Shown here piece after piece: positions 1 to 64,000 of a stretch of DNA of 64,000 nucleotides. Every line of letters starts with the position of its first letter. Within the stretch, counting starts at the first letter, position 1. The stretch is taken from assembly GCF_001428895.1 (NCBI RefSeq), contig NZ_LMJA01000029.1, positions 307,982-371,981 on the forward strand. The letters run 5' to 3'. The DNA is from Mycobacterium sp. Root265 (lineage in GTDB: Bacteria; Actinomycetota; Actinomycetes; Mycobacteriales; Mycobacteriaceae). Both the position numbers and the translations under genes were made by a program. The notes under the pieces are model-generated. The model worked only from the letters and a program-made list of their open reading frames with translations. It did not search any database and was not told the DNA's origin.

Positions 1-1606
1 TTTCGGCATTCATGTTGATCACGACGGGCGGTGATTCCATGAAGCGTCCGCCACCACCGCCGAAGAAGTTCACGAACCACAGGTCGAGCTGCATGCGCGT
101 GGTGAGGCCGAGGAAAAACTGCCACTCCTCGGTCAGATCCGATCCCTGGGGTGGCTCGACGATCCGTGGCACGTACTGTCCGTACGCCGCCGGGATCCCG
201 GTGCCGCTGGTGTAGTACTTGATGAGCTCGCTGCCCATCGTCATGGCGGGCGTTTCCATCTGCATCATGGGCGCGATGACGTAGTCGGCCAGCCGCGACG
301 TGAGCGACATCTCGGTGTCGAGAGTGACCAGCAAATCCAGGTTTTCCAGTGCGCGCAGCGTCTTTCGCTGATCCGGCCAGGCCGCCATCGGATTGCCCCC
401 GATGCAGATCAGCGCCTTCACCTGACCTTCGCCCTCCAGCAGGATCTCGTCGGCCAGTGCCGCGGTCGGCATTCCGGCCACCGTGTCGGTCAGCCCCCGG
501 ACCCGCAGCCGCTCGCCGTATCCCCAGCCCTCGTACGGCGGGTGCGGCTGGGCTTTGGCGGTGAACGCGGGCATCAAGGTGTTGGGCCGGGTCACCCGTT
601 CGCCGGCCCGCTGCCACCGCCCGCAGATCGTGGTGAGACACAGGCAGAGGTATTCGAGCAGGCTGCCGTGTGCGGCGAAGTTCGCACCGGTACCGGCGTT
701 GACCATGCCACGCCGTGCGCCGTGGCTCGCGAACGTGGTTGCGGCGGCGATGAATCGCTCCACCGGGATGTCGGCACGCTGGGCCACGTACTCCGGTGTG
801 AAACCCGATACCGCCGCAGCCAGGTCCTCGAACCCGGTGGCGTTCTCGGTCAGGAACGCGGTGTCGCAGAGCCCCTCGGAGATGACGTAGTTGATGATGC
901 CCGCGACGATGGTCACGTCCTCGCCGGGACGCGGCTGCAGGTGGATGGCCGCGCGCGCCGCGGTCTGGGAACGGCGCGGGTCGATGACAATCAGCTGCAT
1001 GCCACGGGCCAGCGCGCTGCGCAGCCCCTGCCCGGGGTTCTGGCCGGGGATGCCGATGGCTTTGGAGACCAGCGGGTTGGTGCCGATGAGCAACCAGCTG
1101 TCGGCCTCGTGGAAATCGACGTCGCCGCCGAGCCAGTGGCCGTGCGCGGCGAGTGCGATCTGCTTGCCGGGCTGGTCGATGGTGTTGGCGGTGAAGAACA
1201 TCGGGGACTCGATACCGCGGATGAAGGCGTTGGCCATCAATGCCGACGCCGGGTAGGGCAGACCGTTGGTGCCCAGGTACAGCGCCACCGAACGCGGCCC
1301 GTGCGCGTCGATCAGCTGCTGCAACCGCGCGGCGATCTCGTCCATCGCGAGTTCGGCATCGATCGGCCGATGGCTGCCATCGGGCTGCCGCTTTTGGCTG
1401 TGCAGGAGCCGGCTCGGGTTGTTGTGGATCTCGGGCAGTGCGCGTCCCTTGGCACACGTATAGCCCTTGAACATGGGGTTGTCCGGGTCGCCGGTCACCT
1501 TCGTCAGCCTGCCGTCGGTGACCGTGGCCAGCACCCCGCAATGCGCTGAGCAGATCCGGCAGATGCCGGGCTGCGTCGTTGTCTGCGTGGACACGGAAAT
1601 ATTCAT
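1..1606 (-). CDS. Molybdopterin-dependent oxidoreductase, 3' end outside window
   Basis: Members of this family (formate dehydrogenase / nitrate reductase type) bind bis-molybdopterin guanine dinucleotide and often a 4Fe-4S cluster. The N-terminus has the cluster ligands CRICSAHC near residues 15-22, followed about 32 residues later by GYTCAKG. Further in are an RPGED stretch and a GGNPMAAWPD motif typical of the cofactor-binding domains. The ATG at 1606 is chosen because it begins directly before the Cys motif and faces the divergent TetR gene at 1642. The gene runs off the left edge, so the C-terminal MGD-binding domain and any partner subunit are not visible. The substrate cannot be told from sequence. 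The short shared promoter region suggests control by the TetR. Confident about family, not about reaction. Confidence 0.88.
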   Translation of the reverse strand, partial: MNISVSTQTTTQPGICRICSAHCGVLATVTDGRLTKVTGDPDNPMFKGYTCAKGRALPEIHNNPSRLLHSQKRQPDGSHRPIDAELAMDEIAARLQQLIDAHGPRSVALYLGTNGLPYPASALMANAFIRGIESPMFFTANTIDQPGKQIALAAHGHWLGGDVDFHEADSWLLIGTNPLVSKAIGIPGQNPGQGLRSALARGMQLIVIDPRRSQTAARAAIHLQPRPGEDVTIVAGIINYVISEGLCDTAFLTENATGFEDLAAAVSGFTPEYVAQRADIPVERFIAAATTFASHGARRGMVNAGTGANFAAHGSLLEYLCLCLTTICGRWQRAGERVTRPNTLMPAFTAKAQPHPPYEGWGYGERLRVRGLTDTVAGMPTAALADEILLEGEGQVKALICIGGNPMAAWPDQRKTLRALENLDLLVTLDTEMSLTSRLADYVIAPMMQMETPAMTMGSELIKYYTSGTGIPAAYGQYVPRIVEPPQGSDLTEEWQFFLGLTTRMQLDLWFVNFFGGGGGRFMESPPVVINMNAE

Positions 1607-1608
1607 AC

Positions 1609-1620
1609 TCCCGAACGGGA
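1609..1620. promoter_or_regulatory. Inverted repeat between oxidoreductase and TetR, candidate operator
   Basis: TCCCGAACGGGA is a perfect inverted repeat (5-bp arms, 2-nt centre) lying 2 bp upstream of the ATG at 1606 and 22 bp upstream of the TetR ATG at 1642. It is followed by AAAAATACTA. On the plus strand TAGACT (1629-1634) sits 7 nt before the TetR ATG, fitting a -10 element for a leaderless transcript. The position suits autoregulation plus control of the oxidoreductase. Binding is inferred, not shown. Confidence 0.5.
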
Positions 1621-1641
1621 AAAAATACTAGACTGGGACAC

Positions 1642-2301
1642 ATGACGGGATCAGTGAGTCGGCGGCGCGGCCGGCCCAGGCAGATCAGCCGGGAGCGGAT
1701 CGTCTCCGCGGCACGCGATCTGCCGCCCGAGGAGCTGACCATGCAGGCGGTGGCCGGCGTCCTCGGAGTGGACCCGAAGGCGTTGAACTACCACGTGGGC
1801 GACCGTGAAGGTCTGCGTGAACTCGTCGCACTGGACGTGTTCGAATCGGAACTTCGGCGGGTCGAGTTACCCGCCGACGGCGACTGGCGGGTGGTGGCCC
1901 GTTCCTTCGCGGGGGCGATCCGCGACGCCTATCTCAAGGTCGGCGTGCTGGCGGCCTCATTTCACCTGCCCGCCGCAACCGGCCTGACGGCCCTGGCGCC
2001 CGTCGAGACCCTGCTGCAGGCGCTCGTCGACGCCGGCTTCGACGCCGTGCAGGCCGGCCGGGCCCTCACCCAGATCAGCGAGACGGCGTACGCCGCCGGG
2101 CGGGCCGCGGTGCTGGCGGCCCAGAACCGCGTGCACCCGAATGTGCCCGAGATCGCCGATGCGCTGGAACACGCTGCCGCAAAGGACTTCTCGATACTTC
2201 GCCGGGTCATCGAGTCCACCGGCGCCGATCAGGACGGCACCGACCAGTTCGAGTTCAGCCTGGCCGTCGTCATCGCCGGACTGGAACAGATGCTCGCATG
2301 A
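1642..2301 (+). CDS. TetR family regulator (paralogue of the gene at 9209)
   Basis: A 219-residue TetR-type repressor. The N-terminal helix-turn-helix (about residues 18-62) contains RIVSAARDLPPEELTMQAVA, then LGVDPKALNYHVGDREGL as recognition helix region. The C-terminal ligand domain ends FEFSLAVVIAGLEQML. It closely resembles the regulator at 9209: both carry EDLTMQAV/EELTMQAV, ALNYHVGDR/SLNYYVGDR and FEFSL near the C-terminus, so they are likely duplicates. The ATG at 1642 is preferred over an upstream in-frame ATG because the HTH begins at the usual distance and a -10 lies directly upstream. Its stop overlaps the next gene start by 4 nt (ATGA), so it heads the operon that follows. Ligand unknown. 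Confidence 0.85.
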   Translation: MTGSVSRRRGRPRQISRERIVSAARDLPPEELTMQAVAGVLGVDPKALNYHVGDREGLRELVALDVFESELRRVELPADGDWRVVARSFAGAIRDAYLKVGVLAASFHLPAATGLTALAPVETLLQALVDAGFDAVQAGRALTQISETAYAAGRAAVLAAQNRVHPNVPEIADALEHAAAKDFSILRRVIESTGADQDGTDQFEFSLAVVIAGLEQMLA

Positions 2302-3425
2302 ACGTCCAGCCCGCCGCCTTTCTGCGCACCACGCTGCCGCTCGGGCTGGACATGCTCGAGGTGTATGACTCGGGCCGCTACCACTCGATCTGGCTCCCCG
2401 ATCACATGGTGAGCTTCTGGCCCGAGTCGATCTGGACACCGGAGTTCACCGACCTCGCGACCGCCTCACCGTCACCGCACCGCCACCTCGACGGCATGGC
2501 GGTGGCGGCCGCCGCGGCGGTACTGACCCGCAACACCCCCATCGTCACCACGGTGGTCGACACCGTGCGCAGGCACCCGGCGATGCTGGCCCAGTCGGCG
2601 CTCACCCTCGATCACCTCTCCCGGGGACGGTTCGTGCTGGGACTGGGCTCCGGCGAACTGGAGAACACGGTGCCGTACGGCTTCGACTTCGAGAAACCGG
2701 TGGCCCGGTTCGAAGAAGCCATCAAGGTCATCAAAATGCTCTGGGAGAGTGATGGACCCATCGATTTCGACGGGCAGTTCCACCACCTGGAGCACGCCCG
2801 GCTGGACACCGAGCCCTACGACGGGAAGCATCCGCCGATTTGGATCGGTGCCGCCGGGCCCCGGATGCTGCGGATCACCGGACGCCACGCCGACGGATGG
2901 TGGCCCAACGGCGCCTACACGCCCGAGGACTACCACCAGAAACTCAGCGTCGTGCGCGAGGCCGCCGAGCGCGCCGGCCGCGACCCGGCGGCCATCACGC
3001 CCGCGGTCACCCAGATCTGCCTGATCGGCGACGACGACGAGATCGCCGAGATGCTGAAAGCGCCACTGGTGAAGGCGATCGTCCTGCTGATCACCGCCGA
3101 AGATCTCCGCCGCTTCGGTTATGAGCATCCGATGGGGCCGCGGTGGCGCGGTGTGCAGGACTTCGATCCCGTCCAACTCTCCCGGGACAAGATCATCAGG
3201 TTCTGCGAGCAGGTCGACACCCGGGCCATCACCGACATCTTCCCGTGCGGAACACCGCAACAGGTGGCGCACAGAGTGAAAGGGTTCTGCGATGCCGGCA
3301 TGCGGGTGTTCAAACTGATGGAATACGGCAGCATGGCCGGGTTGCGGTTCAGTGCCCGGTCCGCCGACAAGGTGCGCGAGACCGAAGAGGAGATACTGCG
3401 ACTGGTGGGTGCACAGCATGGCTGA
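2298..3425 (+). CDS. LLM-class (luciferase-like) F420/FMN-dependent oxidoreductase
   Basis: A 375-residue luciferase-like TIM-barrel oxidoreductase; in mycobacteria this class mostly uses coenzyme F420. Visible family blocks are SIWLPDHM near residue 31, LDHLSRGRFVLGLGSGE near 109-125, HPPIWIGAAGPRMLRITGRHADGWW around 178-202, and an extended C-terminus that mentions FPCGTPQQVAHRV. It overlaps the TetR stop by 4 nt and the following sulfotransferase start lies 8 nt before its own stop, so translation is coupled. The substrate is unknown. Context with a sulfotransferase and DUF1214 protein suggests modification of a lipid or steroid-like small molecule, which is inference only. Confidence 0.85.
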   Translation: MNVQPAAFLRTTLPLGLDMLEVYDSGRYHSIWLPDHMVSFWPESIWTPEFTDLATASPSPHRHLDGMAVAAAAAVLTRNTPIVTTVVDTVRRHPAMLAQSALTLDHLSRGRFVLGLGSGELENTVPYGFDFEKPVARFEEAIKVIKMLWESDGPIDFDGQFHHLEHARLDTEPYDGKHPPIWIGAAGPRMLRITGRHADGWWPNGAYTPEDYHQKLSVVREAAERAGRDPAAITPAVTQICLIGDDDEIAEMLKAPLVKAIVLLITAEDLRRFGYEHPMGPRWRGVQDFDPVQLSRDKIIRFCEQVDTRAITDIFPCGTPQQVAHRVKGFCDAGMRVFKLMEYGSMAGLRFSARSADKVRETEEEILRLVGAQHG

Positions 3426-4584
3426 CCTGAACGCCGAGGGCCTGCTGGCCGACGCGCAAGCCCGCACCGGGCTCACCGATTGGGGCGATGACACGCTGCC
3501 CGGGCGGTTCGCGACCGCGGTGGCCCATCTTGCCGCGGCCGGTATGGACGCCGAGGGGCAGCGCGCAGCGGCGGCGGTGTGCAGCGGCCTGCTCACCTCG
3601 CGGCTCGAATTCTTCGAAGACCGGCAGCGCCACCCGATAGCCGACGAGGCGATCGTCGCGCCGCTGTTCGTGACCGGTGAACCGCGCACCGGCACCACCC
3701 TGATGCACGCGCTGATGGCCGTCGACCCGCACGCGCGTGCTTTGCGGTTCTGGGAGGTCATGTACCCGTCGGGCCCGCCAGGGCTTGCCGCAGTGGATGA
3801 TCCGCGCCGCGAGCGCGCCGATGCCGACTGGCGCGAGATCAACACCCAGCTACCGAAGTGGCTGCATTCGCACCCCTACAACGACATGCTCGGTGACGGT
3901 CTGCCCGAGGACGAACGCACCTGGGCCTTCGATTTCCGGGTGATGACGCCGACGGCGTGGTGGCGGGTGCCGGTGCCGACCGTGGTGCAGGGCCTGCCCA
4001 CCGATGCGGCCGCGCAGTACCGGATCCACCGGATGATGTTGCAGCAGTGCCAGTTCGCCAGACCGAAGAAATACTGGGTGCTCAAGGGATTTCACGGCTT
4101 CCGGCTGCGCGAGTTCTTCGACGCCTATCCCGACGCCACCCTCGTGTGGCTGCATCGTGACCCGGTACAGGTGGCGGCGTCACGCACCATGATGATGGCC
4201 GACATCATGGAGGGCATCACCGGTCCGGTCGACCTCAAGGCCACCGCCGCCCTGCACCTGGACCTGACGCGAGCGAGCATCGCCAACACGATGTCCAATC
4301 CGCTGACCGACGATCCGCGCATCCTGCACGTCCGCTACCTGGACTTCGTCGCCGACCCGATCGGTACGATCCGGGGTTATTACCGCTTCAGCGGCCGGAC
4401 GCTGACATCCTCTGCGGAGGACGCAATGCGAAAGTATCTGGCGCACAACAAAGGTGACCGACACGGGAAGTTCCGCTACTCGACCACCCTGTTGACCGAC
4501 ATCGGGGAGAACCTCGACGCCCTGCACGAGGAGTTCGGGCCGTTCCGTGAGCGCTTCGGCGTCGCGGTGGAGAATCGGGGCTGA
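3418..4584 (+). CDS. Sulfotransferase family protein
   Basis: A 388-residue PAPS-dependent sulfotransferase of the Sulfotransfer_3 type, which transfers sulfate to hydroxyl groups of small molecules or lipids. The 5'-phosphosulfate loop reads FVTGEPRTGTTLMH at residues 84-97, and the 3'-phosphate motif reads WLHRDPVQVAASR at 244-256. The start ATG at 3418 overlaps the previous gene by 8 nt. Mycobacteria use similar enzymes to make sulfolipids and other sulfated metabolites, but this one does not look like a classical Stf0 trehalose sulfotransferase. Acceptor unknown. It is the third gene of the TetR-led operon. Confidence 0.85.
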   Translation: MADLNAEGLLADAQARTGLTDWGDDTLPGRFATAVAHLAAAGMDAEGQRAAAAVCSGLLTSRLEFFEDRQRHPIADEAIVAPLFVTGEPRTGTTLMHALMAVDPHARALRFWEVMYPSGPPGLAAVDDPRRERADADWREINTQLPKWLHSHPYNDMLGDGLPEDERTWAFDFRVMTPTAWWRVPVPTVVQGLPTDAAAQYRIHRMMLQQCQFARPKKYWVLKGFHGFRLREFFDAYPDATLVWLHRDPVQVAASRTMMMADIMEGITGPVDLKATAALHLDLTRASIANTMSNPLTDDPRILHVRYLDFVADPIGTIRGYYRFSGRTLTSSAEDAMRKYLAHNKGDRHGKFRYSTTLLTDIGENLDALHEEFGPFRERFGVAVENRG

Positions 4585-4586
4585 GC

Positions 4587-5384
4587 GTGCATCCCCGGGT
4601 CGGCCTGCATCAGGTGGCATTCCTGAACGAGAGCACCACGGCCTTTCTCGGGCACTGCCGCGATATCGGTGTGCAGCAGGCCACGCTGGTCACCCCCGTC
4701 CTGATGCGGCAGGGTGGCATCGACGAGGCTGCGCAGTCCGGGGTGCGCATCGCCAGCATCAATCATCCCTTTGCGGTGCAACCGGATCTGGAATCCGACG
4801 ACGGGCGGGCCGTCCAGGCCCTCAACGATGTCATCGACGTAGCCGTGAACCTCGGCAACCCCGACATCTATCTGCTGACCGGTGCGCGCGGAACGCTGAG
4901 CTGGGAGCAGGCCGCCGAGCGCTTCTGCGAACTCATCGCACCCTGCACGGCGCGAGCAGACACCGCGGGTGTGCGACTGCTGGTGGAGAACGCATCGGCG
5001 TTCAACGCCGATATTCACATCGCGCATACCCTGGCAGACACGATCACCCTCGCCTCGGCCGCCGGCGTCGGGGTGTGTGTCGATGTGCATGCCTGCTGGG
5101 CCGAGGCCGGGCTGAGCGAACTGATCCGGCGGGCGATGCCTCTCACCGGCTTGATCCAGGTCAGCGACTACGTGCTCGGTGACCGCTGCGCGCCGTGCCG
5201 GGCCGTACCGGGTGACGGCGCGATACCGTTGAAGCGCATCATCGGTGACGCTCTGGACGCCGGCTACGCGGGGGTCTTCGACATCGAACTCGTCGGACCC
5301 CGGATCGACGAGGAAGGCCCGCGGGGGGCCACCGCGCGGGCCGCCCGCCGGGTGTCGGCCATCCTCACCGAACTGGGAGTGTGA
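4587..5384 (+). CDS. Sugar phosphate isomerase/epimerase family (AP-endonuclease-2 type TIM barrel)
   Basis: A 265-residue protein starting at GTG 4587, 2 nt after the sulfotransferase stop. It shows the metal-binding residues expected of xylose-isomerase-like barrels: a Glu in LLVENASAFN, an Asp and His in CVDVHACWAEAG, and a C-terminal Glu in FDIELVGPRI. Family members isomerise or epimerise sugars, or act on inositol derivatives and other polyols. The acidic residues are all in place, so it is probably active. No substrate can be assigned. It is co-transcribed with the flanking genes. Confidence 0.72.
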   Translation: MHPRVGLHQVAFLNESTTAFLGHCRDIGVQQATLVTPVLMRQGGIDEAAQSGVRIASINHPFAVQPDLESDDGRAVQALNDVIDVAVNLGNPDIYLLTGARGTLSWEQAAERFCELIAPCTARADTAGVRLLVENASAFNADIHIAHTLADTITLASAAGVGVCVDVHACWAEAGLSELIRRAMPLTGLIQVSDYVLGDRCAPCRAVPGDGAIPLKRIIGDALDAGYAGVFDIELVGPRIDEEGPRGATARAARRVSAILTELGV

Positions 5385-5385
5385 C

Positions 5386-6621
5386 ATGGGCTTTGGTGCC
5401 GGGCCGGCCGACGATTCGCTGCGTGACGCGTGGGGGCACTTCTGTGACCGGCTCAAGTACGCCGGGGAACTGGTGTTCAAGGACGCCAACCCCGGCACAC
5501 CGCTGCACCGGGCCGACGCCATGCGATTCCTGACCCAGAACCTCGGGCAGGCATTCGACCTCGCGCTGGAAACCCGGAACACTGCCTTCCCGCAGGTCCA
5601 CCAGTTGTGCTCGCCGACCAGGAAATTGGGCGGTGACGTCGCCGATTTCACCTACCGTCAGGCCTGGATCGACGGGAGACACCAATACAAGATCACCGGT
5701 AGACGGGGCACGGCGCGGTGGCTCAACATCACCGTGCAGGGTCCCCGCCCGGACACCATTCCGGGAACCGACTGGCCCTCGCTGCACGAACCCTTCGGCG
5801 ACATACCGGAGGCGAACATCTTCGGTCATCAGTTGAGCACCGACGGGGCGGGCAATTTCGAGCTGTTCATCGGTGGGCCCGAACGCGCCGAGAACTGGCT
5901 GCCCACCACGACGGGCAGTCGAAAGCTGTTCATTCGGGAGGCTTTCGACGCCTGGTTCGAAACGCCGACGGCGCTGACCATCGAGCGGATCGGTATGCAG
6001 GTGCCTCGGCCGCAGCCGGACCCGGAATCGATGATCGAGGCGATGGGCTGGGCGGGGGACTTCCTGGCCGGCGCGATGCGCGACTGGCCGGAGCACTCGT
6101 GGAAGTACTCCGGGGGAGTGTGCGATCCGGCCTACCCGAATCGGTTCCCCCCGGAAAAGGTCGCCGACACCGACGCAGATGTCAAGCGGGGCCGGATGGC
6201 CGCGCACATGGTGTGGCATCTGCAACCCGACGAGGCGCTCATCGTCGAGATGGACAGTCACGACGGTTTCTGGATCTTCGGCATGGGCGGGGTGTTCGGG
6301 GGAAGCCTGGATTTCCTGTACCGCCCGGTGAGCTACACCCCGGCCCGCACGGTGGTCGATGCCGATGATGTCGTGCGGTTCGTCATCGCCCACGCCGATC
6401 CCGGAGTTCACAACTGGCTGGATACCCAGGGCTTCTCGGATGGCAACCTCACCTACCGGAACTTGCTGAGCCGAAACACCGCAACCTTTCGCACCCAGCA
6501 GGTCAAACAGTCGGAGATCCGCGGCATCCTGCCCCCCGACACGGTCGACGTGGATGCCACCGAACGCGCGCAGCAGCTGCTGGACCGTTATCGCAGCGTC
6601 AAACTGCGCTACGGAATATGA
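5386..6621 (+). CDS. DUF1214 domain-containing protein
   Basis: A 411-residue protein beginning at ATG 5386, one base after the previous stop. The C-terminal part carries the DUF1214 pattern: DGFWIFGMGGVFGGSLDF, then HADPGVHNWLDTQGFSDG near residues 338-359 and a following arginine-rich stretch. No signal peptide or membrane segment is seen. DUF1214 proteins are common in mycobacteria, often beside sulfotransferases or lipid enzymes, but no reaction is established that I can name. The last 13 bp overlap the convergent glycosidase gene. Last gene of the operon begun by the TetR at 1642. Confidence 0.75.
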   Translation: MGFGAGPADDSLRDAWGHFCDRLKYAGELVFKDANPGTPLHRADAMRFLTQNLGQAFDLALETRNTAFPQVHQLCSPTRKLGGDVADFTYRQAWIDGRHQYKITGRRGTARWLNITVQGPRPDTIPGTDWPSLHEPFGDIPEANIFGHQLSTDGAGNFELFIGGPERAENWLPTTTGSRKLFIREAFDAWFETPTALTIERIGMQVPRPQPDPESMIEAMGWAGDFLAGAMRDWPEHSWKYSGGVCDPAYPNRFPPEKVADTDADVKRGRMAAHMVWHLQPDEALIVEMDSHDGFWIFGMGGVFGGSLDFLYRPVSYTPARTVVDADDVVRFVIAHADPGVHNWLDTQGFSDGNLTYRNLLSRNTATFRTQQVKQSEIRGILPPDTVDVDATERAQQLLDRYRSVKLRYGI

Positions 6622-7688
6622 CTCTGTTGGGCCGCGATCCAGGACCGGATGGCCTCGACGCCGGGCTTGGCCACCCAGTTGCGGTCGAACACACCCCACG
6701 GTGTTTCGTTGGGGCGGTCGACAAGCGAGTAGATGAACATCGGCCCCACACCGTCCAGCCCCGACCAGGTGGTGGCGAAGTCGGTGATCCAGGCGGCCTG
6801 GGTGGCGCCGCTGACAGCCGAGGTCGGCACGCCGTATTCCGTTGTCCAGATCTTCTTCTCGGCGTCGCCGGCCGAATCCATCAGGGACCGCAACGACATC
6901 AACTGCCGGTAGGGCGTATTGGCGTACGGCGCTCCCGCCGAGAAGCTACTGGAGAAGTTGTAGGGGTGAAAGGACAGTGCGTCGAAGTAGCCCTGGGCGC
7001 CTGCGGCGTACATCTGGGTCAGATAGTTGACCGGGTTGATGGTCCAGGTGCCGAAGGACAGGCCGGCGCCCAGCACACCACCCACCACCGTGGCGGTGGG
7101 TTCGACGGATTTGATGGCGGTGTAGGCCAGCTTGAGGAGTTGGGTGTACCCGGCGACATTCGGTTGCGGTGACCAGCCGATGTTGGCATTGGGCTCGTTC
7201 CAGATCTCGTACGCCGCGATGCGTGGCTGCGCACTGCCGGCGCCGTAGCGTTGGGCCAGCTGGACCATGAACTGGGCGTAGGTGTTCGGATCGTCCGGCG
7301 CCGCATTGGGCAACCAGAATCCGTTGCGAGAGGCCCAGGTCGGTGTGCTGGTCACTGCGCCGACGACGGCGATGCCCCTGGCAGCGGCGGCATCCAGGAT
7401 GCGGTCGGCGATCACCCAGTTGTAGGTCCCCTTGGAGGGCTCCATGGCCCGCCAGGGCAGGAAGGTCCGAATCTGCTTCACGCCCATCTCGTCGAAGGCC
7501 TGCATCGCGGTGGCCAGTTCATCAACGGTCAGGAAGTACAGGTTGGATTCGGCGATGCCGAGCGCGGTCGGCGAGGTGTTGATCGGCGCCGCTGCGGCGC
7601 CGACCGCCGGCGCGGTCATCGGGGAGGCGATTAGCCCGGCCAGTATGCACAGGGTCACGGCGAGCGCGCGAAACAGGTGGACGGGCAT
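6609..7688 (-). CDS. Secreted clan-A glycoside hydrolase (cellulase / beta-xylosidase like)
   Basis: A 359-residue exported glycosidase. Residues 1-33 form a Sec signal peptide (hydrophobic core AVTLCILAGLIA, possible cleavage after VGAAAA). The TIM-barrel catalytic pair is visible: acid/base Glu165 in YEIWNEPN and nucleophile Glu284 in WTTEYGVP, separated by about 120 residues as in GH5/GH39-type enzymes. FHPYNF at 240-245 is another barrel-strand motif. Likely to hydrolyse a plant or cell-envelope beta-glycan, specificity unknown. It ends convergently on the DUF1214 gene (13-bp overlap) and starts after a 409-bp gap, so it is probably a single-gene unit. Confidence 0.82.
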   Translation of the reverse strand: MPVHLFRALAVTLCILAGLIASPMTAPAVGAAAAPINTSPTALGIAESNLYFLTVDELATAMQAFDEMGVKQIRTFLPWRAMEPSKGTYNWVIADRILDAAAARGIAVVGAVTSTPTWASRNGFWLPNAAPDDPNTYAQFMVQLAQRYGAGSAQPRIAAYEIWNEPNANIGWSPQPNVAGYTQLLKLAYTAIKSVEPTATVVGGVLGAGLSFGTWTINPVNYLTQMYAAGAQGYFDALSFHPYNFSSSFSAGAPYANTPYRQLMSLRSLMDSAGDAEKKIWTTEYGVPTSAVSGATQAAWITDFATTWSGLDGVGPMFIYSLVDRPNETPWGVFDRNWVAKPGVEAIRSWIAAQQSHIP

Positions 7689-8097
7689 GACGGCAATGTA
7701 GGCCTGTCAACCATGTTGCCGCACGACATGATTCGGCACAGAACGGCGCCGAAAGGTGGTTGCTGGGCGGTGTCCGGCAGCCGACCTCGCAGCGGCGAAC
7801 GCGCGGAATCAGCTCATCGCAGCAAAGACCGTCGGGGTCGCCATGGTTTCCCGCTAAGGCCGCCCGGGTGCACTGAGCGGCCGTTTGCCACGGCAAACCT
7901 TGCTCAGGGAAGTAATTTGCTGAGTGGTAAAAATGCGCACGGTCAGATGCGGGTAAAGGTACGGTTCAGCAGCCTGAGGCTGCCGCGAATGGTTCGCGCG
8001 TACCAGAAAGCCGCTAAACCGGCGATGCACCCGGCGCGGAAACGACATCCAAACGTGACGTCCCCGAACGCATTCCGATATCGCAGCGGGGCAGCCG
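7689..8097. other. 409-bp gene-free region
   Basis: Both strands were read. Open frames crossing it have compositions and residue patterns of shadow frames and no recognisable domain. It lies upstream of the glycosidase gene (minus strand) and downstream of the 8098 oxidoreductase gene, so it must hold the glycosidase promoter. The only clear structure is the pair of adjacent hairpins at 7969-7998. Confidence 0.6.
7969..7998 (-). terminator. Two directly abutting 15-nt hairpins, candidate terminator
   Basis: GCAGCC-TGA-GGCTGC (7969-7983) is followed with no gap by CGCGAA-TGG-TTCGCG (7984-7998). Each is a perfect 6-bp stem with a 3-nt loop. They lie about 100 bp past the stop of the minus-strand gene at 8098. 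No U-tract follows on either strand, but many mycobacterial terminators lack one. An operator role for the downstream glycosidase is an alternative. Confidence 0.4.
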
Positions 8098-9132
8098 TCA
8101 GCGGTCGAGCCACACCTTGGCGGGCGCACAGGTGAGTCCGACATCCTTGAGGGTGAGGATGCCGGCGGGCGCCGCGACGATGTCGAGCACGGCGTTGACC
8201 GCAGGCATCGCGGTCATGGTGTCCCACTCGTGGTTGCCCCACGTCTCGGGCGGCACGAACCGGATCCGGGTGCGCACTTCGGGTTCGCCGTGGATGACGA
8301 TGTTGTAGTGGTCCTCGTCCAGGTCCCAGTCCGCGTTCAGCTTCTTGGTCAGGTGCCAGACGACGGCGGTGCGCAGGATGGTCTTGCCGCCCAGCGTCGC
8401 ACTCCACCCTCCGCGCAGCGCGGCGATGGTGTCCTTCTCGATGCGCATCCAGCCGAGGTCGACGGTCTCGGATGCGGTGGCGAACTCGATATCGAAATCG
8501 ATGCTGTCGAACTCGTCGTAACCCAGTGCCACGCCCATCCGTTCGACCGAATCGCGGAAGCTGATCATTCCCAGCTTGGCGATCTCGACGACATCGGGGG
8601 AGGCCTCGCGTTTGGAGATGCCCAGCATTTCCCAGGTCTCCACCGACTCGTACACCGAGACATCGGCTGCCTCGACGATGGTGATGGACTGCACGTCGCG
8701 GCACACCGCGGTCAATGCGGTGGTGACCGAGTTGGCCCAGCCCGGATGAATCCCGGTGATGTACAGCGAGCTGTCGCCGCTTTCGCACGCCGCGGCAAGG
8801 GCGGCGCGGGTCTCGCCCTGGACGCCGCCCACATTGAGGAAGAGGTTGGTGCTCAGGACGTTGAGTCCGCTTTCCAGCAGTCGCACGACATGGTCGACGT
8901 CGGCCATGAACGGCGTGTAGAGCACGGCATCGGCCTGCAGCGCGATCAGCGCGTCGATATCGGTCGTCGCCGTCACCCCGGTGTCCGGGCGGCCGCACAG
9001 TTGCCCGGCATCGGCGCCGGCCTTCTCGTCGGAGTAGGCGTACACGCCGGCGAGTTCGAGGCGGGGGTCATCGAGAATCCCACGCAGGCTGAGCTTTCCG
9101 ACTTTTCCGGTGGTCCACTGGATGACGCGCAT
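8098..9132 (-). CDS. NAD(P)H-dependent amine dehydrogenase family protein (DapB-like fold)
   Basis: A 344-residue protein of the type mycobacterial annotations call NAD(P)H-dependent amine dehydrogenase, with a dihydrodipicolinate-reductase-like Rossmann N-terminus. MRVIQWTTGKVGKLSLRGIL at residues 1-20 is the dinucleotide-binding strand-loop-helix, and YAYSDEKAG and YTPFMADVDHVV follow. An in-frame ATG at 9165 lies upstream, but AGGAG sits 8 nt before the ATG at 9132, which starts exactly at the Rossmann strand, so 9132 is preferred. It is divergent from the TetR at 9209 with a candidate operator between them. Substrate unknown. Confidence 0.8.
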   Translation of the reverse strand: MRVIQWTTGKVGKLSLRGILDDPRLELAGVYAYSDEKAGADAGQLCGRPDTGVTATTDIDALIALQADAVLYTPFMADVDHVVRLLESGLNVLSTNLFLNVGGVQGETRAALAAACESGDSSLYITGIHPGWANSVTTALTAVCRDVQSITIVEAADVSVYESVETWEMLGISKREASPDVVEIAKLGMISFRDSVERMGVALGYDEFDSIDFDIEFATASETVDLGWMRIEKDTIAALRGGWSATLGGKTILRTAVVWHLTKKLNADWDLDEDHYNIVIHGEPEVRTRIRFVPPETWGNHEWDTMTAMPAVNAVLDIVAAPAGILTLKDVGLTCAPAKVWLDR

Positions 9133-9156
9133 GCCCGGAGCTCCTCTTTCGAGATC

Positions 9157-9179
9157 ATTTTTCACGGTCGTGGAAAAAT
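9157..9179. promoter_or_regulatory. Inverted repeat between amine dehydrogenase and TetR, candidate operator
   Basis: ATTTTTCACG-GT-CGTGGAAAAAT is an inverted repeat with one single-base bulge, centred between the divergent starts at 9132 and 9209. Its right half (CGTGGAAAAATA) resembles the sequence beside the first TetR gene (CGGGAAAAAATA at 1616-1627). TATGTT at 9197-9202 ends 6 nt before the TetR ATG and fits a leaderless -10 element. Binding is inferred from position and symmetry. Confidence 0.5.
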
Positions 9180-9208
9180 AACACGGTGCCAGCCGCTATG
9201 TTCGTGAA

Positions 9209-9862
9209 ATGACGACAGGCGCCCGCCGCGGCCGGCCACCGCGCATCGACCGGGCCCGCATCGTCGAAGCGGCGCGCGCCATCGCGCCGGAGGACCTGAC
9301 CATGCAGGCCGTCGCCGACGCCCTCGGCGTGGACCGCAGCTCGCTGAACTACTACGTCGGTGATCGAGGCGGGCTGCTCGAGCTCATCGTCACCGACCTT
9401 TTCGACGCCGAACTGCGGGACTTCGTGCTGCCCGACGCCGACTGGACCGACGTCCTGCGCGCCTACGGCAAGGCCCTGCACCGCGGCGTCGTTCACCTGC
9501 AGGCCACCGCCACCCACGTCCAGTTGCGCGGCGCGCACAGCCTCACCCTCGCCGAACGCGTGCTGGAGGCGCTGACCGCCGCGGGCTTCACCGTGGCCGA
9601 GGGCGGACACATCCTCTCGCTGGTGTCCGGTGTCGCCTATACCGCGGCGCGCGACCTCCTCGGCGGCGACCAGTCCCGGAGCCACCACACCTCCGAGGTC
9701 ACCCGGGTGCTCGACGAGGCGCCGGCCGGCGAGTTCGCGTTGCTCGGGGAGATCATCGCCAGCCGGTCGGTCGCCGGCACCGCCGACGATTTCGAGTTCA
9801 GTCTCGACGTGGTGATCGACGGACTGCAATTGCGCCTGGCTCGACAGGGCCGCAAAGGTTGA
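9209..9862 (+). CDS. TetR family regulator (paralogue of the gene at 1642)
   Basis: A 217-residue TetR regulator. The HTH spans about residues 15-58 with RIVEAARAIAPEDLTMQAVA and LGVDRSSLNYYVGDRGGL. The C-terminal domain ends FEFSLDVVIDGLQLRL, matching the regulator at 1642 almost motif for motif. Both are divergent from an oxidoreductase gene, both appear to be leaderless, and both have AT-rich symmetrical sites in the gap, which suggests a duplication of a regulator with its target-site logic. The 126 bp that follow before the GH6 gene contain no gene. Ligand unknown. Confidence 0.85.
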   Translation: MTTGARRGRPPRIDRARIVEAARAIAPEDLTMQAVADALGVDRSSLNYYVGDRGGLLELIVTDLFDAELRDFVLPDADWTDVLRAYGKALHRGVVHLQATATHVQLRGAHSLTLAERVLEALTAAGFTVAEGGHILSLVSGVAYTAARDLLGGDQSRSHHTSEVTRVLDEAPAGEFALLGEIIASRSVAGTADDFEFSLDVVIDGLQLRLARQGRKG

Positions 9863-9988
9863 GGTGTTGCTGGCCGCCGACGAGTCGGTGACGGGCTGGC
9901 CGAACGGCGTTTGCCCAGCACATTTCGGGGCGCTGACCTGCCGTTAGGCGATTGGCGCTGATCAATCAGCCGCACTAACTTTCCTAGG

Positions 9989-10984
9989 GTGAAGTCTTCC
10001 GCTGCTGGCACCGCCGTGCGGTGGCTGGCCCCGTTCCTTGCCGTCGCGGCCGTCGTCGCCACCGCGCTGTCCCCGGTCCAGGCCCCGCAGATCCAGCTGG
10101 CCAGCGAGGCCAATCCGCTGGTCGGAAAGCCGTTCTACGTCGACCCGATCTCCAAGGCGATGCGGGCCGCGCAGAGCGCGCCGAGCCCACAACTCGACTA
10201 CGTCGCGAACACGCCGCAGGCCTACTGGCTGGATCAGGCCTTCCCGGCGTCCACCGTCGGCGGCACCGTGAGCAAGTTCGTCGGCGCTGCCCAGGGTGCC
10301 GGCGCCACACCCGTGCTGTCCATCTATGCGCTCCCGCATCGCGACTGCTACAGCTACGCGGCCGGTGGCTTCGGATCGGCCGACGGGTACCGGGCCTGGA
10401 TCGACGCCATCTCGGCCGGCCTCGGTGGGGCTCCGGCGGCGATCATCCTTGAACCCGATGCGCTCGCGATGGCCGACTGTCTGACGGCGGACCAGCGTGC
10501 CGAACGCTTCGACCTGATCCGCTACGCCGTCGACACCCTGACCCGTGACCCGGCTGCCGCGGTGTACATCGACGCCGGGCACTCGCGGTGGGTGAGCGCG
10601 GACAAGATGGCTGCCATGCTCAACGATGTGGGCGTCGCCCGGGCGCAGGGTTTCAGCCTGAACACCACGAACTACTACACCACCGAAGAGCAGATGGGCT
10701 ACGGCGACGCCATCTCCGGCATGACGGGCGGCTCGCACTATGTCATCGACACCTCGCGCAACGGCAACGGCCCCGAGAGCGACAGCGACACGGCCTGGTG
10801 CAACCCGAAGGGCCGCGCATTGGGAGTGCCGCCGACGACGGCCACCGGCAACCCGAACGTCGATGCCTTCCTGTGGGTGAAGCGCGTCGGTGAATCCGAC
10901 GGGTCCTGCGGACGTGGGGAGCCCGGGGCGGGCACGTTCGTCAATCAGTACGCGATCGATCTGGCGCTCAACGCGGGGAAGTAG
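9989..10984 (+). CDS. Secreted glycoside hydrolase family 6 (cellulase)
   Basis: A 331-residue GH6 enzyme, an inverting beta-1,4-glucanase family. It starts at GTG 9989 with a Sec-type signal peptide (WLAPFLAVAAVVATALSPVQA, cleavage near residue 31). The GH6 signatures are present: ALPHRDCYSYAAGG with Asp119 and ILEPDALA with the general acid Asp157, followed by YIDAGHSRW and the C-terminal WVKRVGESDGSCG. Mycobacteria commonly keep a secreted GH6 protein, thought to act on cellulose or similar glucans. Two Cys pairs could form disulfides. No cellulose-binding module is present. The 3' end overlaps the convergent TetR gene by 17 bp. Confidence 0.9.
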   Translation: MKSSAAGTAVRWLAPFLAVAAVVATALSPVQAPQIQLASEANPLVGKPFYVDPISKAMRAAQSAPSPQLDYVANTPQAYWLDQAFPASTVGGTVSKFVGAAQGAGATPVLSIYALPHRDCYSYAAGGFGSADGYRAWIDAISAGLGGAPAAIILEPDALAMADCLTADQRAERFDLIRYAVDTLTRDPAAAVYIDAGHSRWVSADKMAAMLNDVGVARAQGFSLNTTNYYTTEEQMGYGDAISGMTGGSHYVIDTSRNGNGPESDSDTAWCNPKGRALGVPPTTATGNPNVDAFLWVKRVGESDGSCGRGEPGAGTFVNQYAIDLALNAGK

Positions 10985-11612
10985 GCCCGCCGAACCGTCC
11001 GTTGGTCGCGTCCCGGACCGCCCGGTCGATCAGCGCGAGGGCTTCCTGCTGGCTGACCTTCTCCTTGTCGACGATCACCCGCCGGCCCACGTCCTCGTCG
11101 ATGACGCGGAAGGCGCCGACCACCGCGGCCGCGCAGAGCCGGGCGGTGAGATCGCCGTCGGGTAGGCCCAGCCGCTGGGCGACGACGGGTACGAAGCCGC
11201 GTTCCATCTCGTCGTGCACCATCAGATAGGCCGTCCGCAGTGCCGGGTCCTCCGCGGACATGGTCGCGATACGCAGCGCGCTGATCTCGTCGGCAAGTTC
11301 CTGTTCGCTGAGCGGATGTTCGGCCATATCGGCCTCCATGTGCTCGGCAAGCGAGAGTTCGGCCGGCCACCGGTGCGCCTGGGCGATGAAGCGTTGCGCC
11401 GACAGGAACAGCACCGGTTCGACGCAGCTTTCCTTGCTCCGGAAGTACCGCCAGATGGTGCGGGTGGAAAGCCCTGCAGCGGCGGCGATATCGTCACCGC
11501 TGGTGGCGGCGACCCCACGCTCCCAGAAAAGCGCGCACGCGTGGCGGGAGACGGCGAGACGAGCCTCGGCCTGCTTCGGATTGCGCGCGCCGCGGATATC
11601 CTGGGTGGCGAT
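10968..11612 (-). CDS. TetR family regulator with a non-canonical (ATC) start
   Basis: About 214 residues. The reading frame encodes a clear HTH upstream of the first canonical start: RLAVSRHACALFWERGVAATS, then DDIAAAAGLSTRTIWRYFRSKE (codons 19-62 counted from 11612). Between the in-frame stop near 11653 and a GTG at 11414 there is no ATG, GTG, TTG or CTG. The GTG at 11414 lies after the HTH and would give a protein without DNA-binding domain. The best start is ATC at 11612, 8 nt after a perfect AGGAGG. A sequencing error is possible. Divergent from the phospholipase D operon, with two palindromes between. It probably represses that operon and itself. The end overlaps GH6 by 17 bp. Confidence 0.75.
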   Translation of the reverse strand: MATQDIRGARNPKQAEARLAVSRHACALFWERGVAATSGDDIAAAAGLSTRTIWRYFRSKESCVEPVLFLSAQRFIAQAHRWPAELSLAEHMEADMAEHPLSEQELADEISALRIATMSAEDPALRTAYLMVHDEMERGFVPVVAQRLGLPDGDLTARLCAAAVVGAFRVIDEDVGRRVIVDKEKVSQQEALALIDRAVRDATNGRFGGPTSPR

Positions 11613-11624
11613 GGTGAAGACCTC

Positions 11625-11641
11625 CTGACACTTAGTGACAG
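11625..11641. promoter_or_regulatory. Operator-like palindrome 1 (TetR/PLD intergenic)
   Basis: CTGACACT-T-AGTGACAG is a palindrome with 8-bp arms and one mismatch. It overlaps the ribosome-binding site region of the TetR gene (minus strand). Its centre is 24 bp from the centre of the second copy at 11650. Two near-identical sites at about two helical turns fit cooperative binding of TetR dimers. Confidence 0.65.
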
Positions 11642-11649
11642 CTCCACTG

Positions 11650-11664
11650 TGTCACTTAGTGACA
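11650..11664. promoter_or_regulatory. Operator-like palindrome 2 (TetR/PLD intergenic)
   Basis: TGTCACT-T-AGTGACA is a perfect palindrome with 7-bp arms, sharing the core CACTTAGTGACAG with the copy at 11625. It lies 31 bp upstream of the phospholipase D ATG at 11695. The pair is the obvious target for the adjacent TetR regulator. Confidence 0.65.
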
Positions 11665-11694
11665 GTACGCGCAAGCTTCGGGGGCGGGGGTGGC

Positions 11695-13137
11695 ATGGCG
11701 ACATCGGATCAACCGATACTCGTGGCAGGTCAGACCTGCTGGCGGCTGGCCACGGCGGACCGGTTCGCCTACATCGTCGACGGCGCGGATTACCTGCGGC
11801 ACACCAAGGCCGCGATGCTGCGCGCCCAAAAACGTATCCTGCTCGTCGGCTGGGATTTTGACGCCGGAACCACCTTCGAGCCGGGCAAGCCCACCATGCC
11901 CGGCCCGAACCAGTTGGGGGCATTCCTCTACTGGCTGCTGTGGAAGCGCGCCGGGCTCCAGATCCACGTCCTGAAATCGAACCTGCGACTACTGTCGGTG
12001 TTCGACGACGTCTGGTACGGCATCACCCCCGTCTCCCTCCTGAATCGCGTCAGCGGCAAGCGAATTCGCTTCGCGGTGGACGGAGCGCACCCGACCGGGG
12101 CCGTCCATCACCAGAAGATCATCATCGTCGATGACGACGTCGCGTTCTGCGGCGGTATCGATCTCACCATCGGGCGCTGGGACACCTCGGAGCACCGCGA
12201 CGACGAGCCGCTCCGCCCCAACTACGGTCCCCGGCACGAGGTCGCCGTCGCGGTGGACGGCGCCGCCGCCCGCGCGCTTTCGGAAGTGGCCCGGGACCGA
12301 TGGCACGGTGCGACCGGCCAAACCCTGGAGGAACTCGACGTCGCGCACACCAGCTGGCCGCGCGGCCTGGCACCGGCCCTGCGCGATATCGAGGTGGCCA
12401 TTGCGCGCACCATCCCGGCGCTGCCCGAGAACGACGAAGCGCGTGAGGTCGAGGCGCTGAACCTCGCCGCGATCGATGCCGCCAGGCACACCATCTATCT
12501 GGAGAACCAGTACCTCGCGGCCCGGCCGCTGGTCGAGGCACTGATCCGGCGTCTGCAGGAGCCCGACGGCCCGGAGGTCGTCATCATCCTGCCGCGCCGC
12601 TCGGAGAGCCGGCTGGAACAGCAGTCGATGGACAGTGCCCGCAGCCTGCTGATCGACGAGCTCTATGCCGCCGACGACCACGGTCGGCTGGGCATCTACT
12701 GGCCGGTGACCGAGAACGGGACATCGATCTATGTGCATTCGAAGGTCATCGTGATCGATGACCGGCTGCTGCGCATCGGGTCGTCCAACCTGAACAATCG
12801 GTCGATGGGCTTCGACAGCGAATGCGATGTCGCCGTCGAGGCGAGCACCGACAGCGTCCGGGAGCTGATCGCGAACGTCCGCAGGCAGCTGATCAGCGAG
12901 CACCTCGACGTCCTCGTCGCAGATTTCGACGCCGCGGTCCGTGACAACGGCTCCTTCCTGAAGGCCGTGGAGGCGTTGCGCGGACACGGCAGAACAGTCG
13001 AGCCGATGACCCCGGATGTCGTCGCCGACGAAGCGGGCCCGCTGGCCGAGAATGAACTGATGGACCCCGATCACGTACCGAGTTCGTTGAGCGGCAGCGT
13101 GCGCCGGTTGATCAACGAACTGGCCGGCTGGCAGTGA
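11695..13137 (+). CDS. Phospholipase D-like protein (two HKD motifs)
   Basis: A 480-residue PLD-superfamily phosphodiesterase. Both catalytic HxK(x4)D motifs are intact: H139-Q-K141-IIIV-D146 followed by GGIDL, and H348-S-K350-VIVI-D355 followed by [10 protein letters not shown]. This domain order matches cardiolipin-synthase-like and bacterial phospholipase D enzymes. The YLENQYL motif at 268-274 is typical of true phospholipases D. No signal peptide or transmembrane helix is seen, so it probably acts at the inner membrane face or in the cytosol. It is the first gene of a tightly overlapping operon (GTGA junction with the RES gene at 13134), downstream of two TetR-type palindromes. Confidence 0.88.
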
Positions 13138-14246
13138 CACCGGCCGTCTGCCCGCTGCACGTCGAGGACATCGTCCTGCAGCAGCGCATCAAGGCACACG
13201 CCACCGAACCGGCGTGCAGTTACTGCGCCGCGAACGGTCCGGCTCCGATCGCCGTCAGCTGGGCCGCCTTCATGGAGGCGTTCCTGGTGGGGGTCGGCGC
13301 GCATTACCAGCGGGTGTCCGCCGGCGTGGACGCCGCGGTCCCCGCCGGCCGGGTCGCGCGCGAAATCCTCGGCCTGGCCGGGGTTTCGCATCCAAAGCTG
13401 GTCGATGACATCAGCGAGGCGCTCGGCGGCGCACCGGGCTGGGTAGCGCGAGACCGCAGGAACAGCAACGGTATCGACCAATTGTCCTACGGCTGGGACG
13501 CTTTCAAGCACATCGTCAAACACGAGATGCGCTACTTCTTCGCGAGCCGGTCCACGGTGTCCGGTGACATGACCGCGCTGCAGGTACTCCAGGCGGTATC
13601 CGATCTCGGCGAGAACCATCCCGCGGTATGGCCCGCGCCCTGCCCGGCACCACTGTTCCGGGCACGGATGGCGACCACGGAGAGCGAGGCGTCGCACTGG
13701 CGGCACGCCGGCGACCTGGGACCGCCGCCGCCGGAATGCGCCGCGGCGAACCGGATGAGCCCGGCGGGCATCAGCATCTTCTACGGTGCGACCGACCGTG
13801 CCACCGCGATCGCCGAGGCCGGCGCCCACGCCGCCCACCGGTTCGTCGTCACCGGCGAGTTCACCCCCACCCGGGAACTCCATCTGATCGATCTCACGAA
13901 TCTTCCTGAGCCGCCCAGCATTTTCGACGAGAGCTCCCACACGGAGTACTTCGTCGTCAGATTCCTCCAGCGGTTCATCCACGACATCACGCTGCCGGTG
14001 GAACTCGACGGGCACGAACACATCGACTACGTCCCCACCCAGGTGTTCACCGAGTACTTCCGGTACGCGTTCCCCGATCGCGTCGACGGGCTCATGTTCC
14101 CCAGTGCCCAGGGGCCGGGCGTCAATGTCGTGGTCTTCGTCGGAGCGGACCGGTGCGCCGACAAGGGAAGCGAGACCGAGGACACCACGCTCAGTTTCGA
14201 CACCGCCACGCTGCGCACCAGCCGGGTCATGACTGTGGCCCGTTGA
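13134..14246 (+). CDS. RES domain protein with N-terminal HEPN-like domain
   Basis: A 370-residue two-domain protein. The C-terminal part is a RES domain, known in MbcT/Xre-RES toxins as an NAD+-degrading fold. Visible RES residues are Arg178 in LFRARM, Arg207 in NRMSPAG, Tyr217 and Glu228 in [26 protein letters not shown] at 299-310, and Ser324 in MFPSAQGPG. The first 165 residues contain Cys6, CSYC at 28-31 and a helical stretch, resembling the HEPN-type N-terminal domain fused to RES in some bacteria. Starts at GTG 13134, overlapping the phospholipase stop by 4 nt. No antitoxin gene is adjacent, so a classical toxin-antitoxin pair is unlikely. Role in this operon unknown. Confidence 0.78.
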
Positions 14247-15541
14247 GGCGCCCCCGCGCGACATCGGGTCTGGTCTGGATCTGCACGGTCGCGGTGCTGG
14301 CCGGGGTGGTGATCGGTTTCGTCGGCGGCGCGTTCCGGTGGTGCCTGCAGCTCGCCGACCACTGGCGGGTCGACCTGGTCACCTGGGCCCACGACCTGCC
14401 GGGGCCGGGATGGCTGGTGCCGATCGCCGCGACCGCCATCGGGGCGACGCTGGCGGCCGGCGTGGTCCGCTGGGTGCCGTTGGCGGCCGGTAGCGGTATC
14501 CAGCATGTCGAGGCGGTCTACCGCGGCGCGGCCCGGCCGCCCAGCCTGGTGCTGGTGCCGGCCAAGTTCATCGGCGGGGTACTCGCCATCGGCTCGGGTC
14601 TGGTGCTCGGCCGGGAAGGCCCGACGGTCCACATGGGCGCGGCGATCGGCGCCCATGCCGCCCGCCGCGGCGGTCTGGACGACCGCGATGTCCGGATGAT
14701 GCAGACAGCGCTGGGTGGTGCCGGCCTCGCGGTGGCGTTCAATGCGCCTATCGGCGGTGCGCTGTTCACCCTGGAGGAGGCGACCAAGTCGGTGCACCTG
14801 CGCACGGTGCTCGCCACCCTGTTCTCGGCCGCCGCCGCCGTGGCCTGCGCCCGGTTGATCCTCGGTGATCAGCCCGACTTCCAGGTGGATCCGGTCGCGG
14901 CACCGTCGAGCGTCTTGATCCCGGTGTTCGTCGTGTTCGGTCTGGTCACGGGCTGTCTCGGCGCGCTCTACAGCCGGCTCGTGCTGCGGTTCCTCGACGG
15001 TGTGTCCGCGGTGCCACGGATCCCGGCGATCGCGAAGGCAGCCGTCATCGGTGCCGTCATCGGGTTGGTCGCGTTCGTGGATCCGCGCGCCGTCGGGGGC
15101 GGAGATGAGCTGACCCAGCTGATCGTCGGAGGCGGGGCCCTGGCGTTGCCGCCGGCTCTGGGATACCTACTGGTCCGGGTGGTGGCCGGACCGTTGTCCT
15201 ATGCGGCCGCGGTGCCCGGCGGCCTTTTCGCGCCGCTGCTGGCCGTCGGGGCGCTGTGGGGTGTGTTGTTCGCCGGCGGCCTGAACACCCTGTTGCCCCA
15301 TGAGAATCCGTCGCTGGTGGTGGCGATGGCGATCGTCGGTATGGCGGCGTTCTTCGGTGCCGTCGTGCGAGCGCCCGTGACGGCCATCGTGCTGGTGATC
15401 GAGATGACGGCCACGATGTCGCTGGTGGTGCCGATGCTGGCGGCGACCGCCGCGGCCGTACTCGCCGCCGAGCTGTTGAGATCCCCGCCGATCTACGACA
15501 GCCTGCGTGAACGGATGCCCGTGCAACGATTGGACCCATGA
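14243..15541 (+). CDS. ClC-family chloride/proton antiporter
   Basis: A 432-residue membrane protein of the ClC family with about ten hydrophobic segments. Anion-pathway motifs are present: GSGIQ at 83-87, GREGP with the external gating Glu125, and GGLFAP later in the chain. PIGGALFTLEEA carries Glu178/179, aligning with the internal proton Glu of the E. coli exchanger, so an H+/anion antiporter rather than a channel is likely. The start is TTG 14243, overlapping the RES stop by 4 nt (TTGA). An upstream in-frame ATG lies deep inside the RES gene and is rejected. No CBS domains are present. Confidence 0.85.
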   Translation: MRRPRATSGLVWICTVAVLAGVVIGFVGGAFRWCLQLADHWRVDLVTWAHDLPGPGWLVPIAATAIGATLAAGVVRWVPLAAGSGIQHVEAVYRGAARPPSLVLVPAKFIGGVLAIGSGLVLGREGPTVHMGAAIGAHAARRGGLDDRDVRMMQTALGGAGLAVAFNAPIGGALFTLEEATKSVHLRTVLATLFSAAAAVACARLILGDQPDFQVDPVAAPSSVLIPVFVVFGLVTGCLGALYSRLVLRFLDGVSAVPRIPAIAKAAVIGAVIGLVAFVDPRAVGGGDELTQLIVGGGALALPPALGYLLVRVVAGPLSYAAAVPGGLFAPLLAVGALWGVLFAGGLNTLLPHENPSLVVAMAIVGMAAFFGAVVRAPVTAIVLVIEMTATMSLVVPMLAATAAAVLAAELLRSPPIYDSLRERMPVQRLDP

Positions 15542-17184
15542 CCGCAACGCTTGTCGCGAAAGATGTGGCCGGCGGATACGCCCATCGCACACTGTTCGAG
15601 AACGTCGACCTGACCGTGGCGCCCGGCGATGTCGTCGGCGTCGTCGGGGCCAACGGGGCGGGCAAGAGCACGCTGCTGCGCATTCTGGCCGGTGACCTCG
15701 ACCCGCTCGGTGGCACGGTCAGCGTCGCCCCGGCCGACGCCTTCGTCGGGTGGCTCCCGCAGGAACACGAACGGATCCCGGGAGAAACCGTCTCCGGCTA
15801 CATCGCCCGACGCACCGGGTGCGCCGCGGCAACAGCGGCGATGGAAACCGCGGCCGAGGCCCTGTCCGATTCCGGGGCCACAGCGGACGCCTACTCGGTG
15901 GCGCTGGATCACTGGCTGGCCACCGGTGCGGCGGACCTGGAGGAGCGCTTGCCCGCCGTGCTCGCCGACCTGGGGCTGGATGCCGGGGCTGTGCGGCCGG
16001 ATACGACGCCGATGACCGCGCTGTCGGGCGGACAGGCGGCGCGGGTCGGCCTGGCCGCACTCTTGTTGTCCCGCTTCGACATCGTGCTGCTCGACGAACC
16101 GACCAACGATCTCGATCTGGACGGTCTGGCCCGCCTGGAGCGCTTCGTCGGCGAGCTGCGTGGTGGTGTGGTGTTGGTGAGCCACGACCGGGAATTCCTC
16201 GCGCGCAGCGTGACCCGCGTCCTGGAACTGGATCTGGCGCAGAACACCACCACCGTCTTCGGCGGCGGCTACGAAAGCTATCTGGAGGAGCGCGCCGTCA
16301 ACCGCCGGCACAAACGCGAACAGTATGAGGAGTTCGCCGACAAGAAGGCCGACCTGGTCTCACGCGCACGCACCCAACGCGAATGGTCCAGCCAAGGTGT
16401 GCGCAACGCCATGCGCAAAGCCCCCGACAACGACAAGAACCGGCGCCGCGCGCAGACCGAGTCCAGCGAGAAGCAGGCGCAGAAGGTGCGTCAGATGGAG
16501 AGCCGCATCGCCCGCCTGGACGAGGTCGAGGAGCCCCGCAAGGAATGGACGCTGCAGTTCACCATCGGGTCGGCCCCGCGGTCGAGTTCGGTGGTGGCCA
16601 CGGTCGACAACGCCGTTGTCCGCCAAGGCGATTTCGTGCTGGGTCCGGTGTCACTTCAGGTCGACGCGGGCGAGCGGATCGGCATCACCGGCCCCAACGG
16701 CGCGGGCAAGTCGACGCTGCTGGGGCTGCTGCTGGGCCGCACGCAACCCGACGAGGGCCGGGCAGGTCTGGGTGCCAACGTGGCCGTCGGCGAGATCGAC
16801 CAGGCCCGTGCGGAATTCGACGGGCCGGGCCGGTTGATCGATCGCTTCGAACAGCACGTGCCGGACTGGCCTACCGCCGAGGTGCGGACCCTGTTGGCCA
16901 AGTTCGGGCTCGGCGCCGACCATGTGGAGCGTGCCGCGCAGGAGCTGTCACCCGGTGAACGCACCCGGGCCGGCCTGGCGCTGCTGCAGGCCCGCGGCGT
17001 CAACGTGCTCGTTCTCGACGAACCGACCAACCATCTGGACCTGCCCGCCATCGAGCAGCTCGAGCAGGCTTTGGAGAGCTATGACGGTGCGCTGCTGCTG
17101 GTCACGCACGATCGCCGGATGCTGCAGAACGTGCGGCTGGACCGGACGTGGCGCGTCGAGAACGGGAGTGTCTCGCAGGTGTGA
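15538..17184 (+). CDS. ABC-F family ATPase
   Basis: A 548-residue protein with two ABC cassettes and no membrane segment. Walker A motifs are at 37-44 (GANGAGKS) and 385-392 (GPNGAGKS). Signatures are LSGGQ at 162-166 and LSPGER at 470-475, and Walker B/DEPTN follow at 183-190 and 491-498. A charged linker of roughly 100 residues (about 250-350) matches the interdomain arm by which ABC-F proteins touch the ribosome. Members regulate translation or protect ribosomes from antibiotics. The start overlaps the ClC stop by 4 nt (ATGA). The association with PLD, RES and ClC genes under a TetR suggests an inducible stress or resistance unit. The actual stressor is unknown. Confidence 0.88.
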   Translation: MTATLVAKDVAGGYAHRTLFENVDLTVAPGDVVGVVGANGAGKSTLLRILAGDLDPLGGTVSVAPADAFVGWLPQEHERIPGETVSGYIARRTGCAAATAAMETAAEALSDSGATADAYSVALDHWLATGAADLEERLPAVLADLGLDAGAVRPDTTPMTALSGGQAARVGLAALLLSRFDIVLLDEPTNDLDLDGLARLERFVGELRGGVVLVSHDREFLARSVTRVLELDLAQNTTTVFGGGYESYLEERAVNRRHKREQYEEFADKKADLVSRARTQREWSSQGVRNAMRKAPDNDKNRRRAQTESSEKQAQKVRQMESRIARLDEVEEPRKEWTLQFTIGSAPRSSSVVATVDNAVVRQGDFVLGPVSLQVDAGERIGITGPNGAGKSTLLGLLLGRTQPDEGRAGLGANVAVGEIDQARAEFDGPGRLIDRFEQHVPDWPTAEVRTLLAKFGLGADHVERAAQELSPGERTRAGLALLQARGVNVLVLDEPTNHLDLPAIEQLEQALESYDGALLLVTHDRRMLQNVRLDRTWRVENGSVSQV

Positions 17185-17596
17185 CCCGCCGCTTGAGGCG
17201 GGCACTCCGCAGAACCTGGATGGCCATGTTGGTGGAGGTGATCATCGGGATGACGCCGAGAAAGGTCCGCTCCGAGGCGGTGTGGCCGTGCAATTGCTCA
17301 AGGCTGCCGAATACGTAGAAGCAACCGAGGCAGAACAGCGTGGCCGGCACCGCCAATGCCTTCATACTGCCGCGGTCGGCGAGTACTTCGCGGGCAAGGT
17401 CTAGTTCGTCGCTGCTCAACGGGTCCCGATCGTGCACCTTGCGCAGCGCGGCCGGGAGGGCGCCGATGCTCAGTTCGGGCCGGACATGCCTGCGCCCCAT
17501 CATCTGCCGGGTGAATACGAGGGCGATCGCGCCGAACACCCAGATGAGTGCGAAGGACACGATCGCGAGTATCCCGAAGAGGCTCGACATCGTCAT
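17102..17596 (-). CDS. Small membrane protein of unknown function
   Basis: A 164-residue protein, not recognised. It has a hydrophobic N-terminus (LFGILAIVSFALIWVFGAIALVF, residues 6-28) and a second segment around 83-100 (AVPATLFCLGCFYVFGSL), followed by a basic, Arg-rich tail. It starts one base after the MmpL stop, so it is the third gene of the mmpS-mmpL transcript. Its last 83 bp overlap the 3' end of the ABC-F gene on the opposite strand. The tail lies in that overlap and has an odd Arg/Ser/Ala composition, so the C-terminus may have been extended by loss of an earlier stop. Confidence 0.6.
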   Translation of the reverse strand: MTMSSLFGILAIVSFALIWVFGAIALVFTRQMMGRRHVRPELSIGALPAALRKVHDRDPLSSDELDLAREVLADRGSMKALAVPATLFCLGCFYVFGSLEQLHGHTASERTFLGVIPMITSTNMAIQVLRSARLKRRVTPARHSRSRRATSGPAARSAASGDRA

Positions 17597-17597
17597 G

Positions 17598-20396
17598 TCA
17601 GGCCGTCTTCCGCTGACGCAGCGGGCGTTGACGGATGAAGGTCGGCCACCAGAACCACGGCCCGAGCAGACGCATCATGCACGGCACGATGAACGACCGG
17701 ACGACCAAGGTGTCCAGCAGCAGTCCGATGCAGACGGTGGAACCGAGCTGACCGATGGTCCGGAGATCACCCACAAGCATCGCCAGCATCGTGAACGCGA
17801 ACACCAGTCCCGCGGACGTGACCACGCCGCCGGTGCTGCCCAGCGCGCGGATGAGCCCGGTGTTCAAGCCGGCACCCGTTTCCTCCTTGACCCGGGAGAT
17901 CAGCAGCAGGTTGTAGTCCGAACCCACCGCCACCAGGATGATGAACGTCAGCGGCAGGACCAGCCAGTGCAACGACAGGCCGACCAGATGCTGCCAGAAC
18001 AGCACCGAGAGACCGAACGCCCCCGCGTAGGAGAACGCCACCGTTCCGGGAATCACCAACGCCGCGATGAGACTCCGGGTCAGGTACAGCATGATCAGGA
18101 AGATCAACACGAACGCTGCGATCGCCACGATGAGCAGATCGGAGGTGGCGTACTGCTTGATGTCCTTGTTGTTCGAGCCCGCCCCGCCGATATAGATCTT
18201 CGCTCCGGCGAGGGACGTCTCCTTGAGCGCGGCTTTCACCGCTTCGGGGAACGCCTCGACGTGCTCGATGCCCTCCGGGCCCATGGCGTTGCCTTCGTGG
18301 GTGATGATGAACCGGGCGGCCTGCCCGTCCGGCGACATCATCAACTGCATACCGGTTTTGACGTCTTCGTTGTCGAACGCCTCCCGAGGAATGTAAAAGA
18401 AGTCATCGCTTCGGGATCGGTCGAAATCGTTGCCGACATTGATCAGGTCGCCGAAGGTCTGATCGGTCTGGGTGGACTGTAGATGCGCCGGGCCGTAGGA
18501 GTTGGTGATGACGACCTGCAGGGCCCGGGTGTCCTCCATCATCCGCTCCAGTTGTGCGATCAACTGCGGCAGCAGTTTGTCCACGGCCTCCAGTGAGGCA
18601 ACGGCATTGGTGATCTCGGTCTCGAGGCTGTCGATACCGTCGAGCGCGTCGAACAGTGATCGCATCGCCCAGCACGCCGGAATGTCGAAACAGTGCGGCT
18701 CCCAGTAGAAGTAGTTGCGCAGTGGCCGAAGGAAATCGTCGAGGTTCGCAATGCCCTGGTTCATGTCCGCGGTGACCTGTTCCACGTTCTCCAGCGTGAG
18801 CACGGTCGAATGCAGTTCGTCGGACATCTTCTGGGTGAGGTCCAGCACCTGTGCCAGTACCTCGATCGACCGGGTCTGGATCGCGGCCTGTTTGTCGGTG
18901 TTCTCGTTCTGCTGTTCGTTGAACGGCAACTGCTGGCCGCTGCCGCTGCCCTGGGTGGTGAACAGGTAAGGGATCGTGGCGTGCTCGAGCGGCCTGCCCA
19001 GCGGCCGGGTGATGCTCTGCACCATGGCGACTCCGGGCAGCCGGATGAGGCTCTTGGCGACCCGGTCCAAGGAGATGAAGTCGGCTGAGTTCCGCATGTC
19101 ATGGTCGGACTCGATCATCAGCATCTCGCTGAACAGCTTGCTTTCCGAGAAATGCCGGTTCGAGGCGGCGAAGCCGAGATTGGCTGAAGCAGTGGACGGT
19201 TGATACGCGCGGTCGTCATAGCTGACCCGGTAGGTCGGCACAAAGATCGCCCCCACCATGACGACGGCGCAACTGGCCACGAAGATGGGTTTGGGCCAGC
19301 GCACCACACTCGTTCCGATCCGCCGGTACAGCCGGGATCTGGCCGCCCGCCTGGGATCGAACAGGCCGAAAAGACTGCCCAACGTGAGTATCGCCGGTGC
19401 CAGCGTGAGAGCCGACGCGATGGTGAACAGCATGCTGATCGCCACCGCCGGACCCATGGTGTGGAAATAGTCCAGTCGCGCGAGGCTCAGGCAGTAGCAG
19501 GCACCGGCGATGGTCAATCCGGAACCGATGATGACGGGGGCAACGCTGCGATACGCGGTGTAGTAGGCCTGCTCCCGGCTTTCGCCGGCCTGCCTGGCTT
19601 CCTGGTAGCGGCCCAAAAGGAAGATGCCGTAGTCGGTCCCGGCACCGAGGGTCAGCGCCACCACGATGTTCACCGCGAACGAGGACAGCGGGATGAACCC
19701 GATGTGCCCGAGTGTGGCGATGATGCCCTTGGCCACCAGCATCTGGATCAGCACGCTGATCAAGGGCACCAGCAGGGTTGCCGGGGAGCGGTACACGACC
19801 AGCAGCATCACCACGATGAGCGCGATCGTCAGGATGGTGATGTTGTTCAGGCTGGAGTTGGCGATGGACAGGGTGTCGGCGGCGAGCGGCGCCGCACCGC
19901 TGACGTAGACGGTGAGCCCGGGTGGCGGCGCGTCGTGCGCGATGACATCCCGCACCGCCTGCACGGATTCGTTCGCCTGGATCTGTCCGGTGTTGCCTGC
20001 GAGCCGCAGCAGCACGAAAGTGGCCTTGCCGTCCACGCTTTGGGCTCCGGCAGCGGTGATCGGTTTGCCCCAGAGATCCATGACGTACTGCACGTGATCG
20101 GGGTCTTGCTTGAGCCTGCCCACCAGATCGTCGTAGTAGCGGTGGTCGCCGTCGTCCAACGGACGATCGGCTTCGAGCACGAGCATGGCCAGGCTGGTAG
20201 AGGTGGATTCCTGGAACTTCGCGCCGATGCGCATCATCGCGACCTGCGAAGGCGCATAGCCGGGGATCATCGAACCGGCGAGTTGTTCGGCGACCCTCTC
20301 GACCTGGGGGATGAAGGTGTTGGTGCTGACTGCGAGCAGGCCCCAGAAGATGATGATCGGCACGGCCAGCACACGCACGGTGCGTGCGACGCTCAC
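17598..20396 (-). CDS. mmpL: MmpL family RND transporter
   Basis: A 932-residue RND-type membrane transporter of the mycobacterial MmpL4/MmpL5 class, which exports lipids, siderophores or drugs across the inner membrane using the proton gradient. The order is the expected one: TM1 at residues 8-25, a periplasmic porter loop, TM2-6 (about 185-340), a second large loop with coiled-coil character (about 480-640), and TM7-12. Asp-Tyr pairs for proton relay are visible in GAGTDYGIFLLGR and VAVGSDYNLLLIS. It overlaps the MmpS stop by 4 nt. Cargo is unknown. Divergence from a MarR gene recalls the mmpS5-mmpL5/Rv0678 arrangement of M. tuberculosis, but the regulator here is an ordinary MarR. Confidence 0.93.
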   Translation of the reverse strand: MSVARTVRVLAVPIIIFWGLLAVSTNTFIPQVERVAEQLAGSMIPGYAPSQVAMMRIGAKFQESTSTSLAMLVLEADRPLDDGDHRYYDDLVGRLKQDPDHVQYVMDLWGKPITAAGAQSVDGKATFVLLRLAGNTGQIQANESVQAVRDVIAHDAPPPGLTVYVSGAAPLAADTLSIANSSLNNITILTIALIVVMLLVVYRSPATLLVPLISVLIQMLVAKGIIATLGHIGFIPLSSFAVNIVVALTLGAGTDYGIFLLGRYQEARQAGESREQAYYTAYRSVAPVIIGSGLTIAGACYCLSLARLDYFHTMGPAVAISMLFTIASALTLAPAILTLGSLFGLFDPRRAARSRLYRRIGTSVVRWPKPIFVASCAVVMVGAIFVPTYRVSYDDRAYQPSTASANLGFAASNRHFSESKLFSEMLMIESDHDMRNSADFISLDRVAKSLIRLPGVAMVQSITRPLGRPLEHATIPYLFTTQGSGSGQQLPFNEQQNENTDKQAAIQTRSIEVLAQVLDLTQKMSDELHSTVLTLENVEQVTADMNQGIANLDDFLRPLRNYFYWEPHCFDIPACWAMRSLFDALDGIDSLETEITNAVASLEAVDKLLPQLIAQLERMMEDTRALQVVITNSYGPAHLQSTQTDQTFGDLINVGNDFDRSRSDDFFYIPREAFDNEDVKTGMQLMMSPDGQAARFIITHEGNAMGPEGIEHVEAFPEAVKAALKETSLAGAKIYIGGAGSNNKDIKQYATSDLLIVAIAAFVLIFLIMLYLTRSLIAALVIPGTVAFSYAGAFGLSVLFWQHLVGLSLHWLVLPLTFIILVAVGSDYNLLLISRVKEETGAGLNTGLIRALGSTGGVVTSAGLVFAFTMLAMLVGDLRTIGQLGSTVCIGLLLDTLVVRSFIVPCMMRLLGPWFWWPTFIRQRPLRQRKTA

Positions 20397-20845
20397 GCGG
20401 ACTTCACCCGGCAGGTGACATCAGCATCGTCATGGGTCGATGATTGTTCGTCGCGCACAACGTCGTTGACCAGCATTCGACATCCCACCTGACCACCGTC
20501 GACCTGTGCGGAGATGCTGCCGGACACCACCGTGAGGGTGGTGGTCTCGGTATGCGACCACGGCAGCGCAGTGAGGTCGACCCGATGTGGTTGCCCGTTG
20601 ATGTCGACGTAGCTCAGGATCCCGCCGTCGCCGATGGATCCGAACAGCTCATAGGTCAGCCGCTTCGGGGTGAACTGCTCGGGTGCCTGTGCGGCCAGGA
20701 CTGCGGGAACAGCTCCGGGTTCGGACATCTCGTGGACCTTCCAGACGCCCAACGAACCCGCGCCCAGTGCCACCACGGTGACAAGGGGCAGCCAGCCCTT
20801 CGCCAGAAGGCCGCGGCGCCTGCCCTGCGATGGCTGCTCGGTCAC
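20393..20845 (-). CDS. mmpS: MmpS family membrane accessory protein
   Basis: A 150-residue protein with one N-terminal transmembrane helix (WLPLVTVVALGAGSLGVW, residues 18-35) and a periplasmic beta-rich domain (YELFGSIGDGGILSYVDINGQPHRV), as in MmpS proteins that partner MmpL transporters. Two Cys (in GCRML and VTCRV) could pair. It is the first gene of the mmpS-mmpL operon. A 14-bp palindrome lies 13 bp upstream of its ATG. Confidence 0.88.
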   Translation of the reverse strand: MTEQPSQGRRRGLLAKGWLPLVTVVALGAGSLGVWKVHEMSEPGAVPAVLAAQAPEQFTPKRLTYELFGSIGDGGILSYVDINGQPHRVDLTALPWSHTETTTLTVVSGSISAQVDGGQVGCRMLVNDVVRDEQSSTHDDADVTCRVKSA

Positions 20846-20858
20846 GAACAGAATTTAT

Positions 20859-20872
20859 ATCGTATCTACGAT
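20859..20872. promoter_or_regulatory. Palindrome upstream of mmpS, candidate MarR operator
   Basis: ATCGTA-TC-TACGAT is a perfect inverted repeat with 6-bp arms, located 14 bp upstream of the mmpS start in an AT-rich 191-bp divergent intergenic region shared with the MarR gene at 21037. It is the most symmetrical site in the gap. Regulation by the adjacent MarR is inferred. Confidence 0.55.
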
Positions 20873-21036
20873 CTAAATGACAAGCGTGCCCGCGGGTTAT
20901 ATGTCCGCCTAGTGGGCCAAATATTAGTGAAACTCTGTGAAAAAGTCGCCAATGGAATCAAATGGTCGGCGAGAGGCGTTTCAGGCCGAGCCCGGATGGA
21001 CCCTCGATGCATCCTATAAATGATATAAAGTCACGT

Positions 21037-21489
21037 ATGAGTTCAACGCCGGTGGACGCCATATCCGCAATGATCACTTCGAGTGCAGATCTGTTGTGGC
21101 GGCATCTCGCCGAACGTGACGATCTCGGCGCCAGCGCCACACTGGTGCTCAATCGGCTGGATCGGGAAGGCCCGATGCGGGTGACAGCGCTCGCCGAGGC
21201 GGAAGGCTCCAGCCAGTCGGGTATGACACAGCTCGTGCAACGGATGGAACGCCAAGGGCTGCTGGAGCGCAGGAACGACCCCGACGATGGCCGGGCCTGC
21301 CTGGTGATGATCGGGAGGGCGGGCCGCCACCTGTGGAATGAGCGCGCCGATGTGCGCAAGCAACGCATCGCCGGTCTCCTCGACGGTCTGGCCGAGGAGG
21401 ACCGGCAGGCGCTGTGGCTGGCGGCCCAGGTGGCATCCCGGCTGCTGGAAAAGATGCGCGATATTGCCGATGCGCCTCAGGGCGTGTAG
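21037..21489 (+). CDS. MarR family regulator beside mmpS-mmpL
   Basis: A 150-residue winged-helix MarR protein. The wHTH reads LVLNRLDREGPMRVTALAEAEGSSQSGMTQLVQRMERQGLLERRNDPDDGR in order, shown here as short motifs RVTALAEAEG, SQSGMTQLVQR and DPDDGRA (wing). An earlier in-frame ATG at 20962 exists, but ATG 21037 gives the usual MarR length and an appropriate N-terminal helix. It is divergent from the mmpS-mmpL transcript and probably represses it and itself. The 3' end overlaps the convergent PPOX gene by 13 bp. Confidence 0.82.
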   Translation: MSSTPVDAISAMITSSADLLWRHLAERDDLGASATLVLNRLDREGPMRVTALAEAEGSSQSGMTQLVQRMERQGLLERRNDPDDGRACLVMIGRAGRHLWNERADVRKQRIAGLLDGLAEEDRQALWLAAQVASRLLEKMRDIADAPQGV

Positions 21490-21890
21490 CGCGCCACCTT
21501 GTCCGGGCGGATGACCACCCGCAGCAGGTCGGCGTCCAGCATCTCCTGCAGCTCGGCTGTCCGTGCCCCGTCATCGAGGTCCCAGTACCGGGCGGCCAGC
21601 CGGGCGGCGAGTTCCTGCGCCCCATGGTCTTCCAGACTCGTCGGTCCGGCAACCGCGACCCAGCGCTCACGTTCACCCACCGGGGCGGCCACCACCAGTG
21701 ACGCGCGTGGGTCGGCGCGCAGGCGCCGCACCTTGGCCGCGTCGGCAAGGGTGAACAGCTCGACGGTCCCGTCGCCGGTGGCTTCGAACCACACCGGCCG
21801 GGGTTGCGGCGGGTCGGCGCCGGCGGCCACGGTGAAGAATCCGTAGAGCGGGCGGCGCAGGAACTCCAGGTCCTCGGGCGTCAGCTTCAC
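21477..21890 (-). CDS. Pyridoxamine 5'-phosphate oxidase-like flavin/F420 protein (PPOX class)
   Basis: About 137 residues of split-barrel fold. The chain begins KLTPEDLEFLRRPLYGFFTV, followed by PRPVWFEATG and RADPRASLVVAAP, as in the small mycobacterial PPOX-class proteins that bind FMN or F420. The GTG at 21890 overlaps the stop of the NmrA gene by 4 nt and is preferred; a second GTG at 21899 is also possible. It is the downstream partner of the NmrA-type gene. Substrate unknown. Confidence 0.75.
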   Translation of the reverse strand: MKLTPEDLEFLRRPLYGFFTVAAGADPPQPRPVWFEATGDGTVELFTLADAAKVRRLRADPRASLVVAAPVGERERWVAVAGPTSLEDHGAQELAARLAARYWDLDDGARTAELQEMLDADLLRVVIRPDKVARYTP

Positions 21891-22723
21891 CGGGACCACA
21901 CTCCGGCCGCCGCGGTCCGCAGCACATAGTCCTCGAAGGTCCGCGCCGGCCGGCCCAGTACGGACGCCACCCCGTCGGTGGTCGTGGCCAGCGGACCGCC
22001 GTCCATCAGCACGAACATTTCGGAGACGTGCTCGGCATCCTTTTCACCGACGCCCTGTTCGACCAGGAGGGCGGTGTACTCGGCGGGGGAGATCTGCTTG
22101 TAGGTGATGGGTCGCCCCGACGCCCGGGAGATCATGTCGGCAGCTTCGGCGAAGGTGAGCGCGTCGGGGCCGGTCAATTCGTAGATCCGTTGGGCGTGCC
22201 GGCCGGGCTCGGCCAGCACCGTGGCCGCGACGTCGGCGACATCCTCGATGTCGATGAAAGGCTCGGGCGTCTCACCGGCCGGCAACGCGAGCTCCCCGGC
22301 GACCAACGGCGCGTGAAACAGGTCCTCGTCGAAGTTCTGAGCGAAGTTGTTGGGACGCAGAACGGTCCACTCCAACGCCGAACCGCGCACCGCCTCTTCG
22401 GCGGAACGCATGTCCAACCCGAAGCGTGAATCACCCCAGGTGTCGGCCCCGCGTCCGGACAACAGCACCAGGCGTTGCACGCCGGCGGCTTCCGCCCTGG
22501 CGACGAACTCCGGTGCGGGACCCACCACGGCGGGCGCCACCATGTACACGGCGGTGACGCCGTCGAGTGCCGCATCCCAGCCGGCAGGATCGGACCAGTC
22601 GAAGGGGGTCTTGCTGGATCGGGAGGCGAGCCGGGCGGCGATGCCGCGCAATCGCAGGCGGGCGGCGACGCGACGACCGGTCTTTCCGCTGGCGGCCAGA
22701 ACGAGGATGTTGTCTTTGCTCAT
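21887..22723 (-). CDS. NmrA-type NAD(P)-binding reductase
   Basis: A 278-residue atypical SDR. The N-terminal Rossmann motif reads ILVLAASGKTGRRVAARL (residues 6-23, GxxGxxG type). WTVLRPNNFAQNF and ELTGPDALTFAEAADMI are typical of NmrA/azoreductase-like proteins such as YtfG. No YxxxK catalytic pair is visible, which is common in the NmrA group. Start ATG 22723 is chosen because the Rossmann strand begins at residue 5; a much longer open frame upstream is noncoding. It is divergent from an AraC regulator, a usual arrangement for inducible quinone or aldehyde reductases. Confidence 0.82.
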   Translation of the reverse strand: MSKDNILVLAASGKTGRRVAARLRLRGIAARLASRSSKTPFDWSDPAGWDAALDGVTAVYMVAPAVVGPAPEFVARAEAAGVQRLVLLSGRGADTWGDSRFGLDMRSAEEAVRGSALEWTVLRPNNFAQNFDEDLFHAPLVAGELALPAGETPEPFIDIEDVADVAATVLAEPGRHAQRIYELTGPDALTFAEAADMISRASGRPITYKQISPAEYTALLVEQGVGEKDAEHVSEMFVLMDGGPLATTTDGVASVLGRPARTFEDYVLRTAAAGVWSR

Positions 22724-22804
22724 GACCCCATTCAAGGCGGGTTGCGCGGACGATTCCATGGGCATGAAGCCGGTATGCATGTGTATTCGTCTAACCTCGA
22801 GGGC

Positions 22805-23737
22805 ATGGACGTGTTCGGTGATCTCTGCCGGGGAGTGCGTGCGCACGGCTCGCTGTTCGGCAGCTCGCAGCTGACCGCACCGTGGTCCCTGCACTTCGTG
22901 GACGGTGCGCCGTTGACCTTGTGCACCGCGCTGGACGGGCAGGGCTGGCTGGTCCCCGAGCACGGCCCGCCCGTGCGGATGCGCGACCGCGACACCGTGG
23001 TGGTGAAGGGGCCGGACACCTTCACCTTCGTCGACGACCTCGACACCGCCGCCGAGCCGATCGCCTGCGGGGAGATGTGCGCGAAGCCCGAGTACGGCGG
23101 CACCCGGCACCGGATCGGCTGGAATGACGAATGCGGGAGCGGCGCCGGGGCCACCACACTGGTGGTCGGCGCCTATCCGGTGCGGGGCGAGATCAGCCGC
23201 CGACTGCTGGACGCGCTGCCCGCGGTCCTGCACCTGGACAGCGGCGGGAACGGTGACGCGGTGCTGGACCACCTGGCTGCCGAGGCGGCGCTCGACATCC
23301 CCGGTCAACAGGTGGTGTTGGACCGACTGCTGGACTGGATGCTGGTCTGCACGTTGCGTACCTGGTTCGACAGCCCCGAAGGTCATCCGCCGACCTGGTG
23401 GACCGCCCAGCGCGACCCGGTGGTCGGTGACGCGCTACGACTGCTGCACGCCGATCCCGCTGCCCCGTGGACGGTTTCGTCGCTGGCCGCCGCAGCCGGT
23501 GTGTCCCGGTCGACACTGGCCAAACGCTTCAACGATCTGGTCGGCGAACCACCGCTGACCTACCTCACCGGGTGGCGGATGACCTTGGCGATGGACCTGC
23601 TGATCGAGCAGGAGACGGCGACGGTCAGAGAGGTCGCCCGCGCGGTCGGCTACACCGACCCGTTCACCTTCAGCGCCGCCTTCAAGCGGGTGCGCGGCGT
23701 GAACCCCAGCGAGTTCCGCCGCATCAACATCGCGTAA
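22805..23737 (+). CDS. AraC family regulator with cupin N-terminus
   Basis: A 310-residue activator. Residues 1-130 form a cupin_6-type ligand domain (GSLFGSSQLTAPWSLHF near 15-31), and the C-terminal 100 residues hold two HTH motifs: WTVSSLAAAAGVSRSTLAKRF and ATVREVARAVGYTDPFTFSAAFKRVRGVNPSEFRR. TAACCT at 22792-22797 lies 7 nt before the ATG, which fits a leaderless mRNA. It is divergent from the NmrA gene at 22723 with only 81 bp between, so it most likely controls the NmrA-PPOX pair. Confidence 0.88.
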   Translation: MDVFGDLCRGVRAHGSLFGSSQLTAPWSLHFVDGAPLTLCTALDGQGWLVPEHGPPVRMRDRDTVVVKGPDTFTFVDDLDTAAEPIACGEMCAKPEYGGTRHRIGWNDECGSGAGATTLVVGAYPVRGEISRRLLDALPAVLHLDSGGNGDAVLDHLAAEAALDIPGQQVVLDRLLDWMLVCTLRTWFDSPEGHPPTWWTAQRDPVVGDALRLLHADPAAPWTVSSLAAAAGVSRSTLAKRFNDLVGEPPLTYLTGWRMTLAMDLLIEQETATVREVARAVGYTDPFTFSAAFKRVRGVNPSEFRRINIA

Positions 23738-23811
23738 AGACCGGCCCCGCAGGCGTCAGGACTGCGTTCGGACAGCGGCGACGCCGGACAGCCCGACGTA
23801 CACCTGGATGC

Positions 23812-24426
23812 ATGACTCTTGCGATGGCCGCGCACAACCTGCCCGCCGCGGCGCTGACCGACCCCGCACTGGCCGATTGGGCTCGCGCGCACAGTGTCTC
23901 GGTGACCGCGCACGATGACCGCGGCCTCGACCTGGTGCGGCGCCACCGCATCCGGCCGTTCCAGGTCGTGTACCGGTGCGGGCCCGACAGCGCCGTCACC
24001 CGCCGTGCCGTGCGCCTGGGGGTACGCCGGTTCATCGTCGGCACCGCGCACCAGATGGCCCGCCTCGATGAATGCGCGGACGGGACGAAATACCTGTACC
24101 TCGACGATCACGCCCCGCTGATGCTGGGGGACCGTCGCCTGAAGGTCATCGGATTGCACGCCGACGTCGGCGACGCCACGGTGACCGACCAATGGGCCAC
24201 CGCGGCGGTGGGGCTGGTGCAGCGCGCGGCGGTCCTGCAAGCATGCGGGGCAGGCGTCAAGCGCCTGGCCCTGTGCGGCGGATCAACCGGGCTGTGGCTG
24301 GACGATCACCGGCGAGCAGCGACCATCGTGGACATCGTCGATCAGGCGGTATGCCAGGAGTGCGACCGCAGCCACCTGCCGCGGCCGGTGATCACGTTCA
24401 CCCCGCTGACCGCGGGGCCGGGGTGA
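23812..24426 (+). CDS. Degenerate PLP-barrel (ornithine/DAP decarboxylase-like) protein
   Basis: A 204-residue protein resembling the N-terminal barrel of fold-III PLP decarboxylases. ALADWARAHSVSVTAHDDRGLDLV, then FQVVYRCGPDSAVTRRAVRLGVRRFIVG and VIGLHADVGDATVTDQWA align by eye with the G-D-AS-GEL, GV-ITVDS and GLH-H-GS strands. The lysine that binds PLP (normally in an xVKAN motif) appears replaced: the matching stretch is LAMAAHNLP. The C-terminal beta domain is missing. Such proteins are unlikely to be active decarboxylases. A remnant or a non-catalytic binding role are both possible. Start ATG 23812. Confidence 0.5.
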   Translation: MTLAMAAHNLPAAALTDPALADWARAHSVSVTAHDDRGLDLVRRHRIRPFQVVYRCGPDSAVTRRAVRLGVRRFIVGTAHQMARLDECADGTKYLYLDDHAPLMLGDRRLKVIGLHADVGDATVTDQWATAAVGLVQRAAVLQACGAGVKRLALCGGSTGLWLDDHRRAATIVDIVDQAVCQECDRSHLPRPVITFTPLTAGPG

Positions 24427-24477
24427 TGGAGCTCACCCGGCGTAACGGTGGGCGGTCCCTCCCGCGATGTACCCAGC

Positions 24478-25296
24478 ATGTTCATTCGTTTGGGTATGGC
24501 GGTCGCGGTAGCTGCGACGACCCTGGTCGGATTGGCCGGCGGCACCGCCGCGGCCGCACCGCAGTGCGCCGACTTCCACTGGATCGGTGCCGCCGGTTCG
24601 GGCCAGCGTGACGGCGCCAACCTGACCGCCAACGGCGGTATGGGCGATGTGGTTTACCAGTCCTACCAGCAGTTGAGCTCCGAACTGGCCGCCAGCGGCC
24701 GGACCATCACGGCCGAGGCCGTGCAGTACCCGGCGGCCCCGGTTCCGCTCGGTGGCGGGGTCGGCGGCTGGATGGACTTCATGGACAGCGTCGAAGACGG
24801 CACCGATGCCGCCGCCGACCAGCTCGAGGCGTTCACCGCCAGGTGCCCCCAGACCAAGGTCGTGCTCGCCGGCTACTCCCAGGGCGCGATGGTGATCCAC
24901 CGCAATCTGCACGACCTGGCCGACGCTCCGAACGTGGCGGCCGCGCTCCTGGTCGCCGACGGCGACCGGTTGCCCGCCGACACCACCATCAACCTGGGAT
25001 CGACAGCGGTGCTGCCCGGCGCGGGCAAGGGCGTCGCGCAGGAGCACTCCTTCCTGGCCTCGACCGACACCTCGCCGCTGCCGCCGGCCATCGGTGCGCG
25101 CACCGTCAGCGTCTGCGACATCGGCGATCCGGTGTGTGACTACGACGCGGAGGCCGAAGAGCTGCCCGCCTCGGCCATCGTCATCCACACCTCCTACGCC
25201 CCCGCTGCGAGCGGACCTCACGCCTGGGGTGGGCCGTTGTACAACCTGGTGATGAGTTCCAGCCCGGTGCCGGTGGTTGCCGACGCCACGGCGTGA
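24478..25296 (+). CDS. Secreted cutinase-family serine esterase
   Basis: A 272-residue exported alpha/beta hydrolase. The signal peptide covers residues 1-27 (MAVAVAATTLVGLAGGTAAAA). The catalytic triad is visible: Ser134 in GYSQG, Asp217 in CDIGDPVCDY and His237 in VIHTSY. Cys30/Cys123 and Cys213/Cys220 can form the two cutinase-type disulfides. Mycobacterial cutinase-like proteins hydrolyse lipid esters in or near the envelope. ATG 24478 is chosen so that the chain begins with the signal peptide. It stands alone, 52 bp after the preceding gene and 54 bp before the lipoprotein gene. Confidence 0.88.
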   Translation: MFIRLGMAVAVAATTLVGLAGGTAAAAPQCADFHWIGAAGSGQRDGANLTANGGMGDVVYQSYQQLSSELAASGRTITAEAVQYPAAPVPLGGGVGGWMDFMDSVEDGTDAAADQLEAFTARCPQTKVVLAGYSQGAMVIHRNLHDLADAPNVAAALLVADGDRLPADTTINLGSTAVLPGAGKGVAQEHSFLASTDTSPLPPAIGARTVSVCDIGDPVCDYDAEAEELPASAIVIHTSYAPAASGPHAWGGPLYNLVMSSSPVPVVADATA

Positions 25297-25349
25297 ACTT
25301 CGGCGAACCCGTCGCCGGCATGCGGTCCCCCCGATAGGGTCGGACCAGC

Positions 25350-26585
25350 ATGAACACTTCAGATACGTTGCGCCGCTTCAGTAAAGCCGGTGCCCTCGCC
25401 GTCAGTGTGCTGGTGTTTGCTGCGTGTGCAGCGCCCGACGATTCCGCGACCACGGAGTCACCCGGTGCGCCGGCGGCCAATGTGCCCACGACCACCGTGG
25501 CGCCCATCGTGAGCCCCACCCTGCTCGACGCCGGCACCTACCCGACGGCGCCCAGACCGCCGCTGGGCAATGCCGGTGACCCGCGCATCGGCGCTGTCAC
25601 CGACGCCCAGAATCTCGCCGACCTCGTGATCGGTCCGTGGGAGGCCGACGAGGCCCTGGTCACCCCCTACCTGGCCACCTACTACCTTCTGGACTCAGCG
25701 GGGTCGCTGATGCAGTTCGCGCCGGAGACCGTCGCGCAGCAGGCCGAACGCCACGGGTTCGTCAATGGGTTCGCCTCGGCCCGGCAGGTCACCGACAAGA
25801 CGGTGATGATGAATGCGGTGTTCCGGTTTCCCGACCCCGCGGCCGCCACCGCGGCCGCGAAGGACATGAACTCCGGTGCCGCCGCCCAGTCTGTCCGCGG
25901 CGCCACCCCGACGCCGGCGGTGATTCCCGGTCATCCCGAAGCCGCCGCCTCGACATACCCCTTCACCCCACACGAATCGGACAAGGAGTGGACGGTGGTC
26001 CGGTCGTTCTCCCCGCACGGCCCCTATGTGTTCATGCAACTCGTCCAGTCCGTCGACGGTTTCGATCCAGCCGCGGCGTTGGTGCGCAAGGCCATCGAGG
26101 TGCAGGGCCCACGGATCGACGAGTTCCAGCCGGCACCGGCCGATGCGCTGGCCGACGTTCCGCTGGACCCGACCGGTCTGCTGGCCAAGACACTGCCCCT
26201 GGCAGGCAGTGCCGCGCCCACGAAGAACGCCGTCTACACCCGGCGTGGCGCAGTGCACTTCCAGAGCAATCCCATCGCTTCCAAGACGCTGTTCACCGAT
26301 ACCGGCGTGACCGCCGTGGCCATGGCACTGACCAACGTCTACGAGGCAAAGAGTCCCGGTTTGGCATCGATGGTCGTCGGCTCCTTCAGCAAGGAGGTCA
26401 CCGCGCAGGGCGCGGCGCCCGCCGACCCGGTGCCCGCCTTGCCCGACAGCCACTGCTCGGCGCGCGGAAAGGCGTTCTACTGCGTCGCCGCCGCGGGACG
26501 GTACGCCGTGGAGGTCAACGCCGAGTCGCTGCCGGCAGCGCATCAACAGATGGCGGCGCAGTACATCTTGCTGACCGCGGGCTGA
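25350..26585 (+). CDS. Secreted lipoprotein, DUF7373-like
   Basis: A 411-residue exported protein with a lipobox, VFAAC, placing the acylated Cys at residue 26. A Pro/Thr/Ala-rich linker (27-60) follows, then a globular domain with DPRIGAVTDAQNLADLVIGPWEADEALVTPYLATYYLLD-type segments typical of the mycobacterial DUF7373 lipoprotein family. Three Cys near the C-terminus (SHCSARGKAFYCVAA) may pair. Function unknown. An imperfect inverted repeat (GGTCC...GGACC, 25325-25347) lies in the 54-bp leader. Confidence 0.75.
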   Translation: MNTSDTLRRFSKAGALAVSVLVFAACAAPDDSATTESPGAPAANVPTTTVAPIVSPTLLDAGTYPTAPRPPLGNAGDPRIGAVTDAQNLADLVIGPWEADEALVTPYLATYYLLDSAGSLMQFAPETVAQQAERHGFVNGFASARQVTDKTVMMNAVFRFPDPAAATAAAKDMNSGAAAQSVRGATPTPAVIPGHPEAAASTYPFTPHESDKEWTVVRSFSPHGPYVFMQLVQSVDGFDPAAALVRKAIEVQGPRIDEFQPAPADALADVPLDPTGLLAKTLPLAGSAAPTKNAVYTRRGAVHFQSNPIASKTLFTDTGVTAVAMALTNVYEAKSPGLASMVVGSFSKEVTAQGAAPADPVPALPDSHCSARGKAFYCVAAAGRYAVEVNAESLPAAHQQMAAQYILLTAG

Positions 26586-26588
26586 TCC

Positions 26589-26680
26589 TTCCCCCGATCG
26601 GGGGACATCGGGTTCACCCGGTGCGAGGGCCAGTTGGCCGACAGACGGGGCCTGCTGCCGGCGGCATTCTTGAGTCATCA
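26589..26680 (+). promoter_or_regulatory. Conserved 92-bp upstream block, copy 1, with 16-bp palindrome
   Basis: This stretch aligns without gaps to 32577-32668, 71 of 92 positions identical by hand count. It opens with the palindrome TCCCCCGATCGGGGGA (26590-26605), identical in both copies, then CCGGTGC, GTTGGCCGACAGAC, a variable 20-nt GC-rich stretch, and CATTcTTGAGTCATCA. The palindrome ends 104 nt before the ATG at 26709, exactly as in the other copy. CATTCT could be a -10. The likely binder is the LuxR-type regulator encoded at 29768, because copy 2 sits beside that gene. Confidence 0.8.
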
Positions 26681-26708
26681 GAACAGCAGCAACACAAAGG
26701 ATTACGAC

Positions 26709-26933
26709 ATGAACGCCGTCACCCGCCGCATCGCCACCGGATTCGCCGTCGCCGCCGCACCGGCCATCATCGCGGTGGGCGCCGCCACCACATGCCACGC
26801 GCAGGCCACCGCGGTGAACACCTACGGACCCACCACCAGCCAGGCCGCCGCGACCCACCAGAGCCACGCACCGCAGACCGGGGTGAGCAGCCTGAGCCGT
26901 CGTCATCACCACGGCTACTACCACCGCCGCTGA
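26709..26933 (+). CDS. Small secreted His-rich peptide (paralogue of the gene at 32697)
   Basis: A 74-residue protein with a signal peptide: a charged start (NAVTRR), a hydrophobic core (ATGFAVAAAPAIIAVGAA) and likely cleavage after CHAQA. The mature part is about 40 residues, Thr/Ala/Gln-rich, ending SRRHHHGYYHRR, a possible metal-binding tail. It shares ATGxA...AIxAVGAxTT...ATAVN with the peptide at 32697, and both genes have the same 92-bp upstream block. Not a family I recognise. GGATTACGAC precedes the ATG. It was accepted because of the paralogue and upstream conservation, which a chance frame would not have. Confidence 0.75.
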   Translation: MNAVTRRIATGFAVAAAPAIIAVGAATTCHAQATAVNTYGPTTSQAAATHQSHAPQTGVSSLSRRHHHGYYHRR

Positions 26934-26999
26934 TTACTCCCGCGCCTGCCCGGGTACAGGGTTCCGGACAAGGTGACCACCAACCGTGAGGACAGCGCA

Positions 27000-27113
27000 A
27001 TGACATCTCAGGACCCGAAGCCGACCGAAGTCCAGGCCGACGAAGAGGTGCTCGCACCGGCCACACCGGGGGCCGAAGCCCTGCCGACCGAGGAACCCGA
27101 CGAGTCCGAGTAG
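27000..27113 (+). CDS. 37-residue acidic peptide
   Basis: A very short frame: MTSQDPKPTEVQADEEV, then an Ala/Pro/Thr/Glu stretch ending PDESE. About a quarter of residues are acidic and none are aromatic, so it should be disordered. Support for translation: GAGGA lies 7 nt before the ATG, the chain is followed at 14 bp by a strong terminator, and GGGTAC at 26952-26957 could be a stress-sigma -10. Function unknown. The terminator shows a transcript ends here, but does not prove translation. Confidence 0.5.
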   Translation: MTSQDPKPTEVQADEEVLAPATPGAEALPTEEPDESE

Positions 27114-27127
27114 CACCCGGCCCACCC

Positions 27128-27167
27128 GAAAACCCGTAGTCCCTCCGCGAAGGGACTACGGGTTTTC
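27128..27167 (+). terminator. Strong intrinsic terminator (17-bp perfect stem)
   Basis: GAAAACCCGTAGTCCCT pairs perfectly with AGGGACTACGGGTTTTC across the 6-nt loop CCGCGA. The GC-rich stem ends in TTTT on the plus strand and AAAA on the left side, so it can act in both directions. It separates the small-peptide genes from the cupin operon at 27241. Confidence 0.9.
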
Positions 27168-27240
27168 CGTGATTCTGTAACCCCGCAGCCGGTGCGAATG
27201 TCGTAGCAGCAGGAACGAACGCCGCTACGAAAGGAACACC

Positions 27241-27654
27241 ATGTCGGACGTACTGGAGAAGCTCACCAAGGCGATGAAGGTCATCCAGGGGGTGCAACCA
27301 CCGTTCATTCCCGAGGGTGCCCACGCGATGACCGCGATCATCGAGTGGGGACCGGGTGACCCCGGCGCCCCACCGCACCGCCACCCCGGCGGCCCTTGCT
27401 TCGGTTACGTCCTCGAAGGCGAGATGCTCTTCGAACTCGAAGGTGAGGCTCCGCGCGTCATCAAGGCCGGCGAAGCATTCTGGGAGCCGGGCGGCGATGT
27501 CATCCACTACTCCGACGGCAACAACCGCGACGATGTGCCGCTGCGCTTCCTGGTCACCATGCTGTGCTCACCCGAGCAGCAGATGTTCGTCATCGTGGAC
27601 GACGCCGAACTCGAAGCCCGCCGGGACCGTCGCGTGCCGGGAGATGCGAAATGA
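27241..27654 (+). CDS. Cupin domain protein
   Basis: A 137-residue single-cupin protein. The metal-binding pattern is visible: PHRHPGGPCFGYVLEGEMLFELEG (two His, a downstream Glu-bearing strand) and the second motif GGDVIHYSDGN near 83-93. Such proteins bind a divalent metal and act as oxygenases, isomerases or ligand sensors. AAAGGAA lies 5 nt before the ATG. It is the first of four genes joined by ATGA overlaps with two NmrA-type reductases and a nitroreductase, so it may take part in detoxifying a small electrophile or aromatic. Substrate unknown. Confidence 0.82.
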   Translation: MSDVLEKLTKAMKVIQGVQPPFIPEGAHAMTAIIEWGPGDPGAPPHRHPGGPCFGYVLEGEMLFELEGEAPRVIKAGEAFWEPGGDVIHYSDGNNRDDVPLRFLVTMLCSPEQQMFVIVDDAELEARRDRRVPGDAK

Positions 27655-28409
27655 AAATCGTCATCGCCGGCGCGACCGGCAACGTCGGAAAGCATGTCGT
27701 GAACGAGGGTCGTCGACGCGGCCATGATGTCATCGCGCTGTCCCGCGCATCCGGCCAGGATGTGACGACCGGCAAGGGCCTGGTGGAGGCGATGGCCGGC
27801 GCCGACGCCGTCATCGACGTGTCCAGCCAGATGATCATGAACACCGCCAAGGCGGTCGCCTTCTTCACCGACGCGACCCGCAACCTGCTGGCCGCCGAAC
27901 GCACCGCCGGCGTCGGTCACCATGTGGCGCTCTCCATCGTCGGCATCGACGGTCTCGACACCGGTTACAACGCAGGCAAACTCGCCCAGGAGCGGCTGGT
28001 GTCAGAATCCGAGGTCCCGTGGACCCTGCAGCGCGCCACCCAGTTCCACGAGTTTGCCGGGCAGGCCTTGGCGCAGGGCACGATCGGACCCGTCGCTCTG
28101 GTGCCGAAGATGCTGCTCCGACCGGTGGCCGCCCGCGAGGTCGCCGAGCGTCTGCTCGACCTCGCCGAAGCAGGGCCGGCCGGTCGGGTGCGGGACCTCG
28201 TCGGGCCACGCGATGAGACGCTGATCGGCATGGTGCGAAAGACGTTCGCCCACGACGGCATCAAGCGCCGGCCCATCAGCGCCGTGCTGCCCGGAAAGTA
28301 CTGGCGCGCCGCTCGCGCCGGAGCTCTGCGCGGCACCGATGACAGTGTCACGGGCCGGCTCACCTTCGACCATTGGCTGCAGAGCCCGGATAAGGAAATG
28401 TCGAAATGA
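27651..28409 (+). CDS. NmrA/SDR-a NAD(P)-binding protein, copy 1
   Basis: A 252-residue atypical SDR. KIVIAGATGNVGKHVV (residues 2-17) is the GxxGxxG Rossmann motif. ADAVIDVSSQM and HHVALSIVGIDGLD are typical of the group related to mycobacterial reductases annotated as NAD(P)H-binding. FDHWLQSP closes the C-terminus. It overlaps the cupin stop by 4 nt and the next gene start by 4 nt. It is paralogous to that next gene (shared GADAVIDV/DADAVIDV, LSIVG, RATQFHE), so the two may form a heterodimer or act in sequence. Confidence 0.82.
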   Translation: MKIVIAGATGNVGKHVVNEGRRRGHDVIALSRASGQDVTTGKGLVEAMAGADAVIDVSSQMIMNTAKAVAFFTDATRNLLAAERTAGVGHHVALSIVGIDGLDTGYNAGKLAQERLVSESEVPWTLQRATQFHEFAGQALAQGTIGPVALVPKMLLRPVAAREVAERLLDLAEAGPAGRVRDLVGPRDETLIGMVRKTFAHDGIKRRPISAVLPGKYWRAARAGALRGTDDSVTGRLTFDHWLQSPDKEMSK

Positions 28410-29134
28410 AGATCACCATCGTCGGCGCCACCGGTCAGATCGGCAGCCAGCTCGTGCCCTTGCTGACGGCGGCCGGCCATCACGTCACCGCCGCCTCTCG
28501 TGACTCAGGGGTGGACGCGGCCATCGGATCGGGTCTGGATGCGGCGCTGGGCGACGCCGATGCCGTCATCGACGTACTCAACTCCCCGACCACGGAAGAC
28601 GATGCGGCGCTCGCCTTCTTCACCGCGACATCGTCCAATCTGACCATGGCCGCGAAGAAGGCAGGGGTGCGGCACTACGTGTTGTTGTCCATCGTCGGTG
28701 TCGACGCCCTACAGGGTGGCGGATACCTGCGCGGCAAGGTCGTGCAGGAGAAAACCGTTGCGGACTCCGGACTTCCGTACACCATCGTGCGGGCGACTCA
28801 ATTCCATGAGCTCACCGAGCTGATCGCCGGCTCGCTGGTCACCGACGGACAGGTGCACGCGCCCGATGCGCTGATCCAGCCGATCGCCTCGGCCGAGGTC
28901 GCCGCCGTGCTCGCCCGGATCGCCACCGAACCCCCCGCTGACGGCGTGCATGACGTGGGCGGGCCCGACACGTTGACCTTCGCGGAGATGGCGTCCCTGG
29001 TGCTGGGCCTGCCCGCCGTCGTCGACCCGGACGCCACCTATTTCGGCACGCCGGTGACCGAGCGCAGCCTGGTCACCGGCGACGACGCCGAGCGGGGGAC
29101 GACCCGGCTCTCCGATTGGCTCGGTGCGCGATGA
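28406..29134 (+). CDS. NmrA/SDR-a NAD(P)-binding protein, copy 2
   Basis: A 242-residue paralogue of the preceding gene. KITIVGATGQIGSQLV is the Rossmann motif at residues 2-17. VLLSIVGVDALQGGGYLRGKVVQEKTV and YTIVRATQFHELTELI follow. The C-terminus ends TTRLSDWLGAR, the same closing motif as copy 1 in a diverged form. ATGA overlaps link it to both neighbours. A tandem duplication that diverged within one operon is the simplest explanation. Confidence 0.82.
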   Translation: MKITIVGATGQIGSQLVPLLTAAGHHVTAASRDSGVDAAIGSGLDAALGDADAVIDVLNSPTTEDDAALAFFTATSSNLTMAAKKAGVRHYVLLSIVGVDALQGGGYLRGKVVQEKTVADSGLPYTIVRATQFHELTELIAGSLVTDGQVHAPDALIQPIASAEVAAVLARIATEPPADGVHDVGGPDTLTFAEMASLVLGLPAVVDPDATYFGTPVTERSLVTGDDAERGTTRLSDWLGAR

Positions 29135-29778
29135 GTACGCTGAGCGAGGTCGTGAACGGCCGGCATTCGTCCCGAAAGTTTCTGCCGGACAGGCCGGTTC
29201 CGGTGCATCTGCTCGACGAGGCGCTGGCATTGGCGGCGCGGGCCCCGTCGAATTCCAATGTGCAGCCGTGGCGGCTGTTCCTGGCCACCGGAGACCGGCG
29301 CGACAAGCTGGCGGCCGCGTTGTCGGCGCAGGCCCACATCAGCCCGCCCGCAGATCTGGGACTTCCCGAGACGTTCGCCCCGCTGCGGCGTGAACTGGGT
29401 GCGCTCATCTACGGCGCAATGGGCGTCGCACGTGACGACGCCGAAGGCCGTTGGGCGGCCCAGCTGCGCAACTTCGAGTTCTTCGGCGCGCCGGTGGCCG
29501 GAATCATGTGCATGCACCGCGACCTGGGTCTGCCCGATGCACTCGGGGTCGGGATGTATCTGCAGACCCTGCTGCTGGCGCTGACCGAGCGCGGGATCGA
29601 CAGCTGCGTGCAGGTGTCCACGGCGCTGTATCCCGACATCGCCCGCGAACAACTCGGGATTCCCGATGAGCTGACCGTCCTGTGTGGGCTGTGTATCGGT
29701 TACGCCGACCCGGATTTCGCTGCCAACAATCTGAGCATTCCGCGAAACAGCTTGGGTGACAACGTCATCATCCTGTGA
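29131..29778 (+). CDS. Nitroreductase family protein
   Basis: A 215-residue FMN-dependent nitroreductase. RHSSRKFLPDRPVP at residues 11-24 is the FMN phosphate-binding start, and APSNSNVQPWRLFLATG (42-58) is the second FMN motif. ALGVGMYLQTLLLALTERGIDSC and GIGYADP-like CIGYADPDF follow. Family members reduce nitro groups, quinones or enones with NAD(P)H. Start ATG 29131 gives the ATGA overlap with the previous gene; a GTG/ATG 15 nt upstream is less likely. The 3' end overlaps the LuxR gene by 11 bp, convergently. Confidence 0.85.
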   Translation: MSTLSEVVNGRHSSRKFLPDRPVPVHLLDEALALAARAPSNSNVQPWRLFLATGDRRDKLAAALSAQAHISPPADLGLPETFAPLRRELGALIYGAMGVARDDAEGRWAAQLRNFEFFGAPVAGIMCMHRDLGLPDALGVGMYLQTLLLALTERGIDSCVQVSTALYPDIAREQLGIPDELTVLCGLCIGYADPDFAANNLSIPRNSLGDNVIIL

Positions 29779-32533
29779 ACAACGCACGCAGCTCGCGCCG
29801 TGAGCGGATATTCAACTTGGCGAACACTTTCCGCAGGTGGTACTCGACGGTGTGCGCGCTGATGAACAGCTGGCCGGCGATCTCCTGATTGGTCAGACCC
29901 CGGCCGGCGAGCTGCGCGATCTGATGTTCCTGCGCGGTCAGCGCGTCACCGGTGGCCGTGGGTTGTTTGCGGGTCTTGGCTCCAGCCGCCTGAAGTTCGC
30001 GTCTGGCACGCTCGGCGAACCCCGTAGCGCCCATCTGCTGCAGCGAAACATGCGCCGCGCGAAGCTGATCACGGGCCTGCTTGGCGGCACGGTGTCTGCG
30101 CAGCCATTCCCCGTACAGAAGCTGGGTGCGTGCGAGGTGGATGGCCTGGCGGGTGCGGCCGAACTGATTCAGCGCTTCCTGAAAGAACTGTTCGGCTTCT
30201 TCCTCTCCGGCGAGCAGCGCCCGGGATCTCGCCAACGAGCCGAGCGCTCGCGGACTTCCGCAGGCGAGTGTGCGCCCTTCCAGCTGTTGCAGGGCGTCCG
30301 TGGCGCTGTCGGGGTCGTCGGCACGCACAGCGGCCTCGATGAGTTCGAGCAGTAGCTCGCTGAAAAATCCGAGGTCCTCGTATTCGAAGGCGCGCAGCGC
30401 GCCTTCCAGAGCCTCGGGGTAGCGGCTCTTGCCGTTGTTGAGGATCGCGGTGCCCAGGTACGCCAGGCCCGCGATGCGGCCCTCACCGCGGGCCGCGCTG
30501 TCCTTGAGTGCGGAGTTGATCAGACGCGTCGCCTCCGCGTCGTCCCCGCGCCACGCGGACAGCACCAGCCGGTGGTACTTGAGCGGTGTGTAACCGGTGG
30601 CTATCGCGGTCTCGTTGGCTTCCGCGACCGACGCCTGCGCCGATTCCAGCTCGCCGGCCTCCATATGTGCCCCCGCGCGTGCGAGCAGCGCAGACGGAAG
30701 CAACGCCAGCGCACCGCGTTCGGTGGCGAGACTCATTGCAGATGAGGCAATCTCGTGCCAACCCTCATCGTCCCACGCCTCATGGATCAGTGACTCGTGC
30801 ACGACGGGAAAGCCCAGCCAGAACCACCGGTTGCGCTGGCCCGCGACCTCGTCGCGGCCGGCGCGCTTGAGGGTCTCCACCGCGCGGACCACCGCGGGCA
30901 TCGACGCCGCGGCGCCGAGCGCCAGTCGATCGGCCAGCGCATGGGTGACCTCGTCCAGGGGGCGCGCGGGGGTCACACCGGCGAAGGCCCGCCGCGCAGC
31001 CACAGCGATCTGCTCGGCTTTCGGTCCACCCCGCCGGCCGAGGTACATGGCGGCGCTCATCGCCTCGAGGTAGGCCTCGGTGGCCATCTCGGCGTCCAGA
31101 AGCTCCAGTTGTGCTGCCACGGAGCTGAATCCGTCGACGGACGCGACGAGGGCCTCGGCGTCCCCCCGGGTCCGCGCCGACACGAACACCAGCCGGGTGC
31201 GTAACTGGGCCAGCCGGGCGCGCTGCAGCTCCGAGAGCGGGCAGAGTTCGGCCGTCGCCAGCAGCTGCTGCGCGGCCTCGAAGGAAGCTACTTCGCGATG
31301 GGTCTCCGCGGCGTCCAATGCCCGTATGCCCCGGGTGGCTGGGTCCGGCGTCAGTTCGACCGCACGGGTGAGAAACGCCGCGGCGGCCGCCGTCCCGCCC
31401 CTGAGGCGGGCCCGGCGGGCAGACGCTTCGAGTTCGTCGGCAACCTGCGCGTCGACGGTGTCGGCAGCCAGCGCGCGGTGCCAGGCGCGGCGGTCGGGGT
31501 CGGCGTCCGGGTCGGTGCACGCGGCCAGTGCCGCGTGCACGGTCCGGCGCTCATCCAGGGCGGCCGACCGGTAGACGACGCTGCGTGCGAGTGGATGCTG
31601 AAACTGCACCCGGGTCTCGATGGTGATCAGTCCGGCATCCTCGGCCTTTGTCGCCGCATCGGGCGGGAGGTCCAGATGCTGCATGGCGCGGCGTAGCAGG
31701 ACCGGATCGCCGACCGGTTCTGAGGCCGCGAGGAGCAGGACTCGACGGGCCGCGAGCGGTAATGACTGCACGGTGGCCTGGTAGCGATCTTCGATCTCGG
31801 CGACGACGGGCCGCCGGTCCGGTCGCTGATAGCCGCCGGCCAGTTCCACGGCGCTCAGATCCTTGGTGATGGCCAGCAGTGCGAGCGGGTTTCCCCGCGC
31901 CTCGGCGACGATACGGTCGCGGACCGCAGGGTCCAGCCGTCCGGGAAAGCTGGTCTCCAGCAGCTCGCGCGCGTCCTCGTCGTCGAGGCCCCCGACCGCC
32001 ATCGCGGGCAACCCGGAGATTCCGTCGATCGGTGTCCGCAACGCCAGCACCAGGCAGACCCGTTCGGCGAGCAGGCGGCGCGCGACGAAGAACAAGGTCT
32101 GGGCCGACACGGTGTCCAGCCACTGGACGTCGTCGATGACGAGCAGCACGGGCTGCTCCGCGGATGCGGCAGCAAGCAGACCGACCACGGCCAGACCGAC
32201 GAGGAACCGGTCCGGCGTGGGCGCGGAGTCGCTGAGACCGAAGGCTCCCTCCAACGCGGCGCGCTGCGGAGCGGGCAACGCCCGCCGCATGTCCAGGATC
32301 GGTGCGCACGCCTGTTGCAGCCCGGCGAACGGAAGCTCCATATCCGACTCGATGCCGGTGGCGCCGAGCATCAGGAAGCCGGACGCGGACGCGCGCAGGT
32401 GCTGCAGCAGAGACGATTTGCCGATGCCGGCCTCGCCGAGGAGCACACGCACTCCGCTGCCGCCGGCGCGGACCGAGGCCAGCAGATCGTCCAGCACTCG
32501 GCACTCGGCGGCACGACCGGGTAGCGCAGTCAT
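29768..32533 (-). CDS. Large AAA-ATPase LuxR-family regulator (LAL type)
   Basis: A 921-residue signal-transduction ATPase with C-terminal LuxR HTH. Walker A is GEAGIGKS at 33-40 and Walker B is VLLVIDDVQWLD near 130. A long helical middle (about 300-820) probably forms TPR-like repeats for ligand or partner binding. The HTH is LTAQEHQIAQLAGRGLTNQEIAGQLFISAHTVEYHLRKVF, quoted as LTNQEIA and SAHTVEYHL. The start ATG 32533 fits the usual distance to Walker A; an ATG 63 nt upstream is possible. A 16-bp palindrome centred at 32585 lies 46 bp upstream, shared with the divergent peptide gene, so it is the prime candidate to bind both conserved blocks. Confidence 0.88.
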   Translation of the reverse strand: MTALPGRAAECRVLDDLLASVRAGGSGVRVLLGEAGIGKSSLLQHLRASASGFLMLGATGIESDMELPFAGLQQACAPILDMRRALPAPQRAALEGAFGLSDSAPTPDRFLVGLAVVGLLAAASAEQPVLLVIDDVQWLDTVSAQTLFFVARRLLAERVCLVLALRTPIDGISGLPAMAVGGLDDEDARELLETSFPGRLDPAVRDRIVAEARGNPLALLAITKDLSAVELAGGYQRPDRRPVVAEIEDRYQATVQSLPLAARRVLLLAASEPVGDPVLLRRAMQHLDLPPDAATKAEDAGLITIETRVQFQHPLARSVVYRSAALDERRTVHAALAACTDPDADPDRRAWHRALAADTVDAQVADELEASARRARLRGGTAAAAAFLTRAVELTPDPATRGIRALDAAETHREVASFEAAQQLLATAELCPLSELQRARLAQLRTRLVFVSARTRGDAEALVASVDGFSSVAAQLELLDAEMATEAYLEAMSAAMYLGRRGGPKAEQIAVAARRAFAGVTPARPLDEVTHALADRLALGAAASMPAVVRAVETLKRAGRDEVAGQRNRWFWLGFPVVHESLIHEAWDDEGWHEIASSAMSLATERGALALLPSALLARAGAHMEAGELESAQASVAEANETAIATGYTPLKYHRLVLSAWRGDDAEATRLINSALKDSAARGEGRIAGLAYLGTAILNNGKSRYPEALEGALRAFEYEDLGFFSELLLELIEAAVRADDPDSATDALQQLEGRTLACGSPRALGSLARSRALLAGEEEAEQFFQEALNQFGRTRQAIHLARTQLLYGEWLRRHRAAKQARDQLRAAHVSLQQMGATGFAERARRELQAAGAKTRKQPTATGDALTAQEHQIAQLAGRGLTNQEIAGQLFISAHTVEYHLRKVFAKLNIRSRRELRALFTG

Positions 32534-32576
32534 CGCGGCAAGTCTGTCACAGCGACAGCGCCGCCGCGGTTCTCGG

Positions 32577-32668
32577 TTCCCCCGATCGGGGGACATGGAA
32601 TTCCCCCGGTGCAGGGGCCGGTTGGCCGACAGACCGCCCGCGGACTGCGGCGCATTGTTGAGTCATCA
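32577..32668 (+). promoter_or_regulatory. Conserved 92-bp upstream block, copy 2, with 16-bp palindrome
   Basis: The second copy of the block at 26589-26680 (71/92 identical, gap-free by hand). The palindrome TCCCCCGATCGGGGGA is at 32578-32593. The 3' part reads CATTgTTGAGTCATCA. It lies between the LuxR gene (start 32533, minus strand) and the peptide gene (ATG 32697, plus strand), and the palindrome-to-ATG distance (104 nt) equals that of copy 1. Conservation falls in short islands separated by a variable stretch, as expected of a promoter plus operator rather than a recent copy of a gene. Confidence 0.82.
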
Positions 32669-32696
32669 ACAGCCCAGCGTCCCAGGAGATCACGAG

Positions 32697-32891
32697 ATGA
32701 AGAGCATCGGCCACCAGTTCGCCACCGGAATCGCACTGCTGGGCGCCACCGCCATCCTGGCGGTCGGCGCCATGACCACCAATCAGGCCATGGCCGCCAC
32801 CGCCGTCAACCCCGATGCGAGCGCCGTCCAGACGGTCTCCACTCATGTCGGTGCGCCGCAGCTCAATTCTGGCGTGGCAGAAGCTCGGTGA
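32697..32891 (+). CDS. Small secreted peptide (paralogue of the gene at 26709)
   Basis: A 64-residue protein with signal peptide (MKSIGHQFATGIALLGATA, AILAVGAM; likely cleavage after NQAMA). The first 38 residues align with the peptide at 26709 (ATG-A, AI-AVGA-TT, ATAVN), but it lacks the His-rich end and stops at GVAEAR. The last 29 bp overlap the convergent LLM gene, so the C-terminus may have been shortened or replaced when that gene was placed there. AGGAG precedes the ATG at a spacing of 9. Unknown function; probably extracellular or cell-envelope. Confidence 0.72.
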   Translation: MKSIGHQFATGIALLGATAILAVGAMTTNQAMAATAVNPDASAVQTVSTHVGAPQLNSGVAEAR

Positions 32892-33741
32892 CGAAGTTGT
32901 CGATGAAGTGCCGGGTGGGTACCGAACCCACGGTGCTGATGACGAACTTCGTCAGTCCGGCTTCGATGTAGCCGTCCAGCAATCGGTGCAACGCCGGCCA
33001 ACTGTCGGCGATCAGATCACCGGGATCGCAATCGGGACGTTGCCGGCGGATGAGATCGCCCACCTGGGGCGGAACACCGCCCTCGGCGAACAGCACGGTG
33101 ATCCCGAAATGGTCGGGTTCTATCGCGCGCCCCGCCTCGGTGGCCGCGGCGATGATGGATTGGCGCGCCCGACCGGCTTCCGCGGGTGTCAGGAAGCTAC
33201 CGAGCCAGCCGTCGCCGTACGTGCCGACGCGACGCAGTGCCGCGGGGGCCGACCCGCCGAGCCACACATCGATCGGCGCGACCGGCCCGGTGTCCAGCCG
33301 GAAATCCAGGTCGAAGTGATCACCATGAAAGGACACGTCGGTGCCGGTGAGCGCCGCGCGCAGCAGGCTCAGGGACTCATCGAACAGCTCCGCCCGGCGA
33401 CCCTCCGGCGCCGGGAACAGCCGGCGCTCGGCAGGCTGTGCGGCCCGCAGACCGAACACCGGGAGAATGCGTTTGGGTGCCAGGGCGCTCAGTGATGCCA
33501 GCTGTTTGGCCACCAGCACCGGGTGCCGCCCGGGCAGGATCGCCACGGACGTGCCGACTTTGAGCCGCGTGGTCCGCGCGATGGCGAAGGCCATCCCCAC
33601 GGTGGGGTCGACGGCAGGTGAGTAGACGAGTTCGGGAAACCACAGGGAATCGACACCCGAGCTCTCCAGGGTGTCGACGATTTCGGCCAGGCCCCCGGGT
33701 GAGGTGCTACCGCCCAGCGCGACGCCGAATCGGACTTTCAC
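32863..33741 (-). CDS. LLM-class F420-dependent oxidoreductase (single-barrel)
   Basis: A 292-residue luciferase-like enzyme, of the length annotated in mycobacteria as TIGR03854-like. SLWFPELVYS, VDPTVGMAFAIARTTRLKVGTSV near 44-66, and IDVWLGGSAPAALRRVGTYGDGWLG around 160-181 are the family blocks. It starts at GTG 33741, 6 nt after the STAS gene stop, so both are probably co-transcribed. Cofactor F420 is likely from taxonomic context. Substrate unknown. Confidence 0.82.
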   Translation of the reverse strand: MKVRFGVALGGSTSPGGLAEIVDTLESSGVDSLWFPELVYSPAVDPTVGMAFAIARTTRLKVGTSVAILPGRHPVLVAKQLASLSALAPKRILPVFGLRAAQPAERRLFPAPEGRRAELFDESLSLLRAALTGTDVSFHGDHFDLDFRLDTGPVAPIDVWLGGSAPAALRRVGTYGDGWLGSFLTPAEAGRARQSIIAAATEAGRAIEPDHFGITVLFAEGGVPPQVGDLIRRQRPDCDPGDLIADSWPALHRLLDGYIEAGLTKFVISTVGSVPTRHFIDNFVTELLPRQN

Positions 33742-33747
33742 TGCCCA

Positions 33748-34095
33748 TCAGAGTACGTGCTGGTCCGCCCGACGGCAGATCTGCAGCACACGTCCCACGT
33801 GGGCTCCGGGAATGAGATTGAACTCGATGTCGGCCATCGCGCAGCGCGATTCCAGGGTTTTCAGCATCCAATAGCCGTCGCTGGCGAAGAAACCGACATG
33901 CGAGAGGTCGAGGATCATCCGCCGGCACAGCAGTACCTTGCTCAAGGTGTAGTCGAGCAACCGGTGCGTGTTCGCGGCGTCGACATCGCCGATCACGGTG
34001 ATCACCGCCAGATCGATATCGCGCCATTCGGTCGCGAATTCCAGCGCCGCGGATCCGGGACGCGTCTGAGCGCCGTTGGTGAGCATTTCCGTCAT
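33748..34095 (-). CDS. STAS-domain protein (anti-sigma-factor antagonist like)
   Basis: A 115-residue single STAS domain. VITVIGDVDAANTHRLLDYTL and MILDLSHVGFFASDGYWML match the beta-strand and signature of SpoIIAA/RsbV-type proteins that release a sigma factor from an anti-sigma kinase. The usual phosphorylated Ser sits directly before Gly in FxDSSG; here the loop is FFASDG, so that place is held by Asp73, with Ser72 one residue earlier. This may mimic the phosphorylated state or move the phosphosite. No anti-sigma kinase gene is adjacent. It heads a two-gene unit with the LLM gene. Confidence 0.82.
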   Translation of the reverse strand: MTEMLTNGAQTRPGSAALEFATEWRDIDLAVITVIGDVDAANTHRLLDYTLSKVLLCRRMILDLSHVGFFASDGYWMLKTLESRCAMADIEFNLIPGAHVGRVLQICRRADQHVL

Positions 34096-34211
34096 GGCAG
34101 CCTCCGCAGGTCACGTCGTGATGGCTGCTGCTGAACCAGCCTCAACGCTACGCCGGGCAGGAATCCACAATCCGACTTTTCACATCCACCAAACGCACGG
34201 CGCGGCGGCAA

Positions 34212-35192
34212 TCACCGGCGCAGCGTCTCATGTGGACTCTCCCCGAAGGTGCGCCGGTACAACACCGCGAAGCGCCCGGTGTGAGCAAACCCCCACCGGG
34301 CCGCGGTGGCAGCCACGGTGGTCACGCTGCGGTCGCTGGCGATGAGTTCCTCGCGGGCCCGGGCCAGCCGGACTTCGCGCAGGTAGGCGGTGGGCGTGGT
34401 GTCCAGATGCCGCCGGAACATGTACTGCACCGTGCGCGGCGACAGATACAGCGCAGAGGCCACATCCCCGACTCCGACATCGTGGGCGGCGTTGTCCTGG
34501 ATGAACTCGACGGCCTGGCGGAGCAGCGCGGGGTACACGTCACCGGCGCCCTCCGGCGTGCCCTCGGCGGGCAGGTCATTCGGGAATGCGGTGAGGATTG
34601 CGCCAGCCAGCATCCGGCCCGCCGAAGCCAACAGGATGCGGTTCTCGGGTGGCTCGTGCGCGGTGAGGATGCGGTTCAGGAAGCGTTCGGTGGCTTCCAG
34701 TGTGCGTCCCGCCGTCACCGACGTCGGGGTGAGACCGGTGAAGCGCGGCACCGATGCGGCGTCGGTATCGATGGCCGCGACCTCGGTCAACAACGTGCGG
34801 GCCACCACCACGGAACGCAGCTGAGCGTCGACCAGGCGGACCCGGACTCCGCCGACGCCGGTGGAGGCCAGCAACCATTCGCCGGGTCCGGCGGTGCCGC
34901 TCAGCCGGCCGTGCTCCACCTCGGCCCGGCCACTCTGGACGAACAGTGCGACCACCGAGGGCACCCGGTCGGCCCGTAGCAACACGTCACCGTCATGCCG
35001 GATCTCTTCGATCGCGTAGCTGCCGATGTCCACCCGCGTGTGCGCGCAGTAGCACCCGCCGGAGGCCTCATCGGCGCGGGTGATGGTGAATCGAGCTGAA
35101 TAGGCCTGGTCGAGATGCTTCTGGATCAGGTCTGAGTCGTTGGAGTCGATGCCAGAACGCTCTGGCCAGGCATCAACACGGTCGGTCGTCAT
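34212..35192 (-). CDS. AraC family regulator (feature-type N-terminus)
   Basis: A 326-residue AraC activator. The C-terminal 100 residues have two HTHs (VGVGDVASALYLSPRTVQYMFRRHLDTTPTAYLREVRLARARE and VTTVAATAARWGFAHTGRFAVLYRRTFGESPHETL, quoted in parts). The N-terminal half resembles the AraC-binding-like cupin (GEWLLASTG, VVALFVQSG). An upstream GTG at 35216 is in frame, but GGAG sits 6 nt before ATG 35192, which is preferred. Targets are unknown. 115 bp separate it from the STAS start. Confidence 0.83.
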   Translation of the reverse strand: MTTDRVDAWPERSGIDSNDSDLIQKHLDQAYSARFTITRADEASGGCYCAHTRVDIGSYAIEEIRHDGDVLLRADRVPSVVALFVQSGRAEVEHGRLSGTAGPGEWLLASTGVGGVRVRLVDAQLRSVVVARTLLTEVAAIDTDAASVPRFTGLTPTSVTAGRTLEATERFLNRILTAHEPPENRILLASAGRMLAGAILTAFPNDLPAEGTPEGAGDVYPALLRQAVEFIQDNAAHDVGVGDVASALYLSPRTVQYMFRRHLDTTPTAYLREVRLARAREELIASDRSVTTVAATAARWGFAHTGRFAVLYRRTFGESPHETLRR

Positions 35193-35407
35193 CAGGGCTC
35201 CATAAGGAAACAGCACCGGATGGGCATCGACCTGAACCCACGTTCACTTAAGTCTAACCTGGCGATACACGTCGTCGCTGCTCCCCTCCCGGAATGGACG
35301 GCTCACAGCCATCGGTCGAGGGATGATGGCACCGGTCAGCTCACCTGCGCAGTGCCGAACGCGCATGATTCGGCCGGTTTCCGGCCACCAAGCGAAGTAT
35401 CGGGTGG

Positions 35408-36106
35408 TCAGGGTTTATGTGACGTCTGAATGACTTGTTCGGCAACGGATATCAGCGGGGTGTTGGTCTCTTGAGACAGTCGCCGGAGCAACCCGAAGGC
35501 GGCGGCGGCATCGATGCTGTAGCGCTCCATCAGCATCCCCTTGGACTGTCCGATGACATCGCGTGAGGTGAGCGCGCTGCGAAACTGGTCGTCGCGCAGC
35601 AGGAGGTTCCACGCCACCGCCGTATGGGTGGCCAGGATCAGTCCCACTTCCAGGGATTCCTCGTCGAAGGCGTCGACGCGATCGCTGTAGAAGTTCAACG
35701 CGCCCATCGACTCCCGATCCTTGAACAGCTGGAACGACTGGGCGGATCGAACATTGGTGTTTCGCGCGGCCTCTCGGCAGAACACCGGCCAACGTGTCTC
35801 GGCCGCAATGTCTCTGATCCGGATCGTGTGCTGCTCCCATGCCGAAGTGAGGCAGGGCCCCTCGCCGGTGCGGCGCTGGATCTCGTCGAGTTCGTCGGCC
35901 ATCGCATCAGAAGCCGCCACCGACCTGACGGTGCCGTCCCGGGTCGCAATGGTGATGCCCGCGCAGATCGCCCCGGGCAGGAGCGCTGCGGCATTCTTCG
36001 TCAGTTCACGCAGGGCACTTTCGGTGTCGCTGGGCTGGTTGCGCTCAAGATCGCGGAGCATCTCCGCGAAGCGCAGAGCGATCTCTCCATGCGAGCTTTC
36101 CGACAT
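35408..36106 (-). CDS. GAF-ANTAR domain protein
   Basis: A 232-residue putative transcription antitermination regulator. Residues about 25-165 form a GAF domain (GAICAGITIATRDGTVRSVAASDAMADELDEIQ and GPCLTSAWEQHTIRIRDI), and about 172-228 form an ANTAR RNA-binding domain (FRSALTSRDVIGQSKGMLMERYSIDAAAAFGLLRRLSQETNTPL). ANTAR proteins bind paired hairpins in leader RNA. No obvious paired-hexaloop RNA was found beside it. 215 gene-free bp separate it from the AraC gene. Signal unknown. Confidence 0.87.
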   Translation of the reverse strand: MSESSHGEIALRFAEMLRDLERNQPSDTESALRELTKNAAALLPGAICAGITIATRDGTVRSVAASDAMADELDEIQRRTGEGPCLTSAWEQHTIRIRDIAAETRWPVFCREAARNTNVRSAQSFQLFKDRESMGALNFYSDRVDAFDEESLEVGLILATHTAVAWNLLLRDDQFRSALTSRDVIGQSKGMLMERYSIDAAAAFGLLRRLSQETNTPLISVAEQVIQTSHKP

Positions 36107-36201
36107 CTACCGACGATAGTCCGGTTTCCGCCCTCAGCGGTCGAGGAACTCAAGTCTGGGCGCGCAGATCTTCGCTCGCGCCGAGGATCTCGTCGACGAC
36201 G

Positions 36202-36663
36202 TCAGCGAGCGTGCGCGTGGGCAGTGACGGTACGCGTCGGGGTGGCCACGGGAGCGGCGGTGCGCCGCAACTGGCGTTCGGCACGTGAGATGCGCCGGTT
36301 GAGGCACCGGTCGTCGCGTTTGGTCAGGGTGCGGCTGCGCAGCGCGAGCAGATCGAGCTGCTGCCAGCTGAGCCCGTCGAGGTCACCGTCGGAATCGTGG
36401 GTGGCGATCACCACGGCGCCGCGTAGCAGTGGGACGTTCTTGGCGTCGAAAGAGGTTGTGGCGAGCAGTAGTTCGGTGGCACTCCGGTTGACGCGGCGCT
36501 GGCACCCGCGGGTGGACGGGCTGAACCAGAAATCGAACTGGCGATCAGCGCTGGTGAGCGACTGCAGCCCCTGATCATGCATCAACCGGGTGATATCGGC
36601 GGTGCTATATGCGCGCGTTTCGTATGCGGCGCCATTGGCGCTGAAGTACAGGACGGTATTCAT
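36202..36663 (-). CDS. Unknown protein behind a SigF-type promoter
   Basis: A 153-residue protein not recognised. It begins MNTVLYFSANGAAYETRAYS, has mixed charged/hydrophobic content without signal peptide or membrane helix, and ends in a basic Arg-rich tail (RRISRAERQLRRTAAPVATPTRT). A stress role is suggested only by its promoter: GGTTT-N16-GGGTAA on the minus strand (36761-36734), the consensus of mycobacterial SigF promoters. The MFS gene lies upstream on the same strand but the promoter falls inside its 109-bp downstream gap, so it is transcribed on its own. Confidence 0.55.
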   Translation of the reverse strand: MNTVLYFSANGAAYETRAYSTADITRLMHDQGLQSLTSADRQFDFWFSPSTRGCQRRVNRSATELLLATTSFDAKNVPLLRGAVVIATHDSDGDLDGLSWQQLDLLALRSRTLTKRDDRCLNRRISRAERQLRRTAAPVATPTRTVTAHAHAR

Positions 36664-36733
36664 TCAGATGATCCATTCGGCTCTCTTGTCGTTTTTCAGG
36701 ACCGCGCAGAGCGTGCTCCGCGCTGTGACCAGA

Positions 36734-36761
36734 GTTACCCGTGTGACAATCGGGGTAAACC
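36734..36761 (-). promoter_or_regulatory. SigF-type promoter
   Basis: On the minus strand GGTTT (36761-36757), 16 nt of spacer, then GGGTAAC (36740-36734). Mycobacterial SigF promoters follow GGTTT-N15-17-GGGTAT. The predicted start lies about 60 bp upstream of the ATG at 36663. Match quality is high; use is inferred. Confidence 0.7.
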
Positions 36762-36772
36762 TCGATAACGAT

Positions 36773-38011
36773 TCAGACTCGGGGAAGATCGCCGGAGAGC
36801 TTCGCGGGGCGGCACACCAGCGCCACCGTGAGCGTGAGCGCCGCGGCCACCGCGAACGCCACCTGCACGTTCGCCACGTCGGCGGCGCCGCCGAGCAGTG
36901 CCGCGGCGATGGGCCGCGAGCCGAGGAAGCCGACCAGCCACAACGCCATGATCCGGCCCCGCAGTTCCTGGGGCGCGCGTTCCTGGACGACGGTGCTCAG
37001 GCCCGTCAGCGCCCAGCCGAAGCCCAGGCCGGCCAGCGCGAAACCGGCCAGGGCCACCGCCGGGATCACGCCGACGGCCAATACCGCACAGCCCAGGCCC
37101 AGCCCGGCCAACCCGACCGAAGACACCTGAGCCGAGGCCATCCTGCCGCGCATCAGCGCAAGCACCACCATGCCCAGCGCCGCACCGATGCCGAATACCG
37201 CCGACAGTGTGCCGACCATGCGGGTGTCCCCGCCGAGCGAATCGGCGAGTGAGGGCGCCAGGGTGATCGACGGGTCGGCGGCGACGCCGACGGTGGTCAC
37301 GGCGACCAGCGCCAGCAGCAGCGGCCGGTCGCGCCAGACGTATTTCAGGGCGGTGCGCACGCGATAGTCGGCGCCGGACACCTTCTCCGCCGGGGCGGGC
37401 AGGCGGATCACCACGAGGAACAACGCGAACACCAGGTGTAGCCCGGCGCTGACCGCGAAGCCGGTGGCGGCGCCGAAGTGCGCGGCCAGATAGGCGCCGG
37501 CCGCGGGACCGAGGATCCGGCCGATGGTCATCGGAATGCTGTTGAGCGCCATTGCCGTCGAGAGTTCGCCCTCGCGGATGAGGTCGGGCACGATCGCCTG
37601 CATGGCCGGCCCGCCGACGACGAAGCCGAATCCGACCAGGGTCGAGCCGATCAGCACCGGCAGCGCGGCCGACAGGCCCTGCAGCTCGGGCTCGATGAAC
37701 ATCCACACCGCGATGGAGCCGGAGCCCATCAGGCACAGCACCCGGCCGAGCAGGATCTGTCGGCCCGGATCGCCGGTGTCGGCCCACTTGCCACTGATCG
37801 GGCTGAGGATCAGTTGAGGCCCGAACTGCACGACGCCCACCAGGCCGACCATCAGAGCTGAGCCGGTCGCGTCGTACATCACGACCGCGGCGATGATGCT
37901 GTGCGTCCACACCGCGACGACGGAGAACATCTTGCCCCAGAACAGGGCACCGAAGACGGGGTCGAACATGAGCGCCAGTGCGCTGCGCGGACGCGTGAGG
38001 ACGGTGCTCAC
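36773..38011 (-). CDS. MFS transporter
   Basis: A 412-residue major-facilitator protein with 10-12 hydrophobic segments. GKWADTGDPGRQILLGRVL near residues 74-92 is the MFS loop 2-3 region (GxxxDxxGRRxxL-like), and RAPQELRGRIMALW (about 345) is the matching loop in the second half. Family members of this type export drugs or metabolites. The start GTG 38011 overlaps the MarR stop by 4 nt, so the two are co-transcribed and the regulator probably represses the pair. Substrate unknown. Confidence 0.85.
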   Translation of the reverse strand: MSTVLTRPRSALALMFDPVFGALFWGKMFSVVAVWTHSIIAAVVMYDATGSALMVGLVGVVQFGPQLILSPISGKWADTGDPGRQILLGRVLCLMGSGSIAVWMFIEPELQGLSAALPVLIGSTLVGFGFVVGGPAMQAIVPDLIREGELSTAMALNSIPMTIGRILGPAAGAYLAAHFGAATGFAVSAGLHLVFALFLVVIRLPAPAEKVSGADYRVRTALKYVWRDRPLLLALVAVTTVGVAADPSITLAPSLADSLGGDTRMVGTLSAVFGIGAALGMVVLALMRGRMASAQVSSVGLAGLGLGCAVLAVGVIPAVALAGFALAGLGFGWALTGLSTVVQERAPQELRGRIMALWLVGFLGSRPIAAALLGGAADVANVQVAFAVAAALTLTVALVCRPAKLSGDLPRV

Positions 38012-38472
38012 TTACAGGCCGCCGCTTCGATCCGTTCGGTCAGACGCTCGAGCAGTGTGACGAGCCGGTCGACATCGGCGGCGTCCCAGTCGGCGACGGT
38101 TTCGGCGACCAGGTCGCGCCGCCGGTCGGTCACGGTGGCCAGTGCCTTCACTCCGATGTCGGTGAGCATCAGGACGCTGCGACGCTGGTCGTCATCGGCC
38201 GAGGATTTGGTCAGCAGCCCGGCGGCGACCACCGCGGACACCGTTCGGCTGGCGGTCGAATGCTCGACGGCCAGGTACTCGGCAACGTCTCCGATCGACG
38301 CGCCGGCGCCGTTTCGCTGATGGTGCTCGACGGCGCGCAGCGTGCGCAGTGTCGACACGTTGGTGACTGGGTCCGCGCCGTCGAGCAGTCGGCGGCGCCA
38401 GGAGGGCCGTTGCCGCGCCACATGGATGCGGGTGAGCAGGTCATCCAGGTGGTCGAAGGGCGAAGAAGGCAC
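38008..38472 (-). CDS. MarR family regulator of the MFS gene
   Basis: A 154-residue MarR protein. The wHTH shows TLRTLRAVEHHQRNGAGASIGDVAEYLAVEHSTASRTVSAVVAAGLL with wing KSSADDDQRRSVLML. It starts at GTG 38472 (minus strand), directly next to an AT-rich inverted repeat, CTAAA-TATG-TTTAG. It and the MFS gene overlap by 4 nt. Autoregulation with control of the MFS pump is the likely role. Confidence 0.84.
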   Translation of the reverse strand: MPSSPFDHLDDLLTRIHVARQRPSWRRRLLDGADPVTNVSTLRTLRAVEHHQRNGAGASIGDVAEYLAVEHSTASRTVSAVVAAGLLTKSSADDDQRRSVLMLTDIGVKALATVTDRRRDLVAETVADWDAADVDRLVTLLERLTERIEAAACK

Positions 38473-38485
38473 TAAATATGTTTAG
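38472..38485. promoter_or_regulatory. AT-rich palindrome at MarR start
   Basis: CTAAA-TATG-TTTAG is a perfect inverted repeat (5-bp arms) touching the GTG start of the MarR gene. It would block promoter clearance or translation start if occupied. Candidate operator for that MarR. Confidence 0.5.
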
Positions 38486-38496
38486 CACATACAAAT

Positions 38497-38826
38497 TTAT
38501 CCAGTGAGGGCACCGCCCGCGGCACGCCACTGGACGAGCCCACCACTCATGTTGACCGCCTCGAAGCCGTTCTCCACCAACAGATTTGCCGCACCGGCCG
38601 AGCGTAGTCCGCCGGTGCAGAAGGCGATGAGCAGCCGATCGTCGGGAAGCTCCAGGCACCGTTCGGGTAACTGCTCAAGCGGCATGTGCACGGCATCGGG
38701 GATGTGCACGCGATTCCACTCGAAGCTGCGGCGAACGTCCACGACGAGCGCGCCCTCGGAGGTCAGCCGCACCGCCTCGGCCGCGGTGATGGCGGGCGGC
38801 CGATGCAGGTAGTGCCGGAATTTCAT
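38497..38826 (-). CDS. Rhodanese-like sulfurtransferase
   Basis: A 109-residue single rhodanese domain. LVVDVRRSFEWNRVHIPDAVHMPLEQL is the substrate-binding half, and the active loop FCTGGLRSAGAA holds the catalytic Cys (in CTGGLR). It probably transfers or detoxifies sulfane sulfur in the cytosol. The start ATG 38826 overlaps the DUF2269 stop by 4 nt, so it is the last gene of a MarR-DUF2269-rhodanese transcript, pointing to a sulfide or cyanide stress role by inference. Confidence 0.86.
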   Translation of the reverse strand: MKFRHYLHRPPAITAAEAVRLTSEGALVVDVRRSFEWNRVHIPDAVHMPLEQLPERCLELPDDRLLIAFCTGGLRSAGAANLLVENGFEAVNMSGGLVQWRAAGGALTG

Positions 38827-39242
38827 GTGTAGCTCGAACCGGGCCGGACGATCATCAGCACCACCACGACGGCCCACAGCAGGTTGAAGACACCGGTCCA
38901 GATGCCGAGCCGCCGCAATCCGGCCGCGCCTTCCGGGGCCGCGAGCGCCGCCCGTTGACGCGGGGTGATCTGCAGCGCGAGCAGGCCGCCGGCCAAGGCG
39001 GTCAGCAGCATCGCGACCAGCACCCACACCTCCGTTGCGCGGCCCTGCGCGAATGCGAGTGCCAGACCGACGACCGGCACGGTCACGGCCAGCAGTCCGT
39101 ACACCCGGGTGATGCGGTGCAGCACCACGGCCACCTCCCCGCTGTCGGGGGCGTATCGGGGAAACAGGCTGGTCGACACGGCAACCGGGCCGATGAACAG
39201 GATGCCGGCGATGACGTGCACCGACAGTAGGAAGGCCTCCAT
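38823..39242 (-). CDS. DUF2269-type small membrane protein
   Basis: A 139-residue integral membrane protein with four hydrophobic segments (residues 4-24, 44-68, 72-91, 112-134). The first helix contains SVHVIAGILFIGPVAV, typical of DUF2269 proteins with a His in TM1. Its ATG at 39242 lies inside the left arm of the 27-bp inverted repeat. It sits between the MarR and rhodanese genes on the same transcript. Function not established. Confidence 0.75.
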   Translation of the reverse strand: MEAFLLSVHVIAGILFIGPVAVSTSLFPRYAPDSGEVAVVLHRITRVYGLLAVTVPVVGLALAFAQGRATEVWVLVAMLLTALAGGLLALQITPRQRAALAAPEGAAGLRRLGIWTGVFNLLWAVVVVLMIVRPGSSYT

Positions 39243-39267
39243 AACCTTCAGGGTAACTGAAGGTTAT
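39241..39267. promoter_or_regulatory. 27-bp inverted repeat over MarR stop and DUF2269 start
   Basis: ATAACCTTCAG-GGTAA-CTGAAGGTTAT has perfect 11-bp arms and a 5-nt centre. It covers the MarR stop codon (39264-39266) and the first bases of the DUF2269 ATG (39242). The best reading is an internal operator for the upstream MarR controlling DUF2269-rhodanese. Because it lies in coding sequence and the first codon, an RNA hairpin limiting translation of DUF2269 is also possible. Confidence 0.75.
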
Positions 39268-39683
39268 GGATTCCTGGTGACCATCTCCTCCATCAGCGCG
39301 CGCAGCGCCGACGTCAGTCCGGGGTGCTGAGCGGTGAACGCGGCATCCAGCCGGGTCACCTCGCCGGCCGCCTGCGCCAACAGGGACGCGCCCTTCTCGG
39401 TGACCCGCAGGCTGGACGCCGACCCGGCGTGCGCGGTCCCGTCGTCGACGAGCCCGGCCTCGGCGAACGCCGACACGGCGGCATGGGCACTCTGCACGGT
39501 GATCCGCGAGCGCCGCGCCAGTTCACTGAAGGAGATGCCCGGCATGCCGCGGATGTGGCCGAGCAGCCCGTACTTCCGCGTCGTCAGGCCCAATGGCTTC
39601 AGCGCATCGGCGAGCGCGGCGTCCCACGTCCGGCTCACCGTCAGCAACCCGATGGTGGGGCTGAAGGGCGGCGGCTCGGACAT
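39264..39683 (-). CDS. MarR family regulator upstream of DUF2269-rhodanese
   Basis: A 139-residue MarR protein with a wHTH: TTRKYGLLGHIRGMPGISFSELARRSRITVQSAHAAVSAFAEAGLVDD, wing region TAHAGSASSLRVT. The C-terminus ends MVTRNP. It is the first gene of the transcript containing DUF2269 and rhodanese. Its stop codon lies in the right arm of the inverted repeat at 39241-39267. It is divergent from the MoxR cluster at 39769. Confidence 0.84.
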   Translation of the reverse strand: MSEPPPFSPTIGLLTVSRTWDAALADALKPLGLTTRKYGLLGHIRGMPGISFSELARRSRITVQSAHAAVSAFAEAGLVDDGTAHAGSASSLRVTEKGASLLAQAAGEVTRLDAAFTAQHPGLTSALRALMEEMVTRNP

Positions 39684-39768
39684 GCAGGCAGGGTACCTGG
39701 CGCCGGCTGCTTCACCTCAGCAAAATCTGGGTACCCGAATCCGGCAGTCGACCCGACCGGAAGGACCC

Positions 39769-40737
39769 ATGACCGCACCTCCCAGAGACGTCATCGGCGC
39801 GGTGGCCACCGCGTTCTCCGCCAAGGTGGTCGGTCAGACGAACCTCCGCGAATCCATCCTGCTCGTCCTGCTCTCGGGCGGTCATCTGCTCATAGAGAGT
39901 GTTCCCGGCCTCGCCAAGACCACCGCGGCACGTGTGGTCGCCGAGGCCATCGACGGCAGCTTCCGCCGCATCCAGTGCACGCCCGATCTGCTGCCCAGCG
40001 ACATCATCGGCACGCAGATCTACGAGGCGGCCAGCAATACCTTCGCCACCCAGTTGGGTCCTGTGCACGCCAATATCGTGCTGCTCGACGAGATCAACCG
40101 CTCCAGCGCCAAAACGCAGAGCGCGATGCTGGAGGCGATGGAGGAACGCCAGACCACGATCGCCGGCGTCGAATACCCGATCCCCGAACCGTTCCTGGTC
40201 ATCGCCACCCAGAACCCGGTGGACCAGGAGGGCACCTACCCGCTGTCGGAAGCCCAGACCGACCGCTTCATGCTCAAGGACCTCGTACAGTATCCCTCCG
40301 TCGAGGAGGAAGTCGAGATCATCGATCGGATGGACGCGGGCCTGTACGACCGTGACCACCGTTCCGCTCCCGTGGTGACCACCGCCGACGTGCGACGGGC
40401 CCGGGCCGTCGTGCGGTCCGTGCACATGGACCGGGCGCTGGTCGAATACGCCAGCCGGCTGGTCGCGGTGACACGCGAGCCCGAGCGACACCTGCCCGCC
40501 AACCTTGCCCGGCTCGTGGAGTACGGGGCGAGCCCGCGCGCGACCATTGCATTGTGCCGCACCGCAAGGGCTTTGGCGGTGCTGCGGGGACGCAACCACG
40601 TACTGCCCGACGATATCGCGCGCCTGGCGCACCGCGTACTGCGCCACCGCCTGGTTCTCGGTTTCGAGGCGGCGAGCGCACGGATCACACCTGACGTCGT
40701 GATCGACGCAGTGCTGCAAACAGTTCCGGTGCCGTGA
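39769..40737 (+). CDS. moxR: MoxR-family AAA+ ATPase
   Basis: A 322-residue AAA+ chaperone of the MoxR group, which activates or loads partner VWA proteins. The Walker A is ESVPGLAKT at 43-51, Walker B VLLDE at 104-108 with NRSSAKTQSAMLEAMEE as pore-loop region, sensor 1 VIATQNPVDQEG and the sensor 2 helix near the C-terminus. Start ATG 39769 preferred over a longer frame, as GAAGGA precedes it by 4 nt and it matches family length. It leads a six-gene cluster (MoxR, DUF58, small TM protein, BatA-like, VWA, TPR-like). Confidence 0.88.
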   Translation: MTAPPRDVIGAVATAFSAKVVGQTNLRESILLVLLSGGHLLIESVPGLAKTTAARVVAEAIDGSFRRIQCTPDLLPSDIIGTQIYEAASNTFATQLGPVHANIVLLDEINRSSAKTQSAMLEAMEERQTTIAGVEYPIPEPFLVIATQNPVDQEGTYPLSEAQTDRFMLKDLVQYPSVEEEVEIIDRMDAGLYDRDHRSAPVVTTADVRRARAVVRSVHMDRALVEYASRLVAVTREPERHLPANLARLVEYGASPRATIALCRTARALAVLRGRNHVLPDDIARLAHRVLRHRLVLGFEAASARITPDVVIDAVLQTVPVP

Positions 40738-40744
40738 GGCCGGC

Positions 40745-41614
40745 ATGGGTAAACACCTTGACGCCGCGAAGGCGTACGTATCCCGTGACGCCGCGGGGCT
40801 CCTGGCCGGCGGGCGATATGCGCTCGTGCACACCCGCAGCATGGAATTCGACGAACTGCGCCCCTACGTCCCCGGCGACGACGTGCGCGACATCGACTGG
40901 AAGGCCTCCGCCCGCTCCGGGCATACGCTGATCAAACAGTTCGTCTCCGAGAAGCACCACAAGATCCTGATCGTCGCCGACACGGGCCGTAACACCGCCG
41001 CCCTCACACCCACTGGACAACGGAAAAAGGAAGTGGCGGCGCACATCATCGGCGCGGTCGGACTCGTCACGCTTCCCCGTTCCGACGAGATCGGCATGGT
41101 CGCCGGTGATCGCCGGGGCAGTATCGACATCCGACTGCGCCGCGGCGAGACCCATATCGAGCGCATTTTGCACCGCTTCATCCAGCAGACGGACACCAAC
41201 CCGGACCGCAGCGACATCGTCACCCAGCTGGAATGGGTCGCTCGGCACTACCGGCACCCGATGCTCATCGTGATCGTCTCGGACGAACCCGAGCTCGACG
41301 AACGTCTGCGGGAGGTGTTGCCGCCGTTGACCGCGCGCCACGACGTGCTGTGGGCCATGGTGACCGACATGCCCGCCATCGGCACGGATGCGGCGGGGGT
41401 GGGTTACGACGTCGCCGACGGCCGGACACTGCTCGACGCGGACATCGTGGGCCACCGCGTCATCACGGCCTACCGGCAGGCCGAGGAGCTACGCCGCGCG
41501 CAGTTGTCGGAGTTCCTCACCGCGCGGCGCATTCCGCACGCGCGCATAGCCTCCAGCAACGGCATCATGCCCGCGCTGGTGGCGATGACGGGGGTGTACG
41601 CGCGTGCCGGATGA
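40745..41614 (+). CDS. DUF58 domain protein
   Basis: A 289-residue DUF58 protein that normally accompanies MoxR. The N-terminal part has MEFDELRPYVPGDDVRDIDWKASARSGHTLIKQF, with the signature PGDDVRDIDW at 42-51. The second half is VWA-like (ILIVADTGRN, LIVIVSDEPELDERL). No membrane helices. It lies 7 nt after the MoxR stop and overlaps the next gene by 11 nt. Probably the MoxR target or adaptor. Function not established beyond the family association. Confidence 0.86.
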   Translation: MGKHLDAAKAYVSRDAAGLLAGGRYALVHTRSMEFDELRPYVPGDDVRDIDWKASARSGHTLIKQFVSEKHHKILIVADTGRNTAALTPTGQRKKEVAAHIIGAVGLVTLPRSDEIGMVAGDRRGSIDIRLRRGETHIERILHRFIQQTDTNPDRSDIVTQLEWVARHYRHPMLIVIVSDEPELDERLREVLPPLTARHDVLWAMVTDMPAIGTDAAGVGYDVADGRTLLDADIVGHRVITAYRQAEELRRAQLSEFLTARRIPHARIASSNGIMPALVAMTGVYARAG

Positions 41615-42086
41615 TCTGCTGGGCAGCATCATCGGCCCGACGCCGTACTCGTCGATCTGGGTGTGGATCGCCGCGGTGCTGACGGTGCTGACGGTGCTCT
41701 GGTACGTCGGTGTGTTCTGGTGGACCGCGCCAGGACGCACGCGCAGTGAGCCGTCGGTGATCGGCTCGGCGCGCGTCGCGCTGCAGCGGCGCCGAGCGCT
41801 ACGGGCCATCCAGGCAGTCCAGAATGCATATCGCACAGGTGAACTGGCGGCCACCGCCGCCGCGGCAGCGCTCAGCGAGGAAGTCCGGCGTTTCCTGCAC
41901 GACGCCACCGGTGTGCGCACCGAGTACGTCCAGGTGCCGGACATCGCGACGGCCTCCGGGGGAGTGTTGGCGCCCGCCGCAGCGGTGCTCACCGATCTGG
42001 AGGACGTCCAGTTCAATGCGGACTCCACCGTGGATATGTGTGCAGCCGGGCAGGCCGCCGAGGAACTGGTGCGGCAATGGACGTGA
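41604..42086 (+). CDS. Small membrane protein of the MoxR cluster
   Basis: A 160-residue protein with one N-terminal TM segment (IWVWIAAVLTVLTVLWYVGVFWW, 18-40), then a basic and helical cytosolic part, RVALQRRRALRAIQAVQNAY. It resembles DUF4381-type proteins next to DUF58 genes. Starts at GTG 41604, overlapping DUF58 by 11 nt and followed by a 10-nt overlap. Probably couples the MoxR machine to the membrane. Confidence 0.65.
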   Translation: MPDDLLGSIIGPTPYSSIWVWIAAVLTVLTVLWYVGVFWWTAPGRTRSEPSVIGSARVALQRRRALRAIQAVQNAYRTGELAATAAAAALSEEVRRFLHDATGVRTEYVQVPDIATASGGVLAPAAAVLTDLEDVQFNADSTVDMCAAGQAAEELVRQWT

Positions 42087-43000
42087 TCTATTGGGGCGCA
42101 GCGATCGTCGGCTGTGTGGCGTTGGCCGCCTGCATCGCGGGGGCCCTACTGTCGCCGCGTCGCGACCAACCCGACACGCTGCGGGCCCTGGCCAACACCA
42201 GCCGGCTGACCAGCCTGCCCGAGTATGCGCGTGCCGTCCGCAGGCACACCATCACCGCCGCCGCGGCCGTGGCGGTCCTGGTACTGGCCTTTGTGGCAGC
42301 GGCACTTGCGGCATCCAGGCCGACCGGTCTGCCTGCACTGAACCAAGCCGCCGGATCCGAGCAGCCCGAGGACATCATGGTCTGCGTCGGCGCACCGGCC
42401 GAGGACCCGGCTGTCAACGGCACCCTGCGGTACTTCGCCGAGGCGGTGCGCGAGTTCGGCACCGAGCGCATCGGCCTCACGTCGCCGGACCGGCGACTGA
42501 TACCGCTGACGCGCGACTACCAGTATGCGGCAGGCCGATTCGCCGGGTACGCCCAACCTCAACGACTGGTCTCGTCGGTGGTGTACGCCGACTACACCGC
42601 CACCATCGAAGATGTCCTGGCGATGTGCCTGACCGGATTCCCCGAATTCGACGCCGGCGCCCCGGTGCGCCGCTCGCTGATCTACGTGGGGCCCGCAACG
42701 CTGGGTGAGGACGCACGGACATCGCTGTTCACCGCACAGCAGGTACGCGATCTGGCCACCACGGCCGGGGTACAGGTCAACGCCATCACCGACGATGACG
42801 GATTGCCCGCGGAACTCGCCCGTCAGACCGGCGGCCGTGTCCAGTCCGATGTCGGCGATATCCGCAGTCACCCGCCGGCGCCGCAACCGGACGCTGGCGG
42901 CGCGTCGGTGCAGTCGGCCGAAACGCCGGATCTGCTGCTGATCGTGGCCCTGCTGGGAGTCGTCACCCTGCTGGCCTGGCCATTGGTGGTGCGGCGATGA
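42077..43000 (+). CDS. Membrane protein, BatA/VWA-cluster type
   Basis: A 307-residue protein with TM helices at about 3-22, 60-82 and a C-terminal one (LLLIVALLGVVTLLAWPLVV, 285-304). The middle is VWA-like in layout, with DIMVCVGAPAEDPAVNG, RRSLIYVGPATLGEDARTSLF and VQVNAITDDDGL, but no DxSxS metal site is visible. The position between a DUF58 and a VWA gene suggests a structural partner. ATG 42077 overlaps the previous gene by 10 nt. Confidence 0.62.
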   Translation: MDVIYWGAAIVGCVALAACIAGALLSPRRDQPDTLRALANTSRLTSLPEYARAVRRHTITAAAAVAVLVLAFVAAALAASRPTGLPALNQAAGSEQPEDIMVCVGAPAEDPAVNGTLRYFAEAVREFGTERIGLTSPDRRLIPLTRDYQYAAGRFAGYAQPQRLVSSVVYADYTATIEDVLAMCLTGFPEFDAGAPVRRSLIYVGPATLGEDARTSLFTAQQVRDLATTAGVQVNAITDDDGLPAELARQTGGRVQSDVGDIRSHPPAPQPDAGGASVQSAETPDLLLIVALLGVVTLLAWPLVVRR

Positions 43001-43785
43001 CGCTCCGTAAAGCCGGGTTGGCGCTCGCCGCCATGCTCCTGCTGACCGCGCTGTTTCGCCCCACCCTCGGCGGCGGCGAAGCATCGGTGACCAGAATCGC
43101 CGGCGAGGGAGAACCGAACATCTTCCTGATCGTGGACCGATCCGAGGAGATGTCCACCCGAATGGCGCTGGCTCGCGACGATATCAACGCCGTCATCGAC
43201 CGGTATCCGGGTGCCCGCTTCTCGATGATCAGCTTCGATGCGCGCCCATCGCTGGACTGGCCGCTGTCGGCCGATTCGTGGAGTCTGCGCCCGATCATCG
43301 CGGCAGCAGAGCCCTACTCGCGAGGCGACGATGTCATGACCAATGCCGGTGCGGCCAGCACCGTGTTGCGGTATCAGCTGATCAGCGCGCTGCAACAGTA
43401 TGCCAAGGCCGAGAATCTGGTGTTCTACTTCGGGGCCGGCGCACCGGAATCGACGGTGCCGCAACGCGAATTCCAGGTTCCGGACAACGCGGTCGACGGC
43501 GGTGCGGTGCTCGGATACGGCGCGGGCGGCGCCCCGGTGCTGCAGTCCGTTGCCGATCAGCTCGGGGTGGACTACCTGCAGCGCGAGCAGGTCCCATCGG
43601 TGACCGAGGCGATACCCGAGCCCGAAGAACTCGAGCAGACGCCGGACAACCCCTCGACCGCTTCGGGATTCGAGCTTTACTGGGTGCTGGCCGGCATCGC
43701 CGCTCTGCTGATCCTTGTCGAGCTCTACCACGCGCTGCGCCATCTGCGCCGCACCCGCCTCGACCGGATCGTGGTGGGCCGATGA
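42997..43785 (+). CDS. VWA-domain membrane protein with altered MIDAS
   Basis: A 262-residue protein with an N-terminal TM segment (ALAAMLLLTALF) and a C-terminal one (VLAGIAALLILVELYHAL). The VWA domain reads NIFLIVDRSEEM at 41-52. A functional MIDAS normally is DxSxS; here the third ligand is Glu51 (D47-R-S49-E-E51), so metal binding may be changed or lost. An ATGA overlap follows with the next gene and precedes with the previous. Part of the MoxR cluster. Confidence 0.78.
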   Translation: MTLRKAGLALAAMLLLTALFRPTLGGGEASVTRIAGEGEPNIFLIVDRSEEMSTRMALARDDINAVIDRYPGARFSMISFDARPSLDWPLSADSWSLRPIIAAAEPYSRGDDVMTNAGAASTVLRYQLISALQQYAKAENLVFYFGAGAPESTVPQREFQVPDNAVDGGAVLGYGAGGAPVLQSVADQLGVDYLQREQVPSVTEAIPEPEELEQTPDNPSTASGFELYWVLAGIAALLILVELYHALRHLRRTRLDRIVVGR

Positions 43786-44423
43786 CCCTTCGGCGGCGAT
43801 TGCTGATCTACTCCGCACCGGTGGTGTTCGTGGTGCTGATCCTGGTGGTCAAGCTGGTGTCGGTGGTGGTGGCGGGAAATGCCGCGGTCACGCACTTCTC
43901 CGAATCCGACGTGACGGCGCTGTCCGACGATGCCGCAACGCTGCAGACCCTCAACATCATCGAGCCCGCCAAGGCCCATTTCGCCGCGGGCACATCGGCG
44001 GTTCTGCGAAACCGCCTGGACGAGGCCGACCGCGAGTTCTCACGCGCGCTCGCCAGTACCGATCACGACGAATCATGCGACTTCCGAGTCAACCTCGAAC
44101 TCGTCCGGGAGTCCCGCGGAGACGCCGCCGCGGCGATGTTCGAGGCACAGAAAGCGGTCGATCACTACCTCGGCGCGAAGCAGGTCGTCGAGGGGGCGCC
44201 CGCGGGCTGTTTCGATGCCGACGTAGCGGTTCGTCTCGACGCCAAGATCGCGGCGGTGACGGCACCGCCACCCCCGCCCCCGCCGAGCCCCCCGCCGGTC
44301 TCGGCGCCCGCCGCCGCGGCACCGGGCAGTGCGCCGACCGCCGAGCAGGAGTATGTGCTCGATCCCGGGCAGGGTGACCCCCTGGAGAAGCTGCAACAGA
44401 TCCTGCGAGACGCGGCGGGCTAA
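43782..44423 (+). CDS. Membrane-anchored TPR-like protein, proline-rich
   Basis: A 213-residue protein with one N-terminal TM helix (IYSAPVVFVVLILVVKLVSVVVAG, 9-32). The next part reads like a tetratricopeptide pair (AGTSAVLRNRLDEADREFSRAL). PPPPPPPSPPPVSAPAAAAPG (about 161-181) is a Pro-rich linker. It ends with LEKLQQILRDAAG. Two Cys, 99 and 143. Last gene of the MoxR cluster, joined by ATGA. Probably a periplasmic or membrane scaffold; not recognised. Confidence 0.6.
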   Translation: MTLRRRLLIYSAPVVFVVLILVVKLVSVVVAGNAAVTHFSESDVTALSDDAATLQTLNIIEPAKAHFAAGTSAVLRNRLDEADREFSRALASTDHDESCDFRVNLELVRESRGDAAAAMFEAQKAVDHYLGAKQVVEGAPAGCFDADVAVRLDAKIAAVTAPPPPPPPSPPPVSAPAAAAPGSAPTAEQEYVLDPGQGDPLEKLQQILRDAAG

Positions 44424-44473
44424 CCTTGAAGTGCGTTCTTCCGCAGCGTGTCCGGGCGTGATTATCTTCTCCC

Positions 44474-44884
44474 ATGATTGTCAGCGCGCAACGGTTCCGC
44501 TTCAGACCCGACGTCACCGACGAGCAGAAGTCACACGCGATCGCGGCGATCACCGCCGTCTCGCGGCTGGAGTCGGTGGCCTTCGCCGTCGTGGGCCAGG
44601 ATCTCGGCGACCCGCAGGAAGGGTTCACCCACGGCTACCTGGTAGGTATCGCGGATCTCGACGCCCTCGAACGATATTTCCGGGACCCGGTGCATGCCGC
44701 CGGTGACCGAGCCTTCCTGCCACTCCTCGAAAGAGTCTCCGGAAGCGGCATTTCCGACGATGCGGATCCCGAGCTCCGCGACAAGGTGGTGGCCCTGCAT
44801 GCCGCACGGGTTCAGCGCGACCCCGAATATGCCGAGTTGCTCAGCGCGATCCCGCAGTCGGCGCTGCTGCACGAGGATCACTGA
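44474..44884 (+). CDS. Dabb (stress-responsive alpha/beta barrel) protein
   Basis: A 136-residue protein with the Dabb pattern: FRFRPDVTDEQKSHAIAAI near the N-terminus, VVGQDLGDPQEGFTHGYLVGIADLDALERYFRDPVHAAGDRAFLPLLER with His-bearing strand. Dabb proteins form dimeric barrels, often acting on aromatic or polyketide-type substrates. It starts 50 bp after the MoxR cluster and may be a separate unit. It overlaps the convergent HxlR gene by 44 bp. Confidence 0.72.
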   Translation: MIVSAQRFRFRPDVTDEQKSHAIAAITAVSRLESVAFAVVGQDLGDPQEGFTHGYLVGIADLDALERYFRDPVHAAGDRAFLPLLERVSGSGISDDADPELRDKVVALHAARVQRDPEYAELLSAIPQSALLHEDH

Positions 44885-45227
44885 CGTCGAAGGCCTCCTG
44901 CGCGGCGATGAGCGCGCCGGCGTTGTCCCGGATCCAATCCGTCAATCCACCGAGGTGCGTACCGAGTTCGGTGCCCAGCGCGCTGAGCCCGTAGGTGACC
45001 CGGGGCGGATTCACCGGCTCCACTGCGCGCCAGACGAGCCCGTCACGGACAAGGACCCGCAAGGACTGGGACAGCACCTTGTCGGTGACGCCCTCCACCG
45101 CATTGCGCAGTTCGTAGAACCGCAGATCGCCCCGGCGCAGCGCGAGCAGGATCAGCACGCCCCATTTGCCGGTGACGTGGTCGATGACCTCCCGTGCGGG
45201 GCAGTCCTGACGCAGCACCTCGTCCAC
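44841..45227 (-). CDS. HxlR-type winged-helix regulator
   Basis: A 128-residue HxlR-type regulator. DCPAREVIDHVTGKWGVLILLALRRGDLRFYELRNAVEGVTDKVLSQSLRVLVRDGLV is the wHTH, with Cys9 as the conserved redox-sensitive position of the family. PPRVTYGLSALGTELG is the wing. Starts at GTG 45227 and is divergent from the LpqN-type lipoprotein gene (46 bp gap). It may respond to quinones, aldehydes or other electrophiles. Target not known. Confidence 0.84.
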   Translation of the reverse strand: MDEVLRQDCPAREVIDHVTGKWGVLILLALRRGDLRFYELRNAVEGVTDKVLSQSLRVLVRDGLVWRAVEPVNPPRVTYGLSALGTELGTHLGGLTDWIRDNAGALIAAQEAFDVSDPRAAAPTAGSR

Positions 45228-45273
45228 GCCTCGAGCCTAAGCTACCGTGACCTACGGGAAGAGGAGGATCAGC

Positions 45274-45936
45274 ATGGAAATGCTTGCCATGGCAAAGGTT
45301 CTGGTCGCCGGGTCCGTCGCGATGAGTTTCGCGCTCGCCGGTTGCGGGTCGAGTTCGACGCCGGAGCAGAGCACCGAACCGACCGCGAGTTCACAGACGC
45401 CGACGCCCGAGCAGCCCTCCGCACAAACCGTCGGGGACTACCTGGAGGACAACGGCATCACCATGGCCCCGGTGAAACGGGGTGACCCCGGCTCGCCGGA
45501 ACTGAACCTGCCGATTCCGCCCGGGTGGAGCGACCTCGGCCCGGACACCCCCGAGGACGCCTGGGGCGGCATCGCGCTCACCGAGCCCGCCTCGGACAAT
45601 CCACCCGCCATCATCGCCAGAATGGCCAAGCTCTCCGACGACGCCGACCACGCCAAAATCCTCGAACTCGCCCCCAACGCGGTGAAGAACCAGCCGGGCT
45701 ACAACGGGCCCGATACCGGACAGCCCAGCAAGTTGGGCGGATTCGATGCGATGGAAATCGCGGGCACGGTCGAGCAGAACGGACAGACGGTGTTCGTGGC
45801 GCGCAAGACGGTGGTGATCCCCGGCCAGGATGCGCTCTATCTGTTGGCGCTGGACGCGCAGGGCACACCGGATCAGCAGGAGGCGCTGATCCTTGCGATG
45901 GAGACCATCGACGCGGATACGACCATCACCCCTTAG
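45274..45936 (+). CDS. LpqN/LpqT-family lipoprotein
   Basis: A 220-residue exported lipoprotein. Residues 1-23 are a signal peptide with lipobox LAGC (Cys24). A Ser/Thr/Pro/Gln-rich linker (25-50) is followed by a domain with TVGDYLEDNGITMAPVKRGDPGSPELNLPIPPGW, the pattern of the mycobacterial LpqN/LpqT/MtfA lipoproteins. Start ATG 45274 is chosen because GAGGAGGAT lies 4-11 nt upstream and the signal peptide starts there. Role not established for this copy; family members bind or traffic envelope lipids. Confidence 0.82.
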   Translation: MEMLAMAKVLVAGSVAMSFALAGCGSSSTPEQSTEPTASSQTPTPEQPSAQTVGDYLEDNGITMAPVKRGDPGSPELNLPIPPGWSDLGPDTPEDAWGGIALTEPASDNPPAIIARMAKLSDDADHAKILELAPNAVKNQPGYNGPDTGQPSKLGGFDAMEIAGTVEQNGQTVFVARKTVVIPGQDALYLLALDAQGTPDQQEALILAMETIDADTTITP

Positions 45937-45961
45937 CTGGGCTTCGTATATCGTCGGAGGC

Positions 45962-46798
45962 ATGACTTCAGTGACGGTAATCACAGGCGGCGCCGGCGGT
46001 ATGGGTGTGGAGACCGCCAAGATCGTCGGCCGGGACCACACGGTGGTGTTGTGCGATGTCCGACAGGACCGTCTGGACACGGCCGTCGCGACGTTGCGTG
46101 AGCTCGGTGTCACCGCGACGACGGTGAACTGCGATGTCACCGACCGAGCGGCCGTCGACGAATTGTTCGACACGGCAGCCGGTCTCGGAATCATCGCCGC
46201 AGTCGTTCACACCGCAGGGGTGAGCCCGGCGATGGGTGACGCCGAGTACGTCATCCGGACGAACGCACTCGGCACGGTCAATGTCAACGAAGCCTTCTAC
46301 GACAAGGTCGGCGCGGGCGGCGCCATCGTCAACGTGGCCTCGATGGCCGCCCACATCCTGCCCGAGGAACTCATACCGGTCGCGGCGTTTCCGCAGGCCC
46401 TCACCGACGAAGCGGCTTTTCTGGCCGCGACGCTGGCCGGTTGCGATATCGCCGGTGAACAGCAGCGCTCGGGCATCGCGTACGCCATCAGCAAGAACTT
46501 CGTGAAGTGGTACAGCAGCGCACAGGCCGAACGCTTCAACGGCCGTGGGCTGCGCATCGTTTCGGTGTCGCCGGGCTCCGTCGACACCGAGATGGGCCGC
46601 CTGGAGGAGGCCGGTGGCGCCGGGGCACTGGTCGCCGACGCCGCGGTGCCGCGCTGGGGGAAGCCCGAGGAGATGGCCGAACTCTTCGCCTTCTGCGTCA
46701 GCGACAAGGCCGGCTACCTCACCGGGACCGACATTCTCAACGACGGCGGGGTGGTCGCCTCCATCCGGGAACGCGCCAGAGCGGGTTCGAATCCCTAG
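45962..46798 (+). CDS. Short-chain dehydrogenase/reductase (classical SDR)
   Basis: A 278-residue SDR. VTVITGGAGGMGVETAKIV (TGxxxGxG motif, residues 4-22), DVTDRAAV for the adenine pocket, and NVASMA with the catalytic YAISK. Unusual is a 50-residue region between NVASMA and YAISK (HILPEELIPVAAFPQALTDEAAFLA), longer than in most classical SDRs. C-terminal GYLTGTDILNDGG is typical. ATG 45962 chosen on the Rossmann start. Substrate unknown. Confidence 0.85.
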   Translation: MTSVTVITGGAGGMGVETAKIVGRDHTVVLCDVRQDRLDTAVATLRELGVTATTVNCDVTDRAAVDELFDTAAGLGIIAAVVHTAGVSPAMGDAEYVIRTNALGTVNVNEAFYDKVGAGGAIVNVASMAAHILPEELIPVAAFPQALTDEAAFLAATLAGCDIAGEQQRSGIAYAISKNFVKWYSSAQAERFNGRGLRIVSVSPGSVDTEMGRLEEAGGAGALVADAAVPRWGKPEEMAELFAFCVSDKAGYLTGTDILNDGGVVASIRERARAGSNP

Positions 46799-46819
46799 CC
46801 AGCGGGCATAGATATCGGC

Positions 46820-47533
46820 ATGACCGCCACGGTGGCCGAGGTGGGTGGCATCACCGATCTCGCACGGTTCTACGCCGACCCGCCCCTCGGCGTGCGCGCC
46901 AACATGATCTTCAGCGCGGACGGTGCCGCCGCGTTCGCGGGCCGGGCCGGGCCGCTGTCGAATCCTGTGGACCAGGAACTGCTGCGTGTGCTGCGGGGCT
47001 ACGCAGATGTGGTGCTGATCGGCGCGGGTACCGCCCGCGCCGAGAATTACGGTCCGGTGCGGCTCTCCGAAACACAGCAGGCCGAACGAGATGCCGAAGG
47101 CAGACCCGATCCGCCACCGATCGCGGTCGTCAGCCGGACCGGCAACCTGCCGGCCAGACTGTTGAGCGATCCCTACCAGCCGCCGATCCTGGTCACCACC
47201 GAGCGGGCCGCCCCGCCTCGCCACGGACCCGTCGACCGGCTGTCCCGGGTGTTCGCGGCCGGCGCCGAGGACGTGGATCTGGTGCGGGTGGTCAAGATGC
47301 TGGGCGAGGCCGGGATGCCTCGCATCCTGTGCGAAGGTGGGCCGACACTACTCGACGAGTTGGTCGAAGCGGGTGCGGTCGATGAGATCTGTGTGACTCT
47401 GGCACCCAAACTCGCTGCGGCCCAACCGGTTCGCGCGGTGGTGCAGCTGTCCCCGTTGGCGGTGCCCGTCGGGATGCAGCTGGACCACGTTCTCGTGCAC
47501 CAGGACTACGTGTTCCTGAAGTACCGGAGGTGA
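46820..47533 (+). CDS. Pyrimidine reductase (RibD C-terminal domain) family protein
   Basis: A 237-residue protein of the RibD reductase fold. RANMIFSADGAAAFAGRAGPLSNPVDQELLRVLRGYADVVLIGAGTARAENYGPV (NADPH pocket GAGTARAENYG at 69-79) and ILCEGGPTLLDELV near the C-terminus are characteristic. It could act in riboflavin/F420-type deazaflavin metabolism or as a DHFR-like enzyme; the deaminase half is absent. It ends in overlap (TGA within GTGA) with the topoisomerase start at 47530. Confidence 0.82.
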   Translation: MTATVAEVGGITDLARFYADPPLGVRANMIFSADGAAAFAGRAGPLSNPVDQELLRVLRGYADVVLIGAGTARAENYGPVRLSETQQAERDAEGRPDPPPIAVVSRTGNLPARLLSDPYQPPILVTTERAAPPRHGPVDRLSRVFAAGAEDVDLVRVVKMLGEAGMPRILCEGGPTLLDELVEAGAVDEICVTLAPKLAAAQPVRAVVQLSPLAVPVGMQLDHVLVHQDYVFLKYRR

Positions 47534-48549
47534 TTGTGCGGCTGCGACGCAGTGCCCTCGACGGTCCCGGAATCACCCGTCGGAGAAGCGGAAAGGGGTT
47601 CTCCTACCAAGCCCCGGACGGGACCCGGCTCGACGATGCGGATGCGCTGGCGCGGATCAGGGATCTCGTCATCCCGCCGGCCTGGCAGAAGGTATGGATC
47701 AGTCCGCATGCCAACGCGCACATTCAGGCCGTCGGCACCGATGCCGCCGGGCGCCGGCAGTACCTCTATCACCAGGCCTGGCAGGACGAACGCGCCGAAG
47801 AGAAGTTCGACCGGGTGCTCGACATGTCGACGCAGTTGCCCGCCTGGCGGGAGCGCATCGCCGAGGACCTGGCCGGACGCGGCCTCAGCCGGGATCGGGT
47901 GCTGGCACTGGCCCTGCACCTGCTGGATCTGGGGTACTTCCGTGCCGGGGGAGAGCAGTACGCCGAGGAGCACGAGTCCTACGGCCTGGCCACCCTGCAG
48001 TGCGAGCACGTGACGCTGCGCGGCGGTGCGGCGGCGTTCGATTATCCCGCCAAGAGCGGTGTGCGGCGCACCATCGAGATCGAGAATCCCGAGGTGGTGC
48101 GCGCGGTCAAGGCGCTGCTCCGGCGCGATGACCGAACAGATCGCCTCCTGGTGTGCCGCAACGGTTCCGGCTGGGTGGACATCCATGCCGCGGATCTGAA
48201 CGCGCGGTTCAAGGAACTGGTCGGCGAGGAGTACAGCGTCAAGGATCTGCGGACCTGGCACGGTACCGTGTTGGCGGCCACCGCGTTCGCCGAAGCCGAT
48301 CCGCCCGACACCGAGCGCAAGGCCAAGCGCGCCGTGTCGGCCGTGATGAAACAGGTATCCGAGGAGCTGGGTAACACTCCTGCCGTGGCGCGGAACTCCT
48401 ATGTGGACCCCCGGGTCGTCGCCGGCTACCACCAGGGGGCCACCATCGCCGCGGCGGTCAAACGCGCCGCGAAACAGAAGGATCAGGCCGCCGCCTGCAC
48501 CCTCGAAAAAGCCACTCGCTCCCTGGTCCGCAAGATCGCCAAGAGCTGA
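47530..48549 (+). CDS. Type IB DNA topoisomerase
   Basis: A 339-residue poxvirus/bacterial-type topoisomerase IB. N-terminal domain GFSYQAPDGTRLDDADALARIRDLVIPPAWQKVWISP, core RAGGEQYAEEHESYGLATL with Arg138, VKDLRTWHGT with Arg241/His244, and catalytic Tyr291 in NSYVDP. It relaxes supercoils by a 3'-phosphotyrosyl intermediate. Start is GTG 47530, overlapping the previous stop by 4 nt. Similar enzymes are in several mycobacteria. The operon partner (RibD-like) seems unrelated. Confidence 0.9.
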   Translation: MIVRLRRSALDGPGITRRRSGKGFSYQAPDGTRLDDADALARIRDLVIPPAWQKVWISPHANAHIQAVGTDAAGRRQYLYHQAWQDERAEEKFDRVLDMSTQLPAWRERIAEDLAGRGLSRDRVLALALHLLDLGYFRAGGEQYAEEHESYGLATLQCEHVTLRGGAAAFDYPAKSGVRRTIEIENPEVVRAVKALLRRDDRTDRLLVCRNGSGWVDIHAADLNARFKELVGEEYSVKDLRTWHGTVLAATAFAEADPPDTERKAKRAVSAVMKQVSEELGNTPAVARNSYVDPRVVAGYHQGATIAAAVKRAAKQKDQAAACTLEKATRSLVRKIAKS

Positions 48550-48552
48550 TCG

Positions 48553-48579
48553 GGTTTCGCCGGGGGCCCGTCCGGGCAC
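48553..48579 (+). promoter_or_regulatory. SigF-like promoter before the Rho-N gene
   Basis: GGTTT (48553-48557), 16 nt spacer, GGGCAC (48574-48579). The -35 fits SigF exactly; the -10 matches at GGG and A only. The ATG at 48603 follows by 23 nt. Weak support on its own; noted because two other genes nearby (36663, 50452) have similar elements. Confidence 0.4.
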
Positions 48580-48602
48580 TCGATCCACCGGAGGTGATGA
48601 CG

Positions 48603-48860
48603 ATGCCGAACTCGTCGATCAAGAACGAGAAGATGTACGAAGACCTGCGTGAAGAGGGCAATTCCAAGGAGAAAGCGGCGCGTATCTCCAACGCGGCTGC
48701 GGCGCGGGGAAAGTCGTCCGTGGGGCGTAAGGGCGGCAAGTCCGGTTCCTACGAGGACTGGAATGTGGCGGACCTCAAGAAGCGCGCCAAGGAACTCGGC
48801 ATGACGGGTTACTCCAGCCTGACCAAGGACAAGCTCGTGGCCAAGCTGCGTAACCACTGA
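48603..48860 (+). CDS. Rho-N/DUF7218-type small protein
   Basis: An 85-residue protein in two parts. Residues 1-50, MPNSSIKNEKMYEDLREEGNSKEKAARISN, carry the DUF7218 motif often followed by KGGKSGSYEDW. Residues 52-85 are a Rho-N/SAP-like fold: VADLKKRAKELGMTGYSSLTKDKLVAKLR. The Rho-N type binds nucleic acid. GGAGGTG lies 8 nt before ATG 48603; an upstream GTG at 48594 overlaps the Shine-Dalgarno site and is less likely. Stress-linked in other actinobacteria by association. Confidence 0.85.
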   Translation: MPNSSIKNEKMYEDLREEGNSKEKAARISNAAAARGKSSVGRKGGKSGSYEDWNVADLKKRAKELGMTGYSSLTKDKLVAKLRNH

Positions 48861-48862
48861 AG

Positions 48863-49408
48863 CTATTCGCTGATCCCCAGTCTGTCCGCGAGCACGAGGA
48901 AGGCCGCCGCGAAGTCATTGTCTGCGGTGTCGCGGCGGACCGCCTGCCAGTCGACTCTCTCGCGTACCGCCCGCGCGGCCGGCAGCAGCGAGGTGAAATC
49001 ACAGTAGTGCTCGTTCAGCGCCCGTAACTTCTGGGTCAGCACGAAGGTCACCGGTAGCACCGGCATCCGGATGGCAATGACATCGTGCTCCTCGGCGCAG
49101 TCCAACGTCTCGGGGGTCACGGGAACACCGTTGAGCCGGTGCAGCACATCGACCAGCACCTCGTCGGCGTGCGCCTTGAACAGCCAGTCCTCGGGCGGAC
49201 GCTCGATCCGGAAGCCGGCCTTGCAGAGGGTGGTCGCGGCCGCCTCGGTGTCGACTTCCGCGACGACGAAGTCGACGTCATGCACCGGTTCCGGTCCGCC
49301 CGACACCCACAGGGCGTAGCTGCCGGCCAGGGCGAACCTGGGACCGTGTTCTTTCAGTGCCGACGCCGCGGTGCGAAGTGCGGCCCGCAACTCCTCATGT
49401 GTCGACAT
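48863..49408 (-). CDS. Nucleotidyltransferase-fold protein
   Basis: A 181-residue protein with NTase signature: FALAGSYALWVSGGPEPVHDVDFVV (GSxxxx...DxD; Asp pair in VHDVDF) near residues 40-64. Such proteins may transfer nucleotides to RNA or protein, including toxin-type MNTs. No HEPN partner or antitoxin is seen next to it. ATG 49408 has GGAGGAGCG upstream; a longer frame to 49450 is less likely. It is convergent with the Rho-N gene (2 bp apart). Confidence 0.7.
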   Translation of the reverse strand: MSTHEELRAALRTAASALKEHGPRFALAGSYALWVSGGPEPVHDVDFVVAEVDTEAAATTLCKAGFRIERPPEDWLFKAHADEVLVDVLHRLNGVPVTPETLDCAEEHDVIAIRMPVLPVTFVLTQKLRALNEHYCDFTSLLPAARAVRERVDWQAVRRDTADNDFAAAFLVLADRLGISE

Positions 49409-49455
49409 CGCGCTCCTCCAGTTCTTGCGTGCCCCAACCTGGGTACCCAAGGGGC

Positions 49456-50220
49456 ATGCGCTTTGCGACCTTCAACATCCTGCACGGCCGCACCGTCGGT
49501 GACGGCGTCCACCCAGACCGTCTGGCGGAATGTGTGCGCCAACTCGATCCCGACATTCTGGCCTTGCAGGAGGTGGACCTCGAGCAGCAGCGATCGGGAC
49601 GTTCGGATCTGACCGCGGTCGCCGCGGAGGCCATGGGTGCGGAGTCGCACCGGTTCGTCGCCGCCATCTCCGGGACGCCGGGGGCCACCTGGATGGCGGC
49701 CACCGGAGAGGAACAACCCGGCACCGCCGCCTATGGTATTGCGTTGCTGTCGCGGTTTCCCGCGACGAGCTGGCAGGTGGTCCGACTGCCGCGGATCCCC
49801 ATGAGGTTTCCGATGTATCTGCCCGGACCCGACAAAGTGATGATCGTCAACGAAGAGCCCAGGGCCGCGGTGATCGCGCAACTCGATACGCCGCTGGGCC
49901 CGATGTCCGTTGCCAACACCCACCTTTCGTTCGTTCCCGGGTGGAACCGCAGGCAGCTGCGGCGCTTGATGAAAGATCTCAGAGGTCTGCCCGGACCGCA
50001 CATCCTGGCCGGTGATCTCAACCTCACTCCGGAAGCGGCCTCGAAGTGTTCGGGTCTGCGGCCGCTGGCCACCGCCCCCACGTTTCCGGCAGAGGCGCCC
50101 ACACGACAGCTGGATCACATCCTCACCGACGACCCTGCGCTGTGCGCCCGGAACAGCACCGCCCCGGCCGCCGGGTTGTCCGATCATCGCCCGCTGGTCG
50201 TCGACATCGAACTGGGTTAA
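49456..50220 (+). CDS. Endonuclease/exonuclease/phosphatase family protein
   Basis: A 254-residue EEP-fold hydrolase. RFATFNILHGRTVGDG gives the metal-binding Asn; LDPDILALQEVDLEQQRSG holds the metal-binding Glu; VANTHLSF, LAGDLNLTP and LSDHRPLVVDI are the remaining catalytic blocks (His-Asp-Asn and the final His). Substrate may be nucleic acid or a phosphodiester lipid; not decided by sequence. Start ATG 49456. Confidence 0.82.
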   Translation: MRFATFNILHGRTVGDGVHPDRLAECVRQLDPDILALQEVDLEQQRSGRSDLTAVAAEAMGAESHRFVAAISGTPGATWMAATGEEQPGTAAYGIALLSRFPATSWQVVRLPRIPMRFPMYLPGPDKVMIVNEEPRAAVIAQLDTPLGPMSVANTHLSFVPGWNRRQLRRLMKDLRGLPGPHILAGDLNLTPEAASKCSGLRPLATAPTFPAEAPTRQLDHILTDDPALCARNSTAPAAGLSDHRPLVVDIELG

Positions 50221-50405
50221 TCCGCAGATCGCGCTTCCGCACCGGTTTCCCCGGCATCGAAATCGTCATCGGAACCCGTGCGGCCGACATAGGAGCCGCC
50301 GTCTTCGTGATCCGCGCGGGAGCTCGCGACCTTGGGATCGTCCTGCACATCGGTCTCGCCCGTTTCGGAGTCCCGCTTCTCGCCATCTGGATTGCTCATG
50401 GTCAT
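50217..50405 (-). CDS. Small acidic hydrophilic protein
   Basis: A 62-residue protein (60 if it starts at 50399). It reads SNPDGEKRDSETGETDVQDDPKVASSRADHEDGG, with more than a third charged residues and no hydrophobic core. Disordered, highly acidic. Probably conserved in mycobacteria; function not known. It overlaps the EEP stop by 4 nt, and is divergent from the gene at 50452 with 46 bp between, containing a GCTTG-TG-CAAGC palindrome. Confidence 0.55.
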   Translation of the reverse strand: MTMSNPDGEKRDSETGETDVQDDPKVASSRADHEDGGSYVGRTGSDDDFDAGETGAEARSAD

Positions 50406-50415
50406 GGAATACCCA

Positions 50416-50441
50416 GGTTTGGCTTGTGCAAGCGCGGGAAG
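50416..50441 (+). promoter_or_regulatory. SigF-like promoter and palindrome before the gene at 50452
   Basis: GGTTT (50416-50420), 15 nt spacer, GGGAAG (50436-50441), 10 bp upstream of ATG 50452. The spacer contains GCTTG-TG-CAAGC (50422-50433), an inverted repeat placed symmetrically between divergent starts. The -10 is imperfect. Confidence 0.35.
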
Positions 50442-50451
50442 ACAGTCACCC

Positions 50452-50640
50452 ATGGCTACCTATCGAGTTCTGAATCCGCACGGCGACGTTGTCGACACCA
50501 AAGACATCGAAAGCGCCGGGGACGCCCACGCCTGGTTCGTCGACGCCAAGGCCGACAACTCCGAACTCGGCTGGCGGATGGAAGTCCAATCCGATGACGG
50601 CTGGGCGTTTTTCGACGACAGTGAGGGCTCGCCCGACTAG
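50452..50640 (+). CDS. Small conserved protein of unknown function
   Basis: A 62-residue protein: MATYRVLNPHGDVVDTKDI, ending EVQSDDGWAFFDDSEGSPD. Likely a small alpha/beta domain, with Trp and Phe in the second half. The stop codon TAG (50638-50640) shares CTAG with the stop of the convergent gene at 50637. No function can be assigned. Possibly stress-induced, because of the SigF-like element upstream. Confidence 0.6.
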   Translation: MATYRVLNPHGDVVDTKDIESAGDAHAWFVDAKADNSELGWRMEVQSDDGWAFFDDSEGSPD

Positions 50641-50876
50641 GTCGACATATCGATGATCAGGCCCACCGCGGCCGCCGCGAAGATGAGGATGAAGATCGCC
50701 AGCGCTATCAGCGACACGATCTGCGTCCGGGTGTAGCGGTGGCGGGGCCGCGGTTCTGGCTCGGACAGACCCGATGTCTGCGCCGAATCCGGCGGCGTGC
50801 TGCCGGGGGTGACCCCGCCGCCGGGTTCGAGGTCGGGGGTCTGGCTCGGATCGGGATCGGGCGGTTGCGCGGTCAT
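50637..50876 (-). CDS. DUF6480-type small membrane protein
   Basis: A 79-residue protein. Residues 1-47 are Pro/Asp/Glu-rich (PDPDPSQTPDLEPGGGVTPGSTPP), the hallmark of DUF6480; a basic stretch RPRHRYTRTQ precedes one TM helix (IVSLIALAIFILIFAAAAVGLII). ATG 50876 chosen on composition; the open frame continues farther upstream. It converges with the gene at 50452, with their stops interlocked at CTAG. Confidence 0.7.
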   Translation of the reverse strand: MTAQPPDPDPSQTPDLEPGGGVTPGSTPPDSAQTSGLSEPEPRPRHRYTRTQIVSLIALAIFILIFAAAAVGLIIDMST

Positions 50877-50951
50877 GGCAATTGAGTGCCCGGCCCACCG
50901 CGCGGTAAACGCGCCTTGTTTGACCACCCCATCGCGGGGAACACAAAGGCC

Positions 50952-52466
50952 ATGACATCTTTGTGGCTCGACGGCCGCTCCGAAACCGCCAACCCGGCGC
51001 CCCCGCTCGACACGCGATATGACGTCGTCGTCGTGGGCGCCGGGATCACCGGTCTGTGCACCGCACTGCTGTTGGCGAGGTCCGGAAAGAGCGTGCTGGT
51101 GCTGGAGGCCCGTCACGTCGGCGCGGGTACCACCGGTAACACAACCGGGAAGTTGAGCCTGCTACAAGGCACCAAGCTGTCGCGGATCAAATCCAAACAC
51201 GGCGACCAGGTCCTGCGTGATTATGTGGCGGGCAATGTGGAGGGACGCAACTGGTTGGGCCGGTTCGGCGAAGCGCATGGGGTGGCGATCCAGCACGAAG
51301 ACGCCTACACCTACGCGCAGTCTGCCGAGGGTGTCGATGCCGCCAGGGCGGAGCTGGAGGCATGCCGCGCGGCCGGCCTTCCCGCGCAGTGGGCCGGTGA
51401 CGCCGACGTGCCCTTCCCGTTTCACGGTGGTGTGCTGTTGCCCGATCAGGCCCAGCTCGATCCGCTCCCGTTGCTGGATGCCTTCGTCGGCGAGCTTGTG
51501 CGGCATGGCGGCACCGTGGCAGAAGGCGCGCGGGTCACGTCGGTCTCGGTGGGCAAACCGTTACGGCTCACCGTCGCGCTGGCCGATCACGCCGACACCC
51601 GGACCGTCACCGCGGACCACTGCATCTTGGCCACCGGCATTCCCATCCTGGACCGCGGCGGCTTCTTCGCGAAGGTCAAGCCGAAGCGGTCTTACTGTGT
51701 GGCCTTCGACGTCCCCGGTGACATCACCCGCCCGATGTTCCTGTCCACCGACTCGCCGACCCGATCCATCCGCTACGCCCCCACGCCGGACAAGGACCTA
51801 CTCATCGTCGGCGGCGCCGGCCATACGGTCGGCCGGGCCAGCGACGCCGCCCGGTCGGTCGGGGAGTTGTTGCATTGGGCCAAGCAGCACTATCCGGGCG
51901 CGACCCAGACCCATTTCTGGTCGGCGCAGGATTACTCGCCGATCGACGAACTTCCCTACGCGGGACCGATTCTCCCCGGCGCTCAGCATGTCTGGGTCGC
52001 CACCGGATTCGACAAGTGGGGCATGACCAACGGTGTGGCGGCCGCACTCGCGCTGTCCGGGCAGATCCTCGGTGGCCACATGCCGTGGGCCGGTGCCTTC
52101 GCTGCCTGGAGTCCGCACGAGCTACTCGGGCTGACCACGGCGTTGAAACAGAATCTGTCCGTCGGCTATCACCTGGCCAAGGGGTGGGTGGCGCCGCTCG
52201 CGAGAGATGACGCCCCGGCGGAAGGCCAGGGTGTCGTCGCGGGACCGCCGTGGCATCTGCACGCCGACAGCGTGGTGGACGGTGTCGAACGCACGGTGTC
52301 GCCGGTGTGCCCGCACCTGGGTGGCATCGTGAACTGGAACGACGCCGACTGCGCGTGGGAATGTCCTTTGCACGGTTCGCGATTCGCGCCGGACGGCACC
52401 CTGTTGGAGGGACCGGCCACGCGAGGTCTCACACCCGCGGCCGCCGACGTTTCGGCCGGACACTGA
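50952..52466 (+). CDS. FAD-dependent oxidoreductase fused to a Rieske domain
   Basis: A 504-residue two-part protein. The N-terminal part is a DAO-type FAD oxidoreductase: VVVVGAGITGLCTALLLARSG at 25-45 (GxGxxG) and GTTGNTTGKLSLLQG. The C-terminal 90 residues are a Rieske 2Fe-2S domain: ligands Cys453, His455, Cys471 and His474 (CPHLGG, CPLHGS). This fusion is known in bacteria, where it acts on amines or glycine-betaine-type substrates or N-methyl compounds. ATG 50952 preferred over a longer upstream frame; AAAGG precedes it. Substrate unknown. An ADH gene follows in 16 bp. Confidence 0.88.
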   Translation: MTSLWLDGRSETANPAPPLDTRYDVVVVGAGITGLCTALLLARSGKSVLVLEARHVGAGTTGNTTGKLSLLQGTKLSRIKSKHGDQVLRDYVAGNVEGRNWLGRFGEAHGVAIQHEDAYTYAQSAEGVDAARAELEACRAAGLPAQWAGDADVPFPFHGGVLLPDQAQLDPLPLLDAFVGELVRHGGTVAEGARVTSVSVGKPLRLTVALADHADTRTVTADHCILATGIPILDRGGFFAKVKPKRSYCVAFDVPGDITRPMFLSTDSPTRSIRYAPTPDKDLLIVGGAGHTVGRASDAARSVGELLHWAKQHYPGATQTHFWSAQDYSPIDELPYAGPILPGAQHVWVATGFDKWGMTNGVAAALALSGQILGGHMPWAGAFAAWSPHELLGLTTALKQNLSVGYHLAKGWVAPLARDDAPAEGQGVVAGPPWHLHADSVVDGVERTVSPVCPHLGGIVNWNDADCAWECPLHGSRFAPDGTLLEGPATRGLTPAAADVSAGH

Positions 52467-52482
52467 AGGGTATTTCTGAGCC

Positions 52483-53664
52483 ATGAGAGCAGTCACCTGG
52501 CAGGGGAAACGCGACGTACGGGTGGAGCAGGTGCCCGATCCGAGGATCGAAGAGCCCACTGATGCCATCATCGAGGTCACCTCGACGAACATCTGCGGGT
52601 CGGACCTGCATCTGTATGAAGTGCTGGGTGCCTTCATGAGCCCGGGCGATATCCTCGGTCATGAGCCGATGGGCATCGTCCGCGAAGTCGGTTCCGGGGT
52701 CACCAATTTGGCGGTCGGCGACAGGGTGGTCATTCCGTTCCAGATCTCCTGCGGCAGCTGTTTCATGTGCGATCGCGAGCTGTACACCCAGTGTGAGACC
52801 ACGCAGGTCCGTGAACAGGGAATGGGTGCCGCACTGTTCGGATACTCCGAACTCTACGGCCAGGTCCCGGGCGGACAGGCCGAGCTACTGCGGGTGCCGC
52901 AGGCGCAGTTCACCCACATCAAGGTTCCCGACGGTCCGCCCGATTCCCGATTCGTCTATCTCTCCGATGTCCTGCCGACCGCTTGGCAGGCCGTCGCCTA
53001 CGCGGACATCCCCGAGGGCGGGTCGGTGACCGTGCTGGGGCTGGGACCCATCGGTGACATGGCCGCCCGGATCGCGGCGCACCTCGGATACGACGTCATC
53101 GCGGTCGACCGGGTACCCGAGCGGCTGAAGCGCGCGCAGGACCGCGGGATACGCACCATCGACCTCGGCGTGCAGGAGAACCCCATCGGGGATGTCATCC
53201 GGGAGCTGACCGGTGGCCGTGGCACCGATTCCGTCATCGATGCCGTGGGAATGGAGGCCCATGGTTCGCCGATCACCAAGGCGGCACAACAACTCACCGG
53301 AATCCTGCCGGATTTCCTGGCCAAGCCGTTCATGGAGAAGGCCGGTGTGGACCGCCTCGATGCGCTGTACTCGGCCATCGACATCGTCCGGCGTGGCGGC
53401 ACCATTTCGCTGATCGGGGTCTACGGCGGCATGGCGGACCCCTTGCCCATGCTCACCCTGTTCGACAAGCAGGTGCAGATCCGGATGGGACAGGCGAACG
53501 TCAAGAAGTGGGTGCCCGAGATCCTGCCCCTGCTGACCGATGACGATCCGCTGGGAGTTGACGGCTTCGCCACCCACACCCTGCCCCTCGACGAGGCGCC
53601 GCACGCGTATGACATCTTCCAGCGCAAGGCCGATGGCGCCGTGAAGATCATTCTCAAACCGTAG
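52483..53664 (+). CDS. Zinc-dependent alcohol dehydrogenase (formaldehyde-dehydrogenase type)
   Basis: A 393-residue MDR enzyme. Catalytic Zn ligands Cys38 (ICGSD), His60-Glu61 (GHEPMG); structural Zn Cys90, 93, 96 and 104 (CGSCFMC, YTQC). The NAD motif is GLGPIGDMAARIAAHLGYDVIAVDRV. Overall layout resembles glutathione-independent formaldehyde dehydrogenases. It follows the FAD/Rieske gene by 16 bp, and a link is plausible if that enzyme releases formaldehyde by demethylation, which is inference. Confidence 0.86.
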   Translation: MRAVTWQGKRDVRVEQVPDPRIEEPTDAIIEVTSTNICGSDLHLYEVLGAFMSPGDILGHEPMGIVREVGSGVTNLAVGDRVVIPFQISCGSCFMCDRELYTQCETTQVREQGMGAALFGYSELYGQVPGGQAELLRVPQAQFTHIKVPDGPPDSRFVYLSDVLPTAWQAVAYADIPEGGSVTVLGLGPIGDMAARIAAHLGYDVIAVDRVPERLKRAQDRGIRTIDLGVQENPIGDVIRELTGGRGTDSVIDAVGMEAHGSPITKAAQQLTGILPDFLAKPFMEKAGVDRLDALYSAIDIVRRGGTISLIGVYGGMADPLPMLTLFDKQVQIRMGQANVKKWVPEILPLLTDDDPLGVDGFATHTLPLDEAPHAYDIFQRKADGAVKIILKP

Positions 53665-53761
53665 TGCTGAACTGGAGTTGTGTAGCCGGGCGACGATCCG
53701 GGTAGGCATAACGCTGCCCGGGGGTTACTCGACGTCTACGCGAAAACCGAAGGACAGCAAC

Positions 53762-54907
53762 TTGGTACGTGATTTGAAGCACAGCCGCAGGACCCTGCTC
53801 AAACTTCCACTTCTCGCACCACCCGCCGTCGCACTGGCCAACGCCCCGCGCGCCGCGGCCACGCCGGGTCGTTGGTCCAACGACCGGGCGCACCGCTGGT
53901 TTCGCGGACAGGGCTGGCTGGTCGGCGCGAACTACATCACCTCGAACGCGATCAATCAGCTGGAGATGTTCCAGCAGGGCACCTTCGACCCGCAGCGCAT
54001 CGACGGCGAATTGCGGATGGCCCGATCAATGGGGTTGAACACCGTGCGGGTCTTCCTGCACGATCAGCTGTGGACGCAGGACCGCGTGGGCTTTCAGCGG
54101 CGACTCGCGCACTTCGTCGACATCGCGGCCCGGCACAGCATCAAACCGCTACTGGTGCTTTTCGATTCGTGCTGGGATCCGCTGCCCAGGAGCGGCCCGC
54201 AACGTGCTCCCCGACCGGGCGTCCACAACTCCGGCTGGGTGCAGAGCCCGGGTGCCGAGCGGCTCGATGACCGGCGCTACCGCCAGGTGCTGCAGGAGTA
54301 CGTGGTGCGCATCCTGACCCAGTTCCGCAACGACGAACGCGTCCTGGGCTGGGACCTGTGGAACGAACCCGACAACCCGGCGGCGGTCTACAAGACGGTG
54401 GAGCGCGACGACAAACCCGAACTCGTCGCCGACCTGCTACCGCAGGTGTTCCGCTGGGCGCGCACGGTGGATCCGGTGCAGCCGTTGACCACCGCGGTCT
54501 GGGAAGGGGAGTGGGGAGATGCGTCGAAGCGCAGTGACATGGCAGGCATCCAGCTCGATCTCGCCGACGTGCTCACCTTTCACAGCTATGACAATCCGGC
54601 CGGCTTCGAGGGCAGGATCAACGAACTCCAGCCGTGGGGCCGGCCCATCATGTGCACCGAATACCTGGCGCGCACCGAGGGAAGCACCATCGAAGGAGTG
54701 CTGCCGGTGGCCAAACGTCGTCACGTCGGCGCGTACACCTGGGGGTTGTTCGCGGGCAAGACGCAGACCTGGCTGCCGTGGGACTCTTGGGATCACCCGT
54801 ACCTGAAGCCCCCGAAGGAATGGTTCCACGATCTGGCGTTTGCCGACGGGCGTCCCTACCGGGGGCGTGAGATCGACACGATCAGGAAGCTGACTGGATC
54901 TGGATGA
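53762..54907 (+). CDS. Tat-exported glycoside hydrolase (GH5-like, mannanase type)
   Basis: A 381-residue exported clan-A glycosidase. The N-terminus has a twin-arginine motif, SRRTLLKL, then a short hydrophobic stretch and ANAPRAAA cleavage region, so it is probably Tat-exported. Catalytic acid/base Glu202 (WNEPDN) and nucleophile Glu300 (CTEYLA) are conserved. TTG 53762 with GAAGGA 7 nt upstream is the best start; longer upstream frames lack a Shine-Dalgarno site. Substrate unknown. Overlaps the convergent VOC gene by 26 bp. Confidence 0.76.
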   Translation: MVRDLKHSRRTLLKLPLLAPPAVALANAPRAAATPGRWSNDRAHRWFRGQGWLVGANYITSNAINQLEMFQQGTFDPQRIDGELRMARSMGLNTVRVFLHDQLWTQDRVGFQRRLAHFVDIAARHSIKPLLVLFDSCWDPLPRSGPQRAPRPGVHNSGWVQSPGAERLDDRRYRQVLQEYVVRILTQFRNDERVLGWDLWNEPDNPAAVYKTVERDDKPELVADLLPQVFRWARTVDPVQPLTTAVWEGEWGDASKRSDMAGIQLDLADVLTFHSYDNPAGFEGRINELQPWGRPIMCTEYLARTEGSTIEGVLPVAKRRHVGAYTWGLFAGKTQTWLPWDSWDHPYLKPPKEWFHDLAFADGRPYRGREIDTIRKLTGSG

Positions 54908-55268
54908 GGTTGCCGCAGGTGTCATCGAGCACCGCGGTCACCACCGGACCCATCTCGGTGGGCTGCTGGGTGAAGCGCACGCCCAGACCGCTCAGCCGAA
55001 CGAACTCGGCGCGCACATCGTCGACCTCAAAGGCGGTGAACGGAATACCGTCGCGCACCAGTGCGTCCTTGAACGGCTTGGCCGCCGGATGTCCGTCGGG
55101 TTCCAGCACCAGTTCGGTGCCATCGGGTTGGTCGGGTGACACCACGGTGATCCAGCGCGCCGCACCCATCGGGATGTCGTGTTTGGGCCGGAAGCCGAGC
55201 GTGTCGGTATAGAAGCGCAGCGCCTTGTCCTGATCATCGACCATCACACTGGTCAGGTTGATTCGCAC
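54882..55268 (-). CDS. VOC (glyoxalase/bleomycin resistance) family protein
   Basis: A 128-residue VOC fold. Repeated beta-alpha-beta-beta-beta units are visible: MVDDQDKALRFYTDTLGF and FTAFEVDDVRAEFVRLSGLG. The C-terminus ends DDTCGNLIQIQ, with metal-ligand Glu/Gln replacing the usual pattern. Members bind metal and act on small molecules or sequester drugs. Not assigned to a substrate. It ends inside the GH gene and starts 10 bp before the small gene at 55278. Confidence 0.78.
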   Translation of the reverse strand: MRINLTSVMVDDQDKALRFYTDTLGFRPKHDIPMGAARWITVVSPDQPDGTELVLEPDGHPAAKPFKDALVRDGIPFTAFEVDDVRAEFVRLSGLGVRFTQQPTEMGPVVTAVLDDTCGNLIQIQSAS

Positions 55269-55277
55269 CCGTCCAGG

Positions 55278-55451
55278 CTAAAGGCGGAACATCTCCCGTG
55301 CCATCGCGGCGTCCTCGATCATCTTGTCGCGCTGGGGCGGGTAGTGCCGACGGTCCCGCGGTGTGCGGGCCGGCCGGTCCGTGCGCTGCAGACTGCGCAG
55401 CAGGGCGGCCAGGAGTCCGGCGGACGGATGGGCATTTGTCAGTGAGGCCAT
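55278..55451 (-). CDS. Small basic protein of unknown function
   Basis: A 57-residue protein, ASLTNAHPSAGLLAALLRSLQRTDRPARTPRDRRHYPPQ, strongly basic, with an amphipathic N-terminal helix. It is supported by GAGAGGAGCC 5-12 nt before the ATG 55451. No domain recognised. It is divergent from the HxlR gene across an AT-rich 104-bp region. Confidence 0.5.
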   Translation of the reverse strand: MASLTNAHPSAGLLAALLRSLQRTDRPARTPRDRRHYPPQRDKMIEDAAMAREMFRL

Positions 55452-55555
55452 GGTTGGCTCCTCTCGCTTCAGCGAAAGTAACATAAGAAATAGAAGTGCA
55501 CTAGATGAAAAGTAAGTTCACCCCGAAAACGAGTAGCGATGAGTAGCCTGAAGTC

Positions 55556-56236
55556 ATGACCCGACGGAATTACAGCCAGTTCTGCGGCCTGGCCCACGCG
55601 CTCGACGTCGTGGGTGAGCGCTGGACGCTGCTGATCGTGCGCGAACTCAGCTCGGGCCCCAAGCGCTACACGAACCTGGCCGACGCGCTGCCCGGGATCG
55701 GGACCAGCCTGTTGGCGACCCGGGTCCGTCAACTCGAAGCCGATGGGGTGATCCAGCGCCGGTTGCTGCTCGACCAGCCGAGCTCGGCAGTGGCCTATGA
55801 GCTCACCGACGCCGGCCGCGAGCTGGCGACCGCCGTGATACCGCTGGCGCTGTGGGGCGCCCGCCACCAGCTCGTCGAGGCCGACGCCGGGGGCGAGGTG
55901 TTCCGTGCGGAATGGGCGCTGGGTTTCCTTGCGGGCAGCGGCGCTGGCGGCGTGCCAGTTGGTGTGGCAGCACTGTACGAATTTCACATCGGTGACAGCG
56001 TGGCGTGCCTGCGTATCCGCGACGGCCGGATGTCGGTGGCTCCCGGTCCCGCCGACACTCCCGCCGACGTGGTGGTCCGCACTTCGGCGGGCGTCCTCGG
56101 GGCCATCGCCGGTCAGCGCACCACCATGGCCGAGGCGGTCGGTGCCGGCCAGGTGGAGGCGACGGGCGACGCGACCGCGATCGGCGTCCTGGTCGGGATC
56201 GTCGAGCGCAGCGTGTCGGTCTTCAGTCCCGCCTAG
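55556..56236 (+). CDS. HxlR-type regulator with SCP2-like C-terminus
   Basis: A 226-residue protein. The wHTH, CGLAHALDVVGERWTLLIVRELSSGPKRYTNLADALPGIGTSLLATRVRQLEADGVI, belongs to the HxlR group (Cys10 conserved), while the last 90 residues resemble a SCP2-like lipid-binding domain (DGRMSVAPGPADTPADVVVRTSAGVLGAIAGQRTTMAEAVGAGQVEATGD). Upstream 55452-55555 is AT-rich and contains AGTGCACT and GAAAGTAA/GAAAAGTAAG. Overlaps the convergent SDR gene by 4 bp. Confidence 0.82.
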   Translation: MTRRNYSQFCGLAHALDVVGERWTLLIVRELSSGPKRYTNLADALPGIGTSLLATRVRQLEADGVIQRRLLLDQPSSAVAYELTDAGRELATAVIPLALWGARHQLVEADAGGEVFRAEWALGFLAGSGAGGVPVGVAALYEFHIGDSVACLRIRDGRMSVAPGPADTPADVVVRTSAGVLGAIAGQRTTMAEAVGAGQVEATGDATAIGVLVGIVERSVSVFSPA

Positions 56237-56907
56237 GTCCCTGACAACCCCGCCTTGACCTGCCGGGTCAGCTCGTCGGCCAGGATCTCGCGGTCCCCGG
56301 CGAACAGGCCGTCCAGAGCCAACCTGGCGACCTCCGCGGGATCGGTCTTCTGATCGGCGGGGATGTAGCTGACCATGTCGGTGTCCATGTATCCGACGTG
56401 CAGAGCCGACACCTGAATACCCTTGGGAGACAGCTCGTCACGTACAGCATCGGTGAGTGCCCACGCCGCCGCCTTGGCCGAGGAATACGCACCGCTGGTC
56501 GCTGGGTGCAACCAGGACAGCACCGACAGCACGTCGAGAATCGCACCGCCGCCGTTGCGTTCGATGACGGGGGCGAATGCGCGAATGACCTGGAGTGTCC
56601 CGAAGAAGTGAGTTTCCATCTCAAGGCGGATGTCGTCCATCGTCCCATCGAGCAGGCCGGCCCGGGTGGAGACGCCGGCGTTGTTGATCAGGACGGTGAC
56701 GTCACCGGCGATCTCCGCTGCGCGGCGGATGGATTCGGGATCGGTGATGTCGAGCTGGACCGGTATGACGCCGGGCAGGTCGACGGTTTCGGGTCGTCGC
56801 GCCGCCGCGTAGACCTTGGCCCCGCGGGCGGACAGTTCCGCGGCGAATTGCCGTCCGAGACCGCGGTTGGCGCCGGTCACCAGTGCAGTTACCTGTTGTG
56901 TGTTCAT
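56233..56907 (-). CDS. Short-chain dehydrogenase/reductase
   Basis: A 224-residue SDR. TALVTGANRGLGRQFAAELSARGAKVYAAARRPETV (TGxxxGxG), LDITDPESI, VLINNAGVSTRAGLLDG, and catalytic YSSAKAAAWAL. The C-terminus is shorter than classical SDRs by about 25 residues. ATG 56907. A 71-bp gap separates it from the helicase. It may be controlled by the HxlR gene that converges on it, but they do not share a promoter. Confidence 0.86.
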   Translation of the reverse strand: MNTQQVTALVTGANRGLGRQFAAELSARGAKVYAAARRPETVDLPGVIPVQLDITDPESIRRAAEIAGDVTVLINNAGVSTRAGLLDGTMDDIRLEMETHFFGTLQVIRAFAPVIERNGGGAILDVLSVLSWLHPATSGAYSSAKAAAWALTDAVRDELSPKGIQVSALHVGYMDTDMVSYIPADQKTDPAEVARLALDGLFAGDREILADELTRQVKAGLSGT

Positions 56908-56978
56908 ACTTGATCTGAACAGATCCGCCGCGCGAAAACGACCTGAGCGGAGCAGGTTTGCAGGTAGCCGGTAGAGCG

Positions 56979-59495
56979 TCAGTCCAGCAGACCGGCATCG
57001 ACCAGCCGGATCACCGCGGCACCTTCCTCGTCGGAAGCCTCCAGGTCGACCTCGGCCAGCAGGGCCCAGTCGTGGTCGCCGGCCGGGTCGTCCAGAATTT
57101 GGCGTACCCGCCACACGCCGGGCTGCCGCTCGATGATCAACAGCGCCGGACCTCGCGCGTCGGCGCCGGTACCCACATCGTCGTGCTCGGCGAAGTAATC
57201 CTCGCCGACCTCTTGCCAGCGTTCAGCCGTCCATCCCGAGGCCGCGTCCAATTCTCCCAGGTCGTACCAGCGCCGACGCGAGAACAACTCGACCCTGCGG
57301 AAGAGCGCGTTGCGCACCATGGCCGTGAATGCCCGCTCATTACCGGTCAGCGGGCGCGGGCGGGCCGGTACCGCCACCGGGACATCGTGCGGCTGATCCG
57401 GACTCGTCAGCTGCTCCCACTCGTCGAGCAGGCTCGAATCGACCTGCCGCACAAGCTCACCGATCCACTCGACGATATCGTTGAGCTCCTCGGTGCGCGC
57501 GGTGGCGGGCACTCCCGAGCGCAGTGCCTTGAAGGCATCGGACAGGTAGCGCAGCACCGCGCCTTCGGAGCGGGTCAGGCCGTACTGGCTGACGTACTCA
57601 CGGAAGGTCATGGCGCGCTCCCACATCTCGCGCACCACGGACTTGGGTGAGAGCTGGCCGTCGGCGGCCCACGGGTTGGTCTGCAGATACACCGCGTACG
57701 CGTGGCCGAGCAGCTCCTGCAGCGGCTTGGGATAGGTCACGTCATCGAGCAGTTCCATCCGCTCGTCGTACTCGATCCCCTCGGCCTTCATCGCCGCGAC
57801 GGCCTCGCCCCGCGCCTTCTTCAGCTGGGCGGCCATGATCTGCCGAGGATCTTCCAGCGTCGCCTCGATGACCGAAACCACGTCCAGGGCATAGGTTTCC
57901 GACGCGGCATCGAGGGTGTCCACCGCGGCCAGCGCAAACGTGGACAGCGGCTGGTTGAGCGCGAAATCCCGTGGGAGGTCCACCGTCAGGCGGTAACGCC
58001 GCCCGTCGGCCTCCGGCTCGGGCAGCCGCTCCAGGACGCCGGCCTGCAGCAGTGAGCGGGCGATGCCGACGGCCTCGCGGATGAGCCGGAGCTGACGTTT
58101 GCGCGGCTCATGATTCTCCGTCAGCAGCCGCCGCATGGCGATGAAGGGGTCGCCCGGCCGGTCCACGACGTCGAGGATCATCGCCGTCGTCACCTTCATA
58201 TTGCTGTGCAGGGCCTCCGGCGTGGCCTCGATCAACCGGGTCATGGTCTTCTCGCTCCAGGGCACCATGCCCTCGGGAATCTTGCGGCGCACCAGCTTCC
58301 GGCGCTTCTTCGGGTCGTCGGCCACCTTGGCGAACTGCTTGAGGTTCTCCACCTCATGGTCGGGGGCCTGCACCACCACGGTGCCCGCGGTGTCATAGCC
58401 CGCCCGTCCGGCGCGCCCGGCGATCTGATGGAACTCGCGGGCATTGAGCAGACGGGTCCGGACGCCGTCGTACTTCGACAACGCCGAGAAGACCACGGTG
58501 CGGATGGGCACGTTGATGCCGACCCCGAGAGTGTCGGTGCCGCAGATGACCTTCAACAGACCGGCCTGGGCGAGCTGTTCCACGAGGCGGCGGTACTTGG
58601 GCAGCATCCCGGCGTGGTGCACGCCGATCCCGTGGCGGACCAGCCGGGACAGGGTGGACCCGAAGGCCGTCGAGAACCGGAACGCGCCGATCATGTCGGC
58701 GATCGCGGCCTTCTCCTCCTTGGTACTCACGTTCACACTCATCAGGGCCTGCGCCCGCTCCAGCGCCGAGGCCTGGGTGAAATGCACGACGTAGATCGGT
58801 GCCTGTTTGGTGTTCAGCAGGTCGGCGATCGTCTCGTGCATGGCGGTGGTGGCATAGGAGTAGAAGAGCGGCACCGGCCGTTCGGCACCGGTGATCAGTG
58901 CGGTCTCCCGACCGGTCCGGCGGGTCAGGTCGTCACGGAGGAACGTGACATCGCCGAGCGTGGCCGACATCAACAGGAACTGGGCGCGGGGCAGTTCCAG
59001 CAACGGCACCTGCCAGGCCCAGCCGCGGTCCGGGTCGCCGTAGAAGTGGAACTCGTCCATCACCATCAGGCCGATATCCGCGTCGGCACCCTCGCGCAAC
59101 GCGATGTTGGCCAGGATTTCGGCGGTGCACGCGATGATCGGCGCATCGGCGTTGACCGCGGCGTCGCCGGTGAGCATGCCGACGTTGGCCGCACCGAACA
59201 CCTCGCACAGGGCGAAGAACTTCTCGCTGACCAGTGCCTTGATCGGGGCGGTGTAGAAGCTGGTGCGGTCCGCGGCGAGCGCCGCGTAGATGGCGCCGGT
59301 GGCCACCAGGGATTTACCGGAGCCGGTGGGCGTGGCGAGGATGACGTTGGCGCCGCTGACCAGTTCGATCAGCGCTTCCTCCTGCGCCGGGTACAGCACC
59401 GTGCCGCCGGCGGCGGCCCACTCGCCGAACGCGCTGAACAACCCGTCGGGATCGGACCCGACTGCGGGCAGGGGTAAGGCGTCCATGGTGACCAT
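56979..59495 (-). CDS. Ski2-like DEAD/DEAH-box helicase
   Basis: An 838-residue superfamily 2 helicase. Motif I ATPTGSGKS near 54-62, motif II DEFHFYGD (DEFH variant, typical of Ski2/Mtr4-like HelY relatives), motif III SATLGD, motif VI HQIAGRAGRAG. The C-terminal 400 residues include a DUF3516-type domain, as in mycobacterial helicases of this class. Likely in RNA or DNA metabolism; not RecQ, since it lacks its domains. It starts at ATG 59495 (or 59486). Upstream, divergent, is the ring-hydroxylating oxygenase cluster. Confidence 0.88.
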   Translation of the reverse strand: MVTMDALPLPAVGSDPDGLFSAFGEWAAAGGTVLYPAQEEALIELVSGANVILATPTGSGKSLVATGAIYAALAADRTSFYTAPIKALVSEKFFALCEVFGAANVGMLTGDAAVNADAPIIACTAEILANIALREGADADIGLMVMDEFHFYGDPDRGWAWQVPLLELPRAQFLLMSATLGDVTFLRDDLTRRTGRETALITGAERPVPLFYSYATTAMHETIADLLNTKQAPIYVVHFTQASALERAQALMSVNVSTKEEKAAIADMIGAFRFSTAFGSTLSRLVRHGIGVHHAGMLPKYRRLVEQLAQAGLLKVICGTDTLGVGINVPIRTVVFSALSKYDGVRTRLLNAREFHQIAGRAGRAGYDTAGTVVVQAPDHEVENLKQFAKVADDPKKRRKLVRRKIPEGMVPWSEKTMTRLIEATPEALHSNMKVTTAMILDVVDRPGDPFIAMRRLLTENHEPRKRQLRLIREAVGIARSLLQAGVLERLPEPEADGRRYRLTVDLPRDFALNQPLSTFALAAVDTLDAASETYALDVVSVIEATLEDPRQIMAAQLKKARGEAVAAMKAEGIEYDERMELLDDVTYPKPLQELLGHAYAVYLQTNPWAADGQLSPKSVVREMWERAMTFREYVSQYGLTRSEGAVLRYLSDAFKALRSGVPATARTEELNDIVEWIGELVRQVDSSLLDEWEQLTSPDQPHDVPVAVPARPRPLTGNERAFTAMVRNALFRRVELFSRRRWYDLGELDAASGWTAERWQEVGEDYFAEHDDVGTGADARGPALLIIERQPGVWRVRQILDDPAGDHDWALLAEVDLEASDEEGAAVIRLVDAGLLD

Positions 59496-59545
59496 CAGCC
59501 TGCCCGACGCCGGGTAAGCACGCCACGGCGGGCAATATCAACTAC

Positions 59546-59574
59546 TTGTCATTCAACCGGTACGGCGATACCGT
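59546..59574 (+). promoter_or_regulatory. SigA-type promoter, leaderless
   Basis: TTGTCA (59546-59551), 17-nt spacer, TACCGT (59569-59574). The ATG at 59581 is 6 nt after the -10, so the transcript is predicted to begin at or near the ATG. Matches SigA -35 in five of six positions and -10 at TANNNT. Confidence 0.7.
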
Positions 59575-59580
59575 CTTGGC

Positions 59581-60864
59581 ATGGCGCGTTTCCCGAAACC
59601 GGCAGAGGGCAGTTGGACCGAGCACTACCCGGAGTTGGGTACCGGCCCGGTCTCCTATGAAGACTCGATCAACCCGGAGATCTATGAACTGGAACGCCAG
59701 GCGATCTTCAAACGAGCGTGGCTGAACGTCGGGCGGGTCGAGTTGCTGCCGCGCAAGGGCAGCTACTTCACCAAGGAGATGAAGGCCGCCAACACCTCGA
59801 TCATCGTGTGCCGCACCACCAAAGGTGAGGTGAAGGCCTACCACAATGTCTGCAGACACCGCGGCAACAAGCTGGTCTGGAACGACAAGCCGTTGGAAGA
59901 AACCAGTGGGACCTGCCGCCAGTTCATCTGCAAGTACCACGCCTGGCGCTATGACCTGGAAGGCAAACTGACCTACGTCCAGCAGGAGGAGGAGTTCTTC
60001 GACCTGGACAAGGAGCGCTACGGCCTCGTGCCGGTGCACTGCGAGGTGTGGGAAGGCTTCATCTTCGTCAACTTCGCCGCCGAACCGGAACAGACGCTGA
60101 TCGACTTCCTCGGCCCGATGATCACCGATCTGGCCGGTTACCCGTTCGACAAGATGACCTCGCGGTTCACCTATCGCTCCGAGGTGAAGGCGAACTGGAA
60201 GCTCTACATGGACGCCTTCCAGGAGTTCTATCACGCACCGGTGCTGCATGCGAACCAGACGCCCACCGCGTACTCCAAGGCCGCCGCACAAGCCGGGTTC
60301 GAGGCGCCGCATTACCGCATCGATGGACCGCACCGTCTGGTGAGCACGTCCGGTGTGCGGCCCTGGGAGATGGCCGACGAATTGCGCAAGCCGATCGAGG
60401 ACATCTGCAAGAGCGGTCTGTTCGGGCCGTGGGACGCTCCCGATCTCGGTGCGATGCCGGTGGGCCTGAATCCTGCCAAATGCGAACCGTGGGGCCTGGA
60501 TTCGTTCCAGTTGTTCCCCAACTTCGTCATCCTGTTCTGGGGTCAGGGTTGGTATCTGACCTATCACTACTGGCCGACGTCATACAACACCCACACGTTC
60601 GAGTGCACGTTGTACTTCCCGCAGCCACGCACGCCGCGGGAACGTCTGGGCCAAGAACTGGCGGCGGCGACGTTCAAGGAATACGGGCTGCAGGATGCCA
60701 ACACCCTGGAGGCGACCCAGACCAGCATCGAATCCCGTGCGGTGGAACAGTTCCTGTACTGCGATCAGGAGATACTGCTGCGGCACCTGCACAAGGAGAC
60801 CGCATCGTGGATCGACGCCTACCAGCGGGAGAGTGAGCAACGTGCTACCAGTGGAATTCGCTGA
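59581..60864 (+). CDS. Rieske ring-hydroxylating oxygenase, alpha subunit
   Basis: A 427-residue aromatic-ring-hydroxylating oxygenase subunit. Rieske cluster ligands Cys91, His93, Cys117 and His120 (CRHRGN, CKYH). Mononuclear Fe site: His218 and His223 in FQEFYHAPVLH, with the bridging acidic residue nearby. Family enzymes insert O2 into aromatic or steroid-like rings, fed by a ferredoxin/reductase. The reductase probably is the gene at 63000. A small companion follows instead of a classical beta subunit. Confidence 0.9.
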   Translation: MARFPKPAEGSWTEHYPELGTGPVSYEDSINPEIYELERQAIFKRAWLNVGRVELLPRKGSYFTKEMKAANTSIIVCRTTKGEVKAYHNVCRHRGNKLVWNDKPLEETSGTCRQFICKYHAWRYDLEGKLTYVQQEEEFFDLDKERYGLVPVHCEVWEGFIFVNFAAEPEQTLIDFLGPMITDLAGYPFDKMTSRFTYRSEVKANWKLYMDAFQEFYHAPVLHANQTPTAYSKAAAQAGFEAPHYRIDGPHRLVSTSGVRPWEMADELRKPIEDICKSGLFGPWDAPDLGAMPVGLNPAKCEPWGLDSFQLFPNFVILFWGQGWYLTYHYWPTSYNTHTFECTLYFPQPRTPRERLGQELAAATFKEYGLQDANTLEATQTSIESRAVEQFLYCDQEILLRHLHKETASWIDAYQRESEQRATSGIR

Positions 60865-61162
60865 CCTGGAACAGTTCTCGGACTGGTGCCTGGCCACCGA
60901 GGCGCAGCGCTACAGCAAGCGGCTGGGCAGCACCATGGTCGAGATGCAGCCCTTCTACGACGCCATCACCGCACGCGCCGAAGAGGCTATTACCTACTGC
61001 GACAAATTCAGCCTCGACGATATGCCCGAGGATGTGCTCAACCTGATGCGCCTGCTGTATTCGATGGTGACGGTGTCGTTCTCGGTGGAGTGCTGGAAGC
61101 AGCCCCGGGTGCCGGATTCCGGAGCCACCCGGCTGGACTGCGTATACGAGCCGGTTCCGTGA
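60842..61162 (+). CDS. Small partner of the ring-hydroxylating oxygenase
   Basis: A 106-residue protein, not recognised. It starts at GTG 60842, overlapping the oxygenase by 23 nt, with GGGAGAG upstream. PVEFADLEQFSDWCLATEAQRYSKRLG and FYDAITARAEEAITYCDKFSLDDMPEDVLNLMRLLYSMV are helical. It lacks the cystatin-like fold of classical beta subunits (expected length about 160). The overlap with oxygenase and amidohydrolase suggests a role in the same pathway, perhaps as scaffold. Confidence 0.6.
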   Translation: MLPVEFADLEQFSDWCLATEAQRYSKRLGSTMVEMQPFYDAITARAEEAITYCDKFSLDDMPEDVLNLMRLLYSMVTVSFSVECWKQPRVPDSGATRLDCVYEPVP

Positions 61163-62403
61163 CCGTAACCGTTCTGCGGGCAGACCGCTGGGCCGATGTC
61201 GTCACCGGCGAGATCCACACGCCGGCCGTGTTGGTGATCGAGGGCAATCGCATCACCGCCGTCAATCCCGAAGGCCCGCTGCCTGATTCGGCCGTCGAGA
61301 TCAATCTGGGCGACGTGACGCTGCTGCCCGGCCTGATGGATATGGAGCTGAACCTGCTCATCGGGGGCCCCGGAAGTCCGGAGGGTCTGCCGACACCCAT
61401 GCACGGCGTGCAGGACGACCCGGCGTATCGCACCCTGCGGGGAGCGGTCAATGCGGCCACCACGTTGAACGCGGGATTCACCACCGTGCGCAACCTGGGC
61501 CTGATGGTGAAGACCGGTGGGTATCTGCTCGATGTCGCGCTGCAGCGGGCCATCGACCAGGGCTGGCACCCCGGCCCGCGCATCTGGCCGGCCGGACATG
61601 CCGTCACACCCTATGGCGGGCACCTCGATCCGACGGTGTTCCAGCGACTGGCGCCCGGCGTGATGCCGCTGTCGGTGGCCGAGGGCATCGCCAACGGAGT
61701 GCCCGACGTCATCGCCTGCGTGCGCTATCAGGTCCGGCACGGCGCCAAGCTGATCAAGGTGTCGGCATCCGGCGGGGTGATGTCCCACAGCACATCGCCG
61801 GGCGCCCAGCAGTACTCGGACGCCGAGTTCGAGGCGATCGCCGACGAGGCGCACCGCGCGGGGGTACGGGTGGCTGCGCATGCGGTGGGCGACAAGGCCA
61901 TTCAGGCGTGCATTCGCGCGGGCATCGACTGCATCGAGCACGGTTTCCTCGCCAGCGATGAGACGATCCAGATGATGGTCGACCACGGGACCTTCCTGGT
62001 CTCCACGACCTATCTCACCGATGCCATGGCCATCGACCGCATCGCGCCGGAGCTTCGCAAGAAGGCTCTGGAGGTCTTCCCGAAGGCGAAGGCGATGCTG
62101 CCCAAGGCGATAGCGGCCGGGGTCCGCATCGCCTGCGGCACCGATGCGCCGGCGATCCCGCACGGCCAGAACGCCAAGGAACTCGGCGCGCTGGTGGAGC
62201 GCGGGATGACCCCGATGCAGGCCATCAAGGCCGCCACGGTCATCAGCGCTGAACTCATCGACGCCGACGACGAGCTGGGCCGGTTGGCCCCGGGTTACCT
62301 GGCAGACATCATCGCGGTGCCCGGGGATGTCTCCACCGATATCACCGCCACGCTGGACGTCCGGTTCGTCATGAAGGACGGGGTCATCGTCAAACAGGTG
62401 TAG
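61159..62403 (+). CDS. Amidohydrolase-family protein lacking the HxH metal motif
   Basis: A 414-residue protein of the amidohydrolase superfamily. It has LLPGLMDMELNLLIGG where active members read GLIDxHxH: both metal-binding His are replaced by Glu and Asn. Other metal positions remain: Lys in KLIKVSASGG (carbamylated in the family), His in VAAHAVGD, His in CIEHGF, Asp in CGTDAP. Either a changed metal site or a subfamily with a single metal. Starts at GTG 61159, overlapping the small gene by 4 nt. Likely hydrolyses an amide, lactone or cyclic compound from the oxygenase route; inference. Confidence 0.82.
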   Translation: MTVTVLRADRWADVVTGEIHTPAVLVIEGNRITAVNPEGPLPDSAVEINLGDVTLLPGLMDMELNLLIGGPGSPEGLPTPMHGVQDDPAYRTLRGAVNAATTLNAGFTTVRNLGLMVKTGGYLLDVALQRAIDQGWHPGPRIWPAGHAVTPYGGHLDPTVFQRLAPGVMPLSVAEGIANGVPDVIACVRYQVRHGAKLIKVSASGGVMSHSTSPGAQQYSDAEFEAIADEAHRAGVRVAAHAVGDKAIQACIRAGIDCIEHGFLASDETIQMMVDHGTFLVSTTYLTDAMAIDRIAPELRKKALEVFPKAKAMLPKAIAAGVRIACGTDAPAIPHGQNAKELGALVERGMTPMQAIKAATVISAELIDADDELGRLAPGYLADIIAVPGDVSTDITATLDVRFVMKDGVIVKQV

Positions 62404-62472
62404 CGCCAGGGACCGGCCGGATGTGCGCTAGCGTCATCGTGAATCCAGCAGTAGGCGATGGGCGGCAGAGAA

Positions 62473-62931
62473 ATGAGCGTAGAACTCACAGACAATGTCC
62501 TGTGGCTGCTCAAGCAGGCCTTCTACTTCTCCCTGACCAGTGTCAACGACGCGGTCAAGCCCCACGGCGTCAGCACCGCACAGATCGGCGTGCTGCGGCA
62601 GCTGACCAATCAGCCCGGTCTGTCCGGCGCCGAACTCGCACGTCGGCTGTTGATCAGTCCGCAGGGCGTTCAGCTGGCGCTCACCGCTCTGGAGAAGCGC
62701 GGTCTCGTGGAGCGCAAGCAGGACCCCCAGCACGGCCGGATCCTGCAGGCTTTTCTGACCGATGAAGGTCGTGCGGTCGCCGCGGCAGTGGTCAGCGACG
62801 CCGTCGCCGCACACGACAAGGTATTCGGGGTGCTCAGTCGCGAGGAGCAGGAGCAGTTGCGCACTTTGCTCAGCCGGGTGGTCGAGCAGGGCACCGGTCA
62901 TACCCTGTACGCGGACCACGTCGACCCCTGA
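62473..62931 (+). CDS. MarR family regulator of the catabolic cluster
   Basis: A 152-residue MarR. VLRQLTNQPGLSGAELARRLLISPQGVQLALTALEKRGLVERKQDPQHGRILQAFLT is the wHTH with its wing. An ATG at 62458 is in frame 15 nt earlier; ATG 62473 is chosen on AGAGAA spacing. It sits between the amidohydrolase and the reductase, and a double CAAGTACTTG-type site follows its stop. Likely a ligand-responsive repressor of the reductase and perhaps of the whole cluster. Confidence 0.84.
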   Translation: MSVELTDNVLWLLKQAFYFSLTSVNDAVKPHGVSTAQIGVLRQLTNQPGLSGAELARRLLISPQGVQLALTALEKRGLVERKQDPQHGRILQAFLTDEGRAVAAAVVSDAVAAHDKVFGVLSREEQEQLRTLLSRVVEQGTGHTLYADHVDP

Positions 62932-62955
62932 TCAGCCGTTACCGCTCCTACATAT

Positions 62956-62985
62956 CTAGTACTTGAGATATATGACAAGTACTTG
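62956..62985. promoter_or_regulatory. Two AGTACTTGA repeats, candidate MarR operator
   Basis: CTAGTACTTG (62956-62965) and the perfect 10-bp palindrome CAAGTACTTG (62976-62985) lie exactly 20 bp apart. ATATCT-N8-AGATAT (62952-62971) overlaps the first. The pair sits 15 bp before the reductase ATG, so occupancy would block its promoter. The adjacent MarR is the likely binder. Confidence 0.6.
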
Positions 62986-62999
62986 ATAACCTTGTGGAG

Positions 63000-64000
63000 A
63001 TGACCTCCCCGAGCGAAGCTGCCGCCGAAACCGCCGACGCGGACGGCTTCACATCGCTGCGGATCAAGGATGTGGTGCGCGAGACCGACGACGCGATCTC
63101 GATCGTCTTCAATGTTCCGCCGCACCTGGCCGAGCACTTCTCCTACCGCGCCGGGCAGTACCTCGCGCTGCGCGTCCCGGTGGACGGACAGGAGTACCGC
63201 CGCTGCTACTCGATGTCGTCCTCGCCGGTGAAGCACCAGGACCTGCGGGTCACCATCAAGCGTGACCGTGACGGCGTGGTGTCCAACTGGCTCAATGACC
63301 ATGCGGCACCGGGGGATCGGATCAGTGTCGCAGCACCCGAGGGTCGCTTCGTCCGCTCCGGCAACGGTCGTGAGCTGGTGGCGTTTGCCGGCGGAAGCGG
63401 TATCACGCCGGTGTTCTCGCTGATTCAGACCGAGTTGGCGGAGTCCACCGGCCGCGCGCGGTTGCTCTACGCCAATCGTGAGGTGAAGTCGGTCATCTTC
63501 AGGGAGGCTCTCAACGGCCTTGTCGATGAGCACGGTGACCGCTTCGGACTCCAGCATCACCTCGACGTCGAGCAGGGCGTGGTGACCGCGGAGAAGATCG
63601 CCGCGTTCATCGCCGAGACCGGAACCGATGCGGACTGTTTCGTCTGTGGGCCGGGCCCGTTCATGGACACTGTCGAGCGGGCACTGCTGGCCGCCGGAGT
63701 CCCGGCGGAGCAGGTGCATCTGGAGCGCTTTACCGTGGCGCCGATCCCGACCCCGTCGCCCGGCGCCCCGGTGACCGAGACCGTGACGATCGAGCTGGAC
63801 CGGGAAACGGTCACGGTGGACTACCGGGCGGGACACACCCTGCTGCAGATGGCCCGGATGGCGGGGCTCAGGGCGCCCTCATCCTGCGAAACAGGTTCGT
63901 GCGGAACGTGTATCGCGCAGGTGACCGAAGGCAGCGCGCGCCTGCTGAACAATGACGCGCTCGACGAGGACGAGATCGCCGAGGGACTCGTGGTCACCTG
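63000..64000 (+). CDS. Ferredoxin reductase (FAD, NAD, 2Fe-2S), 3' end outside window
   Basis: 333 codons are visible. Domains in order: FAD (YRAGQY at 49-54, RRCYSMSSSP at 67-76), NAD (AFAGGSGITP at 129-137, VCGPGPFMD at 215-223) and plant-type 2Fe-2S (CETGSCGTC at 296-304, with the fourth Cys beyond the edge). This layout is that of KshB/PaaE-type reductases, which pass electrons from NAD(P)H to Rieske oxygenases; the oxygenase at 59581 is a natural partner. Start may be ATG 63000 or GTG 62994. The last 20-30 residues are outside the window. Confidence 0.88.
   Translation, partial: MTSPSEAAAETADADGFTSLRIKDVVRETDDAISIVFNVPPHLAEHFSYRAGQYLALRVPVDGQEYRRCYSMSSSPVKHQDLRVTIKRDRDGVVSNWLNDHAAPGDRISVAAPEGRFVRSGNGRELVAFAGGSGITPVFSLIQTELAESTGRARLLYANREVKSVIFREALNGLVDEHGDRFGLQHHLDVEQGVVTAEKIAAFIAETGTDADCFVCGPGPFMDTVERALLAAGVPAEQVHLERFTVAPIPTPSPGAPVTETVTIELDRETVTVDYRAGHTLLQMARMAGLRAPSSCETGSCGTCIAQVTEGSARLLNNDALDEDEIAEGLVVT

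Follow-up and report, generated by a model that had tools for sequence, protein, structure and literature searches.

A widespread mycobacterial promoter module before small secreted-type peptide genes and its probable control by a NarL-type two-component pair

Two related small peptide genes of Mycobacterium sp. Root265 are each preceded by a similar sequence block, and one of them lies divergent from a giant LuxR-type gene: which regulator acts on the blocks? The first-pass annotation of this 64,000-nucleotide stretch of DNA (the window) had assigned both peptides to that neighbour. Comparison across the genus and the family leads us to a different answer, namely that a kinase and a NarL-type response regulator encoded far from the window, rather than the neighbouring LAL-type protein, probably switch on both promoters.

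Two blocks and their peptides

The blocks, at 26589-26680 and 32577-32668, align without gaps and are identical at 71 of 92 positions, confirming the initial alignment; extended to 120 bases, the identity is 86/120. Each opens with the palindrome TCCCCCGATCGGGGGA, a 7-2-7 inverted repeat (TCCCCCG AT CGGGGGA; 26590-26605 in copy 1 and, as an exact string match, 32578-32593 in copy 2, no strand assigned). A string search of the whole 6,668,100-base host genome (6.67 Mb in 30 contigs, grouping with Mycobacterium/Mycolicibacterium) found this exact string at no other site, and each of the two sites stands before a peptide gene. The palindrome starts 119 nt upstream of the ATG in both copies; the equal spacing of 104 nt reported earlier is correct when counted from the last palindrome base to the A of the ATG (26709 and 32697). 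When the 120-bp block was searched against the genome by BLASTN, the best match was the other copy (E=8e-19), the next place scoring 0.37. With three mismatches allowed the palindrome has 2 matches in the window, a count reached by 31 of 100 shuffles and not unusual, so the weight rests on the exactness of the match, on the whole block and on its relatives. The palindrome core CCCCGATCGGGG occurs at 5 sites in the host genome and at one site or more in 137 of 148 genus genomes, and is therefore not specific by itself.

Peptide 1 (26709-26933, + strand) has 74 residues and a histidine-rich end, RRHHHGYYHRR, whilst peptide 2 (32697-32891, + strand) has 64. They share 28 of 59 aligned residues and the motif ATAVN, which bears out their description as paralogues; the signal peptide of that description corresponds to a hydrophobic N-terminal stretch in both (hydropathy), from which we infer that both are of secreted type. 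A search of Pfam and NCBIfam profiles assigned neither peptide to a family at E<=0.001. An upstream coding frame, in-frame from a TTG through the block, was considered and rejected, as the differences within the 92 bp fall 6/9/6 by codon position, with no bias, and the gaps of an alignment of blocks collected by similarity (A1) are not multiples of three. Scanning 26500-33000 for consensus promoters and terminators gave no promoter and 2 terminator-like sites, against 2.3 in shuffles. Separately, positions 27133-27170, after a 37-residue acidic frame, carry ACCCGTAGTCCC...GGGACTACGGGT followed by a T-rich run and read as an intrinsic terminator, unlisted by the consensus scan.

Each block contains a putative operator region, at 26590-26646 (+ strand) in copy 1, with the palindrome, an ATTC-like middle element and, about 36 bp downstream of the palindrome, a degenerate second site, GGCCAGTTGGCCGACA, and at 32578-32634 (+ strand) in copy 2, with two sites. 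(Near-)invariant columns of A1 mark a candidate -10-like element, CATTCTT at 26665-26671 and CATTGTT at 32653-32659 (both + strand). Forty-six aligned blocks, 2 from the host genome and 44 from named contigs, yielded the consensus GTCCCCCGATCGGGGGACA-N4-ATTCATCCGG-N8-CCGGTCGGCGGACAGAC, in which the first site is the 7-2-7 inverted repeat and the second, about 36 bp further downstream, is a repeat of CCGRTCGGnGGACA with a degenerate left half. Invariance of the first site is partly by construction, since the 44 blocks were collected by its exact pattern (in the pattern scan of named genomes, 80 loci were read from 100 stretches); A1 displays the same first site. In the host genome, a 60-position operator model scored copy 2 at E=3e-15 and copy 1 at E=6e-14, followed by a partial match at 0.005. 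As only the two window sites score, the recognisable regulon here would consist of the two peptides.

In many mycobacterial blocks (L069-L148) the leader can form a hairpin, GCCGGAACACACCGGC, downstream of the -10-like element and ahead of the ribosome site; in several copies it sits within longer TTATTTC/GAAATAA arms, and it may have a role in mRNA stability or translation. Its GCCGG...CCGGC stem, present in so many copies, is what one would expect if conservation of the block mainly reflected a role as RNA leader, the palindrome forming a transcript hairpin. However, the -10-like element lies 75 bp downstream of the palindrome start, and neither window copy has the GCCGG...CCGGC hairpin: like L010 and L011, both are without the hairpin-capable stretch of about 26 nt. 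Rfam returned no match at the gathering score for 10 loci including both host-genome blocks, and the consensus structure from RNAalifold had just 7 pairs and virtually no covariation (-0.15). We thus give the RNA leader next to no credence.

The module across the genus and the LAL neighbour

The two window blocks are one instance of a promoter module widespread in the genus. A DNA search with copy 2 found the module in 146 of 298 genus genomes, with two candidates scored per genome, making copy numbers lower bounds. A 147-position model built from 30 aligned blocks, with up to 10 candidates scored per genome and a stricter filter that loses weak matches, found the block at E<=0.001 in 225 of the 298, with up to at least 10 matches in a genome. 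We examined 80 of 136 block regions (batches 1, 2, 4 and 5 of 7, ordered by block score), so that the counts of peptides and of neighbours are weighted towards blocks with high scores. Here, 91 of 93 block matches precede an open frame of 61-84 residues, chosen by rule (ribosome-site-like bases, ATG first), whose distance from the block start is 120-150 nt (for 66/91, 144-146 nt), and 78 of the 91 peptides hold at least three histidines within their last 45 residues. By eye, the peptides form loose groups (MKSIGHQF..., ...HHHHQRNHAK and ...KAHPAP...HHG) whose common features are mainly a hydrophobic start and, for most peptides, a His-rich end. Recurrent neighbours of the block, a cytochrome P450-like gene, a PknH-like lipoprotein and a dehalogenase-like gene (named by eye), reflect shared synteny.

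Single loci vary this layout. One stretch (G063:C14:18052-26747, L083) holds five block-peptide units in about 9 kb, a lineage-specific expansion, and smaller clusters occur in G087, G109 and G291. At L037 (G222), a GTP cyclohydrolase-like gene (by eye) takes the place of the peptide downstream of block-like sequence.

The LAL-type gene (29768-32533, - strand) lies divergent from copy 2 and encodes 921 residues with AAA_16 and GerE domains, in keeping with its earlier naming. Had this protein bound the palindrome and activated both peptides, and perhaps itself, as originally proposed, its GerE domain and its position across the divergent gap would fit, and the same arrangement recurs in G096 (LAL 89% identical) and G121 (82%). 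Over the 298 genomes, however, block and LAL (E<=1e-60) are not associated: both occur in 145, the block only in 80, the LAL only in 44 and neither in 29 (p=0.58), so that the expected co-occurrence with the LuxR orthologue did not materialise. Three LAL candidates were scored per genome, with identities read best first; among the matches listed, LALs of at least 72% identity are found in five genomes (G000, G096, G121, G178 and G090; the next is at 65%) and are absent from 221 of the 225 block-bearing genomes (block versus such LALs 4/221/1/72, p=1). Only 3 of the best 30 LAL loci (G000, G096 and G121) have a block within their flanks of about 1.5 kb, the other 27 having none, and G178 keeps a LAL match (74%, one internal stop) without a block match.

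The LAL gene belongs to a cassette at 27645-32573 (no strand assigned), together with two NAD(P)-binding genes and a nitroreductase. In G034, 4 bases separate the sequence that matches window 25350-27644 from that matching 32574 onward; the cassette is absent, and the two block-peptide units are spaced about 1.1 kb apart. Both units are also close together in G198, where the cassette is again absent. G187, the rpoB sister of the host genome in a 71-genome tree, is missing the whole stretch 26586-32853 (no strand assigned): the DUF7373 gene found upstream of block 1 is separated there by 4 bases from the segment matching window 32854 onward, and this genome is without both peptide units, the cassette and the response regulator described below. 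The cassette is a later insertion or has been recurrently lost, and since both peptide units occur in G034 and G198, where it is missing, and block and LAL are not associated, the LAL is not a conserved partner of the block. We consider it very improbable that the LAL regulates the peptides. A possible second LuxR-type neighbour, an 882-aa cyclase/ATPase divergent from the block at L119 and L126, was also set aside, its last 80 residues having no obvious LuxR-type end by eye.

A response regulator and kinase distributed with the block

A NarL-type response regulator recurs beside peptides of different groups in 14 of the 80 block regions, 13 of which also hold a histidine kinase match. At E<=1e-40 the regulator occurs in 219 of the 298 genus genomes, and it is strongly associated with the block: both are present in 216, the block only in 9, the regulator only in 3 and neither in 70 (Fisher p=6e-54). 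The family threshold was set at E<=1e-60, at which the genus would lose G107 (6e-58). Among the nine block-only genomes, block scores are weak in three (G022, G089 and G127; 2e-4 to 1e-3) and some of the nine are incomplete, whilst G054 (1e-12), G055 (1e-10) and G209 (3e-9) are strong exceptions. For a test on an rpoB tree, 80 genomes were chosen, comprising all 12 discordant genomes, 36 with neither and 32 with both, of which 71 entered the tree (9 had no rpoB match) and 9 of the 12 discordant ones were retained. On this single-gene, midpoint-rooted tree parsimony counts 15 block and 14 regulator changes, and even with every discordant genome chosen for the sample, a dependent model was favoured over an independent one (lnL -66.8 vs -86.9; LR 40.2, 4 df, p=4e-8). 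In one survey of regulator loci, nineteen were picked mostly for having no listed block beside them, so that this survey gives no unbiased rate of adjacency.

The same association was observed in a family sample of 241 genomes from 31 genera, searched with a separate 60-position operator model under a stricter filter that loses weak matches. The operator was found in 67 and the regulator (E<=1e-60) in 64, with both in 61, the operator only in 6 (E 9e-6 to 8e-4), the regulator only in 3 and neither in 171; outside the genus the counts are 44/6/3/168 (p=4e-36). At least 27 of 66 regulator matches have a divergent operator within 300 bp (outside the genus, at least 16 of 48), and at least 39 of the 66 have an operator within 5 kb.

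In the host genome, the regulator (G000:C26:60461-61060) carries a Response_reg domain (PF00072, E=3.5e-24) and a C-terminal GerE domain (PF00196, E=2.8e-14). The kinase directly downstream (L209:3830-4996) has HATPase_c (PF02518, E=2e-14), five hydrophobic segments by hydropathy and a HisKA_3 match (PF07730) of 24.6 bits against a cut-off of 24; in orthologous kinases HisKA_3 falls under the cut-off (L215) or is not listed (L106). The regulator lies 273,510 bases from block 1. Its upstream 400 bp hold no palindrome at up to 3 mismatches, and a block profile search of the 10.6-kb stretch around it gave no match. That the host regulator is unlinked to the peptides, with no operator found beside it, speaks against the pair. 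Even so, we consider it likely that the blocks are promoter-operator modules of a two-component regulon, in which the kinase and the NarL-type regulator switch on secreted peptides. What stands from the first-pass annotation is a two-member secreted-peptide regulon with a shared operator; its regulator is reassigned from the LAL to the NarL-type pair.

Co-occurrence with the block was computed for two factors, the response regulator and the LAL, so another gene of the same distribution could be the binder, the pair then being a co-inherited neighbour or a further target. In favour of this, a divergent operator is often present at the regulator gene, as expected of a gene that is no more than a target. 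Against it, block and regulator also co-occur where the two are unlinked, the host genome being an example, and beyond the genus, where the target genes differ, and the palindrome has the 7-2-7 geometry that characterises the operators of NarL-type regulators. We therefore regard a different transcription factor as unlikely, and retain the NarL-type pair as the candidate regulator.

Proposed circuit, other targets and known systems

In the circuit that we propose from these comparisons, a membrane histidine kinase of the HisKA_3 class, NarX/UhpB-like and with five hydrophobic segments, would phosphorylate the NarL-type response regulator. The phosphorylated dimer would bind the 7-2-7 palindrome TCCnCCGATCGGnGGACA and, about 36 bp downstream, the degenerate second site, and would activate transcription from the CATTSTT-type -10, upon which the small peptides would be made and secreted. 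In the host genome, the pair, which lies on G000:C26 some 273 kb away from the window, would have the two peptide genes as its two recognisable targets; these genes are near each other in relatives, and the LAL cassette would have come between them later (or been lost elsewhere).

The signal is most likely cell-envelope stress, as suggested by the exported-looking targets and by a kinase sensor part that is mostly membrane segments. A LytR-CpsA-Psr gene adjoins the regulator-kinase pair in G087 (L215, profile match) and apparently in G119 (L217, by eye), which fits such a signal; beside the host pair an alpha/beta hydrolase stands in its place. In M. smegmatis, the pair may be MSMEG_0105/0106. 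That species has an LCP paralogue, MSMEG_0107 (PMC4981717).

Some operator stretches in named genomes precede gene kinds other than the peptides, which counts against the proposed circuit. In 6 of 12 named Rhodococcus stretches the regulator (74-75% identity) lies divergent beside the operator, and 4 of these 6 also have a kinase match (57-59%). At L235, L257, L268, L273, L239 and L258 the operator, with the regulator next to it, precedes a secreted-type protein of 153-158 residues, for which no Pfam match above cut-off was obtained; L273, from Rhodococcus jostii, holds operator, regulator and kinase together. Twelve related proteins of 150-174 residues come from Rhodococcus, Gordonia and Antrihabitans. 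A structural model of the R. opacus target (L235; pLDDT about 80, and >90 over much of the folded part) matches the fold of aegerolysin-like Cry34Ab1 and of actinoporins, at about 20% identity and with no Pfam family above cut-off. The modelled fold, which in itself shows no function, suggests a membrane- or lipid-facing role for this target; the mycobacterial peptides are not concerned.

Among slow-growing mycobacteria, five loci (L270, L274, L275, L286 and L305) have a compact operator with the second site CCGATCGGnGGAT. Its distance to the downstream ATG is 85-87 nt, and the protein encoded there, of 435-442 residues (cut by the stretch end in L286), is permease-like by eye. At L250, L269, L285, L304 and L306, from M. 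sphagni, M. vinylchloridicum, M. pinniadriaticum and Mycobacterium sp. BK086, a conserved peptide of 61-65 residues (..WLERAGSSLSGA..LPLVAAAHLPVF) with no obvious signal peptide follows the operator.

These targets bear on whether the peptides might be both signal and output, in a secreted-peptide quorum or self-sensing circuit where the multi-span kinase would detect the peptides and the regulator amplify them, with lineage-specific expansion of peptide paralogues such as the five units in G063. We find such a circuit improbable, given that the operator precedes 150-174-aa proteins in Rhodococcus and relatives, one of them modelled as a beta-sandwich, and a permease-like protein in some slow growers. 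Envelope stress acting through the NarL-type pair is the reading that we prefer.

The pair resembles NarL/FixJ-type systems (NarXL, DevRS/DosRS, LiaRS) in its receiver and GerE regulator, in a kinase with HATPase_c and, just over cut-off in the host copy, HisKA_3, in its 7-2-7 dyad operator and in the divergent, autoregulation-like layout seen in many genomes. It differs in score from the named equivalogs: three regulator orthologues (L106, L128 and L133) reach 125-139 bits against a cut-off of 250 for NarL (NF007935) and 104-117 bits against 300 for MadR (NF047785), whilst the best NCBIfam equivalog for their kinases is MctS, at 114 against a cut-off of 700. These scores suggest that the regulator-kinase pair forms its own subfamily. 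The enterococcal MadRS envelope-stress system likewise consists of a response regulator and a kinase, and its cell-envelope target class may be similar; unlike in that system, the NCBIfam cut-offs for MadR and MadS are not reached here. LAL regulators (MalT-like; mycobacterial IniR) share AAA_16 and GerE with the neighbouring gene, which is not associated with the operator. MSMEG_0244/0246 was considered as the present system and rejected, being called PrrAB-like in its paper (PMC7516205). Searching the open-licence PMC literature by operator strings, subject and M. smegmatis locus tags found no description of the regulon. NarL-type systems are known; this pair and operator with secreted-peptide targets are, so far as searched, undescribed in that literature.

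Taken together, this analysis describes a promoter module carried by most sampled mycobacteria and some rhodococci, and a widespread, uncharacterised family of mycobacterial secreted-type peptides that is, on our reading, tied to one two-component system and one operator. It also illustrates that a divergent neighbour can mislead, the conspicuous LAL gene not being the conserved partner. As the operator yields candidate targets in Rhodococcus and in slow-growing mycobacteria, the signal and the function of the system become testable.
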